Both the position numbers and the translations under genes were made by a program. This document shows positions 1-64,000 of a DNA stretch of 64,000 nucleotides, one piece after another. This DNA is from Chitinophaga pinensis (lineage in GTDB: Bacteria; Bacteroidota; Bacteroidia; NS11-12g; UBA955), in assembly GCA_945877575.1 (NCBI GenBank), contig CAMDUE010000002.1, forward strand, positions 124,001 through 188,000, in the 5' to 3' direction. Each line of letters begins with the position of its first letter. Position 1 is the first letter of the stretch. Under the pieces are notes generated by a model that saw nothing but the letters and a program-made list of their open reading frames with translations, did not search any database and was not told the DNA's origin.

Positions 1-1157
1 TTACCATGCAAATACGATAAAAGTCCTACCAATGACGCTCCAACCAAACCTGCACCGGTTCCTGCTAAACTTACCCCGCCAGAAAGTCCCTTGGGAACTT
101 CCTTAAATCGAATTAAACTGAATGTACGTCCCCCGAAAAAAACACCAAATTCACTGCTCAGGGTATCAGCAAGTGCCACAGAAATACTAACGTAAATGAG
201 AAAATCACGAAACTCAGGATATCCCCCGAAAAACAGCAAAATCAACACTGAAATACCGCCGTTAGCAATAACTTGAAAAGCATCTCGGGGCTTGGAGGAC
301 TTTGATTCGGAAGTTGAAAGAGTTTTCCGGTGATTCAATCGAGATGCCAATGAACCCAACATCAAAAAGATAAACAGTAAATATAATGGCGCATCTGCGA
401 TCAAAAACACCAAGGCGAGAATGGCAGAAAAAACAATTCCGGATATGGTCAACCACTTAAACTTATAAATCAGTAAAGCCAAAGCAATGCCAGTGATCAT
501 CCAAATTGGATCGAAAGTAAATTCCATTAAAATAGATTGGGTGAAAAACACCCACAATGGAACCGTTAAATTATCAGAACCCGAAGACGAGATCAACTCA
601 ATTGAAGCTATTGTTAATGCCCAAACAAATAGGCAAAAAACGTGCGACTGAGGATAAAAAAACATCAACAAGACCCATGAACTTAGAGCGAATACTAGGG
701 AACCAATAAAGGTTTTGGAATCGCGGCCCCATTGAATCTCGTTTGGAAAAAACTTCGAACCCCACCGTTCATTATACCACCTGCCAATAATGGCTGAAAG
801 TCCATCGCTGATGGCTAGAATATAAAAAGACAGCGAAATGAGTTTAAGCTGGGAGGGAAAAATCAACATCAAGAAAAATAGCACCCAGGGGAAATAGGCA
901 ATGCCCCAACTACGTCGGCCTTCGGTCTTGAAAAATCCCTTCCAAACAGCAAAGGTTAAAAGCACTGAAAAACCGCCAATCAAGTAAACAAAAAACTGAA
1001 AAGTATCAGAAGTTGTTATTGAAACAGCATGAGCGCAGGCGGAGATTGCGAGTATGTGCAACACTTTTCGAGCATAGAACGTAGACCATTTTGACAACAC
1101 TAAAGTGATGGCAATAGCCGAAAATACTATGACTAAATCTGATAAATAAACGCGCAT
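1..1157 (-). CDS. Phytol kinase-like / DUF92 (VTE5-VTE6-type) fusion membrane protein, partial
   Basis: The reading frame opens at ATG 1157 and runs leftward off the window, so about 385 codons of the N-terminal part are present. It is very hydrophobic, with many membrane segments. Residues about 113-155 carry SDGLSAIIGR and DSKTFIGSLVF, the pattern of CTP-dependent polyprenol/phytol/dolichol kinases. From about residue 290 it switches to a DUF92 (TMEM19/VTE6) signature: QVIANGG, ADTLSSEFG and VPKGLSGGVSLAGTGAG. In plants these two activities are separate proteins that phosphorylate phytol and then phytyl-phosphate. The divergent neighbour resembles homogentisate phytyltransferase, which supports a phytyl-diphosphate role. 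The family assignment is from motifs; the substrate is inferred. Confidence 0.72.
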   Translation of the reverse strand, partial: MRVYLSDLVIVFSAIAITLVLSKWSTFYARKVLHILAISACAHAVSITTSDTFQFFVYLIGGFSVLLTFAVWKGFFKTEGRRSWGIAYFPWVLFFLMLIFPSQLKLISLSFYILAISDGLSAIIGRWYNERWGSKFFPNEIQWGRDSKTFIGSLVFALSSWVLLMFFYPQSHVFCLFVWALTIASIELISSSGSDNLTVPLWVFFTQSILMEFTFDPIWMITGIALALLIYKFKWLTISGIVFSAILALVFLIADAPLYLLFIFLMLGSLASRLNHRKTLSTSESKSSKPRDAFQVIANGGISVLILLFFGGYPEFRDFLIYVSISVALADTLSSEFGVFFGGRTFSLIRFKEVPKGLSGGVSLAGTGAGLVGASLVGLLSYLHG

Positions 1158-1204
1158 TATGTTTAACTTCCCGCTCCTTTGCAAATTACAACAAAATAGT
1201 CATC

Positions 1205-2140
1205 GTGAAGTTTCTCATTAGCCTTTGGAAGTTTTCCCGCCCACACACCATCATTGGGTCGTTCATCAGTATCAGCATTTTATTTTTATTGTCAATTTCT
1301 AACTCATTTCCTGTTAGTTCATCACATAAGGTAACTTATATATTTACTTTAGCATCTGCGCTATTCTGTAATCTGTTTATCACCGGACTAAATCAGGTCT
1401 TTGATTTAGAAATAGATCGCATCAATAAACCCAAACTTCCGCTAGTTAACGGTGAGTTAAGCATCTTTCGAGCAAATCAAATCATCATTTTTTCTTTGCT
1501 AATGTCTTTGATGTTGGCCTTCATTCAAAGCTGGTTTTTCGGGTCATTAATTACTTTAATTTGTTTCTTGGGTTGGGCTTACAGCGCCCCACCTGTAAGG
1601 TTTAAACGCCATCACGTTTGGGCGGCATCGGCCATTGCATTGGTGAGAGGACCGTTAGTGAATATTGGAATTGGACTCCATTTCATTGACAAGACCAATG
1701 GCTGGTACACTCACCTTAGTTTTTGGGACAATCTCTTACTTCACAGTGTCTCGCATTGGAATTGGATTGTGCCTATTTCTGTTTTTGTTACAGCCTTCAG
1801 CTTAGGCATTGCTTGGTTCAAAGATTTGCCTGACACCGATGGAGATGCTCAACATCAGATCAATACACTGGCCGTTGCAGCTGGAAAAAAAAGAGCCTTT
1901 TATTCTGGGTACATTTTGGTTTCATTGGCTTATGCCTTCTTAATGTGGTATGTTGGATCTATGGTGATGGCGCCCCTAAATTCACTTCAACCTTTTTTAT
2001 ATCTAACGAGTCTATTTTTTGCGGTTTTCTTGTGGATGGGTTTTCGCGTTCAACTCAATAACCAACAATCTCTTAAAACCTTTTACAAGGTCTATTGGGT
2101 TTTGTTTTTTGGGGGATATTTGAGCTTTCTGCTCATGTAA
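1205..2140 (+). CDS. UbiA-family prenyltransferase, homogentisate phytyltransferase-like
   Basis: A 311-residue integral membrane protein of the UbiA superfamily that starts at GTG. The first Asp-rich motif is GLNQVFDLEIDRINKPKLPL (about residues 60-80). The second is KDLPDTDGD (about 203-211). Between them lies YSAPPVRFKR followed by VRGPLVNIGIG. This combination is closest, from memory, to homogentisate phytyl/prenyltransferases (VTE2 or cyanobacterial Slr1736) rather than UbiA, MenA or chlorophyll synthase. It would join an isoprenoid diphosphate to an aromatic acceptor at the membrane. It is divergent from the VTE5/VTE6-type fusion with only 47 bp between starts, consistent with one phytyl/tocopherol-like pathway. 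The exact acceptor is uncertain; (S)-geranylgeranylglycerol phosphate synthesis is an alternative. Confidence 0.75.
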   Translation: MKFLISLWKFSRPHTIIGSFISISILFLLSISNSFPVSSSHKVTYIFTLASALFCNLFITGLNQVFDLEIDRINKPKLPLVNGELSIFRANQIIIFSLLMSLMLAFIQSWFFGSLITLICFLGWAYSAPPVRFKRHHVWAASAIALVRGPLVNIGIGLHFIDKTNGWYTHLSFWDNLLLHSVSHWNWIVPISVFVTAFSLGIAWFKDLPDTDGDAQHQINTLAVAAGKKRAFYSGYILVSLAYAFLMWYVGSMVMAPLNSLQPFLYLTSLFFAVFLWMGFRVQLNNQQSLKTFYKVYWVLFFGGYLSFLLM

Positions 2141-2176
2141 TTATCAACATTTCTCGATATTGTCAATTGGGTAATC

Positions 2177-2184
2177 TAACTTTG
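2177..2184 (+). promoter_or_regulatory. -7 promoter box (TAACTTTG) upstream of carB
   Basis: This is a perfect match to the Bacteroidota -7 consensus TAnnTTTG, ending 15 nt before the carB ATG. No clear -33 TTTG is present at the usual distance. Confidence 0.5.
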
Positions 2185-2199
2185 CCTAATTTTTGAACT

Positions 2200-5016
2200 A
2201 TGCCCAAAGACCTCAGTATAAAACACGTTCTTATCATTGGTAGCGGACCCATTGTTATCGGACAAGCTTGCGAATTTGATTATTCAGGCTCACAGGCCGC
2301 CAGAAGTTTAAGAGAAGAAGGAATTACCGTCTCTCTAATAAACAGCAATCCTGCAACCATCATGACTGATAAATTGAATGCAGATCATGTGTATTTGTGG
2401 CCGTTGAATTCTGAAAGCATTGAGAAAATCCTTCAGGAACAAAAAATAGACGCTGTTCTGCCCACTATGGGAGGACAAACCGCTCTAAACCTAGCCAAGG
2501 AATGCGAAGAATTAGGCATTTGGGAAAGGTATAATTGCAGAATTATAGGTGTAAACATTGAGGCTATTGACAAAATGGAAGATCGCGAGAAATTCCGTCA
2601 GTTGATGGTTGAATTAGGCGTGGGAGTTGCTCCAAGCCAGGTTGCTAACAGTTACCTTGAAGGAAAAGAAATTGCGCAACGCATTGGTTTTCCGTTGGTT
2701 ATTCGTCCAAGTTACACACTCGGTGGAACAGGTGGTTCTTTTGTTCACAAGAAAGAAGAGTTTGACAAAGCCCTAATAAGAGGTTTAGAAGCCAGTCCTG
2801 TTCACGAAGTTCTCGTTGAAAAGGCTGTTTTGGGTTGGAAAGAATACGAATTGGAATTGCTTCGTGATGGCAAAGACGACATTGCGGTTATCTGTACCAT
2901 TGAGAACTTTGACCCCATGGGGGTTCATACCGGTGATTCTATCACGGTTGCTCCAGCAATGACCTTGAGCGATACTACCTTCCAGAATATGCGCGACATG
3001 GCTTTCAAAATGATGAGATCTATGGGTGTATTTGCAGGAGGATGTAACGTTCAGTTCTCGGTAAATCCCGAAGATGAAGCCATCATTGCCATAGAAATCA
3101 ATCCACGTGTAAGCAGAAGCTCTGCTTTGGCATCGAAAGCAACGGGTTATCCGATTGCTAAAATTGCCGCAAAATTGGCCATTGGCTACTACTTAGACGA
3201 GTTAAAAAATCCAGTAACAAAAACCACGAGCGCGTTTTTTGAACCCGCTATTGACTATGTAATTGTAAAGATTCCTCGTTGGAATTTTGATAAGTTCCCA
3301 GGTGCTGATAAGCAATTGGGTCTTCAAATGAAAAGCGTTGGTGAGGTAATGGCCATTGGAAGAAGCTTCCAAGAGGCGCTTCAAAAGGCCTGTCAAAGTT
3401 TGGAAATAGGAAGACACGGTTTAGGTGCAGATGGTAAAGGTTCACGAAACCTTGAAGAATTAGCTTACGGCCTAGAACACCCAAGTTGGGACCGTCTGTT
3501 CCAAATTCACGATGCCATTGCATTGGGAGTGCCAATCACTTCCATCCAAAAAATGACCCGCATTGATCGCTGGTTCTTGGAACAAATTCACGAAATTGTT
3601 AAAGTTGAAAACGAAGTTCGTAGATACAACATTGAAAATATCCCTCAAATCCTGCTGAAAACAGCAAAGGAAAAAGGATTTTCAGACATTCAATTGGCTT
3701 GGTTAATGGGTAACACTACCGAAGATGATGTTTATGAGCGTCGTAAATCATTGGGAATCAGCAGAACTTATAAGATGGTTGATACTTGCAGTGCTGAGTT
3801 TCCTAGTCCTACCAACTATTATTATTCTACTTTCGAAGAGGAAAATGAAAGCAAAGCCTCTGATAAAAAGAAAATCATTGTTTTAGGAAGCGGCCCTAAC
3901 CGCATTGGACAAGGAATTGAGTTTGATTACAGTTGCGTACATGGAATTTTGGCAGCGCGCGAAAGCGGATTTGAGGCCATCATGGTAAACTGCAATCCTG
4001 AAACGGTGAGTACAGATTTTGACATGGCTGATAAGCTCTATTTTGAGCCCGTTTATTGGGAACATTTGTGGGAACTTATTGAACACGAAAAGCCATATGG
4101 TGTGGTAGTTCAATTGGGTGGACAAACGGCTTTGAAATTGGCTGAAAAGCTTCATGAAAAAGGGGTTAAAATCATAGGAACATCTTTTGACAACATGGAT
4201 ATTGCCGAAGATCGCGGTCGTTTTAGCGATTTGTTGGCCGAATTAGAAATTCCTTATCCCAAATATGGTGTTGCCTTAGACGCAGATGAAGCCATCAAAA
4301 TTGCCAACGAAGTAGGATACCCGGTTCTTGTTAGACCTAGTTATGTATTAGGCGGACAAGGCATGGTGATCGTTATAAACGACGAAGACCTTGAACGTGC
4401 AGTTGTGAAACTATTGGGCGATTTACCTGGAAATAGAGTATTGATTGATCACTTTTTAGATAGAGCTGAGGAAGCAGAATCTGATTGTATTTGCGATGGA
4501 GAAGATGTGCACGTGATTGGAATCATGGAGCATATTGAGCCTGCAGGTATTCACTCTGGTGATAGCAGTGCAGTTTTGCCTCCATTTAGTTTAAGCCCCA
4601 ATGTAATTCAACAAATTGAGACCTATACTGAGAGAATTGCTCGCGCATTAAACGTTTGTGGTTTGCTAAACATTCAGTTCGCTGTTAAGGAAGAGAAGGT
4701 TTATGTAATTGAAGCCAATCCAAGGGCTTCACGCACAGTTCCTTTCATTTGCAAGGCTTATGATGTTCCTTATGTAAATATGGCCATGAAGGTGATGTTG
4801 GGTGTCAACAAAATGAAAGACTTCACCATCAAAGAACGTCCTGCTGGTTGGGCTATAAAACAACCCGTGTTCAGTTTCGATAAATTCCCGAACGTAAATC
4901 GTGAATTGGGACCTGAAATGAAGAGCACAGGTGAAGCCATTGTGTTTGTAAAGGACCTAAAAGAACCTGCTTTCAGAGACCTTTACAAACAAAAAAGCAT
5001 GTATTTAAGTCGTTAA
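2200..5016 (+). CDS. carB: Carbamoyl-phosphate synthase large subunit, short form
   Basis: Makes carbamoyl phosphate from bicarbonate, ammonia (from the CarA glutaminase) and two ATP for pyrimidines and arginine. The 938 residues hold two ATP-grasp halves. The first opens with GSGPIVIGQACEFDYSGSQA (about residue 14) and the second with GSGPNRIGQGIEFDYS (about 566). Both halves keep the RPSYxLGG loop and the ENPR-type ligand motif (EINPRVSRSSALASK, EANPRASRT). The enterobacterial protein is about 1,070 residues; this one ends right after the second ATP-grasp, so the C-terminal MGS-like allosteric domain that binds UMP and ornithine is absent. That is usual in Bacteroidota. carA is not in the window. 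Confidence 0.97.
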   Translation: MPKDLSIKHVLIIGSGPIVIGQACEFDYSGSQAARSLREEGITVSLINSNPATIMTDKLNADHVYLWPLNSESIEKILQEQKIDAVLPTMGGQTALNLAKECEELGIWERYNCRIIGVNIEAIDKMEDREKFRQLMVELGVGVAPSQVANSYLEGKEIAQRIGFPLVIRPSYTLGGTGGSFVHKKEEFDKALIRGLEASPVHEVLVEKAVLGWKEYELELLRDGKDDIAVICTIENFDPMGVHTGDSITVAPAMTLSDTTFQNMRDMAFKMMRSMGVFAGGCNVQFSVNPEDEAIIAIEINPRVSRSSALASKATGYPIAKIAAKLAIGYYLDELKNPVTKTTSAFFEPAIDYVIVKIPRWNFDKFPGADKQLGLQMKSVGEVMAIGRSFQEALQKACQSLEIGRHGLGADGKGSRNLEELAYGLEHPSWDRLFQIHDAIALGVPITSIQKMTRIDRWFLEQIHEIVKVENEVRRYNIENIPQILLKTAKEKGFSDIQLAWLMGNTTEDDVYERRKSLGISRTYKMVDTCSAEFPSPTNYYYSTFEEENESKASDKKKIIVLGSGPNRIGQGIEFDYSCVHGILAARESGFEAIMVNCNPETVSTDFDMADKLYFEPVYWEHLWELIEHEKPYGVVVQLGGQTALKLAEKLHEKGVKIIGTSFDNMDIAEDRGRFSDLLAELEIPYPKYGVALDADEAIKIANEVGYPVLVRPSYVLGGQGMVIVINDEDLERAVVKLLGDLPGNRVLIDHFLDRAEEAESDCICDGEDVHVIGIMEHIEPAGIHSGDSSAVLPPFSLSPNVIQQIETYTERIARALNVCGLLNIQFAVKEEKVYVIEANPRASRTVPFICKAYDVPYVNMAMKVMLGVNKMKDFTIKERPAGWAIKQPVFSFDKFPNVNRELGPEMKSTGEAIVFVKDLKEPAFRDLYKQKSMYLSR

Positions 5017-5018
5017 TT

Positions 5019-5426
5019 TTATCGGCCCATTGATTGGCGCCTTTCACGGCGCATTTCACTGCGCTTTTCTTGGCGTTTCTTCATCATTTGATCGGCCTTG
5101 GCTTGTTGCTCTGGAGTAAGAATGCCTTTCATTTTGGCACGTTGTGCATCAACTAATGCTTTTCGCTCAGCCTTCAGCGCTTCTGACTTCATCCTAATAG
5201 CTTCCTGTTGTTGAACAAATTCCAAATTGGCAACCTTGACCTGCTTTTCTTGATCAGCGGTTAAATCCAGCTCCTTTTTCATTTTCGCAGTCATCTTATC
5301 AGCGCGTTGCTCAGGAGTGAGATTCTCCATTTTGGCTTTTTTTGAAGGTTTAGGTCCCCTAGGGCCAGGTTGAGCTAAAGTCAAACCAGATGCCAATAAA
5401 ACAGATAAAAACAATAAATTTCTCAT
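5019..5426 (-). CDS. Small periplasmic Spy/CpxP-like LTxxQ protein
   Basis: A 135-residue secreted protein. Residues 1-18 form a signal peptide ending after GLTLAQ. The mature part is highly charged and predicted all-helical, with the repeated element LTPEQRADKM (about 36), LDLTADQEKQV (about 53) and LTPEQQAKADQMM (about 103), the LTxxQ pattern of Spy/CpxP-family periplasmic chaperones and sensors. The C-terminus is very basic (RQEKRSEMRRERRQSMGR). It is convergent with carB, with two bases between the stop codons, and a 15-bp inverted repeat lies just upstream. A role in envelope stress or metal binding is only inferred from the family. Confidence 0.8.
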   Translation of the reverse strand: MRNLLFLSVLLASGLTLAQPGPRGPKPSKKAKMENLTPEQRADKMTAKMKKELDLTADQEKQVKVANLEFVQQQEAIRMKSEALKAERKALVDAQRAKMKGILTPEQQAKADQMMKKRQEKRSEMRRERRQSMGR

Positions 5427-5441
5427 AATAAATAGAATTAG

Positions 5442-5477
5442 TTAAACCTCTGACGCTTTTGGGCGTCAGAGGTTTAA
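5442..5477 (-). terminator. 15-bp perfect stem-loop between ricT and the Spy-like gene
   Basis: TTAAACCTCTGACGC at 5442-5456 pairs perfectly with 5463-5477 around a 6-nt loop. It lies 16 bp upstream of the Spy-like start and 60 bp beyond the ricT stop, so it may terminate ricT transcripts. The following T-tract is weak, so a regulatory leader hairpin is the alternative. Confidence 0.55.
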
Positions 5478-5536
5478 TATGTAATCTGGTTTATCAGATA
5501 AACACAGCGAAACATCCGACAAAGGCTAAAATGCCA

Positions 5537-6955
5537 TTATTGATCGGGTTTCTTTTTATTGTGAGGACGGAATTTTCGCTTTGCCCCTGGGTTCTGATTT
5601 AGTGAGTTATTTTCACGGTTTTCAGGATTGGGTCTGTTTTCAGAACTCGGCCTATTCTCAGGATTAGGTCTATTTTCAGGGTTCCGGCGATCTTGCGGAG
5701 GACGACGATCTTGAGGGGGTCTACCTTCTTGGGGTCTGCGGTCGCCTCTATTATCATTGGAACGGTTGCGATTATTTTGAAAACCGGAACGCTGATTCCT
5801 GTTATTGTTGTTATTGTTGTTTTTCTGGGAAGGAAGGTCTTTGAGATCCTTAAATTCATTGTCTTTCAACAAATCTGCAGATGTCATGAATTCAGACTCT
5901 TTCTCTACAATTTTATTTAAAAGATCAACCGCAGGTGCAAGGTCGGCTAGTTGTGGAACTTGCACACCGTTTTTGTTTTCTTCCATGAGTGCATTTACCT
6001 TATCAACTGAAAGTGGAACCCACGATTGGCTATTGTCATAAGAGAACCAAATAAGCTTTTTAAGAATATCGGTTTTTCTAGCATAGGCTACTCCTCCGGT
6101 AGTTTCCAATTTTACAATTTTGGCCTTGGGAAATTCGTTAACGGCTTCTAAATAAAGATCCAATTCGAAATTCAGACAGCATTTAAGTCTTCCGCATTGT
6201 CCAGCTAGTTTTTCCATGTTGATGGAAAGATTTTGAACGCGGGCTGCGCCGGTGTTAACTTGTTTATAATCGGTTAACCACGTGGAACAACACAATTCGC
6301 GACCACACACACCAATACCACCCAAACGGGAAGCTTCTTCACGATAAGAGATGTGGCGCATTTCAATTTTTACACGAAACTCTTCTGCGTATTTCTTGAT
6401 AAGTTCTCTAAAATCAACACGGGTTTCAGCGGTATAAAAGAAAATTACTTTACGACCGTCGCCTTGAAGTTCTATATCAGAAATCTTCATTTGAAGGTTT
6501 AGTCCAAAGGCAATGGTTCTAGCTCTTTCGAGAAGATCATCTTCTTTGGCTTTGCATTCCTCATGTTTTTCAAGATCTTTTTCAGTAGCAATACGCTGAA
6601 TAGCTGGAAGATTTTCATCGTCTTCGCGTACTCTATATTTTTTTAATTGAAGTCGCACAATTTCGCCGGTGGCGGAAACTGTACCCACATCAAAACCTAC
6701 AGAACTCTCCACGACCACATAGTCGCCAGTGAAAAGATCAATATCATTTGAGTTCCGGAAAAACTCTTTGCGACTACCTTTAAAACGAACTTCCACAATA
6801 TCGAAGGGTTTAAAACCCTCGGGTAGGTCCATATCTTTGAACCAATCGTAAACATTCAATGCGTTGCAGCCGCTCGTTCCGCAGGTTCCGTTGCTTTTGC
6901 AACCTGAAGGCGCGCAGCCTCCACCTGATTTAGTACCACATGATGAACAAGCCAT
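5537..6955 (-). CDS. ricT: PSP1-domain protein, RicT homologue with Asn/Arg/Pro-rich tail
   Basis: A 472-residue protein of the RicT/YaaT (PSP1 C-terminal domain) family, which in Bacillus belongs to the Fe-S-containing RicAFT complex acting on RNA processing and development. The core (about 40-310) carries the conserved cysteine motifs CGRELCCSTW (about 217) and CGQLKCC-like CGRLKCCLNFE (about 254). Two parts exceed the core: an N-terminal Cys/Gly-rich stretch with nine cysteines in the first 30 residues, and a low-complexity C-terminus (about 375-472) with a run of Asn followed by repeated PENRPN/PQDRRPP units. The tail looks disordered and positively charged and may bind RNA. The next gene downstream on this strand is the Spy-like one. 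Confidence 0.88.
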   Translation of the reverse strand: MACSSCGTKSGGGCAPSGCKSNGTCGTSGCNALNVYDWFKDMDLPEGFKPFDIVEVRFKGSRKEFFRNSNDIDLFTGDYVVVESSVGFDVGTVSATGEIVRLQLKKYRVREDDENLPAIQRIATEKDLEKHEECKAKEDDLLERARTIAFGLNLQMKISDIELQGDGRKVIFFYTAETRVDFRELIKKYAEEFRVKIEMRHISYREEASRLGGIGVCGRELCCSTWLTDYKQVNTGAARVQNLSINMEKLAGQCGRLKCCLNFELDLYLEAVNEFPKAKIVKLETTGGVAYARKTDILKKLIWFSYDNSQSWVPLSVDKVNALMEENKNGVQVPQLADLAPAVDLLNKIVEKESEFMTSADLLKDNEFKDLKDLPSQKNNNNNNNRNQRSGFQNNRNRSNDNRGDRRPQEGRPPQDRRPPQDRRNPENRPNPENRPSSENRPNPENRENNSLNQNPGAKRKFRPHNKKKPDQ

Positions 6956-6978
6956 TGAACAAAATTACGCAAACGGCG

Positions 6979-7440
6979 TCAATCTTGGTTGCTTGACTGT
7001 TTGAAGACCCAAATTTTTTGACCAAGAAAGTTAACAATCATCCCAAAAACAGTAGCAATAATGACTGCAAAGAATTTATTTATTTTAACTGCGGCCAACT
7101 GTTTGGTAACATTTGTTGCAGAAATAATGTCTAAAGAAAGAAAAGCCTGTGGCAATGTTTGCAAGAAATATTCATTGGCTAACACATTGATTGTGCCACT
7201 GATAGCATATAAAAAAAGATACTTAAAAAGACGTTGTCTATTCTTGTCACTTTTACCCCATGTCCAACTTTTATTCATATAATAATTAACCATGGTAGCC
7301 AAAACAATGGCAGTGGCTTTGGCGATATAAGTGGGTACAAATTGGCTCAAAGAATAATAGATTCCTAGGTCAATCATGAAAGATAGTCCCCCTACCACAC
7401 CAAACTTGGTTAAAGCGATATAAGTTTTGCTAGAAATCAC
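6979..7440 (-). CDS. GtrA-like membrane protein
   Basis: A 153-residue protein with four predicted transmembrane helices and the GtrA-family layout: KFGVVGGLSFMIDLGIYY in helix 1, YYMNKSWTW after helix 2, and a C-terminal VNFLGQKIWVF. GtrA-type proteins help move or flip lipid-linked sugars used in cell-surface glycosylation. The start is GTG at 7440. It lies 23 bp upstream of ricT and 32 bp downstream of the LD-carboxypeptidase on the same strand, so the three may be cotranscribed. The substrate cannot be told from the sequence. Confidence 0.85.
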   Translation of the reverse strand: MISSKTYIALTKFGVVGGLSFMIDLGIYYSLSQFVPTYIAKATAIVLATMVNYYMNKSWTWGKSDKNRQRLFKYLFLYAISGTINVLANEYFLQTLPQAFLSLDIISATNVTKQLAAVKINKFFAVIIATVFGMIVNFLGQKIWVFKQSSNQD

Positions 7441-7472
7441 GCAGTAAATTATTAATAAAGCTTCTTACAACC

Positions 7473-8369
7473 CTAAGCCTGTTTGAAGACCTGTCCGTCA
7501 AAAGTACAATTCATTCCCAACTTAACCGCATAATTTACGCTTTGATGTCCAATTGGAGCATTAAATATGACTGGGATTTGATACTCTTGAACGGCGCTTA
7601 AAATAATTTCATGCGCTGTCTGCCCAAAGGGAATTACATTATCATGCATGTCTGACATTGAACCCACAACTAAAGCTCTCAACTTTGTAAAGGCACCCGA
7701 AATTTTTAGAGATTGAATCATTCTGTCAATGTGATAAAGATATTCATCCAAATCTTCTATCAATAAAACATCTCCATGGTTCAAATCAAACTTATGAGCC
7801 GCTGACAATGCATATATTATTGATAAATTACCACCTATCAGCTTTCCATGAAAAGGTTGTAGAAAGTCTGAGTTTTCAAGATCTACGTTCCATTGAATTG
7901 CATCGCCTGATAGAACAGACGCCAACTTCGCAGCATTAATGGATTGCATATCATCGTTTAGATTCCATTGCATGGGCATGGGAGCATGAATGCTGGCTAA
8001 ACCTTGATTTTGAAGTAGGGTATGAATGACTGTAAAATCAGAGAATCCAACCCACCATTTTGGAACCGCGACAAAGTCCAATTTACTCAATTCATTGAGT
8101 AACCTTACAGCACCATAACCGCCTCTAGCCGAAAAAACAGCCTTGATTTCTGGATTTTCTAGAGCCCATTGAATGTCTTTTAGTCTTTGCTCATCGGTTC
8201 CACCAAATTGATTGAAAACACTTCCCAAGTGAGGAGCCAAAAGAACTTCCCAGCCCTGTTGTTGAGCCCAAGCAATAAAGGCAACGGTGGCCGCATTTTT
8301 TTCCCAAAATCGAGATGGTGAAACTATGGCAACTTTATCGCCCGGCTTTAAAAAGGAGGGAGTTATCAC
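7473..8369 (-). CDS. ldcA: LD-carboxypeptidase (peptidase family S66)
   Basis: A 298-residue S66 serine peptidase that removes the terminal D-residue from peptidoglycan tetrapeptides during murein recycling, or a relative of the microcin-immunity enzyme MccF. It starts LKPGDKVAIVSPSRF and has FSARGGYGAVRLL (about 80). The nucleophile elbow is VGFSDFT with the catalytic Ser at about 108. The glutamate motif is LLIEDLDEYLYHIDRM (about 203). The C-terminal His motif is APIGHQSVNY. No signal peptide is seen, so it should act in the cytosol. It starts at GTG, only 5 bp after the preceding lipoprotein gene, indicating cotranscription. Confidence 0.9.
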   Translation of the reverse strand: MITPSFLKPGDKVAIVSPSRFWEKNAATVAFIAWAQQQGWEVLLAPHLGSVFNQFGGTDEQRLKDIQWALENPEIKAVFSARGGYGAVRLLNELSKLDFVAVPKWWVGFSDFTVIHTLLQNQGLASIHAPMPMQWNLNDDMQSINAAKLASVLSGDAIQWNVDLENSDFLQPFHGKLIGGNLSIIYALSAAHKFDLNHGDVLLIEDLDEYLYHIDRMIQSLKISGAFTKLRALVVGSMSDMHDNVIPFGQTAHEIILSAVQEYQIPVIFNAPIGHQSVNYAVKLGMNCTFDGQVFKQA

Positions 8370-8374
8370 CGTAT

Positions 8375-8980
8375 CTATTTTGAAATAAATAAATTACAAT
8401 TGGTAATTTCCGAAGTCATTTCGGCATTCACCGATGACGATGGCATTTCCAAAAACCACGTTTTCTTGTTTCCAAGACCTTTTTCAGCTAAATCAGACAT
8501 AACCGATTTCCAAAAAGGCATAGTTTCACCCAAAGCACTGTTGGTTTGAATTTTATAATAATCTTGCGCAGGAATTTTCACGGTATTCCAACCTTTCAAT
8601 GGTTTATCTAAAGGAATTCCCACCCAAATGTTTTGTTTTTCATTTTCTGAAGGAGCTTTTTCGTAAATCACCGTAATGGCACCTTGAATGATGGCCTTTT
8701 GCGCAGTAATATCGTCTAGAAGGGCACGATTCATTCCCGTAATTAGAGTTCGAACCGACTCAGGCGTAGTTTCAAATGATTTTCCTACCACCAGCATTTG
8801 AGGTCTGTGAGATTCTCGAATGAAATAATTCTTGTCTGTTTTAACAAAGCCTTCATCTTTCAAAGTGTCGCTAATGGGTTGTTTTTCGGGGGATGATGAT
8901 TCGCCTGATTGAGTCTTGGAATCGCTTGAACATCCCCAGAAAACAGAAACGAGAGCAAAGGACAATAATAAGTACCTCAT
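8375..8980 (-). CDS. Lipoprotein of unknown function (possible GyrI-like fold)
   Basis: I choose ATG 8980 because it gives a clean lipoprotein signal peptide, MRYLLLSFALVSVFWGC, with the lipobox Cys at residue 17; a longer frame from 9019 would bury it. The remaining 185 residues start with a Ser/Glu-rich linker. The pattern GWNTVKIPAQDYYKIQTN followed by a Trp-containing helix vaguely recalls GyrI/SRPBCC-type ligand domains, but that is weak. It sits upstream of ldcA and is divergent from purS with about 40 bp between. Function unknown. Confidence 0.72.
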   Translation of the reverse strand: MRYLLLSFALVSVFWGCSSDSKTQSGESSSPEKQPISDTLKDEGFVKTDKNYFIRESHRPQMLVVGKSFETTPESVRTLITGMNRALLDDITAQKAIIQGAITVIYEKAPSENEKQNIWVGIPLDKPLKGWNTVKIPAQDYYKIQTNSALGETMPFWKSVMSDLAEKGLGNKKTWFLEMPSSSVNAEMTSEITNCNLFISK

Positions 8981-9008
8981 AATATGCGCTAAATTAAGCA
9001 GGATGCAG

Positions 9009-9016
9009 TAAATTCG
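9009..9016 (+). promoter_or_regulatory. -7-like box (TAAATTCG) 4 nt before purS
   Basis: This matches TAnnTTTG with one mismatch and is followed by exactly four bases and the GTG start of purS. The spacing is identical to that seen at other genes here and suggests a leaderless transcript. Confidence 0.45.
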
Positions 9017-9020
9017 CACG

Positions 9021-9272
9021 GTGAAATTCTTGGCAGAAATCGAAATTCTTCCTAAAAAAGGGTTGTTAGACCCTCAAGGAAAGGCAGTAGGACACAGCAT
9101 GAAGGCTTTAGGGCTTAACAACATTGGCGAAGTATTTGTGGGCAGATTCATTACATTAGAAATTGAATCGACCGACGAAAAAGCGGCTTTTGAATCAGCA
9201 GAAATTGCGTGTAAAAAATTGTTGGCCAACCTGATTATGGAAAGCTACAGCATTCGCATTACAGCGAAATAA
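9021..9272 (+). CDS. purS: Phosphoribosylformylglycinamidine synthase subunit PurS
   Basis: An 83-residue PurS, the small dimeric subunit that bridges PurQ and PurL in the FGAM synthase complex of purine synthesis. The family pattern is intact: FLAEIEILPKKGLLDPQGKA, a central GxxxVxxGRFxxLEIE, and the C-terminal ANLIMESYSIRI. Start GTG 9021 is fixed by family length and by the -7-like box just upstream. The glutaminase partner purQ lies 42 kb away in this window; the small purL is not seen. Confidence 0.92.
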   Translation: MKFLAEIEILPKKGLLDPQGKAVGHSMKALGLNNIGEVFVGRFITLEIESTDEKAAFESAEIACKKLLANLIMESYSIRITAK

Positions 9273-9274
9273 GC

Positions 9275-9583
9275 ATGGTCATATACAACGTCACCTGCAA
9301 CTTAGAAACTTCACTGGCACCTGAATGGCTTGAATGGATGAAAGGTGAACACCTTCCTGAAGTAATGGCAACGGGTTGTTTCATTGAATATAAAATTATG
9401 AAGTTGATGAGCAACGAAGATGATGATCATGGCGTGAATTATGCCATTCAATATCTCTGCGAATCACATGAAACCTTGGCTCGTTATCGTTCGGGATTTG
9501 GACCAGGTTTACAAGCAAAAACCTTCTCAAAGTTTGGTGAACGCGTAATGGCTTACCGATCAGTGCTCGAAATTGTGGATTAG
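9275..9583 (+). CDS. DUF4286 family protein
   Basis: A 102-residue protein that I recognise as the Bacteroidota DUF4286 family: it opens VIYNVTCNLE, then WLEWMKGEHLPEVMATG (about 18-35), AIQYLCESHETLARYRS and an AMAYRSVLEIV-like end (here RVMAYRSVLEIVD). The fold is probably a ferredoxin-like (dimeric alpha+beta barrel) domain. No catalytic residues are known to me. It starts 2 bp after purS and 5 bp before selU, so it belongs to a tight operon. Function unknown. Confidence 0.85.
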   Translation: MVIYNVTCNLETSLAPEWLEWMKGEHLPEVMATGCFIEYKIMKLMSNEDDDHGVNYAIQYLCESHETLARYRSGFGPGLQAKTFSKFGERVMAYRSVLEIVD

Positions 9584-9588
9584 TCGAA

Positions 9589-10626
9589 ATGACTCCATCC
9601 ATAATTCATATTGAAGACGCACTTAAAGATCGAGAAAAATACACTTGGATTGACGCGCGCAGCGAGTCAGAATTTTTAAAAGGTCACCTTCCTGGGGCGG
9701 TAAACGTGCCTTTATTAAACAATGAAGAGCGCAAAGAAATAGGCATAGCTTACAAAACACTGGGCAGATCAGCTGCCGTAAAATTGGGTTTAGCGTTGGT
9801 TGGACCTAAAATGTCTGAATTGTACGGTATCTATGAATCTCTAGCAAAAGAAAAACCCCTGTTGTTTTATTGCTGGAGAGGCGGACTACGCTCACTTATT
9901 TCGTCTACCCTTTTTCAATGGAGTGGACATAAGGTTTACCGATTAAACGGCGGATATAAAGCCTACCGACAATGGTCTCAAGAACAGTTTCAAAGACGGT
10001 TTAAATACATTGTTTTATCGGGAGCAACAGGCAGCGGAAAAACTGAAATCCTGCATTTATTGCACGATCAAAGAATTCAAATAATTGATTTAGAAGGACT
10101 TGCAAATCACAAAGGGAGTGCTTTTGGTGGTTTGGGAAAACCAGCCCAACCTTCTACTGAAGCTTTCGAAAATCTTTTGGCCGAAAAACTGAGTGAATTA
10201 ACTATTGATAGGCCGGTGGTTTTCGAAAATGAAAGTCGACTCATTGGCACATGCTTTTTACCTCAACCCATTTGGGATGGATTGCAAACAGGGCCTATTA
10301 TACAATTGAATGTTACTTTGGAGAGAAGGTTGGAACGACTTTCAAATGAGTATGGGGGATTTTCTAGCGACTTATTGATAGATAAAATCCAAGCTATTTC
10401 TAAAAAACTGGGTGGTCAACACGCTAAATCAGCCCAAGAAATGGTAGTTAGCGGTGATACCAAAGGATGGATTGAAGCCGTGCTTGTTTATTATGATAAA
10501 ACCTACTCTTACAGCGCCGAAAAGAACAAAGAGCGCACCAAATTGTTAGATTTTGAGTGGGAGACAGAAGAATCAATAATGTCTTCTACAAATGCAATCA
10601 TTGAATTAATTAAAGAACTATACTAA
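9589..10626 (+). CDS. selU: tRNA 2-selenouridine synthase
   Basis: A 345-residue SelU (MnmH), which converts 2-thiouridine at the wobble position of certain tRNAs to 2-selenouridine, through a geranylated intermediate. An N-terminal rhodanese domain contains WIDARSESEFLKGHLPGA (about 20) and the catalytic-Cys motif FYCWRGGLRS (about 92). A P-loop NTPase domain follows with LSGATGSGKTEIL (about 142) and the family motif LEGLANHKGSAFGGLG (about 165). Length and both domains are complete. selD is not in the window, so selenium use cannot be judged here. Confidence 0.93.
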   Translation: MTPSIIHIEDALKDREKYTWIDARSESEFLKGHLPGAVNVPLLNNEERKEIGIAYKTLGRSAAVKLGLALVGPKMSELYGIYESLAKEKPLLFYCWRGGLRSLISSTLFQWSGHKVYRLNGGYKAYRQWSQEQFQRRFKYIVLSGATGSGKTEILHLLHDQRIQIIDLEGLANHKGSAFGGLGKPAQPSTEAFENLLAEKLSELTIDRPVVFENESRLIGTCFLPQPIWDGLQTGPIIQLNVTLERRLERLSNEYGGFSSDLLIDKIQAISKKLGGQHAKSAQEMVVSGDTKGWIEAVLVYYDKTYSYSAEKNKERTKLLDFEWETEESIMSSTNAIIELIKELY

Positions 10627-10627
10627 T

Positions 10628-11317
10628 ATGAACTTGGAAGGTAAAATTTGTGTTGTAACGGGTGCCAATAAAGGTATCGGTTTAGAGTGTGTAAAATCTT
10701 TTTTAGAAAGAGGAGCCATTGTATATGGTTTGTGCAGAAGCGGCTGCGAAACCAAACACGAAAATTACACCTGCATCCACGCCGATGTTCAAGTTTGGGA
10801 ACAATTAGAATCAGCTTTCAACCAAATATTAGCTAAACACGAACGTGTTGACGTATTAATCAACAATGCTGGATTGGGTTATTTTGGATTTTGTGAAGAG
10901 ATGAGCAACGAACAGTGGAATACCATGTTCAATACCAACGTAACAGGTTTATTTTATGCCACTAAGTTGGCTTTGCCATCCATGAAAAAACACGGTGAAG
11001 CACACATCATCAACATTGCGTCTATTGCCGGATTGGAAGGATATCAGCAAGTTTCTGGCTATTGCGCTACAAAGTTTGCTGTTCGCGGATTCAGCGATGC
11101 CCTATACAAAGAGGTTCGCGATTTTGGCGTAAAAGTGACTTGTGTTTATCCTGGTTCGGTAAAAACCGACTTTTTCAGACACTCAGAAAACATCACAGCG
11201 CATGACAATATGCTTATGCCTTGGGATGTCGCGTCGCAAATTACTCACGCAATTGAGTCGTCTGCCAATTTTCATGTTGTAAATCTTGAAATTAGACCTC
11301 TAAAACCGAGGGGATAA
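10628..11317 (+). CDS. Short-chain dehydrogenase/reductase
   Basis: A 229-residue classical SDR. It has the cofactor motif VTGANKGIG (about 9-17), NNAG (about 78) and the catalytic triad elements SIA (Ser about 134) and YCATK (Tyr about 147, Lys about 151). The PGSVKTDF loop follows. An Ala-Asp-rich segment after the second strand (HADV) is typical. It lies one base after selU, so the two are probably cotranscribed. The substrate is not evident; many SDRs of this size act on 3-oxoacyl or sepiapterin-like ketones. Confidence 0.88.
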   Translation: MNLEGKICVVTGANKGIGLECVKSFLERGAIVYGLCRSGCETKHENYTCIHADVQVWEQLESAFNQILAKHERVDVLINNAGLGYFGFCEEMSNEQWNTMFNTNVTGLFYATKLALPSMKKHGEAHIINIASIAGLEGYQQVSGYCATKFAVRGFSDALYKEVRDFGVKVTCVYPGSVKTDFFRHSENITAHDNMLMPWDVASQITHAIESSANFHVVNLEIRPLKPRG

Positions 11318-11329
11318 TTAAATAACTTG

Positions 11330-11337
11330 TAAATTTG
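11330..11337 (+). promoter_or_regulatory. -7 promoter box (TAAATTTG) of gapA
   Basis: A perfect TAnnTTTG match 22 nt upstream of the gapA ATG. A -33 element is not clear. Confidence 0.5.
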
Positions 11338-11353
11338 CATTACCTAAAATTGA

Positions 11354-12340
<987 letters not shown>

Positions 12341-12363
12341 TCAGACCATAAAAACCCTAACAT

Positions 12364-12397
12364 AAAAAAAGGGCCGCTCTCTAGAGTGGCCCTTTTT
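12364..12397. terminator. Bidirectional terminator between gapA and the DUF4403 gene
   Basis: An A-run, then GGGCC, a short imperfect inner stem, GGCCC and TTTTT form a stem-loop flanked by A and T tracts on its two sides. It can serve both convergent genes. Confidence 0.85.
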
Positions 12398-12418
12398 CGT
12401 TATAAAAACATCAAGTTC

Positions 12419-13798
12419 TTACATGCTTACGCCCATTTTTCCGGAAAGGCGTACACGAATAAAAAGCTCATCTGGACGAACTTGAAGTTCGCGAATCTGA
12501 ATGTCGTTGACTTTTCCATTTAATTTTACGCCTCCATCTAATTTCTGGTTCAGGGCCTCATTCATTGATTTTTTTGCCTCTTTGATCTCCGGTGCAATAC
12601 TTACAACCATTGACTCTTGCATCTTCTTGCGAATGGTTTCGTTCAACAACCATTTGGCTGATTTTAAAAGAACGTTTTTGGTTTTTAAATCGTATTGAAG
12701 ATCGTTTACCCTGACTTCTTGCTTCGCAGAATCGTAAACAGGCAAACCATTTAAATAAATCAACCCTTTCTTAGATCCTTCAAAGGCCACTTCAACGCCC
12801 ATTCTCTCATTTTCAGGGTACAATCTCAGTTTTGTAACCTTGATTTTATTGCTCCCCGCTTCAAATACTTGATCTTTCAAAAATCCCATGATTTGTTTTG
12901 AAAGTGAATCAAAATCCAGTTTCAAGTCTGTGTAAACTATAAACCCATCGTTTGATTTGTATTCAGATAGGTTGGGCAAGGGTTTTACAGGTTGATTCCA
13001 AGCGGTACTTTTTATGGCTGGAGCGGCTTTTACGCCCAAACTAAACTCCATTAAGTTCTTATTAAATGTCAGGGAGCTCATTGACAATTCTTTAGGAAAA
13101 AGAGCTAAATACCCCACCCCGTCAATGTATATGTCTTTTTGAAGTTGCTTGTAATAGGGTTCTATGTACTTTTTTAGGTCTATTTTGGATATCTCCACGT
13201 CAACCATTTTCGATGCATCTCTAATATAAGGTTGTGCCTGTTTCAATAAGAGATTAGTAACGTCATATCCAAACATCACTTTAATGGGATCAATGGGTTT
13301 GATTTGGCTAATTTCCGTTTTGGTTTTTAAGCGGTAGTTGTTTTGTACTTCAATTTGACTTTCAATATCTATTGAGGCCCTCTTCATACCCCCTGAATAT
13401 CCCAAGTCAAATCCTACAGTAGGTACCGAACAAGAGCTTCCCATACACAGTGCACAATAATCACCTTTTGCAGCGTATTTGAGATCAAATTTCAATCCTA
13501 TTTTATTCTTACCTTTTCCATCTAATTTGAACTCTCCGCGCTCTAGTTTGTACTGATATCTAAGTCCTTCACAAGGATTATCTGAGCCAGAGAACACCTT
13601 ATCAGTCATAGAGTCAGCCATTCTTGCGAAGGGCCTCATATCAATCTTGATGGGTATATTCACACTTGAAACTGCCACAGGAATGGGCTTTAATTCAACC
13701 GTTTTATTCATATTGGTGGGAGCTTCAGGCTTGATGCTTCCACAGGAAATCATCCCCCAAAAAATCAAGGGAGAAAGTAAATAACCTAATTTATTCAT
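12419..13798 (-). CDS. DUF4403 family lipoprotein
   Basis: A 459-residue protein with a lipoprotein signal peptide (MNKLGYLLSPLIFWGMISC, Cys at 19). The body matches my memory of DUF4403, a Bacteroidota envelope family rich in beta strands: SVNIPIKIDM near the N-terminus, and repeated strand-turn-strand stretches ending QIRELQVRPDELFIRVRLSG. These resemble lipid-binding tubular (TULIP/BPI-like) folds, though that is an inference. Four cysteines near residues 120-130 (YCALCMGSSC) are unusual. Function unknown. It lies 8 bp after the large T9SS protein on the same strand, so the two may be coexpressed surface proteins. Confidence 0.78.
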   Translation of the reverse strand: MNKLGYLLSPLIFWGMISCGSIKPEAPTNMNKTVELKPIPVAVSSVNIPIKIDMRPFARMADSMTDKVFSGSDNPCEGLRYQYKLERGEFKLDGKGKNKIGLKFDLKYAAKGDYCALCMGSSCSVPTVGFDLGYSGGMKRASIDIESQIEVQNNYRLKTKTEISQIKPIDPIKVMFGYDVTNLLLKQAQPYIRDASKMVDVEISKIDLKKYIEPYYKQLQKDIYIDGVGYLALFPKELSMSSLTFNKNLMEFSLGVKAAPAIKSTAWNQPVKPLPNLSEYKSNDGFIVYTDLKLDFDSLSKQIMGFLKDQVFEAGSNKIKVTKLRLYPENERMGVEVAFEGSKKGLIYLNGLPVYDSAKQEVRVNDLQYDLKTKNVLLKSAKWLLNETIRKKMQESMVVSIAPEIKEAKKSMNEALNQKLDGGVKLNGKVNDIQIRELQVRPDELFIRVRLSGKMGVSM

Positions 13799-13806
13799 TG
13801 CAGCAA

Positions 13807-16800
13807 TTATTCTACTGCAATATTCGTGAAAAATTGGCTACCTGTAGTTGTGATTCCTTTAATAAAATACAATCCCGAACCATTGATTTTTATGTCAATG
13901 GAAGCGCTTGAAACCTGTTCAAATTGAGCGACTTTCTGGCCCGTTGATTTAAATATCACAATAGATTGCATCTCTTGGTTGGATTTAAGTGTAAACGCAC
14001 CATTTTGAGCAGGATTTGGATAAACAGTCACCGCATTTTCAAGAATCTTATGGGTTGAATTGGTCAATACCTGAAAGCTTCCAGAAAGAGTATCGTTTGA
14101 AGCATTATCATCTTTGTTATTGATAGCATAAGCTCTGATCCAGTAAGTACCTGAACTAGGGGGTGTAAATGAATTTAAAGCGAATAAAGTCATTGCATCG
14201 GATGGGTTCAAGGCAGGGTGTAGCATTTCCTCTGCAAAAACTAAATTTCCGTTTAACCTATCTGAGAAAATTTCCAATTTGACTTTCTGAGATAAAACTA
14301 CACTATCATCACCCTTGTTTTCAATGCTCAATTGAGGTCTCATTGAGATTCCGGAAATGAAGGACCCCCCAATGTACGGTTGGTCAACAAAATAGACAGC
14401 CAAATCTCTCTTGCTTCTGACTTCAAAATTCCGCACCAGAGAATCATTGGCAATGTTTTGATCACCGAGGTGATTGGTTTCACATATTACTTTTCCTTTT
14501 CCTCTGGTTAACCAGGTTTTATTGGGATAAAAGACCACGACTTTGCTTTCGCCGCTATTTAAGTCAACCTGTTTTTGGTCGTTTAAGACGATGGCTTTTT
14601 CAAAAAACACCTGACAATTAACCGCAACTTGCGACATGCTTTCTCTGCCTTGATTGAGAACCGTCACTTGAATGCTGTCTAGTTGATCATTATAATAAAA
14701 TATCTGACTGTCTTTTGGTGCGCTGATGGTGGTAACCAGAGCATCTTTGCCAACTTCAACATAGACTATTTCGCGGAGAGTATCGTTTTGGTTCTTTTTA
14801 TCTTTGGGATGAGAAATCCAAGCAAAAACATCATACGTTCCGGTAAACAGCGGTTTGAAGTTTTTAGATAATGTGATTTTCTTCTGTTGCCCAGGGAGCA
14901 AGGTAACCAATGCTTTTTCATTGTACCAAACCGTACCTTTCCGACTGAACTGCACGTTTAAATTGACCTGATTTTGAGCGCTGTCAAACCCCAAGCTTTT
15001 TAACGTAGCTGCAACTGGATATCCATTGGTAATTGTATTGCTCATAGTATCAACAATGTGCAAGGTATCTAATGAAAAATTTGTGGGTGTACCTACGGTG
15101 AAATAGTGACTTAAGGTATCATTTTCTGGATATTTATCTTGGGTTGAATCGGGACCTACCCATACTCTGTAAACACCATTAGCGGAAGCGGTAAACTTAT
15201 TCTTTAACTGCGTAATTTTGATGTCTTCTCCGTAAATGGCTGATTTTGAACTGTCTTCGAATACATTTACTTCTTTTGAGTTGAATATTTTCATCACCAC
15301 CTTAGAGTTGTCGAGCGGCAATACTCCATCGTTTTTAATTCTTGCTTGAACGTTTATTTTATCGCCTACTTTGTATTCAACCTCTGGTCTTGGTGAAAGA
15401 ATGCTGTCTGCAATAAAATCTTGCACTTTATAAACGTACATTTTTACCCTGATGGTATCGTTTGGCGTGTAACGGTCTCCCTTCAGTGCAGTGTACACCA
15501 ACATTTCAAGTTGTCCGGTATCATTTGCTTTGTAGGTTGGCCAAAACAAAATTTTAGTTTGAAATTTGGGTAAACTCAAAGTGTTTATCTTCTCATAGAG
15601 CTTTTGACTTTTTTTAAATACCTGACAAACAACATCAAAGTTGGTGGTATTATCATAACCAGCGTTCATAACAGTAGCCAACGGTTGCACGGTATCTATT
15701 TTATAAATATAGGAACTGTAAGAAGATGGTACGTGCAATGTTCTTACCATTACATCTTTTGTTACACCAACATAAAAATTCCTAATGAAGGTATCGTTGT
15801 CTTTGATGGCATCGTTTTTATGCTTCACATAAGCGATCAGCCTATGTGCGCCAAATTCATATGGAACAAACTCCTTAGGGAAGGTATAGGTCCGACTCAT
15901 CCCCGGTGAGAGGGTATCAAAAAATGACTTTTTAAAATGCAATAGATTCAAGCCCCTAATTTCACAAACAATTTCCACTGAATCTGAAGGTTTCAAGACA
16001 CCCACGTTTTGGATGGTGACTGAAGGAGCCGCTGTATCATTGTCGTAAATGTTGAAAGTATCACGGGGCATTGTTGCATTGGCTAATCTAAAATCGTAAT
16101 CTGCTTGCAAACGGGGCTCAATGATGAATTTGTAAGGTGCGTCAGGATGGAAATCGTTCCAGGTGGTATCTCCAATTGGGCTGGTGTAAAAGAACGTGCG
16201 TGGTCTTACTGGTATTTCGAATTGGAATCCGAAAGACACGTTATTCAAATCTAATTGTCTGACTCCCACAAAAAACGAACCTTCTACCTTAACGGGCTTT
16301 TTGATATCATAGATATACGTCCCGCTTTTGCTCGTTAATGAATCGCTCACCCAAATGACTTTACCCGGTTGGGCTTTGATGCTGTCGTAACTGTATATAA
16401 CCAATTGGAACAGTCTACCTGATCCACCAAATGCAACCGATATCTGATTGATGTTCTTGCTTTGATTGCTCTGAAAACGCGCAACAAAGTCTCCTTGAGC
16501 CCCATTGAAACCTATTCCTCCACCTGCTGGAGGTAAAGTAATATCTCTGTAACTGTAGATGTTTTCGTTGCCTTGTCTGATCGAATATTTCTTGTTATTC
16601 GACGTGTTTATATCGTTTGATTCAATGAAAACCGAGTCTGTTCCTTTTTTCGAGGGACTTAAAGATGGAACCTGAAAAAACTGTTCTTTTCCTACGGCAA
16701 GTGATACTAGAAAGCTGTCCTTTTGCTTATTTTTTCCCAAGGAATAAGTATACAACTTCTGACTCGAAACGTTTTTCTTGCCCACGTTTCTCAATAGGGT

Positions 16801-17523
16801 CTTTACCGAGTCTGGATTTCCCAAGGGAAGAGGAATCTTTCCTAGGGTATATACACCACGAACTTCGAGGTCAAAGTCGTAGCGAGGATAATTCAACCTC
16901 AATGTTGGCTTGTATTGAGTGATATTATTAAGAGAATCAGGCGCTGATGCTCCTACGCTGTATTGTGTTTGATTGTTGGAGAATCCAGAAACGGTGGCCG
17001 TTCCTTCGAAATAAAAACTGAAAGATCCGCGCAATGTATCGGCTTGATTGAATTCTGTGAAAACGGTAAGATTTTCTCCGGCAATTGAATCAAATACATA
17101 CGGTTTGATGAAGGTAAACCGGTAGAAATTCTCAAAGGTATCTAAATAAACTGAGGCAAAAGTGTCAATGACTTTTTGAGCAGAAGCCGTTTCCGAAGAA
17201 AATTTAATTCCGGTAGAACCAAAATCATTTCGAGAGGTGTTTCCAAGCCATATTTTTAAGCGGTGATTGCCTTTAAGCGATGCACCTGCGGTGCGATAAA
17301 ATTCTAAAGAGAATATACTATCACCATGCTTTAAGTTTCCTAGGGTAGATTTTGGATAGATGTAAGCAAACTTTGATTGATACACACCCATATTGGCTGA
17401 TGTTCTGATGGGACCGGCAAAAGTTCCCAAATAACTACCCTCACCTACCTGCACAAATTGAGCATGGGAGGTGGAAATGGAACTCAATCCGAGTAAAAAT
17501 CCCCAAAAAGCAGAAAAACGCAT
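13807..17523 (-). CDS. Large T9SS-secreted protein with repeated CARDB-like beta domains
   Basis: I start it at ATG 17523 rather than 17571. This gives a proper signal peptide (MRFSAFWGFLLGLSSISTSHA) and lies 4 nt after a -7 box. The 1,238-residue protein has several copies of a module of about 110 residues containing N-D-T (for example ENDTLSHYF, KNDTFIRNF-like, QNDTLREIVYV), typical of CARDB/Ig-like adhesive domains. The last 75 residues are a type A T9SS sorting domain (VYPNPAQNGAFTL ... GSGLYFIKG). It is probably exported through the outer membrane and surface-attached or released. The ligand is unknown. Confidence 0.85.
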   Translation of the reverse strand: MRFSAFWGFLLGLSSISTSHAQFVQVGEGSYLGTFAGPIRTSANMGVYQSKFAYIYPKSTLGNLKHGDSIFSLEFYRTAGASLKGNHRLKIWLGNTSRNDFGSTGIKFSSETASAQKVIDTFASVYLDTFENFYRFTFIKPYVFDSIAGENLTVFTEFNQADTLRGSFSFYFEGTATVSGFSNNQTQYSVGASAPDSLNNITQYKPTLRLNYPRYDFDLEVRGVYTLGKIPLPLGNPDSVKTLLRNVGKKNVSSQKLYTYSLGKNKQKDSFLVSLAVGKEQFFQVPSLSPSKKGTDSVFIESNDINTSNNKKYSIRQGNENIYSYRDITLPPAGGGIGFNGAQGDFVARFQSNQSKNINQISVAFGGSGRLFQLVIYSYDSIKAQPGKVIWVSDSLTSKSGTYIYDIKKPVKVEGSFFVGVRQLDLNNVSFGFQFEIPVRPRTFFYTSPIGDTTWNDFHPDAPYKFIIEPRLQADYDFRLANATMPRDTFNIYDNDTAAPSVTIQNVGVLKPSDSVEIVCEIRGLNLLHFKKSFFDTLSPGMSRTYTFPKEFVPYEFGAHRLIAYVKHKNDAIKDNDTFIRNFYVGVTKDVMVRTLHVPSSYSSYIYKIDTVQPLATVMNAGYDNTTNFDVVCQVFKKSQKLYEKINTLSLPKFQTKILFWPTYKANDTGQLEMLVYTALKGDRYTPNDTIRVKMYVYKVQDFIADSILSPRPEVEYKVGDKINVQARIKNDGVLPLDNSKVVMKIFNSKEVNVFEDSSKSAIYGEDIKITQLKNKFTASANGVYRVWVGPDSTQDKYPENDTLSHYFTVGTPTNFSLDTLHIVDTMSNTITNGYPVAATLKSLGFDSAQNQVNLNVQFSRKGTVWYNEKALVTLLPGQQKKITLSKNFKPLFTGTYDVFAWISHPKDKKNQNDTLREIVYVEVGKDALVTTISAPKDSQIFYYNDQLDSIQVTVLNQGRESMSQVAVNCQVFFEKAIVLNDQKQVDLNSGESKVVVFYPNKTWLTRGKGKVICETNHLGDQNIANDSLVRNFEVRSKRDLAVYFVDQPYIGGSFISGISMRPQLSIENKGDDSVVLSQKVKLEIFSDRLNGNLVFAEEMLHPALNPSDAMTLFALNSFTPPSSGTYWIRAYAINNKDDNASNDTLSGSFQVLTNSTHKILENAVTVYPNPAQNGAFTLKSNQEMQSIVIFKSTGQKVAQFEQVSSASIDIKINGSGLYFIKGITTTGSQFFTNIAVE

Positions 17524-17527
17524 AATA

Positions 17528-17535
17528 CAAATGTA
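17528..17535 (-). promoter_or_regulatory. -7 box (TACATTTG) exactly 4 nt before ATG 17523
   Basis: A perfect TAnnTTTG on the minus strand, followed by TATT and the ATG. It supports the shorter start and a leaderless transcript. Confidence 0.6.
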
Positions 17536-17573
17536 ACCAAAAGCGAAAGGGATTGCTTTATTTTGCATCAATA

Positions 17574-18395
17574 GTGAAAAAAGCTGACATTATCCGCGAG
17601 ATTCAGGCAAAGCGCAGTTATTTGTGCACGGGCTTGGACACTGAAATGGGGAAGCTCCCACAGGGAATTGAGCGTACGGGAAAGGGACTTTTGGAATTCA
17701 ATAAGAACATTGTTGAGGCCACAGCAGAACACAGTGTTGCGTATAAAATCAACACGGCGTTTTACGAGCAATACGGGGTTGAGGGATGGCGATGGATGGA
17801 AGAAACGTTGAGTTACCTACCCTCAAACACATTTAAAATCGCTGATGCCAAGCGCGGCGATATTGGCAATACCAGCACCATGTATGCAAGGGCCTTTTTC
17901 GATGCCATGAACTTCGACGCCATCACGGTTTCTCCTTATATGGGCGAGGATTCGTTGAGGCCTTTTTTGGAGTTTGAAAACAAATTTGTGATCTGTTTGG
18001 CGCTAACGTCTAATGCTGGGCATTCAGATTTTCAAACCTTAAAAGTTGAATCTGAAGAGTTGAAACTATATGAACGCGTCATCAATACCGTAAGCAAATG
18101 GGGAAATCCTGATCAATTGATGTTTGTGGTGGGTGCCACTCGCGCGGAGTTGGTGGGCGAAATTCGCAAACTCATACCTGACCACTTTCTATTGGTTCCG
18201 GGGGTTGGTGCTCAAGGCGGAAGCTTGTCTGATATCACTCATGCCGCTGCCAATCAAGAAGTTGGACTATTGGTAAACAGCAGTCGCGGAATTTTATATG
18301 CTAGCCAAGGCGAAGATTATGCAGATGCTGCTGGCGTTGAGGCTGCTAAATTAGCTTCGGAAATGAGCGGACTCATGCAACAGTTGGGCATGTAA
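17574..18395 (+). CDS. pyrF: Orotidine 5'-phosphate decarboxylase, type 2
   Basis: Final step of UMP synthesis. From GTG 17574 the protein is 273 residues, as expected for the long bacterial type 2 form (KKADIIREIQAKRSYLCTGLD). The catalytic Asp-Lys pair is in IADAKRGDIGNTSTMYA (about 92). The phosphate-binding end is LVPGVGAQGGS (about 212). An upstream in-frame TTG at 17553 would add seven residues unlike the family. It is divergent from the T9SS protein, and its last 45 bp overlap the 3' end of coaE on the other strand. Confidence 0.93.
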   Translation: MKKADIIREIQAKRSYLCTGLDTEMGKLPQGIERTGKGLLEFNKNIVEATAEHSVAYKINTAFYEQYGVEGWRWMEETLSYLPSNTFKIADAKRGDIGNTSTMYARAFFDAMNFDAITVSPYMGEDSLRPFLEFENKFVICLALTSNAGHSDFQTLKVESEELKLYERVINTVSKWGNPDQLMFVVGATRAELVGEIRKLIPDHFLLVPGVGAQGGSLSDITHAAANQEVGLLVNSSRGILYASQGEDYADAAGVEAAKLASEMSGLMQQLGM

Positions 18396-18950
18396 TTCTC
18401 TCACCTGTTCGATCAACGATTGTGAGCCATCATTTTCAATGATGTAGTCACATTTTTCACGCAATTCATCGTTGCTTAACTGTTTGCTGATGATGCTTTG
18501 AATTTCCTCTAAGGACCTATTATCTCTTTGTTTTACGCGTTGAATCCTGATTTCCTCGGGCGCAATCACGCCAATGGTTGAATCTACGGTTTTATTTGCC
18601 CCACTTTCAAAAAGAATGGCGGCTTCTTTTACCACATAAGGTGCGTTTTGTTGATCTGCCCAATCATAGAAGGCTTGAAACACCAATGGGTGCACAATTT
18701 TGTTGAGTTTTTCTGTTTTTTCGGGGGATAGCAACAGCCCTTTCAAAAAAGGGATATTTATTTGGTTGGTTGGTGTATAAACCTCAGAACCGAATGCAGA
18801 TTGCAACTGGATTTTTAAACCTGAGTGATTTGCATACAAATCTTTAACGGCCTGATCAGCATTGAAAATGGGAATCCCCAATTGGGAAAAAATTTGGCAA
18901 ACGGTTGTTTTTCCACTGCCAATTCCACCGGTGATTCCCACCTTCAGCAT
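18351..18950 (-). CDS. coaE: Dephospho-CoA kinase
   Basis: A 199-residue kinase for the last step of coenzyme A synthesis. It has the P-loop VGITGGIGSGKTTVC (about 3-17), the substrate motif FNADQAVKDLY (about 29), HPLVFQAF (about 87) and the lid residues IQRVKQRDNRS (about 140). Length is normal. Its final 15 codons overlap the pyrF end in antisense. It lies 5 bp downstream of yajC, so yajC-coaE form a unit. Confidence 0.95.
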   Translation of the reverse strand: MLKVGITGGIGSGKTTVCQIFSQLGIPIFNADQAVKDLYANHSGLKIQLQSAFGSEVYTPTNQINIPFLKGLLLSPEKTEKLNKIVHPLVFQAFYDWADQQNAPYVVKEAAILFESGANKTVDSTIGVIAPEEIRIQRVKQRDNRSLEEIQSIISKQLSNDELREKCDYIIENDGSQSLIEQVRELHAQLLHESAHFRS

Positions 18951-18955
18951 GATAA

Positions 18956-19270
18956 TTACTTTTTCTCTTCGGTTTTAGTTTCAACAGGATAGGCAGCTTG
19001 GGTGCTTTCCATACTGATAGCCGAAGGGTCAATCTTCATTTTACCTTCTTCAATATCAATGATAAAAAACTTCTCATTGACTTGAGATATTTTGCCGTGA
19101 ACACCACCGGTAGTAACGATGTGTTGTCCTTTTGCAATGCTAGAAATAAAGGTTTTAGCTTTTTTCTGGCGGCGCATTTGTGGCCAAATCATAAAGAAGA
19201 AGAACACTGCCATGATGAGCAGCATCAACATGGGATCAAATCCACCTGGTTGAGCTTGAAATAAATTCAT
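18956..19270 (-). CDS. yajC: Sec translocon accessory protein YajC
   Basis: A 104-residue single-pass membrane protein of the SecDF-YajC complex. It has an N-terminal helix (MLMLLIMAVFFFFMIWPQMR, about 14-33), then the basic RRQKKAKTFISSIAKG and the conserved GQHIVTTGGVHGKISQV. A heptamer repeat array begins 5 bp upstream of its start codon, so its untranslated leader would consist of repeats. The DUF1573 gene precedes it on the same strand. Confidence 0.95.
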   Translation of the reverse strand: MNLFQAQPGGFDPMLMLLIMAVFFFFMIWPQMRRQKKAKTFISSIAKGQHIVTTGGVHGKISQVNEKFFIIDIEEGKMKIDPSAISMESTQAAYPVETKTEEKK

Positions 19271-19274
19271 ATTT

Positions 19275-19337
19275 TTATTGGTATTTGGTAGTTGGTAATT
19301 GGTACTAGGTAGTTGGTACTTGGTAGTGGGTTAGTGG
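19275..19337. repeat. Heptamer array A (9 words)
   Basis: Nine consecutive 7-bp words of the TAnTTGG/GGTAnTT type (TATTTGG, TAGTTGG, TAATTGG, TACTAGG and so on). It fills the whole gap between the DUF1573 and yajC genes and its last word contains the DUF1573 stop codon (TTA on the plus strand at 19331). Confidence 0.9.
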
Positions 19338-19810
19338 TCTTCGTGGTTGTCAGATTCTTTAGAAAGAATGTGGCTGGTAAAAGTAAGAACCATGTAATCA
19401 CGAGTGGCATTGTCAAAATAAACTTCAATGCTTTTTTCAACTAAGGGATTATCTGTGCCGCCTTTACCTTTACTATCAAAAGTGGCAGTCACTTTACCTT
19501 CTCCACCGGGAGGAATTACTTCTTTCGTCCAATCAGGGGTGGTGCAACCGCAAGATGCTTCTACTTTTGAGATTGAAAGTGGCCCTTTGCCTACATTTTT
19601 GAATCTAAAAACGTGTTGTACATTGTCACCGTCTTTGATGTTTCCAAAATCAAAGGTGGTATCTACAAATTTGAAATCACCTTTGGGGCCATTGTTATTG
19701 TTATCAGGATTGTTATTTACAATGTCTTCTGCATCAACAGGTTTGTTGGTTGGAGTGCACGCTACTGTTAACACTGCAATGGTTGAAAAAAGCAAAAATG
19801 TATTTCTCAT
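19331..19810 (-). CDS. DUF1573 lipoprotein
   Basis: A 159-residue lipoprotein (MRNTFLLFSTIAVLTVAC, Cys at 18) followed by an Asp/Asn-rich linker. The DUF1573 domain is an Ig-like (ASH/HYDIN-type) fold: FDFGNIKDGDNVQHVFRFKN (about 52-71), GPLSISKVEASCGCTTPDW with the signature CGC, and IPPGGEGKVTATFDSKG. The family is abundant in Bacteroidota envelopes; function is unknown. The stop codon lies in heptamer array A. Confidence 0.9.
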   Translation of the reverse strand: MRNTFLLFSTIAVLTVACTPTNKPVDAEDIVNNNPDNNNNGPKGDFKFVDTTFDFGNIKDGDNVQHVFRFKNVGKGPLSISKVEASCGCTTPDWTKEVIPPGGEGKVTATFDSKGKGGTDNPLVEKSIEVYFDNATRDYMVLTFTSHILSKESDNHEDH

Positions 19811-19815
19811 GTGAG

Positions 19816-19823
19816 CAAATTTA
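19816..19823 (-). promoter_or_regulatory. -7 box (TAAATTTG) 5 nt before the DUF1573 ATG
   Basis: A perfect TAnnTTTG on the minus strand with five bases to the start codon, so a leaderless or nearly leaderless transcript is expected. Confidence 0.5.
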
Positions 19824-19836
19824 AGAAAAATAGGCT

Positions 19837-20772
19837 TTAGAGCAGTCCTCTACCTGATTTTTGAATGCGATCATTTTTTGCCAAATCAATTCGAAGTTTA
19901 TCCATAATACCATTTACAAACTTTGAACTATTGGGGGTGCTGTAATTTTTGGTGATTTCCAAATATTCATTGATAGTCACTTTAACAGGAATTTCTGGAC
20001 AATGCATAAATTCGGTTAAAGCCATTTTCAATATTAATAGATCAATTACTGCAATTCTGGAAGGGTCCCAATTATCGGTAACTGTTGAAATCAAAGATTC
20101 ATATTCTTGAGTGTTTGCAATGGTTTTCACAAGTATTTGCGCACCTAAAGCAACCTCTTCATTGTTTGGTCTGATGGCGTCTTTTACTTGGAGAGTGGCT
20201 CTATTGCCATGCATTTTCAAGGATTTTAGTACGTCTCTAACGGTATATTCATTATCATCAAACCATTGTGGATAAACCTCTTCAAGGGCATCATTAAAAT
20301 CACCTTGAGTTTCTAAAAAAGTAAAAAGAATTTGTTCCACAAACTCTAATTGTTGTTGTTCGGTTGGATCGGTGAAAAATTGATAATCTTGAACAAAATC
20401 CCATTCTCTCAATCTCTTGTACCAATCTTCGAAGTAATTAGCAAGGTTCGACCAGTAAAATTGGGTTTGAGGAGCTCCATTAACTATTACTGACTCATGC
20501 ATTCTAGGAATGAATCGCGTGTAATTCAGGTTATCATAGTACTTAATTTTAAACTGATCTGGATAGTACTTAGACTTTTCTAAATCTTGTTTTTCTTTGG
20601 CAAATTGCTGCAATTCATAGGGAAAATCGAGCAAAAAGAGATAGAATTGTTCGGTTGTTTGAATTTTGGAAAACAACTCTTTTTTTAGGTCACCTACATC
20701 TTGTGCATGGCCTTGATTCCAAGAATACAAGGTTTGTAGGGTTTTGATGCGCACCAGTCGTCTAGAAATCAT
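19837..20772 (-). CDS. nusB: Transcription antitermination factor NusB, long Bacteroidota form
   Basis: Taking ATG 20772 gives MISRRLVRIKTLQTLYSW and 311 residues; the frame extends to 20790 but that part overlaps the -7 box region. Enterobacterial NusB is about 140 residues. Here the usual domain is split: the N-terminal RRLVRIKxLQ motif and the C-terminal half from about 215 (WDPSRIAVIDLLILKMALTEF, PVKVTINEYLEITKNYSTPNSSKFVNGIMDKL) flank a long helical insert. The long form is typical of Bacteroidota. NusB with NusE loads antitermination complexes on rRNA operons. Confidence 0.9.
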   Translation of the reverse strand: MISRRLVRIKTLQTLYSWNQGHAQDVGDLKKELFSKIQTTEQFYLFLLDFPYELQQFAKEKQDLEKSKYYPDQFKIKYYDNLNYTRFIPRMHESVIVNGAPQTQFYWSNLANYFEDWYKRLREWDFVQDYQFFTDPTEQQQLEFVEQILFTFLETQGDFNDALEEVYPQWFDDNEYTVRDVLKSLKMHGNRATLQVKDAIRPNNEEVALGAQILVKTIANTQEYESLISTVTDNWDPSRIAVIDLLILKMALTEFMHCPEIPVKVTINEYLEITKNYSTPNSSKFVNGIMDKLRIDLAKNDRIQKSGRGLL

Positions 20773-20787
20773 TAGAACGTAAAGGTG

Positions 20788-20795
20788 CAAAGATA
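20788..20795 (-). promoter_or_regulatory. -7 box (TATCTTTG) upstream of nusB
   Basis: A perfect TAnnTTTG on the minus strand 15 nt before ATG 20772. It abuts heptamer array B, which would lie immediately upstream of this promoter. Confidence 0.5.
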
Positions 20796-20805
20796 ATAAA
20801 AAAAT

Positions 20806-20973
20806 GGTAGCTGGTAGCTGGTACCTAGTACCTGGTACCTAGAACTTGGTAGTGGGTAGTGGGATTCAGGAGTCGGGTTTCGGGTTTCGGGTTTCGGGTG
20901 TTGGACTTTGGAACACGGAACACGGACCTCGGACCACGGACTTTGGACCACGGACTATGGACTATGGACTAGA
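20806..20973. repeat. Heptamer array B (24 words, 168 bp)
   Basis: Unbroken 7-bp register over 24 words. It begins with GGTAGCT and GGTACCT words, moves through GGTAGTG and GGTTTCG, and ends in GACCACG and GACTATG words. Adjacent words are often identical or differ by one or two bases. It lies between nusB and the divergent small gene at 21043 and encodes nothing. Confidence 0.93.
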
Positions 20974-21042
20974 AAACCGTATTATCCGTTTATAAACGAT
21001 TAGTATACGACTAGTTGGTGTTTGGGGATGCAAATTTGTGTC
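20974..21042 (+). promoter_or_regulatory. Leader of the 21043 gene with a palindrome and a -7-like box
   Basis: This stretch contains a 12-bp perfect palindrome, CGTTTATAAACG (20987-20998), and CAAATTTG at 21031-21038, one base off TAnnTTTG, exactly 4 nt before ATG 21043. The palindrome may be an operator. Confidence 0.4.
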
Positions 21043-21402
21043 ATGCAAACAATACAACAAATTATGTCAAGAGAGCAAATTGGTTTTGAAATTGACCGCG
21101 TTGCTCAAGAATGGGGAAAAGCCGCATCCCAAAATCGTTTATCTCAACAAGTTAGAGAAGAAATTATTCGAGCGGCTATTAGGATAAGTAGGTCTCAGGG
21201 AAGTCCCGAACATGAGTCTCGAGTTCAAACCATTATGGATGTGGAAAGTACTTACATTCAATGCAGTAAATTATTGGCAGGACTCACAAAAGCCAAACAA
21301 AGTGGGGAAATTAGCAACGAAGAGTATTTATCTTTTGAGATACAACTGAGAGATCAACTAAGTAGATTATTGACTATCAGTAGACAGTTGAGTTTAAGTT
21401 AG
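21043..21402 (+). CDS. Small all-helical hypothetical protein
   Basis: The start ATG 21043 is chosen because it follows a -7-like box by 4 nt; TTG 21022 and ATG 21028 are alternatives. The 119-residue product is predicted as four helices without signal peptide or membrane segment. The central IIRAAIRISRSQGSPEHES stretch vaguely resembles the RRAAxSIxxNIAEG motif of the four-helix-bundle (23S rRNA intervening-sequence-type) family, but the motif is not intact. Its 3' end overlaps the M43 protease gene by 4 bp. Function unknown. Confidence 0.6.
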   Translation: MQTIQQIMSREQIGFEIDRVAQEWGKAASQNRLSQQVREEIIRAAIRISRSQGSPEHESRVQTIMDVESTYIQCSKLLAGLTKAKQSGEISNEEYLSFEIQLRDQLSRLLTISRQLSLS

Positions 21403-22814
21403 TCTAAAAAGATTTTTACTTTTCTTACAACCGTTGAGGGTGATTGATCATCTCCTCCCCCTTTGAGAATAACTACAACATACATGCCTGAAGAATGTCT
21501 AATTGGTCGAAGAATTGTTTCATTTTTACTGATTCTAGTGTTCTTCACTATTTGTTGTCCAACAGAATTGTATACTTCCACACTCAATAAATCATCAAAT
21601 TCTTCATCTGGCATTTCCACTACTATTTTATCTTCACTGTTCACAGGATAGATTAAGATTTTATCGTAGATAGTCGTATCAAAAATTCTCATTCTCTCTT
21701 CAATTCGGGTACGAGAGATAATTCCTGGGCGAGAATCAACCAGTGCCGCTCTCATTACTTGAGATTGTTGGCGAGTGAATAAATTTTGACAGTCATGAGT
21801 AGAATAATCCATGTAGTTTTCTATCATATCGGGAAGGTCATCTTGACCTGACCAGCAAGTGTTCTGAGTAAGATTACAAGTAAAATTAGCACCTACACCT
21901 TGAAGTGGGGTATCGTCTATGTAGTCATCAAGTATGCAACGATTGGCCATAAATTGATCGTCGGCCCAAATATGTCTTAGACCAAGATAGTGACCTACTT
22001 CGTGCACAGCAACTCGTCCTTTGTTGGAGGTGCCTAAATTAGCACCGGTAGATCTAGGATTGTTTCTGCCGGTTACTTTGTAATGTAAGACTACGCCTTG
22101 ATTTGGATCAGTGGTCCAGCTTGAGCTAGGCCAAGATGGGTGTCCGTAAGGAGGATATGCAAAACCTAAAATTCGATCTTGATTTTGAAAGGTCATATCG
22201 CAAACCCAAATATTCATGTATTTTTTGGGATCCCAAGCATTGCTTCCACCGTTAGCATCGTATTTCATCAGTTCTGAAATGCCGTTTGCGGTGCCCCAAG
22301 AGGTAACGGAAGTTGCCTTTCGAACAATGCCGTTAGTTGGATTTCCAGAAGGATCAACCGTTGCAAGTTCAAACTCGATTCGGGTATCTCCTGCTCTGCT
22401 TTTAAAGACGTTGCGCGTTTTAAAAGTATCTGAATTCAATCTTCTGAAATCTTGATTTAGAACTTCAATCTGATTTTTCAATAGACTGTCGTTGATGTTT
22501 TCAGCAGAGTTGTTATATAAAACATGAAAAACAACTCTAACCGTGTAGATAGTATCGTAAAAATAGGTGGTGTCTTTAACTATTCTTTTTCTTTTTCCAA
22601 CTGATGCAGAACGCTTGATGGATTGTAGATAGTCTTTATCGTATTGTTGTTTGAAGCCGGGATATTTGTTCTCTAGTTGCTTGAGTAAATCTACTTGTCC
22701 ACAAGGTTCTTGGAAATCTTGATCAGCCTGTTGGGCAAGAAGTTTAGGTGAGCAAAGAGAAAGAATCCCCAAAAGGGAAAAATAATATAACGACTTGATT
22801 GGTTTGTTAAACAT
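21399..22814 (-). CDS. Secreted M43-family zinc metalloprotease with T9SS-type C-terminus
   Basis: A 471-residue protein with a signal peptide (residues about 1-27, ending KLLAQ). The catalytic centre is VAVHEVGHYLGLRHIW, the HExxHxxGxxH zinc site of pappalysin/M43 (about 266-276), followed by the Met-turn MENYMDYS-like IENYMDYSTHDC (about 330). Cysteine pairs nearby (NRCILDD, CNLTQNTC) fit the family. The last 85 residues form a beta-rich domain (SVEVYNSVGQQIVKNT ... GMYVVVI) that looks like a T9SS sorting domain. It is probably an extracellular protease. Confidence 0.87.
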   Translation of the reverse strand: MFNKPIKSLYYFSLLGILSLCSPKLLAQQADQDFQEPCGQVDLLKQLENKYPGFKQQYDKDYLQSIKRSASVGKRKRIVKDTTYFYDTIYTVRVVFHVLYNNSAENINDSLLKNQIEVLNQDFRRLNSDTFKTRNVFKSRAGDTRIEFELATVDPSGNPTNGIVRKATSVTSWGTANGISELMKYDANGGSNAWDPKKYMNIWVCDMTFQNQDRILGFAYPPYGHPSWPSSSWTTDPNQGVVLHYKVTGRNNPRSTGANLGTSNKGRVAVHEVGHYLGLRHIWADDQFMANRCILDDYIDDTPLQGVGANFTCNLTQNTCWSGQDDLPDMIENYMDYSTHDCQNLFTRQQSQVMRAALVDSRPGIISRTRIEERMRIFDTTIYDKILIYPVNSEDKIVVEMPDEEFDDLLSVEVYNSVGQQIVKNTRISKNETILRPIRHSSGMYVVVILKGGGDDQSPSTVVRKVKIFLD

Positions 22815-22857
22815 TCAACCTGCAAGAAAAGCAAATTTCTCGAGAAATCCTTAGCGT

Positions 22858-23085
22858 TTATTGGTTGTCACGCCACTCATAGACCCATTGCGACTGGATC
22901 ATTTCGAGATAACCTTCGTTGCATTCTTCACGTTTTCCGACAAATTCTGGGATTTCAAGTACCCATTCGATAAGCTCGGTAAAGCGAATTCTGTATATTT
23001 TTTTTTCGTCAAAGTCATCGCCAAAACGTTCATAAAGTTTCATGGCAATATCTTCGAAATCGGTCCAGTTTATAGGTAAATCCAT
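22858..23085 (-). CDS. iscX: IscX-like Fe-S assembly protein
   Basis: From ATG 23085 the product is 75 residues and opens MDLPINWTDFEDIAMKLYERFGD, like E. coli IscX (66 residues, starting LKWTD). It continues with IRFTELIEWVLEIPEF and ends SQWVYEWRD, the acidic IscX signature that contacts IscS. A TTG at 23100 would add five residues. It lies next to a 2Fe-2S ferredoxin, the usual isc-type partner, and the two genes nearly touch. It probably modulates cysteine desulfurase. Confidence 0.88.
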   Translation of the reverse strand: MDLPINWTDFEDIAMKLYERFGDDFDEKKIYRIRFTELIEWVLEIPEFVGKREECNEGYLEMIQSQWVYEWRDNQ

Positions 23086-23089
23086 AGTC

Positions 23090-23419
23090 TTAGTGTCCAA
23101 TTATTCCAGATTGATCGGGGATGACAACGGTTAATTCGCCATTAGTTTCAAGTTTGCATTGGCATGCAAGTCGTGAATTGTATTTTGGGTAACGAGCGCG
23201 GTCAACGTATTCTTCTTCTCTATCGCTCATCTCGGGAAGCAGATCTTCACCTTTTTCGACATAAATATGACATGTAGAACATCCGCAGACGCCGCCGCAG
23301 TTGTGGTTAAGGTGGATATTGTTATCTAAAGCAACATCGAGGATAGATTCTCCTTCGAAAATTTCGACCTGTAGGGGTTCCTTTCCTTTTTCTTCAAACA
23401 AAAATGTAATCTGAGCCAT
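23090..23419 (-). CDS. fdx: [2Fe-2S] ferredoxin
   Basis: From ATG 23419 (MAQITFLFEEKGKEP) the protein has 109 residues. The cluster ligands follow the adrenodoxin-type pattern C-x5-C-x2-C ... C: HNCGGVCGCSTC (about 38-49) and LACQCK (about 88). The longer frame from 23470 lacks family similarity. This class gives electrons to Fe-S cluster assembly. It is upstream of iscX in the same direction. Confidence 0.92.
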   Translation of the reverse strand: MAQITFLFEEKGKEPLQVEIFEGESILDVALDNNIHLNHNCGGVCGCSTCHIYVEKGEDLLPEMSDREEEYVDRARYPKYNSRLACQCKLETNGELTVVIPDQSGIIGH

Positions 23420-23427
23420 GGGAATTG

Positions 23428-23435
23428 CAAAGATA
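23428..23435 (-). promoter_or_regulatory. -7 box (TATCTTTG) of the fdx-iscX unit
   Basis: A perfect TAnnTTTG on the minus strand, 8 nt before ATG 23419. Confidence 0.5.
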
Positions 23436-23555
23436 ACAAAGAGGCGGGTGTTTTTGTTGTAAGAAATCATGTAAAGATGTGCAACACCAAGAACAAGTGT
23501 ATATTTGACACTTATAGAAGTGTTTTTTTCTCATGCATTTAAAGGGTTTAAGCCT

Positions 23556-23563
23556 TATTTTTG
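23556..23563 (+). promoter_or_regulatory. -7 box (TATTTTTG) of the acyl-CoA dehydrogenase gene
   Basis: A perfect TAnnTTTG 13 nt before ATG 23577; it rules out the longer frame that begins at 23505. Confidence 0.5.
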
Positions 23564-23576
23564 CACCACCAAAATT

Positions 23577-24716
23577 ATGAATTTCGAACTAACCGAAGAG
23601 CATTTAGCTGTACAACAAGCAGCGAGAGATTTTGCCCAAACTGAATTGCTTCCTGAAGTAATTGAGCGTGACGAGCATCAAAAATTCCCCGCTGAACAAA
23701 TCAAAAAGATGGGTGAATTGGGTTTTATGGGTATGATGGTTGACCCAAAGTACGGTGGAGGCGGAATGGACACCATCTCATACGTGCTTGCGATGGAAGA
23801 AATCTCAAAAATAGATGCATCAGCTTCTGTTTGTATGAGCGTAAATAATAGCTTAGTATGTTGGGGATTAGAGACTTTTGGATCTGAGGAACAAAAACAA
23901 AAATATTTGGTTCAATTGGCAACAGGTCAAGCGATTGGTGCATTTTGTTTGAGCGAACCTGAAGCGGGTAGTGATGCCACTAGTCAAAAAACTACTGCTA
24001 TTGACAATGGTGATCATTACATCTTGAACGGAACCAAAAACTGGATCACCAATGGTAACAGCGCAAGCTATTATTTGGTAATTGCACAAACTGATATTGA
24101 CAAAGGGCACAAAGGAATCAATGCATTCATTGTTGAAAAAGCATGGGCCGGTGTAACCGTAGGTAAAAAAGAAGAAAAAATGGGTATTCGCGGAAGCGAT
24201 ACGCACAGTATCATGTTCCAAGATGTGGTGGTTCCTAAGGAAAATCGCATCGGCGAAGATGGATTTGGATTCAAATTTGCCATGAAAGTGTTGAGTGGTG
24301 GAAGAATTGGTATTGCTGCTCAAGCATTAGGTATCGCTAGTGGAGCGTATGAATTATCGCTGAAATATTCTAAAGAACGCAAAGCGTTTGGAAAAGAGAT
24401 CATGCATCACCAGGCTATTGCATTCAAATTGGCAGATATGGCTACAGAAATTGAAGCTGCAAGAATGTTATGTTTAAAAGCTGCTTGGTTGAAAGACCAA
24501 CACTTAAACTATGATAGAGCAAGCGCAATGGCTAAATTATTTGCATCAGAAGTTGCCATGAAAACTGCTGTTGAGGCAGTTCAAGTGCACGGCGGATACG
24601 GTTATGTGAAAGAATATCACGTAGAACGTATGATGCGCGATGCAAAAATCACACAGATTTACGAAGGAACCTCGGAAGTACAACGCGTTGTTATTTCGAG
24701 AGATGTGTTGAGATAA
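23577..24716 (+). CDS. Acyl-CoA dehydrogenase (short/medium-chain type)
   Basis: A 379-residue FAD enzyme of fatty-acid or amino-acid catabolism. It has AFCLSEPEAGSDA (about 122) and ITNGNSASYYLV, then LSGGRIGIAAQALGIA (about 238) and RKAFGKEIMHHQAIAFKLADM. The C-terminal active-site region is RDAKITQIYEGTSEVQRVVISR, with the Glu of YEGTSE as the expected catalytic base. The start is ATG 23577 (MNFELTEEHLAVQQAARDFA). It is monocistronic with a terminator and is probably butyryl- or short-branched-chain specific, but this is inferred. Confidence 0.93.
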   Translation: MNFELTEEHLAVQQAARDFAQTELLPEVIERDEHQKFPAEQIKKMGELGFMGMMVDPKYGGGGMDTISYVLAMEEISKIDASASVCMSVNNSLVCWGLETFGSEEQKQKYLVQLATGQAIGAFCLSEPEAGSDATSQKTTAIDNGDHYILNGTKNWITNGNSASYYLVIAQTDIDKGHKGINAFIVEKAWAGVTVGKKEEKMGIRGSDTHSIMFQDVVVPKENRIGEDGFGFKFAMKVLSGGRIGIAAQALGIASGAYELSLKYSKERKAFGKEIMHHQAIAFKLADMATEIEAARMLCLKAAWLKDQHLNYDRASAMAKLFASEVAMKTAVEAVQVHGGYGYVKEYHVERMMRDAKITQIYEGTSEVQRVVISRDVLR

Positions 24717-24746
24717 GTGAAGTGAATATTTTCTTTAATTGAGTTT

Positions 24747-24772
24747 CAAAGCCTCCGAAAGGGGGCTTTTTT
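24747..24772 (+). terminator. Terminator after the acyl-CoA dehydrogenase gene
   Basis: AAAGCC and GGCTTT flank a short GC-rich stem with a GAAA loop, followed by TTTTTT. Heptamer array C starts immediately after it. Confidence 0.8.
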
Positions 24773-24940
24773 AGTCCATGGTCGGTGGTCAATGGTCTGT
24801 AGTCGGTGGCTAGATACCTGAAACTAGAGACCGGGGACGAGCGACCAAAGTCCCGGTAATTTAGGCCTGAGACCCGGTACCTGATACCCGCGACCTGCTA
24901 CCCCCTACCCTCTACCTGCTAACGACTACCGGCTAGCTAC
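24773..24940. repeat. Heptamer array C (24 words, 168 bp)
   Basis: Strict 7-bp register for 24 words. The left part uses GGTCGGT and GGTCTGT words; the middle uses GACCGGG and GACCAAA; the right part uses TACCTGA, TACCCGC and TACCTGC, which are GGTA words on the other strand. The right end runs into the fcl gene and supplies its stop codon and last four codons (VASR on the minus strand). Confidence 0.93.
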
Positions 24941-25861
24941 CTGTTTTAAAAAATCTTGATAAGCTAAGGCAATGCCTGTGCGCAGATCGATTTTTGGGGT
25001 CCAACCGGTTGAAAATAAACGGGTTGAATCCATGAGTTTGCGGGGGGTTCCGTTGGGTTTGGTGGTGTCAAAGGCAAGAGATCCCTCGAAACCAATGACA
25101 TCTGCAATGGTTTCAGCAAGTTCTTTGATGGTGACGTCTGAGCCGTATCCTACGTTTAAAAAATCTTTTTCGTTGTAGTTTAATAACAAGTAAACCAATG
25201 CGTTGGCTAGGTCATCTGCATACAAAAATTCGCGCATCGGACTTCCGTCGCCCCAAACAGAAACTTCTGAGAGGCCTTGAGTTTTGGCTTCGTGGAACTT
25301 TCTGATTAATGCGGGTAAAACGTGAGAATTTTCGGGATGATAATTGTCATTGGGCCCATATAAATTTGTGGGCATGGCCGAAATAAAATTGCATCCGTAT
25401 TGATCACGGTAAGCTTCGCACATCTTTATACCGGCAATTTTAGCAATGGCGTATGGCTCGTTTGTAGATTCTAAATGTCCGCTCAGTAAATATTCTTCTT
25501 TGAGCGGTTGAGGCGCCAATTTGGGATAAATACAGCTGCTTCCTAGAAATAAAAGTTTTTTAATGCCGTAAATATATGCTTGATGAATCAAGTTGTTCTG
25601 AATCATCAAGTTATCATATAAAAACTCTGCCCTGTAAACGTTGTTAGCGTGGATGCCTCCCACTTTAGCAGCTGCAACCACTACCACTTGTGGACGCTCG
25701 TCTTCATAGAAACGAATGACCGCATTGGTATCGCGAAGGTCTAATTCTTTGGAAGTGCGGGTAACAATGTTCTCAAATCCTTGACTTTGAAGTTCACGAA
25801 CAATGGCGCTTCCCACCATCCCGCGGTGACCCGCAACGTATATTTTGTCGGACTTATTCAA
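24926..25861 (-). CDS. fcl: GDP-L-fucose synthase
   Basis: A 311-residue SDR-type epimerase/reductase that makes GDP-L-fucose from GDP-4-keto-6-deoxymannose. It has the NADPH motif [12 protein letters not shown] (about 9), KVGGIHAN (about 67), the catalytic Ser region [14 protein letters not shown] (about 106) and YAIAKIAG (Tyr about 136, Lys about 140). The start overlaps the gmd stop by 8 bp, so they form one operon for surface fucose. The C-terminal codons and the stop are made of heptamer-repeat sequence. Confidence 0.95.
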
Positions 25862-26990
25862 AATAATTCTTGGTGTAAAATCCGCCGTTTTTCAGGTAAT
25901 CTTGCTTCAACATGAGTTGAATGTCTGAACTCATCATGTCTTCAACCAAAGCTGGTAAATCGTACTTCGGTTTCCAACCTAACTTGGTGTTTGCTTTGGT
26001 TGGATCTCCAATGAGTAGATCTACTTCAGTTGGACGGAAGTATTTTGGGTCTACAAAAATAACTTCTGTTCCAAGGGTCAAGTTGTGTTTTTTGCCGGTT
26101 GCAGCTTCGAATCTGTCAGCGTCAATTGCATCAATATAACCTACTTCGTCAACGCCTTCGCCTTTGAATGCTAGTGTAACTCCAACATGCCCAAACGACA
26201 TTTTCACGAACTCGCGGATCTCGGTGGTTTTGCCTGTTGCAATGACGTAATCTTCGGGTTTATCTTGCTGCAAAATCAAATACATAGCCTCAACGTAATC
26301 TTTTGCATGTCCCCAGTCGCGCTTAGAATTTAAATTTCCTAGGTATAATTTATCTTGTAAACCCAAAGAGATTCTTGCAGTTGCACGGGTGATTTTACGC
26401 GTTACAAAAGTTTCTCCACGGATGGGACTCTCGTGGTTGAATAAAATACCGTTGCAAGCATACATGTTATAGGCTTCACGGTAGTTTACTGTGATCCAAT
26501 ATCCGTATAACTTTGCCACTGCATAAGGACTTCTTGGGTAGAATGGCGTGGTTTCTTTTTGAGGGATTTCTTGAACCATTCCGTACAATTCAGACGTTGA
26601 CGCTTGATAAAGTCGGGTTTTCTCGGTTAATCCTAAAATTCTGATGGCCTCTAAAAGACGCAATGAACCGATAGCGTCTGTGTTAGCAGTATATTCGGGC
26701 GTTTCAAACGACACATGAACGTGGCTCATGGCCCCCAAATTGTAAATTTCATCGGGTTGAACCTCTTGAATGATGCGAATCAAGTTAGTAGAATCGCTCA
26801 AATCTCCGTAATGAAGCTTGAATCTTGAACCTTCGATGTGTGGATCTTCGTAGATGTGGTCAATACGATCTGTGTTAAAAAGAGAACTGCGGCGCTTGAT
26901 TCCATGAACCATGTAGCCTTTTTTCAAGAGAAATTCAGCTAAATAAGCTCCGTCTTGTCCTGTAATGCCCGTGATTAATGCTACTTTCAT
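25854..26990 (-). CDS. gmd: GDP-mannose 4,6-dehydratase
   Basis: A 378-residue SDR that forms GDP-4-keto-6-deoxy-D-mannose, the fucose precursor. From ATG 26990 it begins [20 protein letters not shown] with the NADP motif. The active site includes [10 protein letters not shown] (Thr/Ser-Glu) and [32 protein letters not shown] and [17 protein letters not shown] complete the family signature. An earlier in-frame start at 27056 overlaps the divergent gene and is rejected. fcl follows directly. Confidence 0.96.
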
Positions 26991-26999
26991 TATTTTGCA

Positions 27000-27007
27000 C
27001 AAAAATA
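27000..27007 (-). promoter_or_regulatory. -7 box (TATTTTTG) of gmd-fcl
   Basis: A perfect TAnnTTTG on the minus strand 9 nt before the gmd ATG. It lies in the 28-bp gap between divergent starts. Confidence 0.5.
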
Positions 27008-27018
27008 GTCCATTTTCA

Positions 27019-28353
27019 ATGATTGCCCTACTCACTGACAAAGATTCACCGCGCATTCGTTATGTTTTGAATGAGATCTTTGGCCGAAGGTTGGGGCTAA
27101 CATGGGAGGTATACACCGAGAAGGAGTCGTTCAAAGCATCCCCCGAAAAAATAAAGATCAAGTATTTGACTGTCAATGATGGGGCTCTGCCTGGACTGTT
27201 CATTCAAAGTCATGAACTGATGTTTGAGAAAGGGTTGAACGAGTATTTTTCACCTAAATCGGCGACCATGAAGCTTCCTGAAGGGTGCATTCGCCAACTG
27301 GTTCATTCCGAAGCGGATGATTCAGAATTGGAAAGTCCTTTTTTGGTTCTTTTTCCGGGGGAAGGGCCGCTGGGATTCGACCCTTTAGCGATGACGTTTT
27401 ACTACCTCAGCAGATATGAAGAATATTTGCCGTTTGATGGCGATGAGCATGGCCGATATTTATATCAAAACACCCTCGAGTACGAGTTGAAATACGACCC
27501 GGAACCCTTTGTTGATGTGGCACTTACGCGATTATATTGGGAGCTCGACATAAAAAATGAACGTCGTTCTGAAATTGAGGTTACGGCAGATATTGATATT
27601 CTTTTTCGCTTCCATGGAAGGTCATTTTTGCGAAATATTGGCTCATTGATACGGCATCCAAAATTTGTTGTTCCACGTGTGATTTCTTGGATGACTGGGA
27701 AGGATAGCTTTGCTCCAAGTCAGGGATTAATTCCATTTTTCAATTCGTTGGATGGGGTTAAAAAGAGGGTTTTCTTGTTGGTTTCAGAGAAAAACAATCA
27801 TCTAAACAAGCAGGTAAATCTTCGGGGGCCCAAAGCTCAAAAGGAGATTGCAAAGATGCATTCTGCCGGTTTAGACCCACAGTTTCACGCTAGTTGGACG
27901 CTGCGCCCTCAAGAGTCTTGGGAACACGAGTTAAACCACTCGGTTTGGGATGGTAAAAAGCCCATCGAGAGTAGACAACATTTCATTCACTTAGATTTCC
28001 CTCAAACCTATAGAACCCTGATTTCATTGGGCATAAAACACGATTGGAGCATGGGATTTGCAAAGCACGTTGGATTTAGAGCGGGTACCTCCCACCCTTT
28101 TATGTGGTTTGATTTGGCGGCGAACAAAGAAACGGATTTGATGATTCACCCTTTCTGTTTGATGGATGTTACAGCAAAAAATTACATGAAACTCGACCCT
28201 GAACAAGCAATTGCTGTCGGTGCTTCTCTGAAAAACAGCATTCGGTTGTTTGGCGGCACTTTCTGTTTCATTATTCACAACGAGTCACTTTCTGAAAGTC
28301 AGGGCTGGAACGGCTGGACTTCGGTATTTAAATCATGGGCAAAGAGACCCTAA
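27019..28353 (+). CDS. Polysaccharide-deacetylase-like protein with N-terminal DUF7033-type domain
   Basis: A 444-residue protein; start ATG 27019 follows the gap divergent from gmd. The N-terminal 190 residues (ending [10 protein letters not shown]) look like the domain that in Bacteroidota precedes polysaccharide-deacetylase folds. The second half has [52 protein letters not shown] and IIHNESLSE, a pattern of an NodB-like barrel, though its metal triad is not clearly complete. It probably acts on cell-surface sugars. It overlaps the next frame's possible start. Confidence in the exact family is moderate. Confidence 0.68.
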
Positions 28354-28355
28354 TC

Positions 28356-29237
28356 ATGGAAGTAAAATACTTAGACCGAACCGAAATTGACCGCAAAGCC
28401 TGGAATGAGTGCGTGAAATCGGGTTCTTTGAACTGGGTTTATGCTTACTTCGAATATTTGGATGGCGTTTGCTATGAACAATGGGGGGCTTTAGTGGCTT
28501 TCGAGGGTACAAAATACGCAGGTGTTTTTCCTCTTCCGTTTCGAAAAAAATGGGGCATTTATTACATTTATCAACCTTACTTCTGCCAGCAACTAGGCGT
28601 ATTCGGCAATTTTGAAATCCTTCAAAATCATGAATTTAACACTGCCGCATTCTTAAAATTGATTCCTCGTAAGTTCCTTCGAGTTCATTTAGCTGTACAT
28701 TCATTTTGCGGAAACCTTGAAAATGTCCCCAGAAGGCCAAATTATGTGATTCCCGCTGGGTTTACTCCCGACGACTTCAATAAAGATGCACGAAAAAATT
28801 TGAAATCTCTAGAAGGTTTAGTTTATCGTGAAACGTCTGATTTGTGGAAAGTTCTAGAAATTTATGATACTGCTTGGGGCAGAGAAAACATGTTCACTTG
28901 GGCCAATACTTACGAAGGTTTTGAACAGGCGCTTCAAAAGCTTTCGCCGGCTTCATATTATGCCTTTAATGCAATAAAAAATGATCAAGTTATAGGGGCT
29001 GCAATCTTTTTAATTTCCGGTGACCGTATTCACTACGTTTGCGGGGCTCCTACCTCTGAGGGACGTGAAATTGGTATTATTCACGGAATCATAAATCATG
29101 TTTGTGAGAAGTATACTTCCCATAAAATTGACCTGGAAGGATCTAGCATTCCGACTGTCGCCCAATTCTATAAAAAATTCAACCCCATGGAAGAGCATTT
29201 CTTCCGAATTGAACAAAACTTCAGGATGTGGCGTTAA
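28356..29237 (+). CDS. GNAT/FemAB-like acyltransferase-fold protein
   Basis: From ATG 28356 (MEVKYLDRTEIDRKAWNECV) it has 293 residues; ATG 28335 would overlap the previous gene by 19 bp. The pattern GVFPLPFRKKWGIYYIYQPYFCQQLGVFG (split here: PLPFRKKWGIYYIYQP and QQLGVFG) and a C-terminal YVCGAPTSEGREIG ... DLEGSSIPTVAQFYKKF are typical of a Bacteroidota family annotated as GNAT-like or peptidoglycan-bridge FemAB-like. It probably transfers an acyl or aminoacyl group in envelope assembly, but no substrate can be named. The genes on both sides are on the same strand. Confidence 0.7.
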   Translation: MEVKYLDRTEIDRKAWNECVKSGSLNWVYAYFEYLDGVCYEQWGALVAFEGTKYAGVFPLPFRKKWGIYYIYQPYFCQQLGVFGNFEILQNHEFNTAAFLKLIPRKFLRVHLAVHSFCGNLENVPRRPNYVIPAGFTPDDFNKDARKNLKSLEGLVYRETSDLWKVLEIYDTAWGRENMFTWANTYEGFEQALQKLSPASYYAFNAIKNDQVIGAAIFLISGDRIHYVCGAPTSEGREIGIIHGIINHVCEKYTSHKIDLEGSSIPTVAQFYKKFNPMEEHFFRIEQNFRMWR

Positions 29238-29268
29238 TTTGCCAAGTATTTCTTGAGAATTAATTTAC

Positions 29269-30240
29269 ATGAAGATTAAACCTTGGCTCATTGCCGCACG
29301 TTTGAGAACCCTTCCCTTGGCTGTATCGGGAATTTTATTGGGAACATCTATTGCCCAACTCCGAAAACCCATAGACCTTTCGGTGGTCTTGTTGGCTGTT
29401 TTGACGGCTGTTTTGTTGCAAATTTTATCCAACTTCGCCAATGATTACGGCGATTTTGTTAAAGGCACCGATTCCAAAGCCGATCGTCAAGATCGTGCGC
29501 TTGCCAGTGGCTCAATTGATGTTTTTCACATGAAACGCGCGGTAATTATTACCGGAGTTTTGGCGTTCTTTACGGGTATTTCTTTGATTTACAGGTCATT
29601 TCAAATGCAACTACTCACTTTGAATTCGGCTTATTTTCTTTTTGGCATGGGACTTTTTTCGTTGGCCGCTGCTGTTTTTTATACCATCGGAAAGCGAGCC
29701 TATGGTTATTCGGGTTGGGGAGATTTTTTTGTTTTTGTTTTCTTTGGACTTTTACCCGTCTTAGGTATGTCACTCTTGTTGGGCGTTGAACTTGATTTAG
29801 AGTCATATTTAGGCGGTTGCGGATTGGGATTTTTAAGCGTTGGTGTTCTTAATTTAAACAATTACAGAGACATAGACACTGATAAAGAAAACGGTAAAAT
29901 CACTTTGGCCGTGCGCCTTGGTCCGAAGAAAACACTTTGGTATCAGCGATTATTATTGATATTAGGTTTTGGTGGAGTGTTCCTGTCATTCGCTTTGTAT
30001 GTAAAATCCTTGTTTGATCTTGGTGGACGGTCTTCCAATTTAGAGTTGTTTTTAGTCTTCGGAGTCTTCTCTCCTATTGCTGTTTTACTGGCTCGTTACT
30101 ATTCTGAAACCAAGCTCCTGTTACCTGGTCATCGAGAAGAATTGAACAAGCAATTAAAAAATTTATCTTTAACTACAATGCTATTGGTTTTCGTGCACTT
30201 AGGCATGGTTAGTTATATCATTAGTTTAATAGGATATTGA
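29269..30240 (+). CDS. menA: 1,4-dihydroxy-2-naphthoate polyprenyltransferase
   Basis: A 323-residue membrane prenyltransferase that attaches the polyprenyl chain in menaquinone synthesis. The first motif is QILSNFANDYGDFVKGTDSK (about 46-65). The next is DRQDRALASG, and the second Asp motif is NNYRDIDTDKENGKITLAVRLG (about 196). Eight or nine membrane segments are predicted. It ends one codon before menC, so menA-menC form an operon. It differs clearly from the UbiA paralogue at 1.2 kb. Confidence 0.96.
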   Translation: MKIKPWLIAARLRTLPLAVSGILLGTSIAQLRKPIDLSVVLLAVLTAVLLQILSNFANDYGDFVKGTDSKADRQDRALASGSIDVFHMKRAVIITGVLAFFTGISLIYRSFQMQLLTLNSAYFLFGMGLFSLAAAVFYTIGKRAYGYSGWGDFFVFVFFGLLPVLGMSLLLGVELDLESYLGGCGLGFLSVGVLNLNNYRDIDTDKENGKITLAVRLGPKKTLWYQRLLLILGFGGVFLSFALYVKSLFDLGGRSSNLELFLVFGVFSPIAVLLARYYSETKLLLPGHREELNKQLKNLSLTTMLLVFVHLGMVSYIISLIGY

Positions 30241-30242
30241 TC

Positions 30243-31256
30243 ATGAGACTGCGCATCGAGTCCCATAATTTGGAGTTCATTAAACCGGCAAAAACATCCA
30301 GAGGCGAATACACCACTAAAACAGCACACATACTCATTTGCGAAGATGAAGTCAGTGGTGTTTTGGCAATGGCCGAAGCCTCACCCTTGGTTGATTTGAG
30401 TGTTGATGGTAAAGAGGATTTAGTATTTGTTGTTCAACTCCTATCTGAAAAAGAATTTACCCTTTCTGATTTACAAGAACTGCTCGAAGAATGGGAAAAA
30501 TATCCCACGCTTCGGTTTGCCTTGTATTGCATTTTATTGAAACTCCAAGGATTTCCTGAGACCCCATTTTCACGCGGTCAATCTGGAATTGCCATCAATG
30601 GATTGGTTTGGATGAATGATATCCAATCAATGGAAGAAGAAGCATATCAAAAAGTAAATCAAGGGTTTAACATCATCAAATTCAAAGTTGGTGCGCTCGA
30701 TTTTGATGCAGAATGTAGACTCTTAGAGCGCTTCCGAAAAAAGCACAATCCTTTTCAGGTAGAAATTCGTTTAGATGCTAACGGTGCCTTTCTTCCCGAA
30801 GACTCATTATCTCAATTGAAAGATCTTTCGCGTTTTGACATACACAGCATAGAACAACCTATAAAGCCCAAACAATATGACTGGTTATCAAAGATTTGCA
30901 AAGAATCAAAGATACCCATCGCGCTTGATGAAGAGCTCATTGGATACAGAGTAACTGAATCAAAAAAATTACTTTCTGAAATTTCTCCTCAGTATTTGAT
31001 TCTTAAGCCCACGTTACTGGGAGGATTTGATCACTGCGATAGCTGGATTAAATCAGCATCGACATACAACATTGGTTGGTGGAGCACCAGCGCTCTCGAA
31101 GGAAACCTTGGCCTTTACGACATTGCGCGTTGGGCTTCAAATTATCCCATAAACATGGCGCAGGGCCTAGGAACGGGAAGTTTATTCATCAAAAATTTAG
31201 ATGTGAATCAAAAAACAAAGGTGATTGGTTCAGAGTTGTGGGTTGACAGTATTTAG
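30243..31256 (+). CDS. menC: o-Succinylbenzoate synthase
   Basis: An enolase-superfamily dehydratase of menaquinone synthesis. From ATG 30243 it has 337 residues. The catalytic lysine pair is in NIIKFKVGA (about 141). Metal ligands are in IRLDANGAF (Asp about 178), IEQPIK (Glu about 205) and ALDEEL (Asp about 229). LKPTLLGGF carries the second catalytic Lys. It follows menA by 2 bp. Heptamer array D begins within 5 bp of its stop codon. Confidence 0.93.
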   Translation: MRLRIESHNLEFIKPAKTSRGEYTTKTAHILICEDEVSGVLAMAEASPLVDLSVDGKEDLVFVVQLLSEKEFTLSDLQELLEEWEKYPTLRFALYCILLKLQGFPETPFSRGQSGIAINGLVWMNDIQSMEEEAYQKVNQGFNIIKFKVGALDFDAECRLLERFRKKHNPFQVEIRLDANGAFLPEDSLSQLKDLSRFDIHSIEQPIKPKQYDWLSKICKESKIPIALDEELIGYRVTESKKLLSEISPQYLILKPTLLGGFDHCDSWIKSASTYNIGWWSTSALEGNLGLYDIARWASNYPINMAQGLGTGSLFIKNLDVNQKTKVIGSELWVDSI

Positions 31257-31393
31257 AATTTAGTCGGTGGTCTGAAGTCGGTGGTCGGTAGACTTTAGTC
31301 GGTAGACTGTGGACGAGAGACTAGTGACTAGTGGCCTAGTTGGAACCCGGTACAATAGACCATTTACCTAGTACCAAAGTCTAGGTACCAAAA
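31254..31393. repeat. Heptamer array D (about 20 words)
   Basis: A continuous 7-bp register from the menC stop to the terminator. It starts with AGTCGGT and GGTCTGA, continues with AGACTTT, GACTAGT and TGACTAG words and ends in ACCATTT, ACCTAGT and ACCAAAG, which are complementary-type words. It encodes nothing. Confidence 0.9.
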
Positions 31394-31417
31394 AAAGCCC
31401 AGACTTTCGTCCGGGCT
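31391..31417. terminator. Terminator between menC and the secreted Gly-rich protein gene
   Basis: An A-run, then AGCCC-AGAC, a TTTC loop and GTC-GGGCT make a near-perfect stem. On the minus strand it is followed by a T-run, so it mainly serves the 31440-31901 gene. Confidence 0.8.
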
Positions 31418-31439
31418 GATTTATATATTTTAGAAGATA

Positions 31440-31901
31440 TTATCTACCTATTTTGTAGAAAGTTACGTTGTAACCTACGCGGCTGTCACCTTGGAAAGTG
31501 ATTTGAGCATCGATAGTTTGTCCACCTGCTTGACGCTTCAACTCGTTGTACATTGCGTCACCCATGTAGAAGCAACCTTCGAATTCAGGAGCTGCAAGGA
31601 AGTTAACGTCAATTTGAGAAAAACCGCGAGGAGGATTGCAACGTTGTACTTGTGCGCCTTGTCCACCAGGACCAGGACCTACTGAACCTGCACCGATTGC
31701 ACCGCCACCTACTGGAGCTACTGCGCCTGTTGGAGTTGCCATTTTGTTAGAAAAATCCAACTGGATGTTTTTGATACTTACTTTACGTCCGTTGAATGAA
31801 GCTGGGTTCTTAGCGAAAGATTCGCCTGGGATTACCATTTGAGCCATTGATGCGCCGATGAAAGCGAAAGCTACTGCGAAGAGAGTGGTTACCTTTTTCA
31901 T
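31440..31901 (-). CDS. Secreted hypothetical protein with Gly/Pro-rich linker
   Basis: From ATG 31901 the product is 153 residues with a signal peptide, MKKVTTLFAVAFAFIGASMAQ. The mature protein has a short beta-rich start (SFNGRKVSIKNIQLDF), a Gly/Ala/Pro linker around residues 60-85 (VGPGPGGQGAQV and neighbours), and a C-terminal domain with two cysteines (RCNPPRGF, EGCFYMGD) ending NVTFYKIGR. The upstream frame to 32057 is unlikely because it overlaps the divergent methyltransferase gene. I do not recognise the family. Confidence 0.7.
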   Translation of the reverse strand: MKKVTTLFAVAFAFIGASMAQMVIPGESFAKNPASFNGRKVSIKNIQLDFSNKMATPTGAVAPVGGGAIGAGSVGPGPGGQGAQVQRCNPPRGFSQIDVNFLAAPEFEGCFYMGDAMYNELKRQAGGQTIDAQITFQGDSRVGYNVTFYKIGR

Positions 31902-31988
31902 AATTTTTATTTTTAGTTTGTTAGTTGATGGGTAGTAAACAAATACCGTGCCAAAAATTTTAATTTGTAAAAACCCCAGTGTTTTCAG

Positions 31989-31996
31989 TAGTTTTG
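31989..31996 (+). promoter_or_regulatory. -7 box (TAGTTTTG) of the rRNA methyltransferase gene
   Basis: A perfect TAnnTTTG 18 nt before ATG 32015. It excludes the longer frame starting at 31979. Confidence 0.45.
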
Positions 31997-32014
31997 AGCA
32001 AACATCCAGCGATA

Positions 32015-33313
32015 ATGAAAAATGATTTTGTGTCTCTTTTGGGACAAACACTTCCAAAAAAAGAGACTAATTCCCTTATAGAGTGCATCAATGCGGGAGA
32101 TTCTCCTGTTTCTATTCGGGTTAATCGCAAGAAAATTCATGAAGGGTTAAAACTAAAAGCCGAAAATGGTTCTGTTTCACATTGTGGTGATGGCTTTTTT
32201 CTGAAGGAACGTCCCTTGTTTACGGCAGACCCATTATTACATGCAGGTTTTTATTATGTTCAGGAGGCTAATTCTATGTGGATTGGCGAGGTGGCCCGAT
32301 GGATTTTGGGAGCATCGGCCGAAGGAATATCCCCCGAAAAAAAGTCCCAAGAAAAAAAGATGGCCGCAAAGGGGAGAGTAGTTCTGGATTTGTGTGCGGC
32401 TCCGGGAGGGAAAAGTACGCACCTGTCATCGGTGCTGGGTGAGGGCGATCAACTGGTGGCGAATGAAATTATTTCTGTGAGAAATTCAATTTTATTTGAA
32501 AATGTTAGCAAGTGGGGAGACGGTAACACATTGATTACCAAAGCTGATGCTAAAGAATTTGGGAAATTAGACAGTGTTTTTGATTTGATATCGTGCGATG
32601 CACCTTGCTCTGGGGAAGGACTATTTAGAAAAGACGATCTCGCTCAAAATGAATGGTCATTGGAACATGTTGATTTGTGTACTCAACGACAACAACGAAT
32701 TGTTTTTGATGTATGGGATGCGCTGAAGCCGGGCGGATATTTCATTTATAGTACGTGCACTTACAATCGTAAAGAGAATGAAGACAATGTGTTACGTTTT
32801 TGTGAAGAGCTTGGTGCCGACTTGATTGAGCTTCCTTCGGATATGGATGGGCGCGAATTTTTGTATGAACTTGAACCCAAAATGTACCGGTGTATGCCGC
32901 ATTTATCTCAGGGAGAGGGTCTGTTTTTTGCTATCCTGCGGAAGCACGGTGTTGCTGAGGAAGTTAGAACATCGTTCCGTTTGCCCGGTATGGTGCACGA
33001 AAAGGCCCCCATTGGGGAAGTGTTTCACGGGAAATGGAAACCACATCCGGCAGCTGCACTGTTGAATAGTTTGTCAAGAGGCGATTTATTTAAGAATGTT
33101 CCTACTGTTGAATTGTCAGACGAAGAGGTGATGTTGTATTTACGTAGAGAGTTTATTCCATTAAAAACCAAAGAGTTGGGAGCAGTTCTACTCACTTGGA
33201 AAGGTTTTAATATGGGTACAGCAAATGCGGTAAAAAACGGACTGAACAATTTATTGCCCATGGAGTGGCGTGTTCGTTCGCAATTTTCTGCAAACAGTAT
33301 CTTTGTACTGTGA
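32015..33313 (+). CDS. rRNA (cytosine-C5)-methyltransferase, RsmF/NOL1-NOP2-Sun family
   Basis: A 432-residue SAM-dependent m5C methyltransferase. An N-terminal domain carries ECINAGDSPVSIRVNRKK. The catalytic core has VLDLCAAPGGKSTHLS (about 121), VANEII (about 148), CDAPCSGEGLFRKD (Cys about 193) and YSTCTYNRKENED (second catalytic Cys about 245). The C-terminal part resembles the RsmF RNA-binding extension. Between residues 100 and 120 sits a Lys-rich insert (ISPEKKSQEKKMAAKGR) just before motif I, coded partly by the TCCCCCGAAAAA motif. The next gene overlaps by 4 bp. Confidence 0.9.
   Translation: MKNDFVSLLGQTLPKKETNSLIECINAGDSPVSIRVNRKKIHEGLKLKAENGSVSHCGDGFFLKERPLFTADPLLHAGFYYVQEANSMWIGEVARWILGASAEGISPEKKSQEKKMAAKGRVVLDLCAAPGGKSTHLSSVLGEGDQLVANEIISVRNSILFENVSKWGDGNTLITKADAKEFGKLDSVFDLISCDAPCSGEGLFRKDDLAQNEWSLEHVDLCTQRQQRIVFDVWDALKPGGYFIYSTCTYNRKENEDNVLRFCEELGADLIELPSDMDGREFLYELEPKMYRCMPHLSQGEGLFFAILRKHGVAEEVRTSFRLPGMVHEKAPIGEVFHGKWKPHPAAALLNSLSRGDLFKNVPTVELSDEEVMLYLRREFIPLKTKELGAVLLTWKGFNMGTANAVKNGLNNLLPMEWRVRSQFSANSIFVL
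33298..33305 (+). promoter_or_regulatory. -7 box (TATCTTTG) exactly 4 nt before GTG 33310
   Basis: A perfect TAnnTTTG inside the last codons of the methyltransferase gene, followed by TACT and the GTG start of the M16 peptidase. Confidence 0.55.
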
Positions 33314-34554
33314 TTGATATAAATCGATTTGTATTAAAGAACGGTTTACGTGTCGTGCATCAATACGACAGTTCCGTATCTACCGTGGTTCTCAACACCT
33401 TGTATAATGTAGGTGCTCGCGATGAAGATGAAAACCGGACAGGATTTGCGCATTTGTTTGAACACCTCATGTTTGCTGGAAGCACAAACGTAGAGTCTTT
33501 CGACAAAGAGATTGAAGAGGCCGGTGGACAAAACAACGCATTTACCAATAATGAGTACACCAATTACTATATCAGTGTACCCGTTGAAAATGTAGAAACA
33601 GCATTCTGGTTGGAGAGCGATCGTATGTTGGCTTTAAATATCAACCCTGAAAGTCTATCTGTTCAGCAAGGTGTTGTAATAGAAGAGTTTAAGCAAAGAT
33701 GTTTCAATGCTCCCTTTGGAATGTTATGGCATCATGTTCGGGAATTGCTTTACAAAAAAAGCAGTTACAGATGGCCCACCATTGGTTTATCTTTTGAGCA
33801 TATTGAAAATGCCACACTCGAAGATGTAACCTCTTTTTACAATCAATTTTACTTACCTCAGAATGCAGTACTTTCAGTGGTTGGAAATTTGAACTTGGAG
33901 GATTGTAAATCGTTGTGCAACAAGTGGTTTGAACCCATTGAAAAGGAAGGTTTCAAGAATGAAAATGTATATCTCGATGAGGCGTTTCCCCATGAAAAAA
34001 GAGAACTCTTGGCCGAAGATTTATCGCCCAACGATGCTGTATTTTTAGTTTGGCGAGGACCCTCTTTTAACGATGATGATTCATTATCGTTGGATGTATT
34101 TGCTGATATGTTGGGTGGATCAGATGTTTCTGAACTTCAAGAAGTTTTGGTTAAAAAGGAACAGATATGCAACGCCGCGGAATGTTTTTATTTGCGCGGT
34201 TTAGGTGAAGGCTTGTTCATGTTATACGGGATATTGAATCCGGGTGTAGATAAAATACAAGTAGAAACAAGGTTGCTTGAAGTACTTAATTCATTCATTG
34301 ATAAAGGATTAGATAATAAATCACTTTTCGAAAGCACGCAAAACAAGGCTTATACCGGTTTGTTGTTCGAGATGATTAGTCCGTTGACCAGAGCACAGAA
34401 ACTTGCTTTGTGGGAACACATTGGAGATGCGAACGGTATCAACCTTGAATCGGACAAAATAAAATCTCTCACTCTTCCTACTGTTTTGGACGTTGCTCGT
34501 CAATATTTCAAAAAAGAAAATGTAAGCGTTATTCATTATTCACCAAAACAATAA
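33310..34554 (+). CDS. M16-family zinc peptidase (catalytic subunit)
   Basis: From GTG 33310 (VIDINRFVLKNGLRVVHQYD) it has 414 residues. The inverted zinc motif is HLFEH in TGFAHLFEHLMFAGS (about 50), with the distal Glu in EEFKQRCFN-like VVIEEFKQR (about 123). The frame from 33265 overlaps the previous gene too far and is rejected. M16 enzymes often act as two-gene pairs in which one partner keeps the zinc site; the following gene is the other half. It has its own -7 box. Likely periplasmic or cytosolic; no signal peptide is seen. Confidence 0.9.
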   Translation: MIDINRFVLKNGLRVVHQYDSSVSTVVLNTLYNVGARDEDENRTGFAHLFEHLMFAGSTNVESFDKEIEEAGGQNNAFTNNEYTNYYISVPVENVETAFWLESDRMLALNINPESLSVQQGVVIEEFKQRCFNAPFGMLWHHVRELLYKKSSYRWPTIGLSFEHIENATLEDVTSFYNQFYLPQNAVLSVVGNLNLEDCKSLCNKWFEPIEKEGFKNENVYLDEAFPHEKRELLAEDLSPNDAVFLVWRGPSFNDDDSLSLDVFADMLGGSDVSELQEVLVKKEQICNAAECFYLRGLGEGLFMLYGILNPGVDKIQVETRLLEVLNSFIDKGLDNKSLFESTQNKAYTGLLFEMISPLTRAQKLALWEHIGDANGINLESDKIKSLTLPTVLDVARQYFKKENVSVIHYSPKQ

Positions 34555-34557
34555 ATC

Positions 34558-35832
34558 ATGAGTTTTAGAAACCAAAGACCCGATACCAAAACCATTGAAT
34601 CTTTTGATATTCAAGATATTAATATAAATTCATCTTCTGCAGGTCAACTGTATCATCATCATTTTACTCCAGAAATTGGAGTGGCTAAAATTTCGTTCTG
34701 GTTTCCCTGTGGAACCATCGATCAGGAACGCTCCTTCATTTCATCTGCTGCTTTTGATTTATTATTAGCGGGTTCTTCAACCTTATCGGAAAAAGAAATT
34801 ATTGAACGCATTGATTATTGGGGAGCCTCTGTTTCTTGTGAATCGGGCACTATTGGAAGTTCGGTTACATTAAGATGCAAAAAAGAGGTTGCTCTTGATT
34901 TGATACAATGGGTTATTACTCATGCTTCAAGTGCCGTATATCCGGAAGATCAAATTGAAAATTATAAATTCATTAAATCTGGAGGATTAGAAAGACGCAT
35001 GCAAACCCCTGGTTACTGGTCAGAAAGAATTGCAAAAGAAAAATATTACAAGGGTTCTAAGCTAGGCGTTTTTGGTGATTTATCAGATATTGAAGTGTTG
35101 ACTCGATCTGAAATTACCACGTTTCACATGAAACATATCCATTTTGGAAACGCTATGATCTTTATTACTGGAGATATGGATGAACAAAAATGTCAAGAAA
35201 TCTTATCTTACACTGATTCTGTATTTCACAAAACATTCAAACTCAAAATACCAGCAAGTGGCACATTTGTGGCTTCAGGGGAAACATCCCGACATTCTAT
35301 GAAAAACAGCAGCCAAGTGAGTATGTTTATGATGAAGCACATTGGTGTCATTGATGAACCCACGCAACATAAACTTACACTTTTGAATTTAATGCTTGGA
35401 GGATATTTTGGGTCGCGACTGATGCAAGAGTTACGTGAAAACCAAGGACTCACATACGGAATTGGGTCTAGTTTTAGACCAGCATACAACGAAAGAACAT
35501 GGACTGTCAGCGGGGAAATGAACAGTACCAACGCAGAAAAAGCACTCGAAGAAACCTTAAAAATCATGCATGAATTCAGCAAAACTAAGGTGTCGTTAGA
35601 TGAACTAGAAAAAGCAAAAAGATATTATTCAGGAAGTTTTAGGAGCGGTTTTGATGGACCATTCTCTAGTCTAATTAAATGTCAACACTTGGTAATGCGC
35701 AATCTTGATACTGACCACTATCGAAGAACATTGAAAAACATTTGGGAAACAGATCCTAATCAAATATTGGAAACTGCAAACCAATATCTCAATCCAAAAG
35801 AATTTGAAATATCACTTGCAGGAGATATATAA
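34558..35832 (+). CDS. M16-family peptidase-like protein (non-catalytic partner)
   Basis: A 424-residue M16 paralogue. Where the partner has HxxEH, this protein reads SSAAFDLLLAGSS, so the zinc ligands are missing. It keeps the substrate-binding RY-type motif in the C-terminal half (LRENQGLTYGIGSSF, about 298) and YGIGSSFRPAYNERTW. It starts 3 bp after the catalytic gene, so a heterodimer like other bacterial M16 A/B pairs is likely. No signal peptide is seen. Confidence 0.9.
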   Translation: MSFRNQRPDTKTIESFDIQDININSSSAGQLYHHHFTPEIGVAKISFWFPCGTIDQERSFISSAAFDLLLAGSSTLSEKEIIERIDYWGASVSCESGTIGSSVTLRCKKEVALDLIQWVITHASSAVYPEDQIENYKFIKSGGLERRMQTPGYWSERIAKEKYYKGSKLGVFGDLSDIEVLTRSEITTFHMKHIHFGNAMIFITGDMDEQKCQEILSYTDSVFHKTFKLKIPASGTFVASGETSRHSMKNSSQVSMFMMKHIGVIDEPTQHKLTLLNLMLGGYFGSRLMQELRENQGLTYGIGSSFRPAYNERTWTVSGEMNSTNAEKALEETLKIMHEFSKTKVSLDELEKAKRYYSGSFRSGFDGPFSSLIKCQHLVMRNLDTDHYRRTLKNIWETDPNQILETANQYLNPKEFEISLAGDI

Positions 35833-35872
35833 GTAACCCGTCCTATTCCATATTCATTAAATAAAATAGCTT

Positions 35873-36325
35873 TTGGAAAAAATACAATTTCTTGGTAAAT
35901 CTAAATTCCTAAACAAATGGGAAAGATTAGTCTATAGACAACTGTTGGAATCTATAAGTGAAGATCATAACTATTTGATATCATCACTTACATATGTATT
36001 TATGTCAGATGATGAACTACTAGAAATAAATCAGCAGTCTTTAAATCACGACGATTACACAGATATTATTACCTTTGATTTGTCGGACAAAGAAGGCAAC
36101 ATTGATGGAGAAATTTACATCAGTAAAGATCGCATAAAAGAAAATGCTGAAACCTATAAGACAAACTACAACGAGGAATTAACCAGAGTAATAAGTCATG
36201 GACTTCTTCATCTTATGGGTTACAAAGACAAAAATGAATCCGACGCTTTAAAAATGAGAAACGCTGAAAACAAATCAATAGAAACGTGGAAACACATGTT
36301 TCACATGAAACCTAACCAAAAATGA
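35873..36325 (+). CDS. ybeY: Endoribonuclease YbeY
   Basis: A 150-residue single-strand RNase used in 16S rRNA maturation and ribosome quality control. It has YVFMSDDELLEINQQSLNHDDYTDIITF (split: SLNHDDYTDIITF at about 56) and the zinc motif VISHGLLHLMGYKDK (His about 105 and 109). The third ligand, usually the His of GYDH, is replaced by GYKDK; this is common in Bacteroidota homologues. It starts at TTG 35873, needed for the family N-terminus. It overlaps mnmG by 4 bp (ATGA). Confidence 0.9.
   Translation: MEKIQFLGKSKFLNKWERLVYRQLLESISEDHNYLISSLTYVFMSDDELLEINQQSLNHDDYTDIITFDLSDKEGNIDGEIYISKDRIKENAETYKTNYNEELTRVISHGLLHLMGYKDKNESDALKMRNAENKSIETWKHMFHMKPNQK
36298..36313. other. parS-like sequence in the 3' end of ybeY
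   Basis: TGTTTCACATGAAACC differs from the parS consensus TGTTTCACGTGAAACA at two positions. It lies 3.3 kb from the stronger site at 39611. It is coding DNA (HMFHMKP), so it may be a chance match. Confidence 0.3.
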
Positions 36326-38163
36326 GATACGACGTAATAGTAGTTGGGGCAGGACACGCAGGTTGTGAAGCAGCGAATGCAGCAGCACAAATGGGGACCA
36401 AGGTCTTACTTCTAACCATGAATATGGAAACCATTGCAAAAATGAGTTGCAATCCGGCAATGGGTGGCGTAGCTAAAGGACAAATTATTCGAGAAATAGA
36501 TGCGCTTGGCGGAATGAGCGGAATCATTACAGATAAAACAATGATTCAATTCAGAATGCTGAATAGAAGCAAAGGTTTAGCTATGTGGAGTCCAAGAGCT
36601 CAAAGCGATAGATGGAGATTCTCAGAAGAATGGAGATTGGCACTAGAAGAAAATCAAAATGTAGATTTCTTCCAAGATTCTGTTGATGAATTGATTATTG
36701 AAGGCTCAAAAGTGATTGGCGTAAAATGTAGCATGGGAAATACATTTTACAGTAAGAGCGTCATAGTAACCGCAGGTACTTTTCTTAACGGTATAATACA
36801 TATAGGAAGAAAACAAGTAGGAGGAGGAAGAATGGGAGAAAAAGCTTCCACTGGAATAACCGCACAACTAGAATCGTTGGGCTTTGAAAGTGGAAGAATG
36901 AAAACCGGTACCCCTCCAAGAATAGACGGACGTAGTTTAAACTATGATAAAATGGAGGAACAAAAAGGTGACGAAGAACCTTTCACATTTAGTTATTTAA
37001 AAAACATTAGAAACCTACAAGAACAAAGAAGCTGTCATATTACCTATACCAATTCAGAAGTACATGAAATTCTTAGAGAAGGGTTTGAAGATTCTCCGAT
37101 GTACAACGGATCAATCAGTGGATTAGGCCCTAGATATTGTCCAAGTATTGAAGATAAAATAAATCGATTTGCTGAAAGAGATAGACATCAAATATTCGTA
37201 GAACCTGAGGGTTGGAAAACGATAGAGGTATATGTAAATGGATTCAGCACATCCTTACCTGAAGAAATTCAAGTAAAAGCTTTAAGAAAGATTCCAGGTT
37301 TTGAACAAGCAAAAATATTTAGACCTGGTTACGCTATAGAATATGACTTCTTTCAACCAACCCAATTACGCGCTACACTCGAAACTAAAAACATTGATAA
37401 TCTATACTTTGCAGGTCAAATCAACGGAACAACAGGTTACGAGGAAGCAGCTGCCCAAGGATTAATGGCTGGTATCAATGCCGCACTAAAGGTAAAGGAA
37501 GAAGAACCACTCATACTTGGAAGAGACCAAGCTTATATTGGAGTACTTATTGATGATCTGATTAGTAAAGGGACCGAAGAACCCTACAGAATGTTTACCT
37601 CAAGGGCTGAATATAGAATTAGTTTGAGACAAGATAATGCTGATGAACGTTTAACTCCATTAGGATATAAAATAGGGTTGGCTCAAGAAAATAGAATGTT
37701 CGAATTGGAAAACACAAACAAGGCATCTAAGGAAATAATAGAATTACTTCTAAATACGAATATTTCACCGGAAGATGCTCCTTTACATTTGAGTAGTAGT
37801 TTAAAAGAAAAACAAAGAGCCAATAAAATTCTTCTTCGTCCAGAAATACAACTACAAGATCTACAAACGATTAAAGGATTAGAATCTATAAATGATTATG
37901 ATACAGAAGCTAAGTTAAGGGCTGAGATATTTATTAAATATCAAACCTATCTTGAAAGAGAAAGAGAACAGGCAGACAAATTAAAGAGACTGGAATACAT
38001 TCAAATCCCTGAAAATTTCGATTATATGAAATTAGGTGCGATGAGTATGGAATCAAGAGAGAAGTTAAAAAAAATAAAACCAGCAACCATTGGTCAAGCT
38101 AAACAAATAAGCGGAGTATCACCTTCTGATATATCTGTGTTACTTATACATTTCGGAAGGTAA
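36322..38163 (+). CDS. mnmG: tRNA uridine-5-carboxymethylaminomethyl modification enzyme MnmG (GidA)
   Basis: A 613-residue FAD enzyme that works with MnmE to modify the wobble uridine of several tRNAs. It has the FAD-binding VVGAGHAGCEAANAAAQMG (about 5-23), SCNPAMGGVAKGQIIREIDALGG (split; about 46), GTFLNG (about 151), GRMKTGTPPRIDGRS (about 193) and PGYAIEYDFFQPTQL (about 335). Length is normal. mnmG is next to oriC in many bacteria, and the intergenic gap 1.3 kb downstream carries a parS-like site. The region is notably A-rich on this strand compared with genes beyond 39.8 kb. Confidence 0.97.
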   Translation: MRYDVIVVGAGHAGCEAANAAAQMGTKVLLLTMNMETIAKMSCNPAMGGVAKGQIIREIDALGGMSGIITDKTMIQFRMLNRSKGLAMWSPRAQSDRWRFSEEWRLALEENQNVDFFQDSVDELIIEGSKVIGVKCSMGNTFYSKSVIVTAGTFLNGIIHIGRKQVGGGRMGEKASTGITAQLESLGFESGRMKTGTPPRIDGRSLNYDKMEEQKGDEEPFTFSYLKNIRNLQEQRSCHITYTNSEVHEILREGFEDSPMYNGSISGLGPRYCPSIEDKINRFAERDRHQIFVEPEGWKTIEVYVNGFSTSLPEEIQVKALRKIPGFEQAKIFRPGYAIEYDFFQPTQLRATLETKNIDNLYFAGQINGTTGYEEAAAQGLMAGINAALKVKEEEPLILGRDQAYIGVLIDDLISKGTEEPYRMFTSRAEYRISLRQDNADERLTPLGYKIGLAQENRMFELENTNKASKEIIELLLNTNISPEDAPLHLSSSLKEKQRANKILLRPEIQLQDLQTIKGLESINDYDTEAKLRAEIFIKYQTYLEREREQADKLKRLEYIQIPENFDYMKLGAMSMESREKLKKIKPATIGQAKQISGVSPSDISVLLIHFGR

Positions 38164-38164
38164 A

Positions 38165-39466
38165 ATGAAGGTTGGTTTATCAATATTGATTTCAGTCATA
38201 ATCTGTAGCTGTGCAAACCCCGTTTCTCCAACTGGAGGCGAAAAGGATATAGATCCTCCTAAAATCATAAATATAGACTCAACCACTAAAAGTGGTATAG
38301 TAAGTGTCTACTTCGATGAGAATATCAAATTTCAAAATAATATTCAACTTAATCCTTCGAAAAATTTTAAAAAGGCTAAAGTGGAAATTGAAAATAAAGC
38401 AATACATATTCAAGTCGAATCATTTACAAGCAGTATAGCTTTCAATGATGCTATAAATGATCTAAATGAAAATAACCCAGGAAAGTATCCATTCATATTA
38501 CTAAACAAAGACACAACTGAGTTTAAAGTAAATTATGAAAATAATCAGAGCAGTAAAACAAAAGTAAATGGTTATGTAAAAATTGACAGTCTTTATTATA
38601 TGGCTGATAATAGCGATAAAGAACAGTTAAGGTTTGAAGGTTTACCATCGGGAGATAAAGAAGTTTATATCTACAGTGACGATAACAAAAACAATCAATA
38701 CGATGAAAATGAATCTTACTCAACTTTTAAGGTTGAAGTAATAGATAGTTTCTTCACGTATTTATATCCTCCGAAAAAAGAAATCGTATTTATACAACAA
38801 AAGGATACAGCTAAATATTCGTACTTGGTTACAAATTCAGTCAGACTGAGAGATAGTATTGAAAAGTTATTGGATGTAAGAATACATTTAGATACTCTTA
38901 AATATTTAACTCAAGATTCATTGAAAGTTAAAGAAATCTGTTCGGGACAAATAATAAAGAAATTAAACATTAAAGCAGTCTGGCAGATTAAAAGTATACC
39001 GTATATATATGTAGAGGGAAAAGATAGTTTTTACTTATCCGAATATCCAATGTTTTACAACGGACCGCCTCAACACAAACCTCTTGATTATTACAATTAT
39101 GACTCTGCTATTAAATATTTAATTAAAAAGGATACATCTGTAAAGTCATACCGAAAATTAGGAAAAATTGAATTTCAAAATGATTCTAATGTAACCTACA
39201 GATTAATCGTATATAAAGGAAAGACAGAAATAATTAATTATCCTTTACATTCTGGTAATACGTGCTTTGTTTTACCAATAGGTTCGTTTAATTATTTATT
39301 GTGGAACGATGAAAATGGAGATAAGATATGTGCGCCAGGAGAAGATATTTTAAATTACTACTTTGGGATGGACATAAACGCTCAATTAACGAATACAATC
39401 GTAGTGAAAAAGTCTAAAAAACAGGAGAAAAACTCTCCAAATACGAAGACTATTCTGAGTGAATAA
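38165..39466 (+). CDS. Ig-like domain lipoprotein (Bacteroidota type)
   Basis: A 433-residue lipoprotein (MKVGLSILISVIICSC, Cys at 16) starting 1 bp after mnmG. After the lipobox comes NPVSPTGGEKDIDPPKI and an SbsA Ig-like domain with YFDENIKFQNN, the pattern of a widespread Bacteroidota surface family. The remainder is beta-rich, with EF-hand-like DDNKNNQYDENES (about 177) and DENGDKICAPGEDI (about 380). These could bind calcium. Very AT-rich. Function unknown. Confidence 0.8.
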   Translation: MKVGLSILISVIICSCANPVSPTGGEKDIDPPKIINIDSTTKSGIVSVYFDENIKFQNNIQLNPSKNFKKAKVEIENKAIHIQVESFTSSIAFNDAINDLNENNPGKYPFILLNKDTTEFKVNYENNQSSKTKVNGYVKIDSLYYMADNSDKEQLRFEGLPSGDKEVYIYSDDNKNNQYDENESYSTFKVEVIDSFFTYLYPPKKEIVFIQQKDTAKYSYLVTNSVRLRDSIEKLLDVRIHLDTLKYLTQDSLKVKEICSGQIIKKLNIKAVWQIKSIPYIYVEGKDSFYLSEYPMFYNGPPQHKPLDYYNYDSAIKYLIKKDTSVKSYRKLGKIEFQNDSNVTYRLIVYKGKTEIINYPLHSGNTCFVLPIGSFNYLLWNDENGDKICAPGEDILNYYFGMDINAQLTNTIVVKKSKKQEKNSPNTKTILSE

Positions 39467-39610
39467 GGGGAAAAGATTGGGAGGTAAAAACCTATGTGGA
39501 AATACATGAAACATCACCCGAAAAACACAACCCTTGAAGTTGATTTTTCCAAAGATAACGACATGAAAAATATTTATATAATTAATTGATATATAAAACT
39601 TTATATAATT

Positions 39611-39626
39611 TGTTTCACGTGAAAAA
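39611..39626. other. parS-like centromere site
   Basis: TGTTTCACGTGAAAAA matches the ParB-binding consensus TGTTTCACGTGAAACA at 15 of 16 positions and contains the perfect 12-bp palindrome TTTCACGTGAAA. It lies in a gene-free region, as expected for an origin-proximal parS. Confidence 0.7.
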
Positions 39627-39756
39627 GGTTATAAAATGATACAATCCACCAATCCACAGAGAATAGATATAATACATTAATATAAAATTTAAAAAGGTTT
39701 ATTTATTACTATTGGGACTGTGAAAAACCCAATCAAGGGAATATCAAAAATGGGAT

Positions 39757-39764
39757 TAGATTTG
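39757..39764 (+). promoter_or_regulatory. -7 box (TAGATTTG) exactly 4 nt before pheS
   Basis: A perfect TAnnTTTG followed by TAAT and ATG 39769. It predicts a leaderless pheS transcript. Confidence 0.6.
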
Positions 39765-39768
39765 TAAT

Positions 39769-40779
39769 ATGATTCAGGACATAGAAAAATACGAAAAAGA
39801 AATAGATGGATATGTGATTGAAAGCTCGGCACAATTAGAAGAGTTTCGTTTGACGTATTTGTCTCGCAAGGGAATCATAGCACAATTATTTGAAGATTTT
39901 AAAAATTTGCAGGGAGAAGATAAAAGATCTGTTGGAAAGCCTTTGAATGTTTTGAAGAAAAAGGCGGAAGATCTTTTTGAACAGAAGAAAGCGGAATTTG
40001 AAAATCAAGACGGAGCAAGTGATGAGGGTATAGATTTTAGTTTACCTGTTTATCAAGATATGCCAGGAAGTGTTCATCCGTTGAAAGCGGTTGAAAATAG
40101 ATTGATTGATATTTTTTATTCTTTGGGATTTGATTTAGCAGATGGTCCGGAGATTGAAGATGACTGGCACAACTTTGGGGCTTTGAATTTTGCTGATGAC
40201 CATCCTGCAAGGGATATGCAAGATACTTTTTTTATTGGTGAACATGTTTTGAGAACGCATACTAGTTCAGTGCAAATCAGAGAGATGCAAAAGCATGAAC
40301 CTCCTTTCCGATTGATTATGCCTGGTAGGGTTTACCGAAATGAGGCGGTGAGTTCAAGAAGCAACTGTTTCTTCCATCAGATTGAGGGATTGTATGTTGA
40401 TCAAGGAGTTACGTTTGCGGATTTAAAGCAAACTTTGTATTATTTTGTTCAGCAATTTTTTGGAAAGGGAAAAGAGGTTCGATTTAGATCTAGTTATTTC
40501 CCTTTTACTGAACCCAGCGCAGAAATGGATGTTTGGGTTGGATTAGATACAGAAGAAAATAAACGACTTACAAAAGGAACAGGTTGGTTGGAAGTTTTGG
40601 GTTGCGGAATGGTACATCCCAATGTTTTGGATGCCTGCGGTATAGATTCTCAAAAATTTTCCGGCTTCGCCTTTGGGATTGGTATGGATAGAATTACCAT
40701 GTTGAATTACGGCATCAATGATATTAGAGATTTATTCTTGAACGATGTTCGTATGTTAAAACAGTTTCAGGGACAATGA
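39769..40779 (+). CDS. pheS: Phenylalanyl-tRNA synthetase alpha subunit
   Basis: A 336-residue class II synthetase subunit that charges tRNA-Phe together with PheT. An N-terminal coiled coil (about 1-85) precedes the core. Motif 1 region is PLKAVENRLIDIFYSLGFD, motif 2 is RLIMPGRVYRNEAVSSRSNCFFHQIEGLYVD (split: GRVYRNE at about 187), and motif 3 is FAFGIGMDRITMLNYGI (about 304). The substrate pocket VFGCGM-type stretch reads EVLGCGMVHPNVL. pheT is not adjacent. It overlaps lpxH by 4 bp. Confidence 0.96.
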   Translation: MIQDIEKYEKEIDGYVIESSAQLEEFRLTYLSRKGIIAQLFEDFKNLQGEDKRSVGKPLNVLKKKAEDLFEQKKAEFENQDGASDEGIDFSLPVYQDMPGSVHPLKAVENRLIDIFYSLGFDLADGPEIEDDWHNFGALNFADDHPARDMQDTFFIGEHVLRTHTSSVQIREMQKHEPPFRLIMPGRVYRNEAVSSRSNCFFHQIEGLYVDQGVTFADLKQTLYYFVQQFFGKGKEVRFRSSYFPFTEPSAEMDVWVGLDTEENKRLTKGTGWLEVLGCGMVHPNVLDACGIDSQKFSGFAFGIGMDRITMLNYGINDIRDLFLNDVRMLKQFQGQ

Positions 40780-41570
40780 TCTATTTTGCTAGCGACTTCC
40801 ATTTGGGTATGGGCGTAAACGCCGATGAACGGGAAAGAAAAATTTGTCGCTGGTTGGACTTTGTATCGGAAGATGCCAGTGATATTTTTTTACTGGGAGA
40901 TTTGTTTGACTTTTGGTTTGAGTATAAAAAAGCAGTTCCCAAAGGATTTGTCCGTTTTTTGGGGAAGTTGGCGGAGTTAACGGATAAAGGAATTCGTATT
41001 CATGTTTGCGTTGGTAATCACGATTTATGGATGCGCGATTATTTGGAAAAGGAATGCGGGGTCAGAATTTTTAGGGAACCTGAAGTGCATGAGTTTTCGG
41101 GAAGAACATTTGTATTGCATCACGGAGATGGATTGGGTCCTGGAGACGAAAAGTATAAATTATTGAAACGTATTTTTACCAATAAGTTGGCTCAAGGCTT
41201 TTTTGGGATGCTTCATCCGGATTTGGGAATTCGTTTGGCATCGGGATGGAGTAAAAAAAGTAGATTGAATCAGCCAAAATGGGAGGAAACTTTCCAGGGA
41301 AATGATAAGGAGTATTTGGTGCAGTTTTGTGAGGATTGGTCGTTGGTAGATGGTAGGGGGACTTTGGTACATGGTAGGGGGTCTTTGGTAGGGGGTAGTG
41401 GGAATGTGGTAGATTATTTTGTGTTTGGGCATAGGCATTTGTTGTTGGATGTGACCTTGAGTAATGGGGCTTCGAGATATATCAATTTGGGACAATGGTT
41501 TACGGGATCGGCGTATGCGAAATTTGACGGTGATGAACTAGTGGTTCATGAGTTTGAAAAAATAAAATAA
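40776..41570 (+). CDS. lpxH: UDP-2,3-diacylglucosamine hydrolase-like phosphoesterase with heptad-repeat insert
   Basis: A 264-residue calcineurin-like metallophosphoesterase of lipid A synthesis. Motifs are FASDFHLGM (about 4), LLGDLFDFWF (about 39), VGNHDLWM (about 83), LHHGDGLGPGD (about 113) and VFGHRHL (about 215). Residues about 188-213 are an insertion of heptapeptides LVDGRGT, LVHGRGS and LVGGSGN, encoded by heptamer array E, placed just before the last His motif. Metal ligands are intact, so the enzyme is probably active. Such a repeat at this position is not a normal part of the family as I know it. Confidence 0.9.
   Translation: MIYFASDFHLGMGVNADERERKICRWLDFVSEDASDIFLLGDLFDFWFEYKKAVPKGFVRFLGKLAELTDKGIRIHVCVGNHDLWMRDYLEKECGVRIFREPEVHEFSGRTFVLHHGDGLGPGDEKYKLLKRIFTNKLAQGFFGMLHPDLGIRLASGWSKKSRLNQPKWEETFQGNDKEYLVQFCEDWSLVDGRGTLVHGRGSLVGGSGNVVDYFVFGHRHLLLDVTLSNGASRYINLGQWFTGSAYAKFDGDELVVHEFEKIK
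41338..41414. repeat. Heptamer array E inside lpxH (11 words)
   Basis: Eleven exact 7-bp words (GGTCGTT, GGTAGAT, GGTAGGG, GGACTTT, GGTACAT and so on) entirely within the reading frame. The pair GGTAGGG-GGACTTT recurs in array F. The translated frame avoids the TAG triplets in the words. Confidence 0.93.
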
Positions 41571-41575
41571 CTTTG
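41568..41575 (+). promoter_or_regulatory. -7 box (TAACTTTG) exactly 4 nt before ATG 41580
   Basis: A perfect TAnnTTTG overlapping the lpxH stop codon region, followed by TAAG and the ATG. Confidence 0.6.
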
Positions 41576-41579
41576 TAAG

Positions 41580-42137
41580 ATGAAGAATTTAATGTTGGCA
41601 GCAACTTGTTTATTGTTGGTTGGCTTTATGGGAAGCTGTGAAGATGGTGGTGGTGACAACAATAATAACAATGATAATGTAGGTCAAAAATTGACTTGTA
41701 CAATCAATGGAAAGGCCTGGGAAAGCAATGGTTTTTATGAGTTTATTCTGGTTGATGGAGATACTTTGTGGGGTTTAGAATCTGAAGATTATTCGGGATT
41801 TTTGAGCTTGACGGGTATACGATTTTCGGATACATCGAGAGTGCATTTTACAGTGGTTAAGACGGGTGCTGTTGCGGGAACATATACTGGAACTACTGAT
41901 CCGCAGGTGAGTGATTACTGCTCTTATTCGCCTAAGTGGGATTATACAACGTCTAAGTGGATGTTGCAGAATTACGACATTAACTGGACGGTTAGGGTTA
42001 CCCATTTTTATAAGGGGGAGAAGTTTTCGGGGTTGCTTAATGCAAGTCACAAAGTGATGAGTGGTGCAAGTTCTCCTTATGGAAATATTGAATTGACAGG
42101 CGGTGCTTTTACCGATGTACCTTTGGTTAGGAAATAA
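41580..42137 (+). CDS. Hypothetical lipoprotein
   Basis: A 185-residue lipoprotein: signal MKNLMLAATCLLLVGFMGSC with Cys at 20, then an Asp/Asn linker (EDGGGDNNNNNDNVG). The mature part is beta-rich: LTCTINGKAWESNGFYE, a domain-like pattern GFLSLTGIRF, GAVAGTYTGT and WTVRVTHFYKGEKFSGLLNASHK. This resembles small Bacteroidota beta-barrel lipoproteins annotated as DUF6252-type, but I am not certain. It lies between lpxH and prfA on the same strand; the prfA ATG follows its stop directly. Confidence 0.75.
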   Translation: MKNLMLAATCLLLVGFMGSCEDGGGDNNNNNDNVGQKLTCTINGKAWESNGFYEFILVDGDTLWGLESEDYSGFLSLTGIRFSDTSRVHFTVVKTGAVAGTYTGTTDPQVSDYCSYSPKWDYTTSKWMLQNYDINWTVRVTHFYKGEKFSGLLNASHKVMSGASSPYGNIELTGGAFTDVPLVRK

Positions 42138-43205
42138 ATGTTAGACAAATTAGAGGCGGTATACGCACATTTTAAGGAGTTGGAATTGCTTTTAAGCAGT
42201 CCCGAGGTTTCAACAGATATCAGGCGTTTTAAGAAATTGAATAAGGAATACCGCGATTTAGAGTCGGTGGTGGAGGCTTATTTTGAGTATAAAAAGGTGG
42301 TTGAAGGCATTGCAGAGGCGAAAAATATCCTTCAGAACGAGAAAGATAAGGAGCTGAAAGACATGGCCAAGGATGAATTAGACATGCTTGAGGCTAAGGT
42401 GGCGCCGATGGAAGAGGAGATTAGATTGTTGTTGCTTCCGCAGGATCCTGAGGATGCGAAAACGTGCGTGGTTGAGATCAGGGCGGGTACTGGAGGTGAC
42501 GAGGCTTGTATTTTTGCGGGGGACGTTTACCGGATGTACAGCAAGTTTTGCTCATCGAAGGGATGGAGTACCGAAGTGATGGAGGAGATGGAAGGAAGCA
42601 CCGGAGGATTTTCTAAGATCAGTTTTGCCATTAATGAACAAGGTTCTTATGGAATTATGAAGTACGAAAGTGGAGTACACCGAGTGCAGAGAGTTCCTTT
42701 GACGGAAAGTCAGGGCAGGGTGCATACATCGGCGATAACGGTTGCGGTGATGCCGGAGGCGGATGAGGTGGATGTGAATTTCAGGGAAGCGGATGTGAAA
42801 ATGGAAACATCGCGAAGCGGTGGTGCGGGTGGACAGAACGTAAACAAGGTGGAAACTAAGGTTATGTTGACCCACTTACCTACGGGAACGGTGGTTATTT
42901 GTCAAACAGAAAGAACGCAGTTGGGGAATAGGGAAAAGGCCATGAAGATCTTGAGAACCAAGTTGTACGAGGTAGAATTGGAGAAACACAATGCGGCCAT
43001 TGCTGCAAAAAGAAAAACGTTGGTGTCGACGGGTGATAGAAGCGCAAAGATTAGAACGTATAATTATCCTCAGAGTAGATTGACGGATCACAGAATAGGA
43101 TTGACGCGGTATGACCTTCCAAACGTGATGGATGGAGACATTGAAGATATCATCAATGCGTTGATGGTTGCGGAAAACGCAGAACGATTGAAGGCTGAGG
43201 GATAA
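42138..43205 (+). CDS. prfA: Peptide chain release factor 1
   Basis: A 355-residue class I release factor for UAA and UAG stop codons. The domain order is helical N-terminus, then [18 protein letters not shown], the codon-recognition region [18 protein letters not shown] (about 178-195), the catalytic [13 protein letters not shown] (Gly-Gly-Gln about 226-228) and [16 protein letters not shown] (about 300). The RF1-type recognition loop, without RF2's SPF, decides the name. The start directly abuts the previous stop. Confidence 0.96.
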
Positions 43206-43213
43206 AAAATGCT

Positions 43214-43221
43214 TATTTTTG
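43214..43221 (+). promoter_or_regulatory. -7 box (TATTTTTG) exactly 4 nt before rpoN
   Basis: A perfect TAnnTTTG followed by ATGT and ATG 43226, with a TTG 23 bp upstream as a possible -33 element. Confidence 0.6.
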
Positions 43222-43225
43222 ATGT

Positions 43226-44677
43226 ATGGCTTTAAGTCAGTCTCAAATACAAACCCTTCAACAGAAGCTTTCACCGCAGCAAATTCAATTTATTAAGCTG
43301 TTGCAGATGAACACGCTTGATTTTGAAGAGCGGATGACAGAGGAGCTGTTAGACAATCCGGCGTTGGAAAAAACAGACGGAGAAACCGAGTACGAAGAAA
43401 CATCCCCCGAAACAGAAAAAGACTGGGACGACGACAGAATTGACGTTGATGAAATGCTCAGGGCTAGTGGGGCGGATGATGACTACGGAAGCTTCCGAAT
43501 GGGCGAAGATTACAGCGGTGAGGAGCGAGATGAGTTGCCGATTAGGGCGGAAAGTTCGTTCGTGGAGTTTTTGGTGGAGCAAGCAAGAGCAAGTTTTCAC
43601 GATGAAAAAGAGTTGATGCTGGCGCTTCATTTGATCAATTCCATTGAGGAAGATGGTTATTTGAGAAGGGAATTGAGGAGCATTCGCAATGATTTGGCGT
43701 TCAACGAGAACATCATGACCACCGAAGATGAGTTGGAAAAGATATTGATTAGAATTCAGAATTTTGATCCAGCGGGAATCGGTGCGAGAGATTTGCAAGA
43801 GTGTTTGTTGTTGCAATTGTATAAGAAAGATTACGGCGATAATGAAGCTATTTCGTTGGCTGAAAGCATTATTGCTGATCAGATGGATGCTTTTTCGAAG
43901 AAGCATTACGATAAGATTACCAAGGCTTTGAAGATCAGTGATGAGCAGTTGAGGGCGGCTATTGCTGAGATTGTGAGATTGAATCCCAAGCCGGGTGAAT
44001 CGGGTTCTGGCGGAAGCGGAAAGACGCAGTACATCATACCTGATTTTACGGTAAAGAACGAGGACGGGCATTTGTTGGTGACTTTAAATTCACGCAATGC
44101 GCCTGAATTGAGGTTGAGCGCTGCGTATGTTGAGACCTTGAAGACCTACGAAAGTACTCTTCAAAAAGAGCAACAATTGAAAGATGCGGTTCAATACATC
44201 AAGCAGAAGGTGGATGGTGCTCGTTGGTTTATCGATTCGGTGAAGCAGCGTCAAAACACGTTGTTGAACACGATGGAGGCCATTGTCAAGCGGCAGCGCG
44301 AGTTTTTCTTGGAAGGGGAGGAAATGTATTTGCGTCCCATGATATTGAAAGACATTGCAGAAACCATTGGCATGGATGTGAGCACAATCAGTAGGGTGGC
44401 AAATTCGAAGTATGTGGAAACGGAATTTGGAATTTTTCCGTTGAAATTTTTCTTTACCGAGGGAATATCGACCGATGAAGGTGAGGAAGTTTCCAACAGA
44501 GAGATTAAGAAGATTTTGGAGGAGGCCATCAACAAAGAGAACAAGAGCAAGCCGTTGACGGACGATGCCTTGGCGGAGTTATTAAAGGCAAAAGGGTACA
44601 ATATTGCGCGCAGAACGGTGGCTAAATACCGAGAACAGATGAATATACCGGTGGCGCGCATGAGAAAGGAGTTATAA
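43226..44677 (+). CDS. rpoN: RNA polymerase sigma-54 factor
   Basis: A 483-residue sigma-54 that needs AAA+ activators to open promoters with -12/-24 boxes. Region I is present (MALSQSQIQTLQQKLSPQQIQ, with LLQMNTLDFEERMTEELLDNPALE). The acidic region II follows. The core binding domain has FDPAGIGARDLQECLLLQL, then the HTH MILKDIAETIGMDVSTISRVANSKYVE and the RpoN box NIARRTVAKYREQMNIP (about 460). All parts are intact. No activator gene is seen in the window. Confidence 0.97.
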   Translation: MALSQSQIQTLQQKLSPQQIQFIKLLQMNTLDFEERMTEELLDNPALEKTDGETEYEETSPETEKDWDDDRIDVDEMLRASGADDDYGSFRMGEDYSGEERDELPIRAESSFVEFLVEQARASFHDEKELMLALHLINSIEEDGYLRRELRSIRNDLAFNENIMTTEDELEKILIRIQNFDPAGIGARDLQECLLLQLYKKDYGDNEAISLAESIIADQMDAFSKKHYDKITKALKISDEQLRAAIAEIVRLNPKPGESGSGGSGKTQYIIPDFTVKNEDGHLLVTLNSRNAPELRLSAAYVETLKTYESTLQKEQQLKDAVQYIKQKVDGARWFIDSVKQRQNTLLNTMEAIVKRQREFFLEGEEMYLRPMILKDIAETIGMDVSTISRVANSKYVETEFGIFPLKFFFTEGISTDEGEEVSNREIKKILEEAINKENKSKPLTDDALAELLKAKGYNIARRTVAKYREQMNIPVARMRKEL

Positions 44678-44678
44678 T

Positions 44679-45029
44679 ATGGGAATGAGACAAGAAAAAT
44701 TTGCTCGACAAATCCAGAAGGATTTGGGAGAGTTGCTATCGGCGCACCGACACGAATGGTTGACGGGTGCGTTTGTTACTATATCGAAGGTGGTTGTAAG
44801 TCCAGACTTGGGTTATTTAAAGGTGTATTTGAGTTTGTACAACAACCAAAACAGAGCAGCGATTTTGGAGCATTTGAATGGCGAAATCAACAAGGAAATC
44901 CGCCACAAATTGGCTCAAAAGATCAGAAACAGCGTAAGAACGGTACCTGAAATACGGTTTTACGAAGACGAAACACTTGACTACGTTGAAAAAATGGAAG
45001 AGTTGTTTCGGAAGATCAAGGATCAATGA
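44679..45029 (+). CDS. rbfA: 30S ribosome-binding factor A
   Basis: A 116-residue KH-like protein that helps 16S rRNA 5'-end maturation. It has RQEKFARQIQKDLGELL, TISKVVVSPDLGYLKVYLSLY (about 35-55) and the end VRTVPEIRFYEDETLDYVEKMEEL, the RbfA signature. It starts 1 bp after rpoN and overlaps the next gene by 4 bp, so rpoN-rbfA-lolC are cotranscribed. Confidence 0.94.
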   Translation: MGMRQEKFARQIQKDLGELLSAHRHEWLTGAFVTISKVVVSPDLGYLKVYLSLYNNQNRAAILEHLNGEINKEIRHKLAQKIRNSVRTVPEIRFYEDETLDYVEKMEELFRKIKDQ

Positions 45030-46243
45030 AAGCGGTTTGGCTGATAGCGAAATCCTACTTTTTTTCGAGGAAAAATCCATCGGCCATCAACATCATTACG
45101 GGAATTTCTTTGGGGGGATACGCGCTCGGCGCGATGTCGTTGTTGGTGTTATTGAGCGCTTTGAACGGCTTTGAGGACAGCATTTTTGGTGGGATTAAGG
45201 CGACGTCGGCGGATTTGGTAATTGGTAGGGGGACTTTGGTAGAGGGTAGGGGGGCGTTGATAGAGGGTAGTGGGTCGTTGGTAGAGGGTAGGGGGGCGCG
45301 GTTGTCGGGTTTCGGGAGTCGGGTTTCGGGAGACGGGAGGTATGTGTGTCAGAGTTTGATAGATAAGGCCATTGTGAAGTATGGAGATAAGCAGACGGTG
45401 GCGAGGATTTGGGGGGTTGATAGCAATTTTTTTAAAGTTTATAATGCTGATAGTTTGGTGGTTGCGGGGAGTGCTCAGTTGGGTGCGCGCGATGCTTGGA
45501 TGTCGGAGAGTTTGGTGTATCAATTGAATATTGAGCAGGTGGATAGGCCCGTTGAGGTTATGACGCCATCGAGGACGGCGGGATCATTGGCTCAGACTAC
45601 CTTAAATTTGGAGGAATTGTCGGTGAGGGCGATGTTTAGAATTAGGGAAGAGAATCATGAGAACACCTTGATTGTGCCGATAGAGGTGGCAAGGGGCTTG
45701 TTTGAACGCGAAGATTTTGAAGGGCGTTGGGATATAAAAGTGAAAGACCCATTAAAGATTGAAGAGGTAAAGGGTGATTTGATTGAAAAGCTGGGTCCAG
45801 GTTTTAAGGTAATGGATAGAGCCGAACAACATGGAACTTTGTACCGCATGTTTAATACGGAAAAGTGGTTTTCGTTTGCGTTGTTGGCGTTTGTTTTGTT
45901 GTTGATCAGCTTTAATTTGTTTGGATCTATACGAATGATGCAAATTGATAAAGCCCAAGATTTGAAGATGTTAGCGGCCTTGGGAATGGGTGATTCTGGA
46001 TTGAGGTGGATCTTTTTGCTTCAAGCAATATGGGTTGCCTTGGTGGGTACAGTGATAGGAATTTTATTGGCTTTAGGCCTGATTTGGGTTCAGTTGAGAT
46101 TTGGTATGGTGACCACACAAAGCAGCTTTGAGATGGTTTATCCGGTAAGTTTGAGAATGGGAGATATTGGATTGGTTGCCGGTTTGAATTTGGCAATTGG
46201 ATTGATGGTTGGGGTTATTGCTTCTGCACAAAGCTCAAAATAG
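45026..46243 (+). CDS. LolC/LolE-type lipoprotein-release ABC permease with heptad-repeat insert
   Basis: A 405-residue MacB/FtsX-family permease. One N-terminal membrane helix (SAINIITGISLGGYALGAMS ... NGFED) and three C-terminal ones (about 280-300, 320-345 and 370-395) flank a periplasmic domain. Residues about 64-106 are a repeat-encoded insert (LVEGRGA, LIEGSGS, LVEGRGA, LSGFGS) at the start of the periplasmic domain, just after SADLVIG. LolCDE-type proteins move lipoproteins out of the inner membrane, usually as an essential function. The ATPase partner is not adjacent. Its 3' end overlaps pth by 29 bp in antisense. Confidence 0.87.
   Translation: MKAVWLIAKSYFFSRKNPSAINIITGISLGGYALGAMSLLVLLSALNGFEDSIFGGIKATSADLVIGRGTLVEGRGALIEGSGSLVEGRGARLSGFGSRVSGDGRYVCQSLIDKAIVKYGDKQTVARIWGVDSNFFKVYNADSLVVAGSAQLGARDAWMSESLVYQLNIEQVDRPVEVMTPSRTAGSLAQTTLNLEELSVRAMFRIREENHENTLIVPIEVARGLFEREDFEGRWDIKVKDPLKIEEVKGDLIEKLGPGFKVMDRAEQHGTLYRMFNTEKWFSFALLAFVLLLISFNLFGSIRMMQIDKAQDLKMLAALGMGDSGLRWIFLLQAIWVALVGTVIGILLALGLIWVQLRFGMVTTQSSFEMVYPVSLRMGDIGLVAGLNLAIGLMVGVIASAQSSK
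45217..45342. repeat. Heptamer array F inside the LolC-type gene (18 words)
   Basis: Eighteen uninterrupted 7-bp words (126 bp, 42 codons). GGTAGGG-GGACTTT at the left is shared with array E; GGTTTCG and GGAGACG at the right are shared with arrays B and I. The translation is seven-residue repeats. Confidence 0.94.
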
Positions 46244-46739
46244 AACTGATCGCTTCATCGATACCTTTGTCGATGGGATCTTTTTCTTCGGGTTTCCATT
46301 TTCCTAGAACAAAATCAACTTGTCTTCCTTTAGGGAAGTCGTTGCCAATACCGAATTTTAAGCGTGAATATTCATCGGAGTTGAGAGAGGCTTGAATACT
46401 TTTTAAGCCGTTGTGTCCACCGTCGCTTCCTTTGTGTCTGAGTCTGAGTTTTGCTAGCGGGAGCGAGAGATCGTCAACCACAACCATCACATTTTCGAGC
46501 TTGATTTTTTCTTGTTGCATCCAATATACTAAGGCTTTACCGGAGAGGTTCATGTAGGTATTTGGTTTTAGCAGGATGAGGGTTCTTCCTTTGTATTTGA
46601 CTTCGCAGACCCATCCATGGCGGGAGAGTTCCCATGAAGTAGATGCGGCCAAACGATCTAGAACGTCAAAACCAATGTTGTGACGGGTTTGAGCGTATTC
46701 GTCTCCTGGGTTGCCAAGTCCAACAATCAAATATTTCAC
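46215..46739 (-). CDS. pth: Peptidyl-tRNA hydrolase
   Basis: A 174-residue enzyme that frees tRNA from drop-off peptidyl-tRNA. From GTG 46739 it opens VKYLIVGLGNPGDEYAQTRHNIGF with the catalytic His20-type residue; SGKALVYW, VVVDDLSLPLAKLRLRHKGSDGGHNGLKSI and FGIGND are present. The frame continues up to 46757 but a -7 box (TACCTTTG) lies there, so GTG 46739 is preferred. It is the only minus-strand gene right of 39.6 kb. Confidence 0.94.
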   Translation of the reverse strand: MKYLIVGLGNPGDEYAQTRHNIGFDVLDRLAASTSWELSRHGWVCEVKYKGRTLILLKPNTYMNLSGKALVYWMQQEKIKLENVMVVVDDLSLPLAKLRLRHKGSDGGHNGLKSIQASLNSDEYSRLKFGIGNDFPKGRQVDFVLGKWKPEEKDPIDKGIDEAISSILSFVQKQ

Positions 46740-46743
46740 GGAG

Positions 46744-46751
46744 CAAAGGTA
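46744..46751 (-). promoter_or_regulatory. -7 box (TACCTTTG) exactly 4 nt before the pth GTG
   Basis: A perfect TAnnTTTG on the minus strand, followed by CTCC and GTG. Confidence 0.55.
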
Positions 46752-46756
46752 ATTCA

Positions 46757-46764
46757 TATCTTTG
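46757..46764 (+). promoter_or_regulatory. -7 box (TATCTTTG) upstream of the ABC exporter gene
   Basis: A perfect TAnnTTTG 18 nt before ATG 46783, back to back with the pth promoter. Confidence 0.45.
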
Positions 46765-46782
46765 CAGCACAGGCCCTACTCT

Positions 46783-48588
46783 ATGTTAGAATCTCTTAAA
46801 AAATTGGCTTTAAAAACTTTGCCGCAATTGGCCTTTTTCTATAAATATTTAAAGTACCGAATAGTTATTTACTTTTTCTTGAGCCTTTTTGTGGGGATTT
46901 TGGATGGTTTTGGATTGGCGATGTTTGTTCCGTTGTTGGAGTTTGTTTCAGACAAAGGGGAAGTTGCAAGCGCCAATCAATTGGGAAATTTATCATTCAT
47001 TGTTGATTTTATTGCTGGATTGGGGTTGAAAATGACATTGGACGTTGTTTTGTGTTTTGTGTTTTTGATTTTTGTTCTGAAAGGTTTGGCTTCTTGGGGA
47101 AGTGAATACTTGAATGCTATTTATCAGCAATATTTTATAAAAAGGGTTCGTGTAGACAATATCAACGCCTTGTTAGAATATGATTATCATGCCTTTGCAA
47201 AGTCTGATGCTGGACAGATTCAGAATACACTTACAGGTGAGGTAGAAAGGGTTACTTCAGCGTACGTATCATATATGCAAATCATTCAACAGTTGGTGTT
47301 GGTGTTGAGTTATATGGCTTTGGCATTTATGTCTAATCCCGGCTTTGCAATAGTGGTTGTTTTTGCGGGTTTGGGCGCCAATTTGGTGTTTAAAACGTTG
47401 TTTAAGAAGACCAAAGAACTGTCTAAAAGTGTGGTTGAGAGCACCAGTGCTTTTCAGGGATTGCTGATTCAAACAGTCGCTTTTTTCAAATATTTGACCG
47501 CCACTGCTAGCGCTGAAAAATTGAGAGTAAAGTTGTTAAACAGAGTTGGAGATATTGAGCAGAGCAACAGAAAGATGGGCATCATAAATGCATTGGTTAT
47601 TGGTTTGAGGGACCCGTTGTTGGTGGGAATTGTGTGCGTCACAATTTTTTTTGAAACCCATTATTTGGGTGGCAAATTGGCCACCATTATCTTGAGTTTG
47701 TTGTTTTTTTACCGCGGTTTGAGCGCTGTGGCGATTTTACAACCGGCCTATAACCGTTTCTTGGTTTATTCGGGTTCGATGGATAACATGAGATTGTTTT
47801 TAGCTGATTTACAGTCCAAGAAGAAAAGCCAAGGAACTGAGCGTATAAAAGTTGAAGAAGGTGCGCCGTTTGTTTTGAGAGAGATGAGTTTCGCTTTTGG
47901 GGATTTTAAAATTCTTAAATCGCTTGATTTATCCATCGAAAAAAATGAAACAGTGGCCTTTGTGGGCGAGAGCGGATCGGGAAAAACCACGTTGATGAAT
48001 GTTTTGACGGGATTGTTGCAGCCTACAGAGGGGAATTTATTTTATTACGGATACGATGTTAGAGGGCTTGATTATGATTTTATCCAGCGAAAAATTGGGT
48101 ATATCACACAGGAGCCGGTGATTTTTGATGACACGGTTTATAATAATGTTACTTTTTGGGCTGAAAAAAACGAAGCGAATTTATTGAAATTCAATCGGGC
48201 GATTGAGCAGTCTAAATCGGTGGAATTTGTTGAAGGGTTTCCAGATAAGGAAGAAACGCGATTGGGAAATAACGGCATCAATTTGAGTGGCGGGCAAAAG
48301 CAGAGAATCAGCATTGCGCGCGAACTTTATAAGGATATTGAATTCTTGTTCATGGACGAGGCGACATCGGCGTTGGATTCGGAGACGGAGCGACACATTC
48401 AGAGCAGCATTGATTCTTTGAAGGGGAAATACACCATCATCATTATTGCTCACCGCTTGTCAACCATTAAAAATGCAGATCGGGTTGTGGTTATGAAGGC
48501 CGGCGAAATTGAGCAGGTAGGTAAATATGCTGAGTTGATTGAAAAATCAGAGTCGTTTAGGCGCATGGTTGAACTTCAAGAGCTATAG
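46783..48588 (+). CDS. ABC exporter, MsbA-like half-transporter
   Basis: A 601-residue fusion of a six-helix membrane domain and a nucleotide-binding domain. The start is ATG 46783 ([18 protein letters not shown]). The ATPase has Walker [18 protein letters not shown] (about 400), [17 protein letters not shown] (about 507), Walker [12 protein letters not shown] and the H-loop [10 protein letters not shown]. Bacteroidota often carry such genes for lipid A or polysaccharide-lipid export. Substrate unknown. It is followed 22 bp later by the B12-binding protein, which has its own box. Confidence 0.9.
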
Positions 48589-48598
48589 AGGAATTGCA

Positions 48599-48606
48599 TA
48601 TCTTTG
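48599..48606 (+). promoter_or_regulatory. -7 box (TATCTTTG) exactly 4 nt before ATG 48611
   Basis: A perfect TAnnTTTG followed by CAAC and the ATG. Confidence 0.6.
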
Positions 48607-48610
48607 CAAC

Positions 48611-49024
48611 ATGTTAAATCGTCCGATTCGGGTTTTGATTGCCAAAGTAGGGCTAGACGGTCACGATCGCGGTGCTAAAGTCATTGCGGCTGCCTTGCGT
48701 GATGCGGGAATGGAAGTTATCTATACGGGTTTACGTCAAACGCCAGAGATGGTGGTTCAAACGGCGTTGCAAGAAGATGTTGACGCCATTGGTATCAGCA
48801 TTTTGAGTGGTGCCCACAATACGGTTTTCCCAAGAATCATCAGTTTGATGCAGGAAAAGGGTTTGGAAGACGTCTTGTTGATAGGCGGCGGAATCATCCC
48901 TGACGGGGATGCTTTGGCATTGAACGAACAGGGTGTAGCGAAGTTGTTTCCTCCGGGGACGGAGATGGGGGAAATAGTGGGTTTCATAACTGAAAGAGTC
49001 GAGAGTCGAGAGTCGAGAGACTAG
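48611..49024 (+). CDS. Cobalamin-binding domain protein (methylmalonyl-CoA mutase C-terminal type)
   Basis: A 137-residue stand-alone B12-binding domain. It has [22 protein letters not shown] with the DxHxxG ligand motif (about 16), SILSGAHN (about 65) and [26 protein letters not shown], the signature of the mutase small module. As a separate protein it may be part of a two-subunit mutase or isobutyryl-CoA mutase-like enzyme; no large subunit is in the window. The last codons ([10 protein letters not shown]) and the stop are heptamer repeat sequence (array G). Confidence 0.88.
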
Positions 49025-49064
49025 AGACTAGGGTCTGTGGTCTGTAGTCGGTGGTCTGTGGGCG
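48995..49064. repeat. Heptamer array G (10 words)
   Basis: Three exact AGAGTCG words, two AGAGACT words and then AGGGTCT, GTGGTCT and GTAGTCG types, all 7 bp. The left part is the C-terminal coding end and stop of the B12-binding protein gene; the right part lies upstream of comB. Confidence 0.92.
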
Positions 49065-49084
49065 ATTGTAATAAAAAATTAATA

Positions 49085-49942
49085 ATGAAAAATATTACTA
49101 CTGTTTTGTCGCCGGCGTTGTTTGAGGCAACGGTTGGGGGCGTGGAGAATAAGAATGTGGTGGTGATTGATATTTTGAGGGCTACAACCACCATGTGTGT
49201 GGCCATGGAAAACGGTGCCAACAGCATTTGGCCGGTTGATTCGGTTCAGAAGGCGGCTCAAGCCGGAAGTTCATTTTTGACGGCGGGAGAGCGGAATGGT
49301 GAAAAGGTGGAAGGCTTCGATTTGGGAAATTCTCCGCAAGAATTTAGTGAAGAAGTTGTTAAAGGTCGCGACATTGTTATGACCACCACCAATGGAACTA
49401 AAGCTATTTCATTGTCGGAGGGTGCGAAGAATATTTACATTGCGTCTTACAGGAATATATCGGCGGTGGTTCAGGAGTTGCAGAAGCAACCGGAAGACAT
49501 TGTTTTGTTTTGTTCGGGATGGAAGGATCAAGTGAATTTAGAAGATACGTTGTTTGCGGGGGAAGTTATTTATTTGGTAGGGGGTAGTGGGTATCAGGTA
49601 GCGGGTAGCGGGGGGCGGGAGTCTGAGGTCGATAGTCCGAAGTCGGTAGTCGGTGGTCGGGAATCTGAAGACTCAGGACCAATTACCAATTACCAATTAC
49701 CATGTACCAAGTACCAAGTACCAATTACCAGCTACCAACTAAACGATAGTTCCTGGTTGGCGCTGAAGCTTTATGAGGAAGTTAGCGGCGAGGAGGGAAC
49801 GTTTTTGGAGAATGCATCGCATGTGCAGCGGTTTAAGAGTCTGCATATTGAGTCTGACCTGGAGGTGTGTTTGAAACGAGATACGAGTGAGTTGGTGTTG
49901 AGGGTGGAACAAGGAATTATTCGTAGATTTGTAGTAACGTAA
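49085..49942 (+). CDS. comB: 2-phosphosulfolactate phosphatase-like protein with heptad-repeat insert
   Basis: A ComB-family Mg-dependent phosphatase (285 residues from ATG 49085; the upstream GTG at 49037 lies inside repeat array G). Motifs are VVVIDILRATTTMC (about 23), EGFDLGNSPQEF (about 73), MTTTNGTKA (about 98), LFCSGWKDQVNLEDTLFAGEVI (split; about 142) and the C-terminal FLENASHVQRF. Residues about 164-220 are a 56-residue insertion coded by array H. The insertion follows LFAGEVIYLV, between conserved helices. ComB makes sulfolactate for coenzyme M-like compounds; its role in bacteria of this kind is not settled. Confidence 0.85.
   Translation: MKNITTVLSPALFEATVGGVENKNVVVIDILRATTTMCVAMENGANSIWPVDSVQKAAQAGSSFLTAGERNGEKVEGFDLGNSPQEFSEEVVKGRDIVMTTTNGTKAISLSEGAKNIYIASYRNISAVVQELQKQPEDIVLFCSGWKDQVNLEDTLFAGEVIYLVGGSGYQVAGSGGRESEVDSPKSVVGGRESEDSGPITNYQLPCTKYQVPITSYQLNDSSWLALKLYEEVSGEEGTFLENASHVQRFKSLHIESDLEVCLKRDTSELVLRVEQGIIRRFVVT
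49576..49743. repeat. Heptamer array H inside comB (24 words, 168 bp)
   Basis: Twenty-four 7-bp words in unbroken register, 56 codons in frame. The left third uses GGTAGGG and GGTAGCG words, the middle uses GTAGTCG and GTGGTCG, and the right third uses AATTACC, AAGTACC and AGCTACC, the reverse complements of GGTAATT, GGTACTT and GGTAGCT. The two ends can therefore pair in RNA. Confidence 0.95.
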
Positions 49943-49962
49943 AAATAATTACGTTATGCAAA

Positions 49963-51109
49963 ATGGAGATTCAAAACTCATATATACAATCAAATACGTG
50001 GGATTTTTACGGGAGAAACGAAGAACTTGAAAATGTAAAAAGCATACTTTCAAGGGGAAGATGGTTCTTTCTGAAAATTACGGGTAGGAGGAGAATTGGG
50101 AAGACCACGTTGGTTCAAAAAGCGATCCAGCAAGTTGAACATAGCAAAACCTTTTATATGCAAGTACCTGATGCAGATGCTGCAGGTGTGGTTTTAGCTG
50201 CGATCGGTTAAGGTGTTGATGGATAATCATGGTGGATTTGAGCCATATCGTATGCTTTTTCTATGGAATTTATTTGAAGGTGTACCAAAGTTTTATCGGG
50301 ATGCGTTTGAGCAAGGGGTGCTGGGCGCAGATAGAGAAGCATTGTTGTAAGCGTTATTTTTTAGAAGTTCTTCACCGTTGAAAAGTGAGGCTGAAAACTG
50401 GTTTCTGCATGATTTGAAAGGAAAATATGACACCTTATTGCAGTATTTGGCGAAGAATCCGGGGGCGAATTATGGTGATTTATCGGCTGCAGGTTCATCA
50501 ACTTCAGATGATGTAAAACAATTGGGTGGATATCTCGCGCATTTGGAGAAGAAGTTGGGAATGATTGTAAAAAAGCAACCCATATTTGGAAAAAGTACAG
50601 CGAGAACCTCAAGGTATTATTTGGCTGATAATTTTTTGAAGAGCTGGTTATTTGCATTAAAACACCCGGTTCAGGCTCAGAATTTTAGAGTCAAGGAAGA
50701 CCTCATTAAACAAGCAAACGAAGCTTTGGAGACGATCGAAGGACATTCTTTGGAATTAATGACGGCCCAATTATTTCAAGAATTGAGCAGAAAAGGGGTT
50801 AAAGGGTATGATTTGCAATACCAAGTGCAGGGATATTGGGACAGAATGAACCGAGAAATAGACTTGATAGCCTTAATGAAGAATGAAATTTGGTTTGTTT
50901 CTTGTAAGAGGAATCCAGAAAAGCAGTTTTCGGTGATGCCAGAACTGTTTGCGAATGCAACATTTTTCATGGAAAACCACAAGCAATTTCAAGAATTAAA
51001 CAGAGTATATGTGTGCATTTCGCCGTATTTCAATCTGGAACAAAGAACAAAGATTCACGATATGGGCGGTAAAGCTATCAGCATTTCGGAATTGGTTCAA
51101 GAACTCTGA
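49963..51109 (+). pseudogene. Broken ATPase of the DUF234/archaeal-ATPase family
   Basis: The 5' piece (49963-50211, 82 codons) has FYGRNEELENVKSIL and the P-loop ITGRRRIGKTTLVQKA and then stops at TAA. A second reading frame resumes at about 50213 (VLMDNHGGFEPYRMLFLWNLFEGVPKFY), meets one in-frame TAA at 50348, and continues to 51109 with the C-terminal DUF234 restriction-like domain (SLELMTAQLFQEL ... DRMNREIDLIALMKNEIWFVSCKRN). The Walker B and middle of the ATPase, over 100 codons in homologues, are missing. I conclude an internal deletion plus a stop codon. Such genes are typically mobile and dispensable. Confidence 0.85.
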
Positions 51110-51118
51110 AAAATCACC

Positions 51119-51126
51119 TAAATTTG
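51119..51126 (+). promoter_or_regulatory. -7 box (TAAATTTG) exactly 4 nt before purQ
   Basis: A perfect TAnnTTTG followed by CACC and ATG 51131. Confidence 0.6.
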
Positions 51127-51130
51127 CACC

Positions 51131-51778
51131 ATGAAATTTGGTGTTGTCATTTTTCCGGGGTCAAACTGCGACCAAGACTTGATTCAGGTGCTTCAATCCT
51201 ATAGCAACGAGACCGTCGTGGAGCTTTGGCATAAGAACACCGATCTGCAAGGTTGCACGCATATTTTTCTTCCCGGGGGATTTTCTTACGGTGATTATTT
51301 GAGGTCTGGGGCTATCGCCAAGTTGAGTCCTATCATGGATTCGGTAATTCAGCATGCCCATAACGGCGGATTTGTTATGGGAATTTGCAACGGATTTCAA
51401 GTGTTGACCGAGAGCGGATTGCTTCCTGGAGCGCTGCTTCGAAATGATAACATAAAGTTTGTTTGTAAAAATGTGGTGCTCAAGCCCGAAGCCGAATTTG
51501 AAGGCACAGCAGCTGAATTGACGGTGCCTATTGCCCACGGCGAGGGACGTTATTACGCTGATAGTGAGACGCTTGCGCAGTTGGAAAACAACAAGCAGGT
51601 GATGTTTAGATACGCCGAAAATCCCAACGGATCACTGAACGACATTGCAGGAATCTGCAACGAAGGAAGAAACGTGATTGGAATGATGCCGCACCCTGAG
51701 AGATGTGCATCGGAAGTACTAGGAAACACTGACGGACGCAAGATTTTCGATGTAATTTTTGCATCTGTAAACGCATAA
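51131..51778 (+). CDS. purQ: Phosphoribosylformylglycinamidine synthase subunit PurQ
   Basis: The 215-residue class I glutamine amidotransferase of FGAM synthase. It opens KFGVVIFPGSNCDQD, has PGGFSYGDYLRSGAIA (about 50), the nucleophile Cys in VMGICNGFQVL (about 83) and the His-Glu pair in MMPHPERC (about 190). It works with the PurS found at 9 kb and a small PurL not seen here. aroQ follows 2 bp later. Confidence 0.96.
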   Translation: MKFGVVIFPGSNCDQDLIQVLQSYSNETVVELWHKNTDLQGCTHIFLPGGFSYGDYLRSGAIAKLSPIMDSVIQHAHNGGFVMGICNGFQVLTESGLLPGALLRNDNIKFVCKNVVLKPEAEFEGTAAELTVPIAHGEGRYYADSETLAQLENNKQVMFRYAENPNGSLNDIAGICNEGRNVIGMMPHPERCASEVLGNTDGRKIFDVIFASVNA

Positions 51779-51780
51779 AA

Positions 51781-52245
51781 ATGTCCAAAATACTCATTCT
51801 GAATGGGCCGAATTTGAATCTTCAGGGAAAGAGAGAGCCTGAGATTTATGGTCGCGAAACCATTGAAGGGTATTTGCAAAATGAGGCTGAAACGTTGATT
51901 TTTCAGCAGTCAAACATTGAAGGCGAATTGATCAACTTTCTTCACGCGGCAGAAGAAAATACCGAAATATCTGGAGTGGTTTTCAATGCCGGCGGATATT
52001 CACATACTAGCATCGCCCTGGCCGACGCTGTGAAAGCCATTTCGAAGCCCGTCATTCTGGTTCATATCAGCAACATTTACGCTCGCGAAATTGAACGCCG
52101 AACCGATCTGTTATCGGCCTACGCCGCCGGACAAATTGTGGGTTTGGGTTTGATGGGGTATAAGTTAGCGATTAGAGCTATTTTTTCGGGTTTCGGGGAT
52201 CGGGTTTCGGGAGACGGGGATCAGGAGCCACAGACCACGGACTAA
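51781..52245 (+). CDS. aroQ: 3-dehydroquinate dehydratase, type II
   Basis: A 154-residue shikimate-pathway enzyme. It has ILNGPNLNLQGKREPEIYG (Asn and catalytic Arg/Tyr region, about 6-24), VVFNAGGYSHTSIALADAV (catalytic His about 81) and PVILVHISNIYARE. The usual length is about 140-145; here the true C-terminus (GYKLAIRAI) is followed by FSGFGDRVSGDGDQEPQTTD, coded by heptamer array I, so the tail is a repeat-derived extension. It forms an operon with purQ and probably with the next hydratase. Confidence 0.95.
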   Translation: MSKILILNGPNLNLQGKREPEIYGRETIEGYLQNEAETLIFQQSNIEGELINFLHAAEENTEISGVVFNAGGYSHTSIALADAVKAISKPVILVHISNIYAREIERRTDLLSAYAAGQIVGLGLMGYKLAIRAIFSGFGDRVSGDGDQEPQTTD

Positions 52246-52270
52246 TGGCCACAGACTAAAGACTATAGAC
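52187..52270. repeat. Heptamer array I (12 words) spanning the aroQ end and the next gene's leader
   Basis: CGGGTTT, CGGGGAT and CGGGAGA words followed by CACAGAC, CACGGAC, TAAAGAC and TATAGAC words. The aroQ stop codon (52243-52245) lies in it and the next ATG (52272) directly follows it. Confidence 0.93.
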
Positions 52271-52271
52271 C

Positions 52272-53069
52272 ATGACAAACATAACAACTGAAATAACCGA
52301 AGGAATTCTGACGATTACCATCAACAGGGAGTCGAAGATGAATGCGTTGAACATTGAGACCTTGCAAGAGATTAAGCAGGCCGTTATTGAGGGCAATGAG
52401 AATCCGGAAGTGGTGGGAATGATATTGACCGGCGCGGGAACCAAGGCGTTTGCTGCGGGAGCAGATATTTCGGAATTTGCGAATTTTAATGTGGAGAAGG
52501 GCACTCAGATGAGCGCTGACGGACACGATGTAATGAATACCATCGAAGATGGACACATGCACCAGTGGGATGGGACTAAGACCAAGTTTGTGGTGGCGGC
52601 GGTGAATGGATATGCGCTGGGTGGAGGTTGTGAGTTGGCGATGGCCTGTCACATGAGAATTGCGAGCAGCAATGCGAAGTTTGGACAACCTGAGGTGAAT
52701 TTAGGGGTTCCTCCGGGATACGGCGGAACGCAGCGTTTGATACAGTTGATTGGCAAGGGAAGAGCCTTGGAGATGTTGTTGACGGGCGACGCGATTGATG
52801 CGCAGACGGCCTTGAATTACGGCTTGGTGACCAAAGTGGTTGATCAAGCGGAATTGTTGACGGTTTGCAGAGAAGTGGTTAAGAAGGTGGCGTCAAAAAG
52901 TCCATCGGCAGTGCATAAAATATTGAAGTGCGTGAGCGATTTTTATCGTCCAAACGTGAACGGAATGCAGAGAGAAATCTATGAATTCGGGTCGGCGTTC
53001 AGCACCGAAGACTTCAGCGAGGGCACAGATGCGTTCTTGAACAAGCGCAAAGCGGAGTTTAAGAGGTAA
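52272..53069 (+). CDS. Enoyl-CoA hydratase/isomerase family protein
   Basis: A 265-residue crotonase, hydrating trans-2-enoyl-CoA in beta-oxidation or branched-chain catabolism. It has ITINRESKMNALNIETL, GAGTKAFAAGADISEF (oxyanion hole, about 57-72), VVAAVNGYALGGGCELAMACHMRIAS (about 101) and the catalytic GxPEVNLGVPPGYGGTQRL (Glu about 140, Gly-rich loop). The whole leader between aroQ and this ATG is heptamer sequence, with no Shine-Dalgarno and no -7 box, so it is likely cotranscribed with aroQ. Confidence 0.92.
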   Translation: MTNITTEITEGILTITINRESKMNALNIETLQEIKQAVIEGNENPEVVGMILTGAGTKAFAAGADISEFANFNVEKGTQMSADGHDVMNTIEDGHMHQWDGTKTKFVVAAVNGYALGGGCELAMACHMRIASSNAKFGQPEVNLGVPPGYGGTQRLIQLIGKGRALEMLLTGDAIDAQTALNYGLVTKVVDQAELLTVCREVVKKVASKSPSAVHKILKCVSDFYRPNVNGMQREIYEFGSAFSTEDFSEGTDAFLNKRKAEFKR

Positions 53070-53137
53070 CAAACCCCCTTCAACAAGAAAACTGACCAAT
53101 TTATTAAACAAGGCGCGAGCGTGTAAACGGTTTGCTG

Positions 53138-53145
53138 TATTTTTG
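53138..53145 (+). promoter_or_regulatory. -7 box (TATTTTTG) of the capsule export operon
   Basis: A perfect TAnnTTTG 6 nt before ATG 53152, the first gene of the polysaccharide locus. Confidence 0.55.
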
Positions 53146-53151
53146 TACCAA

Positions 53152-53937
53152 ATGCATAAACTGCGTCTACTCCTAACCGTTATTGTTATTGCGCTGCTGC
53201 AAAGCGGGTGCGTCAACTATAAGAATCAGATCTTTTTTCAAGGACTATCAGATACCACGTATAATGCGAGCATGCAACAGCCCGATCCCGTGATTCAACG
53301 AGGAGATCAGCTCATGATTATGGTTTATGCGCTGGACCCCACTTCGGCGCAGCAGTTCAACCAAGTGATGGGTGGCGGACAAGGCGGTGGGGGAGCAATG
53401 ATGATGGGCGGCGGACAAGGCGGCGGATTCATGGGCTATTTGGTGGATGAAATGGGAAACATTGACTTTCCGAAGTTGGGAACTTTGAAGGTGATGGGGT
53501 ATTCTCAGCAACGGTTGAGGGATTCATTGCAATTGTGGTTATTGCCGTATTTGAAGGAGCCAGTGGTTCAGGTGAGAATCATGAATTTTAGGGTTACATT
53601 CATGACCATTGACAGGGCGAGCACTTCGGTGATAACGAATAATAAGACCAACATCATTCAGTTTTTGGGAATGGTGGGCGGTATCAATTACCTGGATAGA
53701 AAAGATAAGGTGATGATCATTAGGCAGGTGAATGATTTTAGACAGATCATTAACGTGGACTTTACGGATAAGAGCATTTTTGACAGTCCGGCGTTTTATT
53801 TGCAGCCGAACGACATCATTTATGTGTATCCGAACAACCGTAAGTTTGTGGATTTCAACTTGCAGTTGTTGACCTATGTAACCACTATTAGTAGTACCAT
53901 CAGCATCTTCTTGCTTTATTTGAACAACCTGAAATAA
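53152..53937 (+). CDS. Polysaccharide export outer-membrane lipoprotein (Wza/PCP-associated)
   Basis: From ATG 53152 it has 261 residues with a lipoprotein signal (MHKLRLLLTVIVIALLQSGC, Cys at 20). The Poly_export domain follows: QPDPVIQRGDQLMIMVYALDP (about 42), a Gly/Met-rich loop (GGGQGGGGAMMMGGGQGGG, about 78-96), GYLVDEMGNIDFPKLG and a SLBB-like region to NDIIYVYPN. It ends in a hydrophobic helix, which Bacteroidota homologues use instead of the Wza helical barrel. It forms the outer-membrane channel; the Wzc-like kinase starts in the next base. Confidence 0.93.
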   Translation: MHKLRLLLTVIVIALLQSGCVNYKNQIFFQGLSDTTYNASMQQPDPVIQRGDQLMIMVYALDPTSAQQFNQVMGGGQGGGGAMMMGGGQGGGFMGYLVDEMGNIDFPKLGTLKVMGYSQQRLRDSLQLWLLPYLKEPVVQVRIMNFRVTFMTIDRASTSVITNNKTNIIQFLGMVGGINYLDRKDKVMIIRQVNDFRQIINVDFTDKSIFDSPAFYLQPNDIIYVYPNNRKFVDFNLQLLTYVTTISSTISIFLLYLNNLK

Positions 53938-56427
53938 ATGGCGAACAGAGACGAATTTGACGAGTTTGAAGAAGGCGGTGCCTCCCAAACTAACACCATG
54001 GAAGTGGTCATGCGCGACTACCTTCCGTATTGGCCGGTAATTACCTTGGCCGCCATTTTGGGATTCTTCGCGGGTTCCATGTATCTCAAGACCCAGGTGC
54101 CCGTGTATCAGGTGGATGCAAAGATTTTGCTTAAAGATGAGGTGAGCCAGTCTACCGATGCGATGATGAAGCAGGTGATTACCGGGCAGTCTCAGAGTCA
54201 GGTAGATGGTGAGTTGGAGATCATTCAGAGCTACGCGGTGATGCGCGATGCGGCCATTCGAGCGAATGCTCAGGTGGAGTTTGTTTGGGATGGAAGAATC
54301 CGCAAGCAATACGAAGACGCGGAAAACATGGCCATTGAGGTGTTGGTTGATACGTTCAAGGTTTCCGGGGGAAGTTTTACCGTGGATTATAAATCCGATT
54401 CCAAAACCCTCACCGTGGGTGGCGAGGACGTTCCTTGGGGCGTATGGACGGAAGTGGAAGGAAACCGTATTTATGTCCAACGGAAAGAAGGAATTGAAGA
54501 AAAAGAATTGCAGGAATTGTCGGCCTCATCGGCGCATATTTTGGCGCTGAATATTTATACTTTAGGGGATGCGGCCAATAGAATCAAGGGATCGTTTGTG
54601 GCGGAGCCCGATAAAAAGGAGTACTTGTTGAACCTCAGTTTGACCAATACCAATACCACTACGGGTAAACGTTGGTTGACGGGTATCATTGAAGCTTATC
54701 AAGTGCAAACGCAGGCGGAGAAGCGCAAAAAGAATCAGTTGATGATGGAATTCATTGACGATCGGTTAAATTTTGTGGGACAAGACCTGGACAGCATTGA
54801 GGGTTCTTTGGTGAACTTCAAGAAGGTCAATAATGTGGAGTTTTTGAGCATGGAAGCTCAGCGGGCGTTGGCGAAGGTGAGCGAGGGCGATAAACAGACT
54901 TCGCAGTTGGATCTTCAACTGTATATGCTTGACCATTTGGAGCAGTACGTGAAGGGCAGAATGGGCAAACCGGGCATGCTTCCGGTAGATGTGGGCATTC
55001 AGAACAGCATGCTGAATGAACTGATTTTGAAATTGTATGAGGCGGAGCAGGCGTTGGTGACTCAAACCACTACCGTGGGTCCGAACAGCGACTTATTGAA
55101 GCCTTTGAAGGCAAAAATTGCGACCTATAAAAGCGGAATATTGGAGAGCATTGCGAACGCTAGAACGCAGATGAAGGTGATGAAGAACCGCGCCGATGAT
55201 GACTTCCAACGTTTCAGTCAGCAGTATAGAGGCATGATGGGATTGGTACCTGATAAAGAGCGTGAGTTGTTCAATATTACCCGTCAGCAGAAAATCAAAG
55301 ACGCACAGTTCACCTTGTTGTTGCAGAAACGCGAGGAAATGGCCATCCAAAATGCGGGTATTTTGAGCGATATAAAAGTAGTGCAAGAGCCCAGCGGAGG
55401 CACACAAATATCGCCGGTACCCACTCAAACTTTGGGTATTACCACGGGTGCTTTGGTGGCGATAGTATTGTTGGTGTTGTTTTTAAAGAGCAGTTTGAAC
55501 AATAAAATTTTGTCTCGCTCAGAAATTGAGGCGCGCACCAAGATCAACGTGGTGGGCGAGATCATTCAAACGGAGACCGATTCACCGCTGATCATGAAAG
55601 ACGGCAATCGTACGCTGATTGCGGAGCAGTTTAGAGGCCTTAGAACCAGTTTGAGTTATTTGACGCCTTCGGGAAAATCGAAGTTGTTGGTGACGTCTTC
55701 GTTCCCGGGGGAAGGAAAATCGTTCATTGCCTCGAACATTGCCTTAGGTTACGCCTTAGCGGGTAAGAAGACGGTGATCATTGAGTCGGATTTGCGCAAG
55801 CCCAACATTGCCAAGCACTTCAGCATATCGAGAAGAACGGGTTTGAGTGTGTACTTGTCTGGAAATACCAAAAAGGAAGACATTCTATTTGATGTAGAGG
55901 GATATCCCAATTTGTATGTAATACCGGCAGGACCCATACCTCCCAACCCGGTAGAATTGATCTTGAACGGAAGATACGAGGCCTTGATTCAAGAGTTGGG
56001 CGAAGACTTTGACCACGTGGTGATTGACTGTCCGCCGTTGGGATTGGTAACCGACGCGCAAGAAATTGGACAGTGGGTAGATTACGCGGTGTTGGTGGTT
56101 AGACATAGATATACCCCGAGAGAGGCGGTGAGCAACATTTTGGATCGCACCAAGCGCGAGAATCGTTTCAAGCAATCGGCGATTGTGATGAACGGCTTGA
56201 AGGGCGGAATCAGCGGCTACGGTTACGGATATAACTACGGTTACGGTCGCTACGGATACGGATACGGCTACGGCTATGGCTATGGCTATGGCTATGGCTA
56301 TGGCTACGGAAAGAGCTACGGTTATGGGTATTATGGCAGTGAGAAAAAGCGCAAGAATCGTTTGGGTAGCTTGGTTTGGAACATCTTTGTGGCACCGTTT
56401 GGAGCGTTTTTGGGTATTCGCAAATAA
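53938..56427 (+). CDS. Wzc-like chain-length determinant tyrosine autokinase with Gly-Tyr tail
   Basis: An 829-residue polysaccharide copolymerase plus BY-kinase. An N-terminal membrane helix (about 28-46), a large coiled-coil periplasmic part, and a second helix (about 502-518) precede the kinase: Walker A SSFPGEGKSFIASNIA (about 587), Walker A' VIIESDLRKPN (about 615) and Walker B HVVIDCPPLG (about 698). The C-terminus holds a tyrosine cluster, here 19 tyrosines mainly as Gly-Tyr dipeptides (about 760-800), written by a near-perfect 6-bp tandem repeat. Autophosphorylation there controls polymer export. The wza-type gene lies directly upstream. Confidence 0.93.
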   Translation: MANRDEFDEFEEGGASQTNTMEVVMRDYLPYWPVITLAAILGFFAGSMYLKTQVPVYQVDAKILLKDEVSQSTDAMMKQVITGQSQSQVDGELEIIQSYAVMRDAAIRANAQVEFVWDGRIRKQYEDAENMAIEVLVDTFKVSGGSFTVDYKSDSKTLTVGGEDVPWGVWTEVEGNRIYVQRKEGIEEKELQELSASSAHILALNIYTLGDAANRIKGSFVAEPDKKEYLLNLSLTNTNTTTGKRWLTGIIEAYQVQTQAEKRKKNQLMMEFIDDRLNFVGQDLDSIEGSLVNFKKVNNVEFLSMEAQRALAKVSEGDKQTSQLDLQLYMLDHLEQYVKGRMGKPGMLPVDVGIQNSMLNELILKLYEAEQALVTQTTTVGPNSDLLKPLKAKIATYKSGILESIANARTQMKVMKNRADDDFQRFSQQYRGMMGLVPDKERELFNITRQQKIKDAQFTLLLQKREEMAIQNAGILSDIKVVQEPSGGTQISPVPTQTLGITTGALVAIVLLVLFLKSSLNNKILSRSEIEARTKINVVGEIIQTETDSPLIMKDGNRTLIAEQFRGLRTSLSYLTPSGKSKLLVTSSFPGEGKSFIASNIALGYALAGKKTVIIESDLRKPNIAKHFSISRRTGLSVYLSGNTKKEDILFDVEGYPNLYVIPAGPIPPNPVELILNGRYEALIQELGEDFDHVVIDCPPLGLVTDAQEIGQWVDYAVLVVRHRYTPREAVSNILDRTKRENRFKQSAIVMNGLKGGISGYGYGYNYGYGRYGYGYGYGYGYGYGYGYGYGKSYGYGYYGSEKKRKNRLGSLVWNIFVAPFGAFLGIRK
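56210..56337 (+). repeat. GGNTAY hexanucleotide tandem repeat in the wzc tail
   Basis: GGTTAC, GGATAC, GGCTAC and GGCTAT units repeat with few interruptions. They code Gly-Tyr dipeptides and could expand or shrink by slippage without a frameshift, since each unit is two codons. Confidence 0.85.
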
Positions 56428-56452
56428 AATTGTGCCATTGACAAAACCTATA

Positions 56453-56481
56453 ATTTCATCGATGAAATCCTATTATCTTTG
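56453..56481 (+). promoter_or_regulatory. 16-bp perfect palindrome and -7 box between wzc and the HTH gene
   Basis: ATTTCATCGATGAAAT (56453-56468) is a perfect palindrome, just upstream of TATCTTTG (56474-56481), a perfect -7 box. The palindrome sits where a repressor or activator would act and may bind the HTH protein coded next. Confidence 0.45.
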
Positions 56482-56547
56482 TTACTCAAAATTGTATCAG
56501 TTCGGTGTGACTGAAAGAGCGGAGCTCTGCAAGCGCGAAGCGCTTTT

Positions 56548-56575
56548 AGTCGATAGTCCAAAGTCCGTAGTCGGG
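56548..56575. repeat. Heptamer array J (4 words)
   Basis: TAGTCGA, TAGTCCA, AAGTCCG and TAGTCGG, 7 bp each, 20 bp before the start of the HTH gene. It is the shortest block. Confidence 0.75.
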
Positions 56576-56595
56576 AGGAAATGCAAGATTAAACA

Positions 56596-57120
56596 TTGGT
56601 TTTAGAAACATTATTACAGGGAAAAATTCGGGTTAAGTTGTTGACCAAGCTTTTGTTGAACCCTAGTAATACCGTGTATTTGAGGGGATTGGAGAAGGAG
56701 TTTGGGGTTAGCAGCAATACGGTGAGGCATGAATTGAATAAGCTCGGTGAAATCAAATTGATTGAAGTTGCTGAATCTGAAGAAGGAAATCAAAAACAGT
56801 ATCGAGCCAATGTGAAACACCCCATGTTTGGAAATCTACGCGGATTAATCTTAAAACATGTTGGTTTGGATGCTTTGATTGAAAAGGTATTTCATAAGCT
56901 CGGAGAAGTTCAATCGGTTTATTTAACCAACGATTGGGCGGAAGGCAAAGAGTCTCCCTTCATTGATTTGGTGGTAGTAGGAGCTGTGGATAAGAGTTAT
57001 ATGATGGGACTGATTGAAAAGGCGGAAAAACTGATATCCAAAAAAATCAGGGTGGCCGTTTACGGATTGGAATTTAACGAGGCAAACCTCAGTGGTTTGT
57101 CGTTTGTACAAATATTATGA
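56596..57120 (+). CDS. Winged-helix regulator with nucleotidyltransferase-like C-terminal domain
   Basis: A 174-residue protein starting at TTG (no nearby ATG preserves the fold). The N-terminal part (about 5-70) is a winged helix: [38 protein letters not shown] (split: [16 protein letters not shown] is the recognition helix). The C-terminal half (about 90-170) resembles a MNT/nucleotidyltransferase fold ([22 protein letters not shown], with Asp-x-Val). Such proteins occur in Bacteroidota polysaccharide loci and may regulate them. It overlaps the dehydrogenase start by 4 bp. Confidence 0.75.
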
Positions 57121-58406
57121 ATTACCCTAAACCCAAAATTGCCATCATAGGACTCGGATACGTGGGACTACCTTTGGCAGTGGCTTTTGCTGAGAAATAC
57201 TCGGTGGTTGGATTTGATATCAACGAAAAGCGTGTAGCTGAATTGAAGAACGGCAAAGACACCACTCTTGAAATAGAGGATGAATTGTTGCAAAAAGTTC
57301 TTCAAAGCGGTGGACTTGCAGTCAGCACCCATTCTGATGACATTAAAGATTGTAACGTATTCATTGTTACCGTGCCTACTCCTACAGACAAGCACAACCG
57401 TCCGGTATTGACCCCCATGATCAAAGCCAGCGAAACCATTGGTAAGATATGGGCTGAGTCGATTAACAGTGATCAAAAGCCCATAGTTATTTACGAAAGC
57501 ACGGTTTATCCAGGTGTTACTGAAGAAGAGATGGTTCCGGTTTTGGAAAAAACCAGTGGTTTGAAGTTCAACGAGGACTTTTTCGTGGGATATTCACCCG
57601 AAAGAATCAATCCGGGTGATAAAGAACACACGGTGACCAAAATATTGAAGGTGACCAGCGGAAGCACGCCTGAAATTGCAGAATACATTGATCAAATGTA
57701 TAAGAGCATCATCACGGCAGGTACGCACAAGGCTCCCAGCATTAAGGTTGCTGAGGCGGCTAAGGTTATTGAAAACTCTCAACGCGACATCAATATTGCT
57801 TTTGTAAATGAGTTGAGCAAAATTTTCAATTTGATGGGTATCGATACCTTAGAGGTTTTAGAAGCGGCTGGAACCAAGTGGAATTTCTTGAAGTTCAAGC
57901 CCGGTTTGGTGGGAGGACATTGTATTGGTGTTGACCCTTATTACTTAGCGCAAAAAGCCCAAGAAGTGGGTTATCACCCAGAAATCATTTTGGCTGGACG
58001 TCGCTTGAACGATTCCATGGGTAAACATGTTGCCACCGAAGTGGTGAAATTGATGATGCGCAAGGATTTGAAGGTGATTGATTCTAAAGTATTGATTTTA
58101 GGATTTACTTTTAAGGAGGATTGTCCAGACGTTAGAAATACCCGTGTGATAGACATTTATCAAGAATTGAAGAATTTTGATATACAAGTGGATGTTTACG
58201 ACCCTTGGGCTAATCCAGAAGAGGTAATGCACGAATACGCAATTACAGTGGTTAACGAATTACCAAAAGAAGAGTACAGTGCAGTTATTTTGGCGGTTGC
58301 GCATAAGGAATTTGCAGACTTAAATATTAGAAGCATTGCCAATAATGGTGTTGTTTATGATGTTAAAGGGGTTTTGAGTAAAGAACAGGTAGATGCAAGG
58401 CTCTAA
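57117..58406 (+). CDS. UDP-N-acetyl-hexosamine 6-dehydrogenase (nucleotide sugar dehydrogenase)
   Basis: A 429-residue UDP-glucose/GDP-mannose dehydrogenase-family enzyme, type of TviB/WbpO. It has the NAD motif [17 protein letters not shown] (about 9-25), [11 protein letters not shown] (about 88), [13 protein letters not shown] (about 123), the catalytic-Cys motif [18 protein letters not shown] (Cys about 268) and [15 protein letters not shown] (about 329). [11 protein letters not shown] points to UDP-GlcNAc or UDP-GalNAc oxidation to the uronic acid. The epimerase overlaps by 14 bp. Confidence 0.9.
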
Positions 58407-59409
58407 GGTTTTAGTCACTGGAACAGCTGGATTCATTGGTTTCCATTTGGCTGAGAGGCTCATAAAAGAAGGCTATGAAGTTGTTGGCTTGGACATCATC
58501 AACGACTATTACGATGTCAACCTTAAACTCAATAGATTGAAAGAACATGGGGTTACAGCTGAATTTAAAACCGTTGTACAATCTATAAAACACCCCAAAT
58601 ATCGTTTCCTTCAAATGGATTTGGCCGACCACGATGAAGTGGTTAATTTCATGATTGAGGAGAAATTCGACTATGTAGTCAATTTGGCTGCCCAAGCAGG
58701 TGTTCGTTATTCTTTGGAAAATCCACGTGCATATACCCACAGTAATATTGATGGATTCTTGAGTGTTTTAGAAGGTGCAAGGCATAGTCAAGTCAAGCAT
58801 TTGATTTTTGCGAGTACAAGCTCGATATACGGTTTGAATACAGAAATGCCTTTGAGCGAAGATCAAAAAACAGATCGTCCTATGGCATTATACGCTGCCA
58901 CCAAAAAAGCGAATGAGTTAATGGCACATTCATACGCTCATTTGTATCAAATCCCTTGCACCGGACTTCGTTTTTTCACTGTTTACGGACCTTGGGGAAG
59001 GCCTGATATGGCATTGTTTTTATTCGCAGATGCCATTCTCAAAGACGAACCCATCAATGTGTTCAATCACGGTGAAATGATCCGTGATTTCACCTATGTA
59101 GATGACATTGTAGAAAGTATTTACAGATTGATACCTAAACCTGCTCCTGAAAACCAACAGAAAGTTCCTTTTCAGGTTTTTAATATAGGAAATTCTTCTC
59201 CGGTGCAGTTAATGGCATACATAGAAGCTTTGGAAAAAGCTTTGGGTAAAACAGCCAAGAAGAACTTTATGGATATTCAAGCGGGAGATGTTCCAGCGAC
59301 TCATGCGGATGTTCAGAAGTTGGAAGAATATGTAAATTTCAGACCTAAAACTTCAGTTGAGGAAGGAGTTAAAAAATTTGTAGAATGGTATTTAAATTCG
59401 AATAGATAA
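58393..59409 (+). CDS. UDP-uronate 4-epimerase-like SDR
   Basis: A 338-residue extended SDR. It has [20 protein letters not shown] (about 8-27), [14 protein letters not shown] (about 97), catalytic SSSIYG (about 137) and [19 protein letters not shown] (Tyr about 161, Lys about 165). It resembles UDP-glucuronate 4-epimerases (CapI/LspL) rather than GalE. The preceding dehydrogenase may supply its uronic acid substrate, for a capsule or O-antigen. Confidence 0.88.
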
Positions 59410-60270
59410 ATGTCCAAAGATAACAAACAAGAAAATTGGATTTTTGAAATTTCACCATACAGGTCTAATTTCAAATTAAACATTAAGGAAATCTATCAAT
59501 ACCGTGATTTACTTTCTTTATTTATTAGAAGAGATATAGTTTCGATATACAAACAAACCATATTGGGCCCGTTGTGGTATTTCATATCACCTTTATTAGC
59601 ATCAATTACTCAATACATAGTATTTGGACAAATTGCTGAATTGCCTTCTGATGGAACGCATTATTTTATTTTTGTTCTTTGTGGTAATGTGTTGTGGAGT
59701 TATTTCCAAACTTCACTTAATGCAACTGCAAATACGTTTCAAGCCAATCAAGGCATTTTTGGTAAAGTTTATTTCCCTAGGGCAATTGTACCTTTATCGA
59801 TTACTGCGTCTAACTTATTTCAGTTTGGAATTAAAATGTTGTTGATGTTGGTATTTATACTTTTCATGGGATTAATTAAAAACATCAATATTTGGGCACT
59901 TACCTTACCGTTTTTAATTTTAATAATGGCCCTAATTTCTATGGGTTTAGGAATGATAATTAGTTCAATGACAACGAAATACAAGGATTTTACCCAATTG
60001 ATGAGTTTTGCTGTAGGGTTAGCCATGTATATTACCCCGGTGATTTATCCAACTAGTTTGTTCATACAAAAATTGGGTCCTAATAAGCAATGGATGATAT
60101 ATGCGAATCCATTAACCAGTATTTTTGATGTATTTAGATATGGTTTTTTGGGTGCAGGAAGTATTAATTTTCATGGTTTGTTGTATAGCGTGGTATTTGC
60201 TATTACAGTATATATCACTGGATTGTTTGTGTTTAATCGTGTAGAAAAGTCCTTTATGGACACCATATAA
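59410..60270 (+). CDS. wzm: ABC-2 polysaccharide export permease (Wzm-type)
   Basis: A 286-residue membrane protein with six predicted helices. It has FIRRDIVSIYKQTILGPLWYFISPLL (split: LFIRRDIVSIYKQ at about 36) and the TQ-rich VFGQIAELPSDGTHYFIFVLCGNVLW, typical of Wzm/KpsM permeases that push lipid-linked polysaccharide out of the cytosol. The Wzt ATPase follows 3 bp downstream. The DNA from here on is more AT-rich than in the wza-wzc part. Confidence 0.92.
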   Translation: MSKDNKQENWIFEISPYRSNFKLNIKEIYQYRDLLSLFIRRDIVSIYKQTILGPLWYFISPLLASITQYIVFGQIAELPSDGTHYFIFVLCGNVLWSYFQTSLNATANTFQANQGIFGKVYFPRAIVPLSITASNLFQFGIKMLLMLVFILFMGLIKNINIWALTLPFLILIMALISMGLGMIISSMTTKYKDFTQLMSFAVGLAMYITPVIYPTSLFIQKLGPNKQWMIYANPLTSIFDVFRYGFLGAGSINFHGLLYSVVFAITVYITGLFVFNRVEKSFMDTI

Positions 60271-60273
60271 TTC

Positions 60274-61539
60274 ATGAGTGATGTAATTTTAAAGGTCGAA
60301 AATGTTTCTAAACTTTATCGCTTAGGAACGGTTGGATCAGGCACCTTTGGAGGAGATGTTCAACGTTTTTGGAAGACCAAAATTTTGGGTCAGGAAGATC
60401 CGTTTACGAAAGTAGGTCAGACGAATGATCGTACTTCAAAAGATAAAGCGGATTTTGTATGGGCTTTGAAAGACATTAATTTTGAAGTTAAACGAGGTGA
60501 AGTATTAGGAATAATTGGTAAAAACGGTGCAGGAAAATCCACTTTGTTAAAATTATTAAGTCGCATTACTACGCCTACAACAGGAAGTATAAAAAGTGCG
60601 GGCCGTATGGCTTCTTTACTAGAAGTGGGTACAGGCTTTCACCCTGAGCTAACAGGAAGGGAGAACATATTTCTAAATGGGGCAATTCTTGGTATGACTA
60701 AGAAGGAAATCCAAGGCAAGTTTGATGAAATAGTTGATTTTTCTGGTTGTGATTTGTACATCGATACTCCTACTAAACGATATAGCTCTGGTATGACTGT
60801 GCGATTAGGTTTCGCAGTCGCGGCTTTCTTAGATCCAGAGATATTGGTGGTAGATGAAGTATTGGCCGTTGGGGATGCTGAGTTTCAGAAGAAGGCGATA
60901 GGCAAAATGCAGCAAATTAGCAAAGGGGAAGGGAGAACTGTACTTTTTGTTAGTCACAATATGGAATCTGTAAGACAATTATGCACTAGTGCAATTAGTT
61001 TGAAAAATGGCACCATATTCCAAAATGGAAACGTTGCAAGAATAATCAACTCTTATCTGGAAGGGGATGAGTTTTTACACTCGGGTCCTATATACAGAGA
61101 AAGTAATTGGAAACGATTGAAATATGAAAACTTTCAGAAGGGCGTAAGTATTGCAAGTGTAACCAGATTGAACAGTGAAGAAATATATGGAGAATATTTA
61201 GAATTATCAATAGTTCTAAATGAATGTGACCCAAAATTAATTACATACGTAGGGTTTCACATTAATGATACACTATCGAGAGTTGCAAGTGGTATTCAAA
61301 TATTAGGAGCGTTACAATTTGAAAACCATGAAAGTAGAATACAAATTGATTTGGGAAATTTAATTGATGGCGATTATTATATGACAATATGGGTGGGGCA
61401 TGTCTTTAATGGTAATAAATATATTGACCATGACTTAGTTACAAATGTTGTAAAATTCAGTCTAATTAGAAATACCAATTATTTTCCCTGGGACAAAGAA
61501 CATTGGGGTAAAATTAGATTAAACACCGCATCGTTTTGA
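60274..61539 (+). CDS. wzt: ABC polysaccharide export ATPase (Wzt-type) with C-terminal carbohydrate-binding domain
   Basis: A 421-residue ATPase. Walker A is GIIGKNGAGKSTLLKLLSRI (about 84), the signature is YSSGMTVRLGFAVAAFL (about 170), and Walker B is EILVVDEVLAVGDAEFQKK (about 190). Residues about 260-421 are a beta-sandwich like the Wzt C-domain that recognises the modified chain end, which couples export to polymer completion. With Wzm it forms the exporter, so the polymer is made by an ABC-dependent route. Confidence 0.92.
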   Translation: MSDVILKVENVSKLYRLGTVGSGTFGGDVQRFWKTKILGQEDPFTKVGQTNDRTSKDKADFVWALKDINFEVKRGEVLGIIGKNGAGKSTLLKLLSRITTPTTGSIKSAGRMASLLEVGTGFHPELTGRENIFLNGAILGMTKKEIQGKFDEIVDFSGCDLYIDTPTKRYSSGMTVRLGFAVAAFLDPEILVVDEVLAVGDAEFQKKAIGKMQQISKGEGRTVLFVSHNMESVRQLCTSAISLKNGTIFQNGNVARIINSYLEGDEFLHSGPIYRESNWKRLKYENFQKGVSIASVTRLNSEEIYGEYLELSIVLNECDPKLITYVGFHINDTLSRVASGIQILGALQFENHESRIQIDLGNLIDGDYYMTIWVGHVFNGNKYIDHDLVTNVVKFSLIRNTNYFPWDKEHWGKIRLNTASF

Positions 61540-62498
61540 TTCAAAAGTTATTAAATAAAATGGGTTGGTATAACCTAAACTTATCAAAGAAATTTCGTCT
61601 CCTAAAGGAAGAGTATAATCAATTCAGTGCTATGATTGAGATACAGTCCTTAGTAGATGAAGTTTTAAAGGAGAGCGATAATTCGGAAAAGAATAATGAG
61701 GAGTTATATTCAAATCAAAATTTAAACCAGAAGCCAAAATTATTTCAATATTGGCATCAAGGTTTTGGTGAGCTTCCTGAGGTAATTTATAATTGTTATT
61801 TAACTGTAGATCACTTTTTAAGCAATGATTTTGAGATTGTCAGAATAGACTTTGATACACTATCGGATTATATCAAGTTGCCTGACTACATCATTAAAGC
61901 TAGAGAGGAGGAGCGAATGACAATTGCACACTTTTCAGATATTATTAGAAACAAACTTTTATTTGATTATGGAGGATTGTGGTTAGATAGTTCTGTAATG
62001 ATAACATCAACAGAAAGGGTTCGAGATTTTTACGGAAGTAGAAAGGTAGCATTCCAAAATGCTGCTGTATTTTCAAATCCTAAAGAACACCCTGTTCTTG
62101 TTGGTAGTTGGATGATATGGTCGAAAGAGGCAAACAACGAAACATTCGGGTTATCACAGAAGATTTTAGAAAAATATTGGCAAAACAACCGATTTGTGAG
62201 TGATTATTTCCTTTATCATATAATAATTTCTGACATTATTCGAAAGAGCCCCGCAATACGAGAAGAAATAAAATGGCATAAGAGATATTATTCAAATAAT
62301 TCACTTGATATTTTGTTTTTCTACTTAAATCGTAGTTTCAATTACGATGAAATAAAACACTTGTTTAAGAACATCGGGATACACAAATTAGATTTTAAAG
62401 CTATCAAGTCATCTGATAATGAAAATCTCAACTACAGTATTTTATATTGTAAAAACAAATTCGAAAAATTAATTTGGAGAAAATATATAAATGAATAA
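61536..62498 (+). CDS. Capsular polysaccharide glycosyltransferase (GT32/TcdA-like DxD)
   Basis: A 320-residue glycosyltransferase; the core starts PKLFQYWHQGFGELPEVIYN (about 69) and includes FSDIIRNKLLFDYGGLWLDSSVM with the DxD-like sugar-nucleotide site WLDSS (about 151). This pattern is shared with capsule synthesis transferases of the OCH1/GT32 type. It overlaps Wzt by 4 bp and the aminotransferase by 8 bp. The sugar and acceptor cannot be told. Confidence 0.85.
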   Translation: MIQKLLNKMGWYNLNLSKKFRLLKEEYNQFSAMIEIQSLVDEVLKESDNSEKNNEELYSNQNLNQKPKLFQYWHQGFGELPEVIYNCYLTVDHFLSNDFEIVRIDFDTLSDYIKLPDYIIKAREEERMTIAHFSDIIRNKLLFDYGGLWLDSSVMITSTERVRDFYGSRKVAFQNAAVFSNPKEHPVLVGSWMIWSKEANNETFGLSQKILEKYWQNNRFVSDYFLYHIIISDIIRKSPAIREEIKWHKRYYSNNSLDILFFYLNRSFNYDEIKHLFKNIGIHKLDFKAIKSSDNENLNYSILYCKNKFEKLIWRKYINE

Positions 62499-63567
62499 TG
62501 TAATCCCAGTAACAAAACCCTTCCTCCCACCCATCGAAGAGTATATGGCCCAAGTTCAAAGAGCCTATAACAATGAATGGCTTACCAACCGGGGTGAGTT
62601 GGTGTTAGAATTGGAAACCAAAATTCAAGAGTATCTGGGTTCAAAATCTAAGCCAATTGCTATGAATAATGGTACTATTCCTTTACAAATAGCTATTAAA
62701 CTATTGGGCGGCGGAGGTGAAATTATTACAACACCGTTTAGTTATGTAGCAACGACGAGCACGATAGTTTGGGAGGGATGTACTCCCGTTTTTGTGGATA
62801 TAGACCCAGTTTATTGGACGATTGACGAAACTAAAATTGAGGAAGCTATTACTGAAAAAACTACGTGTATCTTGGCTACTCATGTATTTGGAAACCCGTG
62901 TAATGTTGAGGAAATTGAGCGAATAGCTAAAAAGCACAACTTATATGTTATTTATGATGCTGCTCACTGTTTTGGGGTTAAATATAAGGGGAAATCGATT
63001 TTTGATTGGGGGGACATTAGTACTTGTTCGTTCCATGCAACCAAAATTTTTCATACAGGGGAAGGTGGGGCAGCATTTGTAAACAATGAAGAGTTGTATG
63101 AAAAGGTGTTTTATTCTCATAATTTTGGTCATAACGGTCCTACAGATTTTCAGGGTGTAGGTATAAATGGAAAGATGAGTGAGTTACAGGCGGCGATGGG
63201 TTTAGCAGTGTTACCAAACATGAAAAGTATTTTGTTAAGAAGGAAGGATAATTTTTTAAGATATGAAAAAAATTTTAAAAGAGAATTTCAAATAGTCAAA
63301 TTGCGTGAAGGTACAGAATGGAATTATTCTTATGTGCAATTAGTATTAGAATCATCAGAACAAGTAGAAACATTAAAAATTAAATGTTTAGAAGATGGAA
63401 TTATGATTAGGCGATATTTTTTTCCTTCGTTAAACCAATTGAATTATGTTGATTCTCAAAGTTGTCCAATTGCGGAAGGGCTGTCAAAATCAATTGTGAC
63501 TTTACCAAGTTATTATGATTTATCAGAAGTAATTCAAAACAGGATAATTGGTATAATAAATGAGTAA
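62491..63567 (+). CDS. DegT/DnrJ/EryC1/StrS sugar aminotransferase
   Basis: A 358-residue PLP enzyme that puts an amino group on a keto-sugar nucleotide. It opens VTKPFLPPIEEYMAQVQRAYNNEWLTNRGELV, has NNGTIPLQIAIKLLG (PLP phosphate), DAAHCFGVKYKG (Asp about 155) and the PLP lysine in SFHATKIFHTGEGGA (about 184). It resembles dTDP-4-amino-4,6-dideoxyhexose transaminases such as VioA/FdtB. Its product may be N-acylated later. It overlaps WbqC by 8 bp. Confidence 0.9.
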   Translation: MNNVIPVTKPFLPPIEEYMAQVQRAYNNEWLTNRGELVLELETKIQEYLGSKSKPIAMNNGTIPLQIAIKLLGGGGEIITTPFSYVATTSTIVWEGCTPVFVDIDPVYWTIDETKIEEAITEKTTCILATHVFGNPCNVEEIERIAKKHNLYVIYDAAHCFGVKYKGKSIFDWGDISTCSFHATKIFHTGEGGAAFVNNEELYEKVFYSHNFGHNGPTDFQGVGINGKMSELQAAMGLAVLPNMKSILLRRKDNFLRYEKNFKREFQIVKLREGTEWNYSYVQLVLESSEQVETLKIKCLEDGIMIRRYFFPSLNQLNYVDSQSCPIAEGLSKSIVTLPSYYDLSEVIQNRIIGIINE

Positions 63568-64000
63568 AAAAAAGATTGCCATTATGCAACCTTATTTTTT
63601 TCCTTACATAGGATATTTTCAACTTATCAATGCTGTAGATGAATTTGTCATTTATGACAATATAGAATTCACAAAGAAAGGATGGATAAATAGGAACCGA
63701 ATTTTAGTAAACGGAACTGATGCTTTAATATCGCTTCCTATTAAAAAGGATTCAGATTATCTACACGTTAACGAGAGATTTTTAGCTGATACCTGGGAAG
63801 TAGATCGAAAAAAGTTGCTTAATAGAATCACAGAATCATATAGGAAGGCGCCATACTTTAAGGAAACATACGCAGTACTCGAGGAGTGTATTATGTATGA
63901 TGACCGAAATCTTTTCAAGTTTATTTTGTATTCGCTACAAACTTTGATGCAATATTTGAATATTGATACAAAGCTCTTAGTATCTTCTTCTGTTCCAATA
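63560..64000 (+). CDS. WbqC family protein, 3' end beyond the window
   Basis: At least 147 codons from ATG 63560. It opens KKIAIMQPYFFPYIGYFQLINAVDEFVIYDNIEFTKKGWINRNRI (split: MQPYFFPYIGYFQLI at about 9), the signature of the WbqC family, found in polysaccharide loci beside sugar aminotransferases. The biochemical role is not established; a role in making an amino-acyl or amino-sugar modification is inferred from context. Confidence 0.88.
   Translation, partial: MSKKKIAIMQPYFFPYIGYFQLINAVDEFVIYDNIEFTKKGWINRNRILVNGTDALISLPIKKDSDYLHVNERFLADTWEVDRKKLLNRITESYRKAPYFKETYAVLEECIMYDDRNLFKFILYSLQTLMQYLNIDTKLLVSSSVPI

Follow-up and report, generated by a model that had tools for sequence, protein, structure and literature searches.

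A heptamer repeat of a dispersed family translated within a loop of an lpxH-type gene

The DNA analysed here is a stretch of 64,000 nucleotides, which we call the window, and coordinates given without a further label refer to it. On its forward strand lies an lpxH-type gene (40776-41570) of 264 uninterrupted codons, containing neither a stop nor a frameshift, whose start codon overlaps the stop codon of pheS (39769-40779) in the sequence ATGA. The gene is part of a run of core genes, namely pheS, lpxH, a lipoprotein gene, prfA, rpoN, rbfA, a LolC/E-like permease gene, pth and an ABC transporter gene, and this run further holds a methylmalonyl-CoA mutase B12-domain gene and comB. These genes were named by reading their sequences, and the permease, mutase and comB assignments were additionally confirmed. 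The neighbourhood is largely syntenic with the congeners G006 and G010; the 270-kb contig that carries it is partly syntenic with congeners and contains the heptamer words that are normal for the genome of the window's own assembly (G000, 99.9% complete). The lpxH-type gene is present in a single copy in G000, where the other match is a metallophosphoesterase with 26% identity. As LpxC, LpxK and LpxB are all found in this genome, the lipid A pathway has not apparently been abandoned.

The encoded protein has a Metallophos domain according to Pfam, and the solved-structure sequences nearest to it are those of LpxH. Its NCBIfam matches are LpxH-like and fall below the curated cut-offs (NF003743, 84 bits against a cut-off of 134; TIGR01854, 68.8 against 190), and because these equivalog cut-offs are not reached, we refer to the gene as lpxH-type. 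Judged by its sequence, the protein would be a divergent Bacteroidota member. The first-pass annotation of this DNA had regarded LpxH as otherwise complete, and we arrive at the same view, since the open reading frame is intact and the protein keeps every column that is invariant among the homologues, including the metal-site residues. The metallophosphoesterase motifs D7xH9, GD42, GNHD80-83, HGD116-118 and GHRH218-221 are complete and invariant in 51 aligned sequences. An AlphaFold2 model built from 51 homologues has a mean pLDDT of 86 and a pTM of 0.87, and its top 23 structural matches, with Z from 20.4 to 25.1, are LpxH entries without exception. The best of them is 8qjz, E. coli LpxH (Z 25.1; 230 residues superposed with an rmsd of 2.5), and the next family is Mre11 (Z 14.8). 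Fold and metal-site residues match LpxH, the UDP-2,3-diacylglucosamine diphosphatase, which converts UDP-diacylglucosamine into lipid X by hydrolysis. The window protein differs from it by an extra loop of about 18 residues and has probably retained the enzymatic activity.

The additional sequence coincides with a 77-bp array on the forward strand (41338-41414), which is composed of exactly eleven heptamers, the number noted before, all starting with GG. In order from position 41338, the words are GGTCGTT, GGTAGAT, GGTAGGG, GGACTTT, GGTACAT, GGTAGGG, GGTCTTT, GGTAGGG, GGTAGTG, GGAATGT and GGTAGAT, and the array is read as ...SLVDGRGTLVHGRGSLVGGSGNVVD, in agreement with the heptapeptides LVDGRGT, LVHGRGS and LVGGSGN listed in the first-pass annotation. 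Tandem Repeats Finder reports an array at 41343-41414 with a best period of 21 and a score of 95. The repeats are direct only and not palindromic, their G runs are mostly GG and not GGG, and folding did not reveal any RNA structure for the array (z 0.1 and 1.1). Within the protein, the array lies between H115-H-G-D118 and G218-H-R-H221, and thus, as previously described, between the fourth and the last metallophosphoesterase motif. The latter, the metal-binding motif GHRH (residues 218-221; 41427-41438, forward strand), is invariant across homologues and follows directly after the insert.

Alignment to homologues showed that a related loop is absent from them. The set comprised 109 rows, or about 100 distinct sequences once the same contig reached twice is removed, and the insert was found in none of these, including 10 congeners with 50-57% identity. 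Most homologues carry 4-10 residues of ordinary sequence at this site. Whereas the congeners read C-LEILKSQAV-D, the window protein reads C-EDWSLVDGRGTLVHGRGSLVGGSGNVV-D, beginning with EDW and ending with NVV before the aspartate, which corresponds to a net gain of about 18 residues (54 bp) over relatives and defines an extra loop of codons 191-212 (41346-41411, forward strand). The lpxH search gave no match in G011, a genome that is 74% complete, nor in G007 or G013. A few homologues have small, unrelated insertions near the same site, indicating that the region tolerates change. Among the species examined, the insert is unique to this one. In the model, residues 191-212 have a pLDDT of about 50, with flanks at 88 and 93. 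They are preceded by a confidently modelled helix (180-190, pLDDT about 88) and followed by the strand 214-217, which has the GHRH motif at its far end. The segment, about 22 residues long and rich in Gly, Ser and Arg, is predicted to form a disordered loop, and the helix/strand topology of the model would put it on the side of the protein opposite the metal site. The first-pass annotation had left it open whether the insertion is tolerated in a surface loop or useful. Tolerance is supported by the low-confidence loop and the intact LpxH fold, and usefulness gained no supporting evidence; the array looks tolerated, not useful, and the loop most likely has little or no effect on the enzyme.

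A point absent from the earlier annotation is that the lpxH array is one among many in-gene arrays of this genome. We sampled 464 kb, made up of the window and of stretches picked without regard to arrays, with home-made array and ORF callers. Period-7 arrays occur 22 times in this sample, nine of them in the window, while the same caller returned 0, 5, 0, 1, 0, 0, 3 and 0 arrays for periods 5, 6, 8, 9, 10, 11, 12 and 13, respectively. This predominance of period 7 (22 versus 0-5) argues that the lpxH array is not a chance occurrence. The pattern GGTAnnnGGTAnnnGGTA is found 556 times in the genome and 0-2 times in relatives, except for G011 (28) and G014 (73, with one fixed word). The arrays are 37-352 bp long and have no fixed ends or length, and the sampled arrays contain 753 heptamers with 310 distinct words and not one fixed consensus. 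Neighbouring heptamers share 5.2 of 7 positions, compared to 2.9 for heptamers four or more apart and 2.5 for random ones, which points to growth by local copying. The longest strings common to different arrays exceed those of a heptamer shuffle and stay below those of a heptamer-Markov model, so that there is no sign of whole-array copying. Copying of blocks between loci was considered and rejected, as no excess remains beyond shared words and local homogeneity as represented in the heptamer-Markov model.

Most arrays are located just past stop codons or between convergent genes. In our first sample, which was chosen partly because it holds arrays, they typically start 0-15 bp past a stop codon, and the share of convergent gene pairs is raised at arrays (12 of 31, versus 55 of 304 pairs). 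Strong hairpin folding (z < -3) is seen for 17 of 41 non-coding arrays. Within the window, intergenic examples include an array of the TTGGTAG type belonging to the same family as the lpxH array (19278-19331, forward strand), a composite array of GGTA, then CGGG, then GGAC words (20802-20971, forward strand) and an array between convergent genes on the reverse strand (24774-24935). Further forward-strand arrays overlap the 3' end of a gene (31234-31328), of an ORF (52186-52272) and of the methylmalonyl-CoA mutase B12-domain gene (48995-49061), to whose product the array adds ...RVESRESRD. On the G-rich strand of composite arrays, the block order tends to be GGTA, then CGGG, then GGAC/AGAC words, as at 20802-20971, 45224-45339 and 52186-52272 of the window, L166 5804-5933 and L165 4497-4590. 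A hexamer array of 16.5 copies of CGGCTA (56214-56309) is also present in the window and stands outside the heptamer family.

In the sampled part of the genome, at least nine genes carry arrays in frame, that is, at least eight besides lpxH. The LolC/E-like (FtsX/MacB) permease gene (45026-46243, forward strand) contains one at 45216-45340 on the same strand (LVIGRGTLVEGRGALIEGSGSLVEGRGA...), which follows the stop-avoidance rule described below for lpxH and encodes LVEGRG peptides similar to those of LpxH. The comB gene for 2-phosphosulfolactate phosphatase (49085-49942, forward strand) has a composite array of GGTA, then GTC, then inverted TACC words (49571-49741, forward strand), and both the permease and the comB array are absent from congeners. 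Outside the window, in-frame arrays are found in lpxB and in the genes for an ATP-dependent DNA ligase, an M1 peptidase and a DUF6929 protein, as well as for an endonuclease/exonuclease/phosphatase (EEP) protein, where the array directly follows the signal sequence; they were also found in the genes for an M16-like peptidase and a TauE-like permease, both named by sequence appearance only. The in-gene arrays sit at linkers, in loops or just past signal peptides. One candidate, L178:16197-16360, was set aside since it is probably located before the true start codon.

As 7 is not a multiple of 3, each heptamer position meets every codon phase once per 21 bp. In the lpxH array, phased as TTGGTAG, bases 5-7 are TAG in 6 of 11 heptamers, yet in none of the 4 frame-critical positions (P = 0.015 for random placement). 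The permease array has a stop triplet at bases 5-7 in 8 of 12 heptamers and again in 0 of 4 frame-critical ones (P = 0.002, random placement). The other two frames contain 2 and 3 stops in the lpxH array, 4 and 4 in the permease and 3 and 5 in comB. These stop counts are biased, because in-gene arrays are recognised by their open frame, and the sister-frame and random-placement tests reduce this bias and do not remove it. The 21-bp imprint, by comparison, is not defined by the open frame, and the frame of lpxH is anchored by the homologous C-terminus. We scored each array by how far its lag-21 identity exceeds that at lags 7 and 14. This excess reaches +0.20 in the lpxH array; among the 49 non-coding arrays of at least 50 bp its maximum is +0.05, a value surpassed by 8 of the 12 coding arrays (Mann-Whitney p = 0.001). 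Two arrays were left out as too short, the 37-bp one in the DNA-ligase gene and a non-coding one of 45 bp, the latter having an excess of +0.22. No 21-bp excess is seen in the remaining four coding arrays, those in lpxB, comB and the EEP phosphatase gene and one in the M1 peptidase gene, and these look as if they had been captured ready-made. The natural reading of the imprint is that only 21-bp steps survive within genes, and purifying selection on the frame is the best reading of how the array is kept open.

Based on these results, we propose, with a probability of roughly 0.7, that a dispersed repeat prone to slippage expanded within a tolerant surface loop of LpxH while its frame was kept by purifying selection. 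The 77 bp would then be one of the translated copies of a lineage-specific family of degenerate heptamer arrays dispersed over the genome. In the ancestry of the species, this array would either have entered the loop that joins the last helix to the strand before the GHRH motif or have originated there. Subsequently, the array would have grown in place through local duplication, presumably by replication slippage or unequal exchange. Only steps of three heptamers, equal to seven codons or 21 bp, would keep the frame, so that the lpxH array came to comprise a 21-bp unit repeated about 3.4 times. Heptamers in which bases 5-7 form a codon, one in every three, would be kept free of TAG. Exchange between loci may maintain the species-wide vocabulary. 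The net gain of 54 bp is divisible by neither 7 nor 21, and pure stepwise growth from today's loop length therefore fits inexactly.

Alternatively, a small mobile element, comparable to REP/MITE sequences or the Rickettsia palindromic elements, could have been pasted as a whole into lpxH by a transposase. The same vocabulary does recur at unlinked loci and in many genes, the composite arrays of comB and lpxB appear ready-made, and REPs are likewise found after stop codons and between convergent genes (PMC3733652). We nevertheless consider this unlikely, given that a PF01797 search of the 99.9% complete genome gave no match to a Y1/RAYT-type transposase, that ends and lengths of the arrays vary, that strings shared between arrays are no longer than the heptamer-Markov model yields and that the lpxH and permease arrays show in-place growth in 21-bp units. 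It is also conceivable that the loop itself is useful and that its LVxGRGx repeats confer a new property on LpxH, such as binding to the membrane or to a partner. The frame kept open by purifying selection and the LVEGRG peptides in the permease, another envelope protein, would fit with this idea. However, selection on the frame protects the enzyme downstream and does not require a function of the loop, the insert is predicted to be disordered, arrays are also present in unrelated cytosolic, secreted and membrane proteins and nothing alike is seen in any homologue, which makes a useful loop very improbable.

A role of the array as DNA or RNA, for instance as a G-quadruplex, terminator or recombination site, with translation being incidental, seems slightly less probable still. 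According to the abstract of PMC4692102, related G-rich heptamer repeats form quadruplexes in vitro, and many of the non-coding arrays described above show strong hairpin folding and lie next to stop codons, but the lpxH array lacks both RNA structure and a predominance of GGG runs, and coding arrays bear a reading-frame imprint that is absent from the non-coding ones. Least probable of all, in our estimation, is that lpxH is decaying or that the array is an assembly artefact. Binning may be imperfect, as a few contigs of the assembly bear heptamer words of another species; in contrast, the contig with lpxH has the genome's normal words and partial synteny with congeners, and the gene, which is the sole copy, is free of stops and frameshifts, retains all invariant residues and its translational overlap with pheS, and is accompanied by LpxC and LpxK.

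As to the similarity of words across loci, our leading guess is that gene conversion between arrays keeps them alike. A reverse transcriptase (including that of a DGR) or a Y1 transposase as the writer of the arrays was rejected for G000, in which neither PF00078 nor PF01797 had a match; PF01797 matches are present in 15 of 38 relatives. The vocabularies differ between species: RGACCAC pairs occur 37 times in G000 versus once in the congener G011, while RGACCAA pairs occur 19 times in G000, mostly on contigs C17 and C25, versus 265 times in G011. In both G000 and G011, LpxB has an in-frame array at the same inter-domain linker (L166 5297-6457; L229), with a G-rich block followed by an RGACC block, each in the words of its own species, and the linker is short in eight other relatives compared. 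Either a single old array took on new words as its genome did, or two separate hits fell on a linker that tolerates them. One might speculate that a dedicated process is responsible for writing or homogenising the words of each species across dispersed loci, and that unlinked arrays, LpxB and LpxH included, therefore change vocabulary together. The pair counts and the LpxB linkers speak for such a process, which we regard as rather doubtful.

Several observations in G000 and its relatives concern these vocabularies. Contigs C17 and C25 of G000 (L244, L245, L246) are devoid of GGTA words and bear the G011 vocabulary (RGACCAA and AGCTG types); they are likely mis-binned or transferred DNA. In G011, a 1-kb stretch around a small secreted-protein gene (L180, G011:C3, 10084-11140) is flanked by arrays in G000 vocabulary, as if it had been acquired from a G000-like relative. 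G014, which belongs to another genus of the family, has arrays of the single fixed word GGTAAGT at many loci (L199-L201). In Saprospiraceae and Chitinophagales relatives, heptamer arrays occur as inverted pairs (GAGTTTT...AACTCAAAA; AAGTGAA...TTCACTT) from which long hairpins would be expected (L103 3369-3491, L059 4079-4179, L077 3991-4117). Heptamer arrays seem to be widespread in the phylum.

Related repeats have been described in other bacteria. Like the arrays described here, the Rickettsia palindromic elements are found throughout the genome and as in-frame insertions in numerous conserved genes that are unrelated to one another (PMC10969869). However, they are palindromes of about 150 bp with conserved peptides, whereas our arrays repeat every 7 bp, vary in their length and ends and have a vocabulary that drifts; the one in lpxH is a non-palindromic sequence of 77 bp. 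TAACTGA heptamer repeats are known from Beggiatoaceae, Cyanobacteria and some Bacteroidetes (PMC4679880) and also form dispersed direct arrays, which are mostly intergenic, with a few translated as heptapeptides. They consist of one fixed word, are found in Beggiatoaceae mostly just before start codons and, when in genes, mostly near the ends, in contrast to the hundreds of word variants observed here, mostly past stop codons, and the interior loops of conserved enzymes in which they occur. The GGGNATC repeats of Xanthomonas and Nostoc are, according to the abstract, G-rich, genome-wide repeats with a period of 7, often near stop codons (PMC4692102), and some words of our arrays are similar (GGGTTTC, GGGGATC). 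The same abstract reports one consensus type, a preference for four units and under-representation in coding regions, and does not describe translated arrays in conserved genes. Lastly, GTAG-tagged REPs with RAYT transposases are placed after coding regions and between convergent genes, with some in genes (PMC3733652), much like the arrays studied here, but they are palindromes of 20-40 bp tied to a RAYT transposase, which was not found in G000, and a 7-bp period is not a described feature of theirs. Beyond MacGregor 2015, we found no description in the literature of such arrays in this group.

Taken together, the lpxH array combines features of heptamer repeats with those of Rickettsia-type in-frame repeats, to which it adds a drifting vocabulary and a reading-frame record. 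Bacterial heptamer repeats have been studied mostly as intergenic sequences, and here a repeat family is translated within core envelope enzymes. The species vocabularies pose the question of what keeps unlinked words alike without a transposase or reverse transcriptase of the tested families, and they may also help to flag DNA that was mis-binned or transferred. In addition, the coding copies hold a legible record of growth, in the form of 21-bp steps and stop avoidance, which the non-coding copies lack. The arrays thereby offer a natural setting in which to test how new protein loops arise from simple repeats in genes of an essential type.

Follow-up and report, generated by a model that had tools for sequence, protein, structure and literature searches.

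Tandem heptanucleotide arrays in many dispersed copies are known from cyanobacteria such as Calothrix and Nostoc, where they are called STRR. Heptanucleotide repeats are also the most frequent class of long simple repeat in the majority of genomes surveyed (PMC4679880). Among them, the TAACTGA heptads described in 2015 occur in Beggiatoaceae, cyanobacteria and some Bacteroidetes, and where they lie in ORFs the stop-free strand is translated as LSVISYQ (PMC4679880). GGGAATC heptamers of Xanthomonas and Nostoc are at least partly intragenic in 7-11% of cases, and some form inverted repeats (PMC4692102). Rickettsia palindromic elements (RPE), dispersed elements of 100-150 bp, are found in ORFs without breaking the frame (PMC3767692). 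Here, a heptad array in the interior of comB was analyzed in a stretch of 64,000 nucleotides from Chitinophaga pinensis, referred to as the window (Table 1). The best explanation, to which we assign a probability of about 0.78, is that a segment of ComB whose length varies among relatives received a dispersed heptanucleotide repeat, which kept the reading frame and is probably translated as a tolerated flexible insert in a working enzyme.

Table 1. Positions of comB and of the heptad arrays discussed, numbered within the window
Feature	Position	Strand	Remarks
comB, 2-phosphosulfolactate phosphatase family gene	49085..49942	+	PF04029 E 2.3e-68; 285 codons from ATG plus stop, uninterrupted
24-heptad array in comB, in frame	49574..49741	+	from word table; 168 nt = 56 codons
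In-frame array in LpxH-like gene (40776-41570)	41343..41411	+	protein repeat LVxGRGx
In-frame array in LolC/E-type permease gene (45026-46243)	45218..45341	+	protein repeat LVEGRGA
Separate array between methylmalonyl-CoA mutase C-terminal-domain gene and comB	48990..49068	.	
Array forming the C-terminal end of aroQ (51781-52245) and the following gap	52182..52276	+	

The initial annotation had placed a 24-word array at 49576-49743, which is the same array as the one listed here in the GGTA register, and the heptapeptides it quoted, from LVGGSGY to PITSYQL, are correct. The words run from GGTA through CGGG and GTC to TACC types, the second half being roughly the inverse of the first. The array is also, as had been claimed, the longest in-frame case, not only in the window but in a larger genome sample of 848 kb, where the next longest measures 154 nt. 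In an alignment of 30 ComB proteins the array segment is found only here and is absent from all 29 homologues. The reported position directly after LFAGEVI in an intact-looking comB is supported, and the PDB homologues 2yyv and 1vr0 align on either side of the array with about 6-8 residues between the aligned parts. The description as a 56-residue insertion is only partly accurate, since the array does comprise 56 codons but is not a pure insertion. In the nearest homologue, a protein of 236 residues from a same-genus genome, the spacing from FAGE to ND is 13 residues and the native segment at the array site reads RLQENGYEIE. Here the spacing is 59 residues; if the array accounts for 56 of them, about ten native codons have been replaced and the protein has grown by about 46 residues net, with room in the alignment for a few native codons surviving as heptads. 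Relatives differ in length at this site, a behavior that would be typical of a loop. A single-sequence AlphaFold2 model of ComB (mean pLDDT 37.5) was too poor for placing the insert, and no relatives of the insert were found in the PDB. The array DNA had no match among plasmids in a BLAST search whose low-complexity filter may hide some, and no comB was found in the 74%-complete assembly of the array-bearing sister species G011.

The comB array belongs to a genome-wide family. The sample covered 848 kb of 2.5 Mb, about a third of a genome in 30 contigs, and when 30 matches in 42 nt were required, the period detector reported 55 stretches of period 7, compared with none at periods 4, 5, 8-11 and 13. 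After four of these had been dropped by eye as ordinary sequence and the lpxH array, which the detector had missed, had been added by hand, about 52 real arrays were counted: 41 intergenic or at gene ends and 11 inside intact ORFs. Arrays are strongly depleted within genes in this sample, with p-values that are rough because the genes were called with a greedy ORF caller that overstates coding (95%). Convergent gaps hold 20 of the 40 placed intergenic arrays, compared with 104 of 659 gene pairs (16%; p 5e-7). At one such site the genes overlap by 4 nt in three relatives, while a 255-nt gap filled by an array separates them here, which identifies the array at that site as an insertion. RNA folding z-scores lie below -2 in about half of the intergenic arrays, and at another gap site two relatives carry an apparent ordinary terminator hairpin; the intergenic arrays may possibly act as terminators. 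CGGG words stand ahead of GAC-type words in 25 of 27 cases with both strands pooled, and the same block order recurs in G011 (L289 1082-1310 and 1997-2141). Upstream of comB, the methylmalonyl-CoA mutase C-terminal-domain gene takes its last codons and its TAG stop (49022-49024) from the separate array. The window also holds a hexanucleotide repeat with the consensus CGGCTA in about 16 copies (56214-56309).

The hosts of the 11 internal arrays are an M16 protease, an LpxH-like protein, a LolC/E-like permease, ComB, an ATP-dependent DNA ligase, an M1-peptidase-like protein named from sequence alone (two arrays), a TauE-type permease, a DUF6929 protein and two proteins without a Pfam match. That all of them are in frame is partly an outcome of the search, as in-gene arrays were found via intact ORFs. 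The coding strand of most in-gene arrays, at least 11 in number, is the stop-free TACC or CCCG strand. Homologues have a shorter or different linker at the majority of these positions, and same-genus homologues of the LpxH-like and LolC/E-type proteins lack the array at the respective sites; no DNA ligase homologue was found among the compared loci. As a class, the in-gene arrays have a periodicity of 21 nt, since identity at lag 21 exceeds that at lag 7 in 8 of the 11, whereas in intergenic arrays the difference has a median of -0.10 (p 4e-4). The exceptions are the arrays of ComB, the ligase and one of the peptidase arrays. With identities of 0.72 at lag 7 and 0.59 at lag 21, the comB array resembles the intergenic ones; lacking the 21-nt signature, it provides no evidence that it has long been under selection as coding DNA, and it may be young. 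Arrays of other words, with a 21-nt super-period, occupy two of the same in-gene sites in the sister species G011. A series is possible that leads from fresh, intergenic-like arrays such as that of comB to 21-nt-periodic, stop-free ones such as those of lpxH, lolC and the TauE-type permease. As a tentative extension, which we consider rather doubtful, heptad arrays could be a recurrent source of linkers that enter loops or domain linkers, are pruned of stops and grow in steps of 21 nt, which would leave sister species with different array-coded linkers at the same sites.

The PF04029 match of the comB ORF exceeds the gathering score. NCBIfam equivalog cut-offs are missed by this ComB; the array was rejected as the cause of this, and of the same result for LpxH, since array-free homologues, in the case of ComB from the same genus, miss them too. 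All 38 near-invariant positions, those shared by at least 28 of the 29 relatives, are retained: all 33 that precede the array and all 5 that follow it. The identity difference between the C-part and the N-part equals the family average, meaning that the C-part has diverged no more than in relatives. Neither stops nor frameshifts were found within the ORF, and the sequence examined gave no signs of splicing, of a frameshifted product or of a pseudogene. Judging from the intact frame and the conserved residues, ComB is probably active. A competing explanation is that comB is an early pseudogene, in which a recent in-frame array has abolished activity while the rest of the gene is too young for decay. 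The intergenic-like state of the array is consistent with this, as are the strong hairpin predicted in the comB mRNA (-63.7 kcal/mol, z -3.5) and the state of the adjacent downstream gene (49963-51109), which is split into two ORFs with an ATPase_2 part and a DUF234 part and looks like a broken ATPase gene. However, the complete set of conserved residues, the normal divergence of the C-part and a frame open across 24 words argue against a pseudogene, and other in-gene arrays lie in LpxH- and LolC/E-like genes, which are usually essential in Gram-negatives. For these reasons we regard a pseudogene as unlikely.

The array is open in only one of six frames, which is the frame of comB; on the coding strand, the other two frames contain three and five stops. 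When its words were shuffled, the frame was open in 3% of 20,000 permutations, and intergenic arrays trimmed to the same 168 nt have 16% of their frames open. We infer that an open in-frame array is uncommon, but that with many insertions no targeting into frame is needed. According to the initial annotation, the arrays of three genes share one frame of the GGTAnnn words that avoids TAG. Stop avoidance does apply to lpxH, lolC and comB, whose arrays contain 18 TAG out of phase and none in codon phase, the latter being a requirement of any intact ORF. A literally shared frame is impossible: with seven not being a multiple of three, successive words pass through every codon phase. The informative part is the changed words: in these arrays every third word is changed (GGGGACT, GGGGTCT, TGGGTCG, TGGGTAT, CGGGGGG), the words in the TAG phase being the altered ones. 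Adding or removing one or two words of the comB array ends the protein just past the array, at 216-223 residues, while three words keep the frame, which explains why surviving in-gene arrays would grow by 21-nt steps. The same property would suit a phase-variation switch, in which one or two heptads gained or lost would truncate ComB and a change of three would restore it. A precedent exists in H. influenzae, where phase variation of hmw1A is controlled by heptanucleotide repeats. Nevertheless, a switch in comB appears quite improbable, as the words are degenerate, the longest perfect tract of 25 nt is short for frequent slippage, and a metabolic enzyme would be an unusual phase-variable target.

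Beyond this genome, the distribution of the repeat is patchy. This genome has 388 exact occurrences of the pattern of four GGTAnnn words, one same-genus genome has 20 and one same-family genome 46; none was found in the other relatives searched, although such zeros are weaker than they look since draft genomes may lose repeats in assembly. The pattern is present in 59 of the 395 genomes of a phylum sample, in a number of which a reversed control pattern also scores, meaning that 7-nt repeats in general are present there. Among the matches listed for named genomes, cyanobacteria form the largest group, with many contigs of Nostoc, Calothrix, Fischerella and Mastigocoleus, alongside many other phyla. 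Among the matches listed, 16 of 270 arrays lie inside ORFs, several of them as QLPITNYQ-type peptides. Two of three orthologous gaps in G011 (L281-L283) carry arrays of other words (GTCAGCG, GTGATCG, CTCTCAC), and in the third case the two genes of G011 overlap by 4 nt, which suggests a fast turnover of words and arrays. The GGTA-heptad pattern was also seen on 34 viral contigs (L293-L326), several times at contig ends, and phages are a possible route of spread. Mobilization by a RAYT/REP system was rejected because no Y1_Tnp (PF01797) match exists in this genome or in G011.

The recurrence of heptapeptides of the type PITNYQL and QLPATSY within ORFs of several phyla could be taken to mean that the insert is adaptive, a new segment useful to ComB for which the array was selected. 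This seems very unlikely, as the same DNA words give the same peptides in unrelated proteins, so that insertion alone explains them, and arrays are strongly depleted inside genes; a search of the accessible literature on PITNYQL-type peptides returned nothing relevant. An assembly artefact, that is, an array mis-joined or mis-counted within comB, is hardly credible: repeats do break assemblies, and this genome is in 30 contigs, but the two sides of the array are halves of one comB in order and in frame, and a word count wrong by one or two would have closed that frame.

For the preferred reading of a tolerated in-frame insert, the repeat would have multiplied in the genome by copying and slippage, mostly into intergenic gaps, and one copy would have entered the length-variable segment of ComB, displacing about ten codons. 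It would have been kept because it has a whole number of codons, is open in the comB frame and is harmless there, and a mechanism of in-frame targeting would not be required. The array would then be translated as a flexible stretch of 56 residues in a ComB that probably still works. As a counterpoint, the strong RNA hairpin of the array could lower expression. The genome shows how selection filters and reshapes heptad repeats that land in genes, and it provides a natural experiment on where, and to what extent, housekeeping enzymes can accommodate foreign sequence. The possible series of arrays would make the passage from a simple DNA repeat to a protein linker testable.

Like the cyanobacterial STRR, the arrays described here have a tandem 7-nt unit (24 heptads in comB) and occupy many, mainly non-coding loci (about 41 of 52). 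Unlike them, they combine several word types in an ordered mosaic of blocks, lie in frame within genes in 11 of about 52 sampled cases, and occur in a host that is non-cyanobacterial and has a T9SS sorting tail. What they share in sequence with the cyanobacterial arrays is a GGTA-word pattern, and heptads can arise independently. The TAACTGA repeats are likewise heptads of scattered phylogeny that are mostly intergenic and rarely in ORFs, but they consist of one fixed word, lie mostly just 5' of start codons and, within ORFs, affect mainly protein ends or hypothetical proteins (PMC4679880); neither TAACTGA nor its reverse complement is found among the 24 words of the comB array. The GGGAATC heptamers are also G-rich and dispersed, but mostly comprise four units, have been the subject of G-quadruplex studies and lie mainly between tandem genes, whereas convergent gaps are preferred here (PMC4692102). 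With regard to the palindromic RPE, the comB array has a predicted hairpin (z -3.5) and a roughly inverted word order, which may or may not amount to a comparable palindrome. RPE differ in having no heptad structure and in being defined sequence families of Rickettsia and Wolbachia (PMC3767692). In the accessible literature, no description was found of the mosaic word order, of the shift from 7-nt to 21-nt periodicity within genes, or of arrays in the interior of likely essential enzymes. Dispersed heptad repeats as such, also inside ORFs, are already known, and the comB case is a variant of these rather than a new category.
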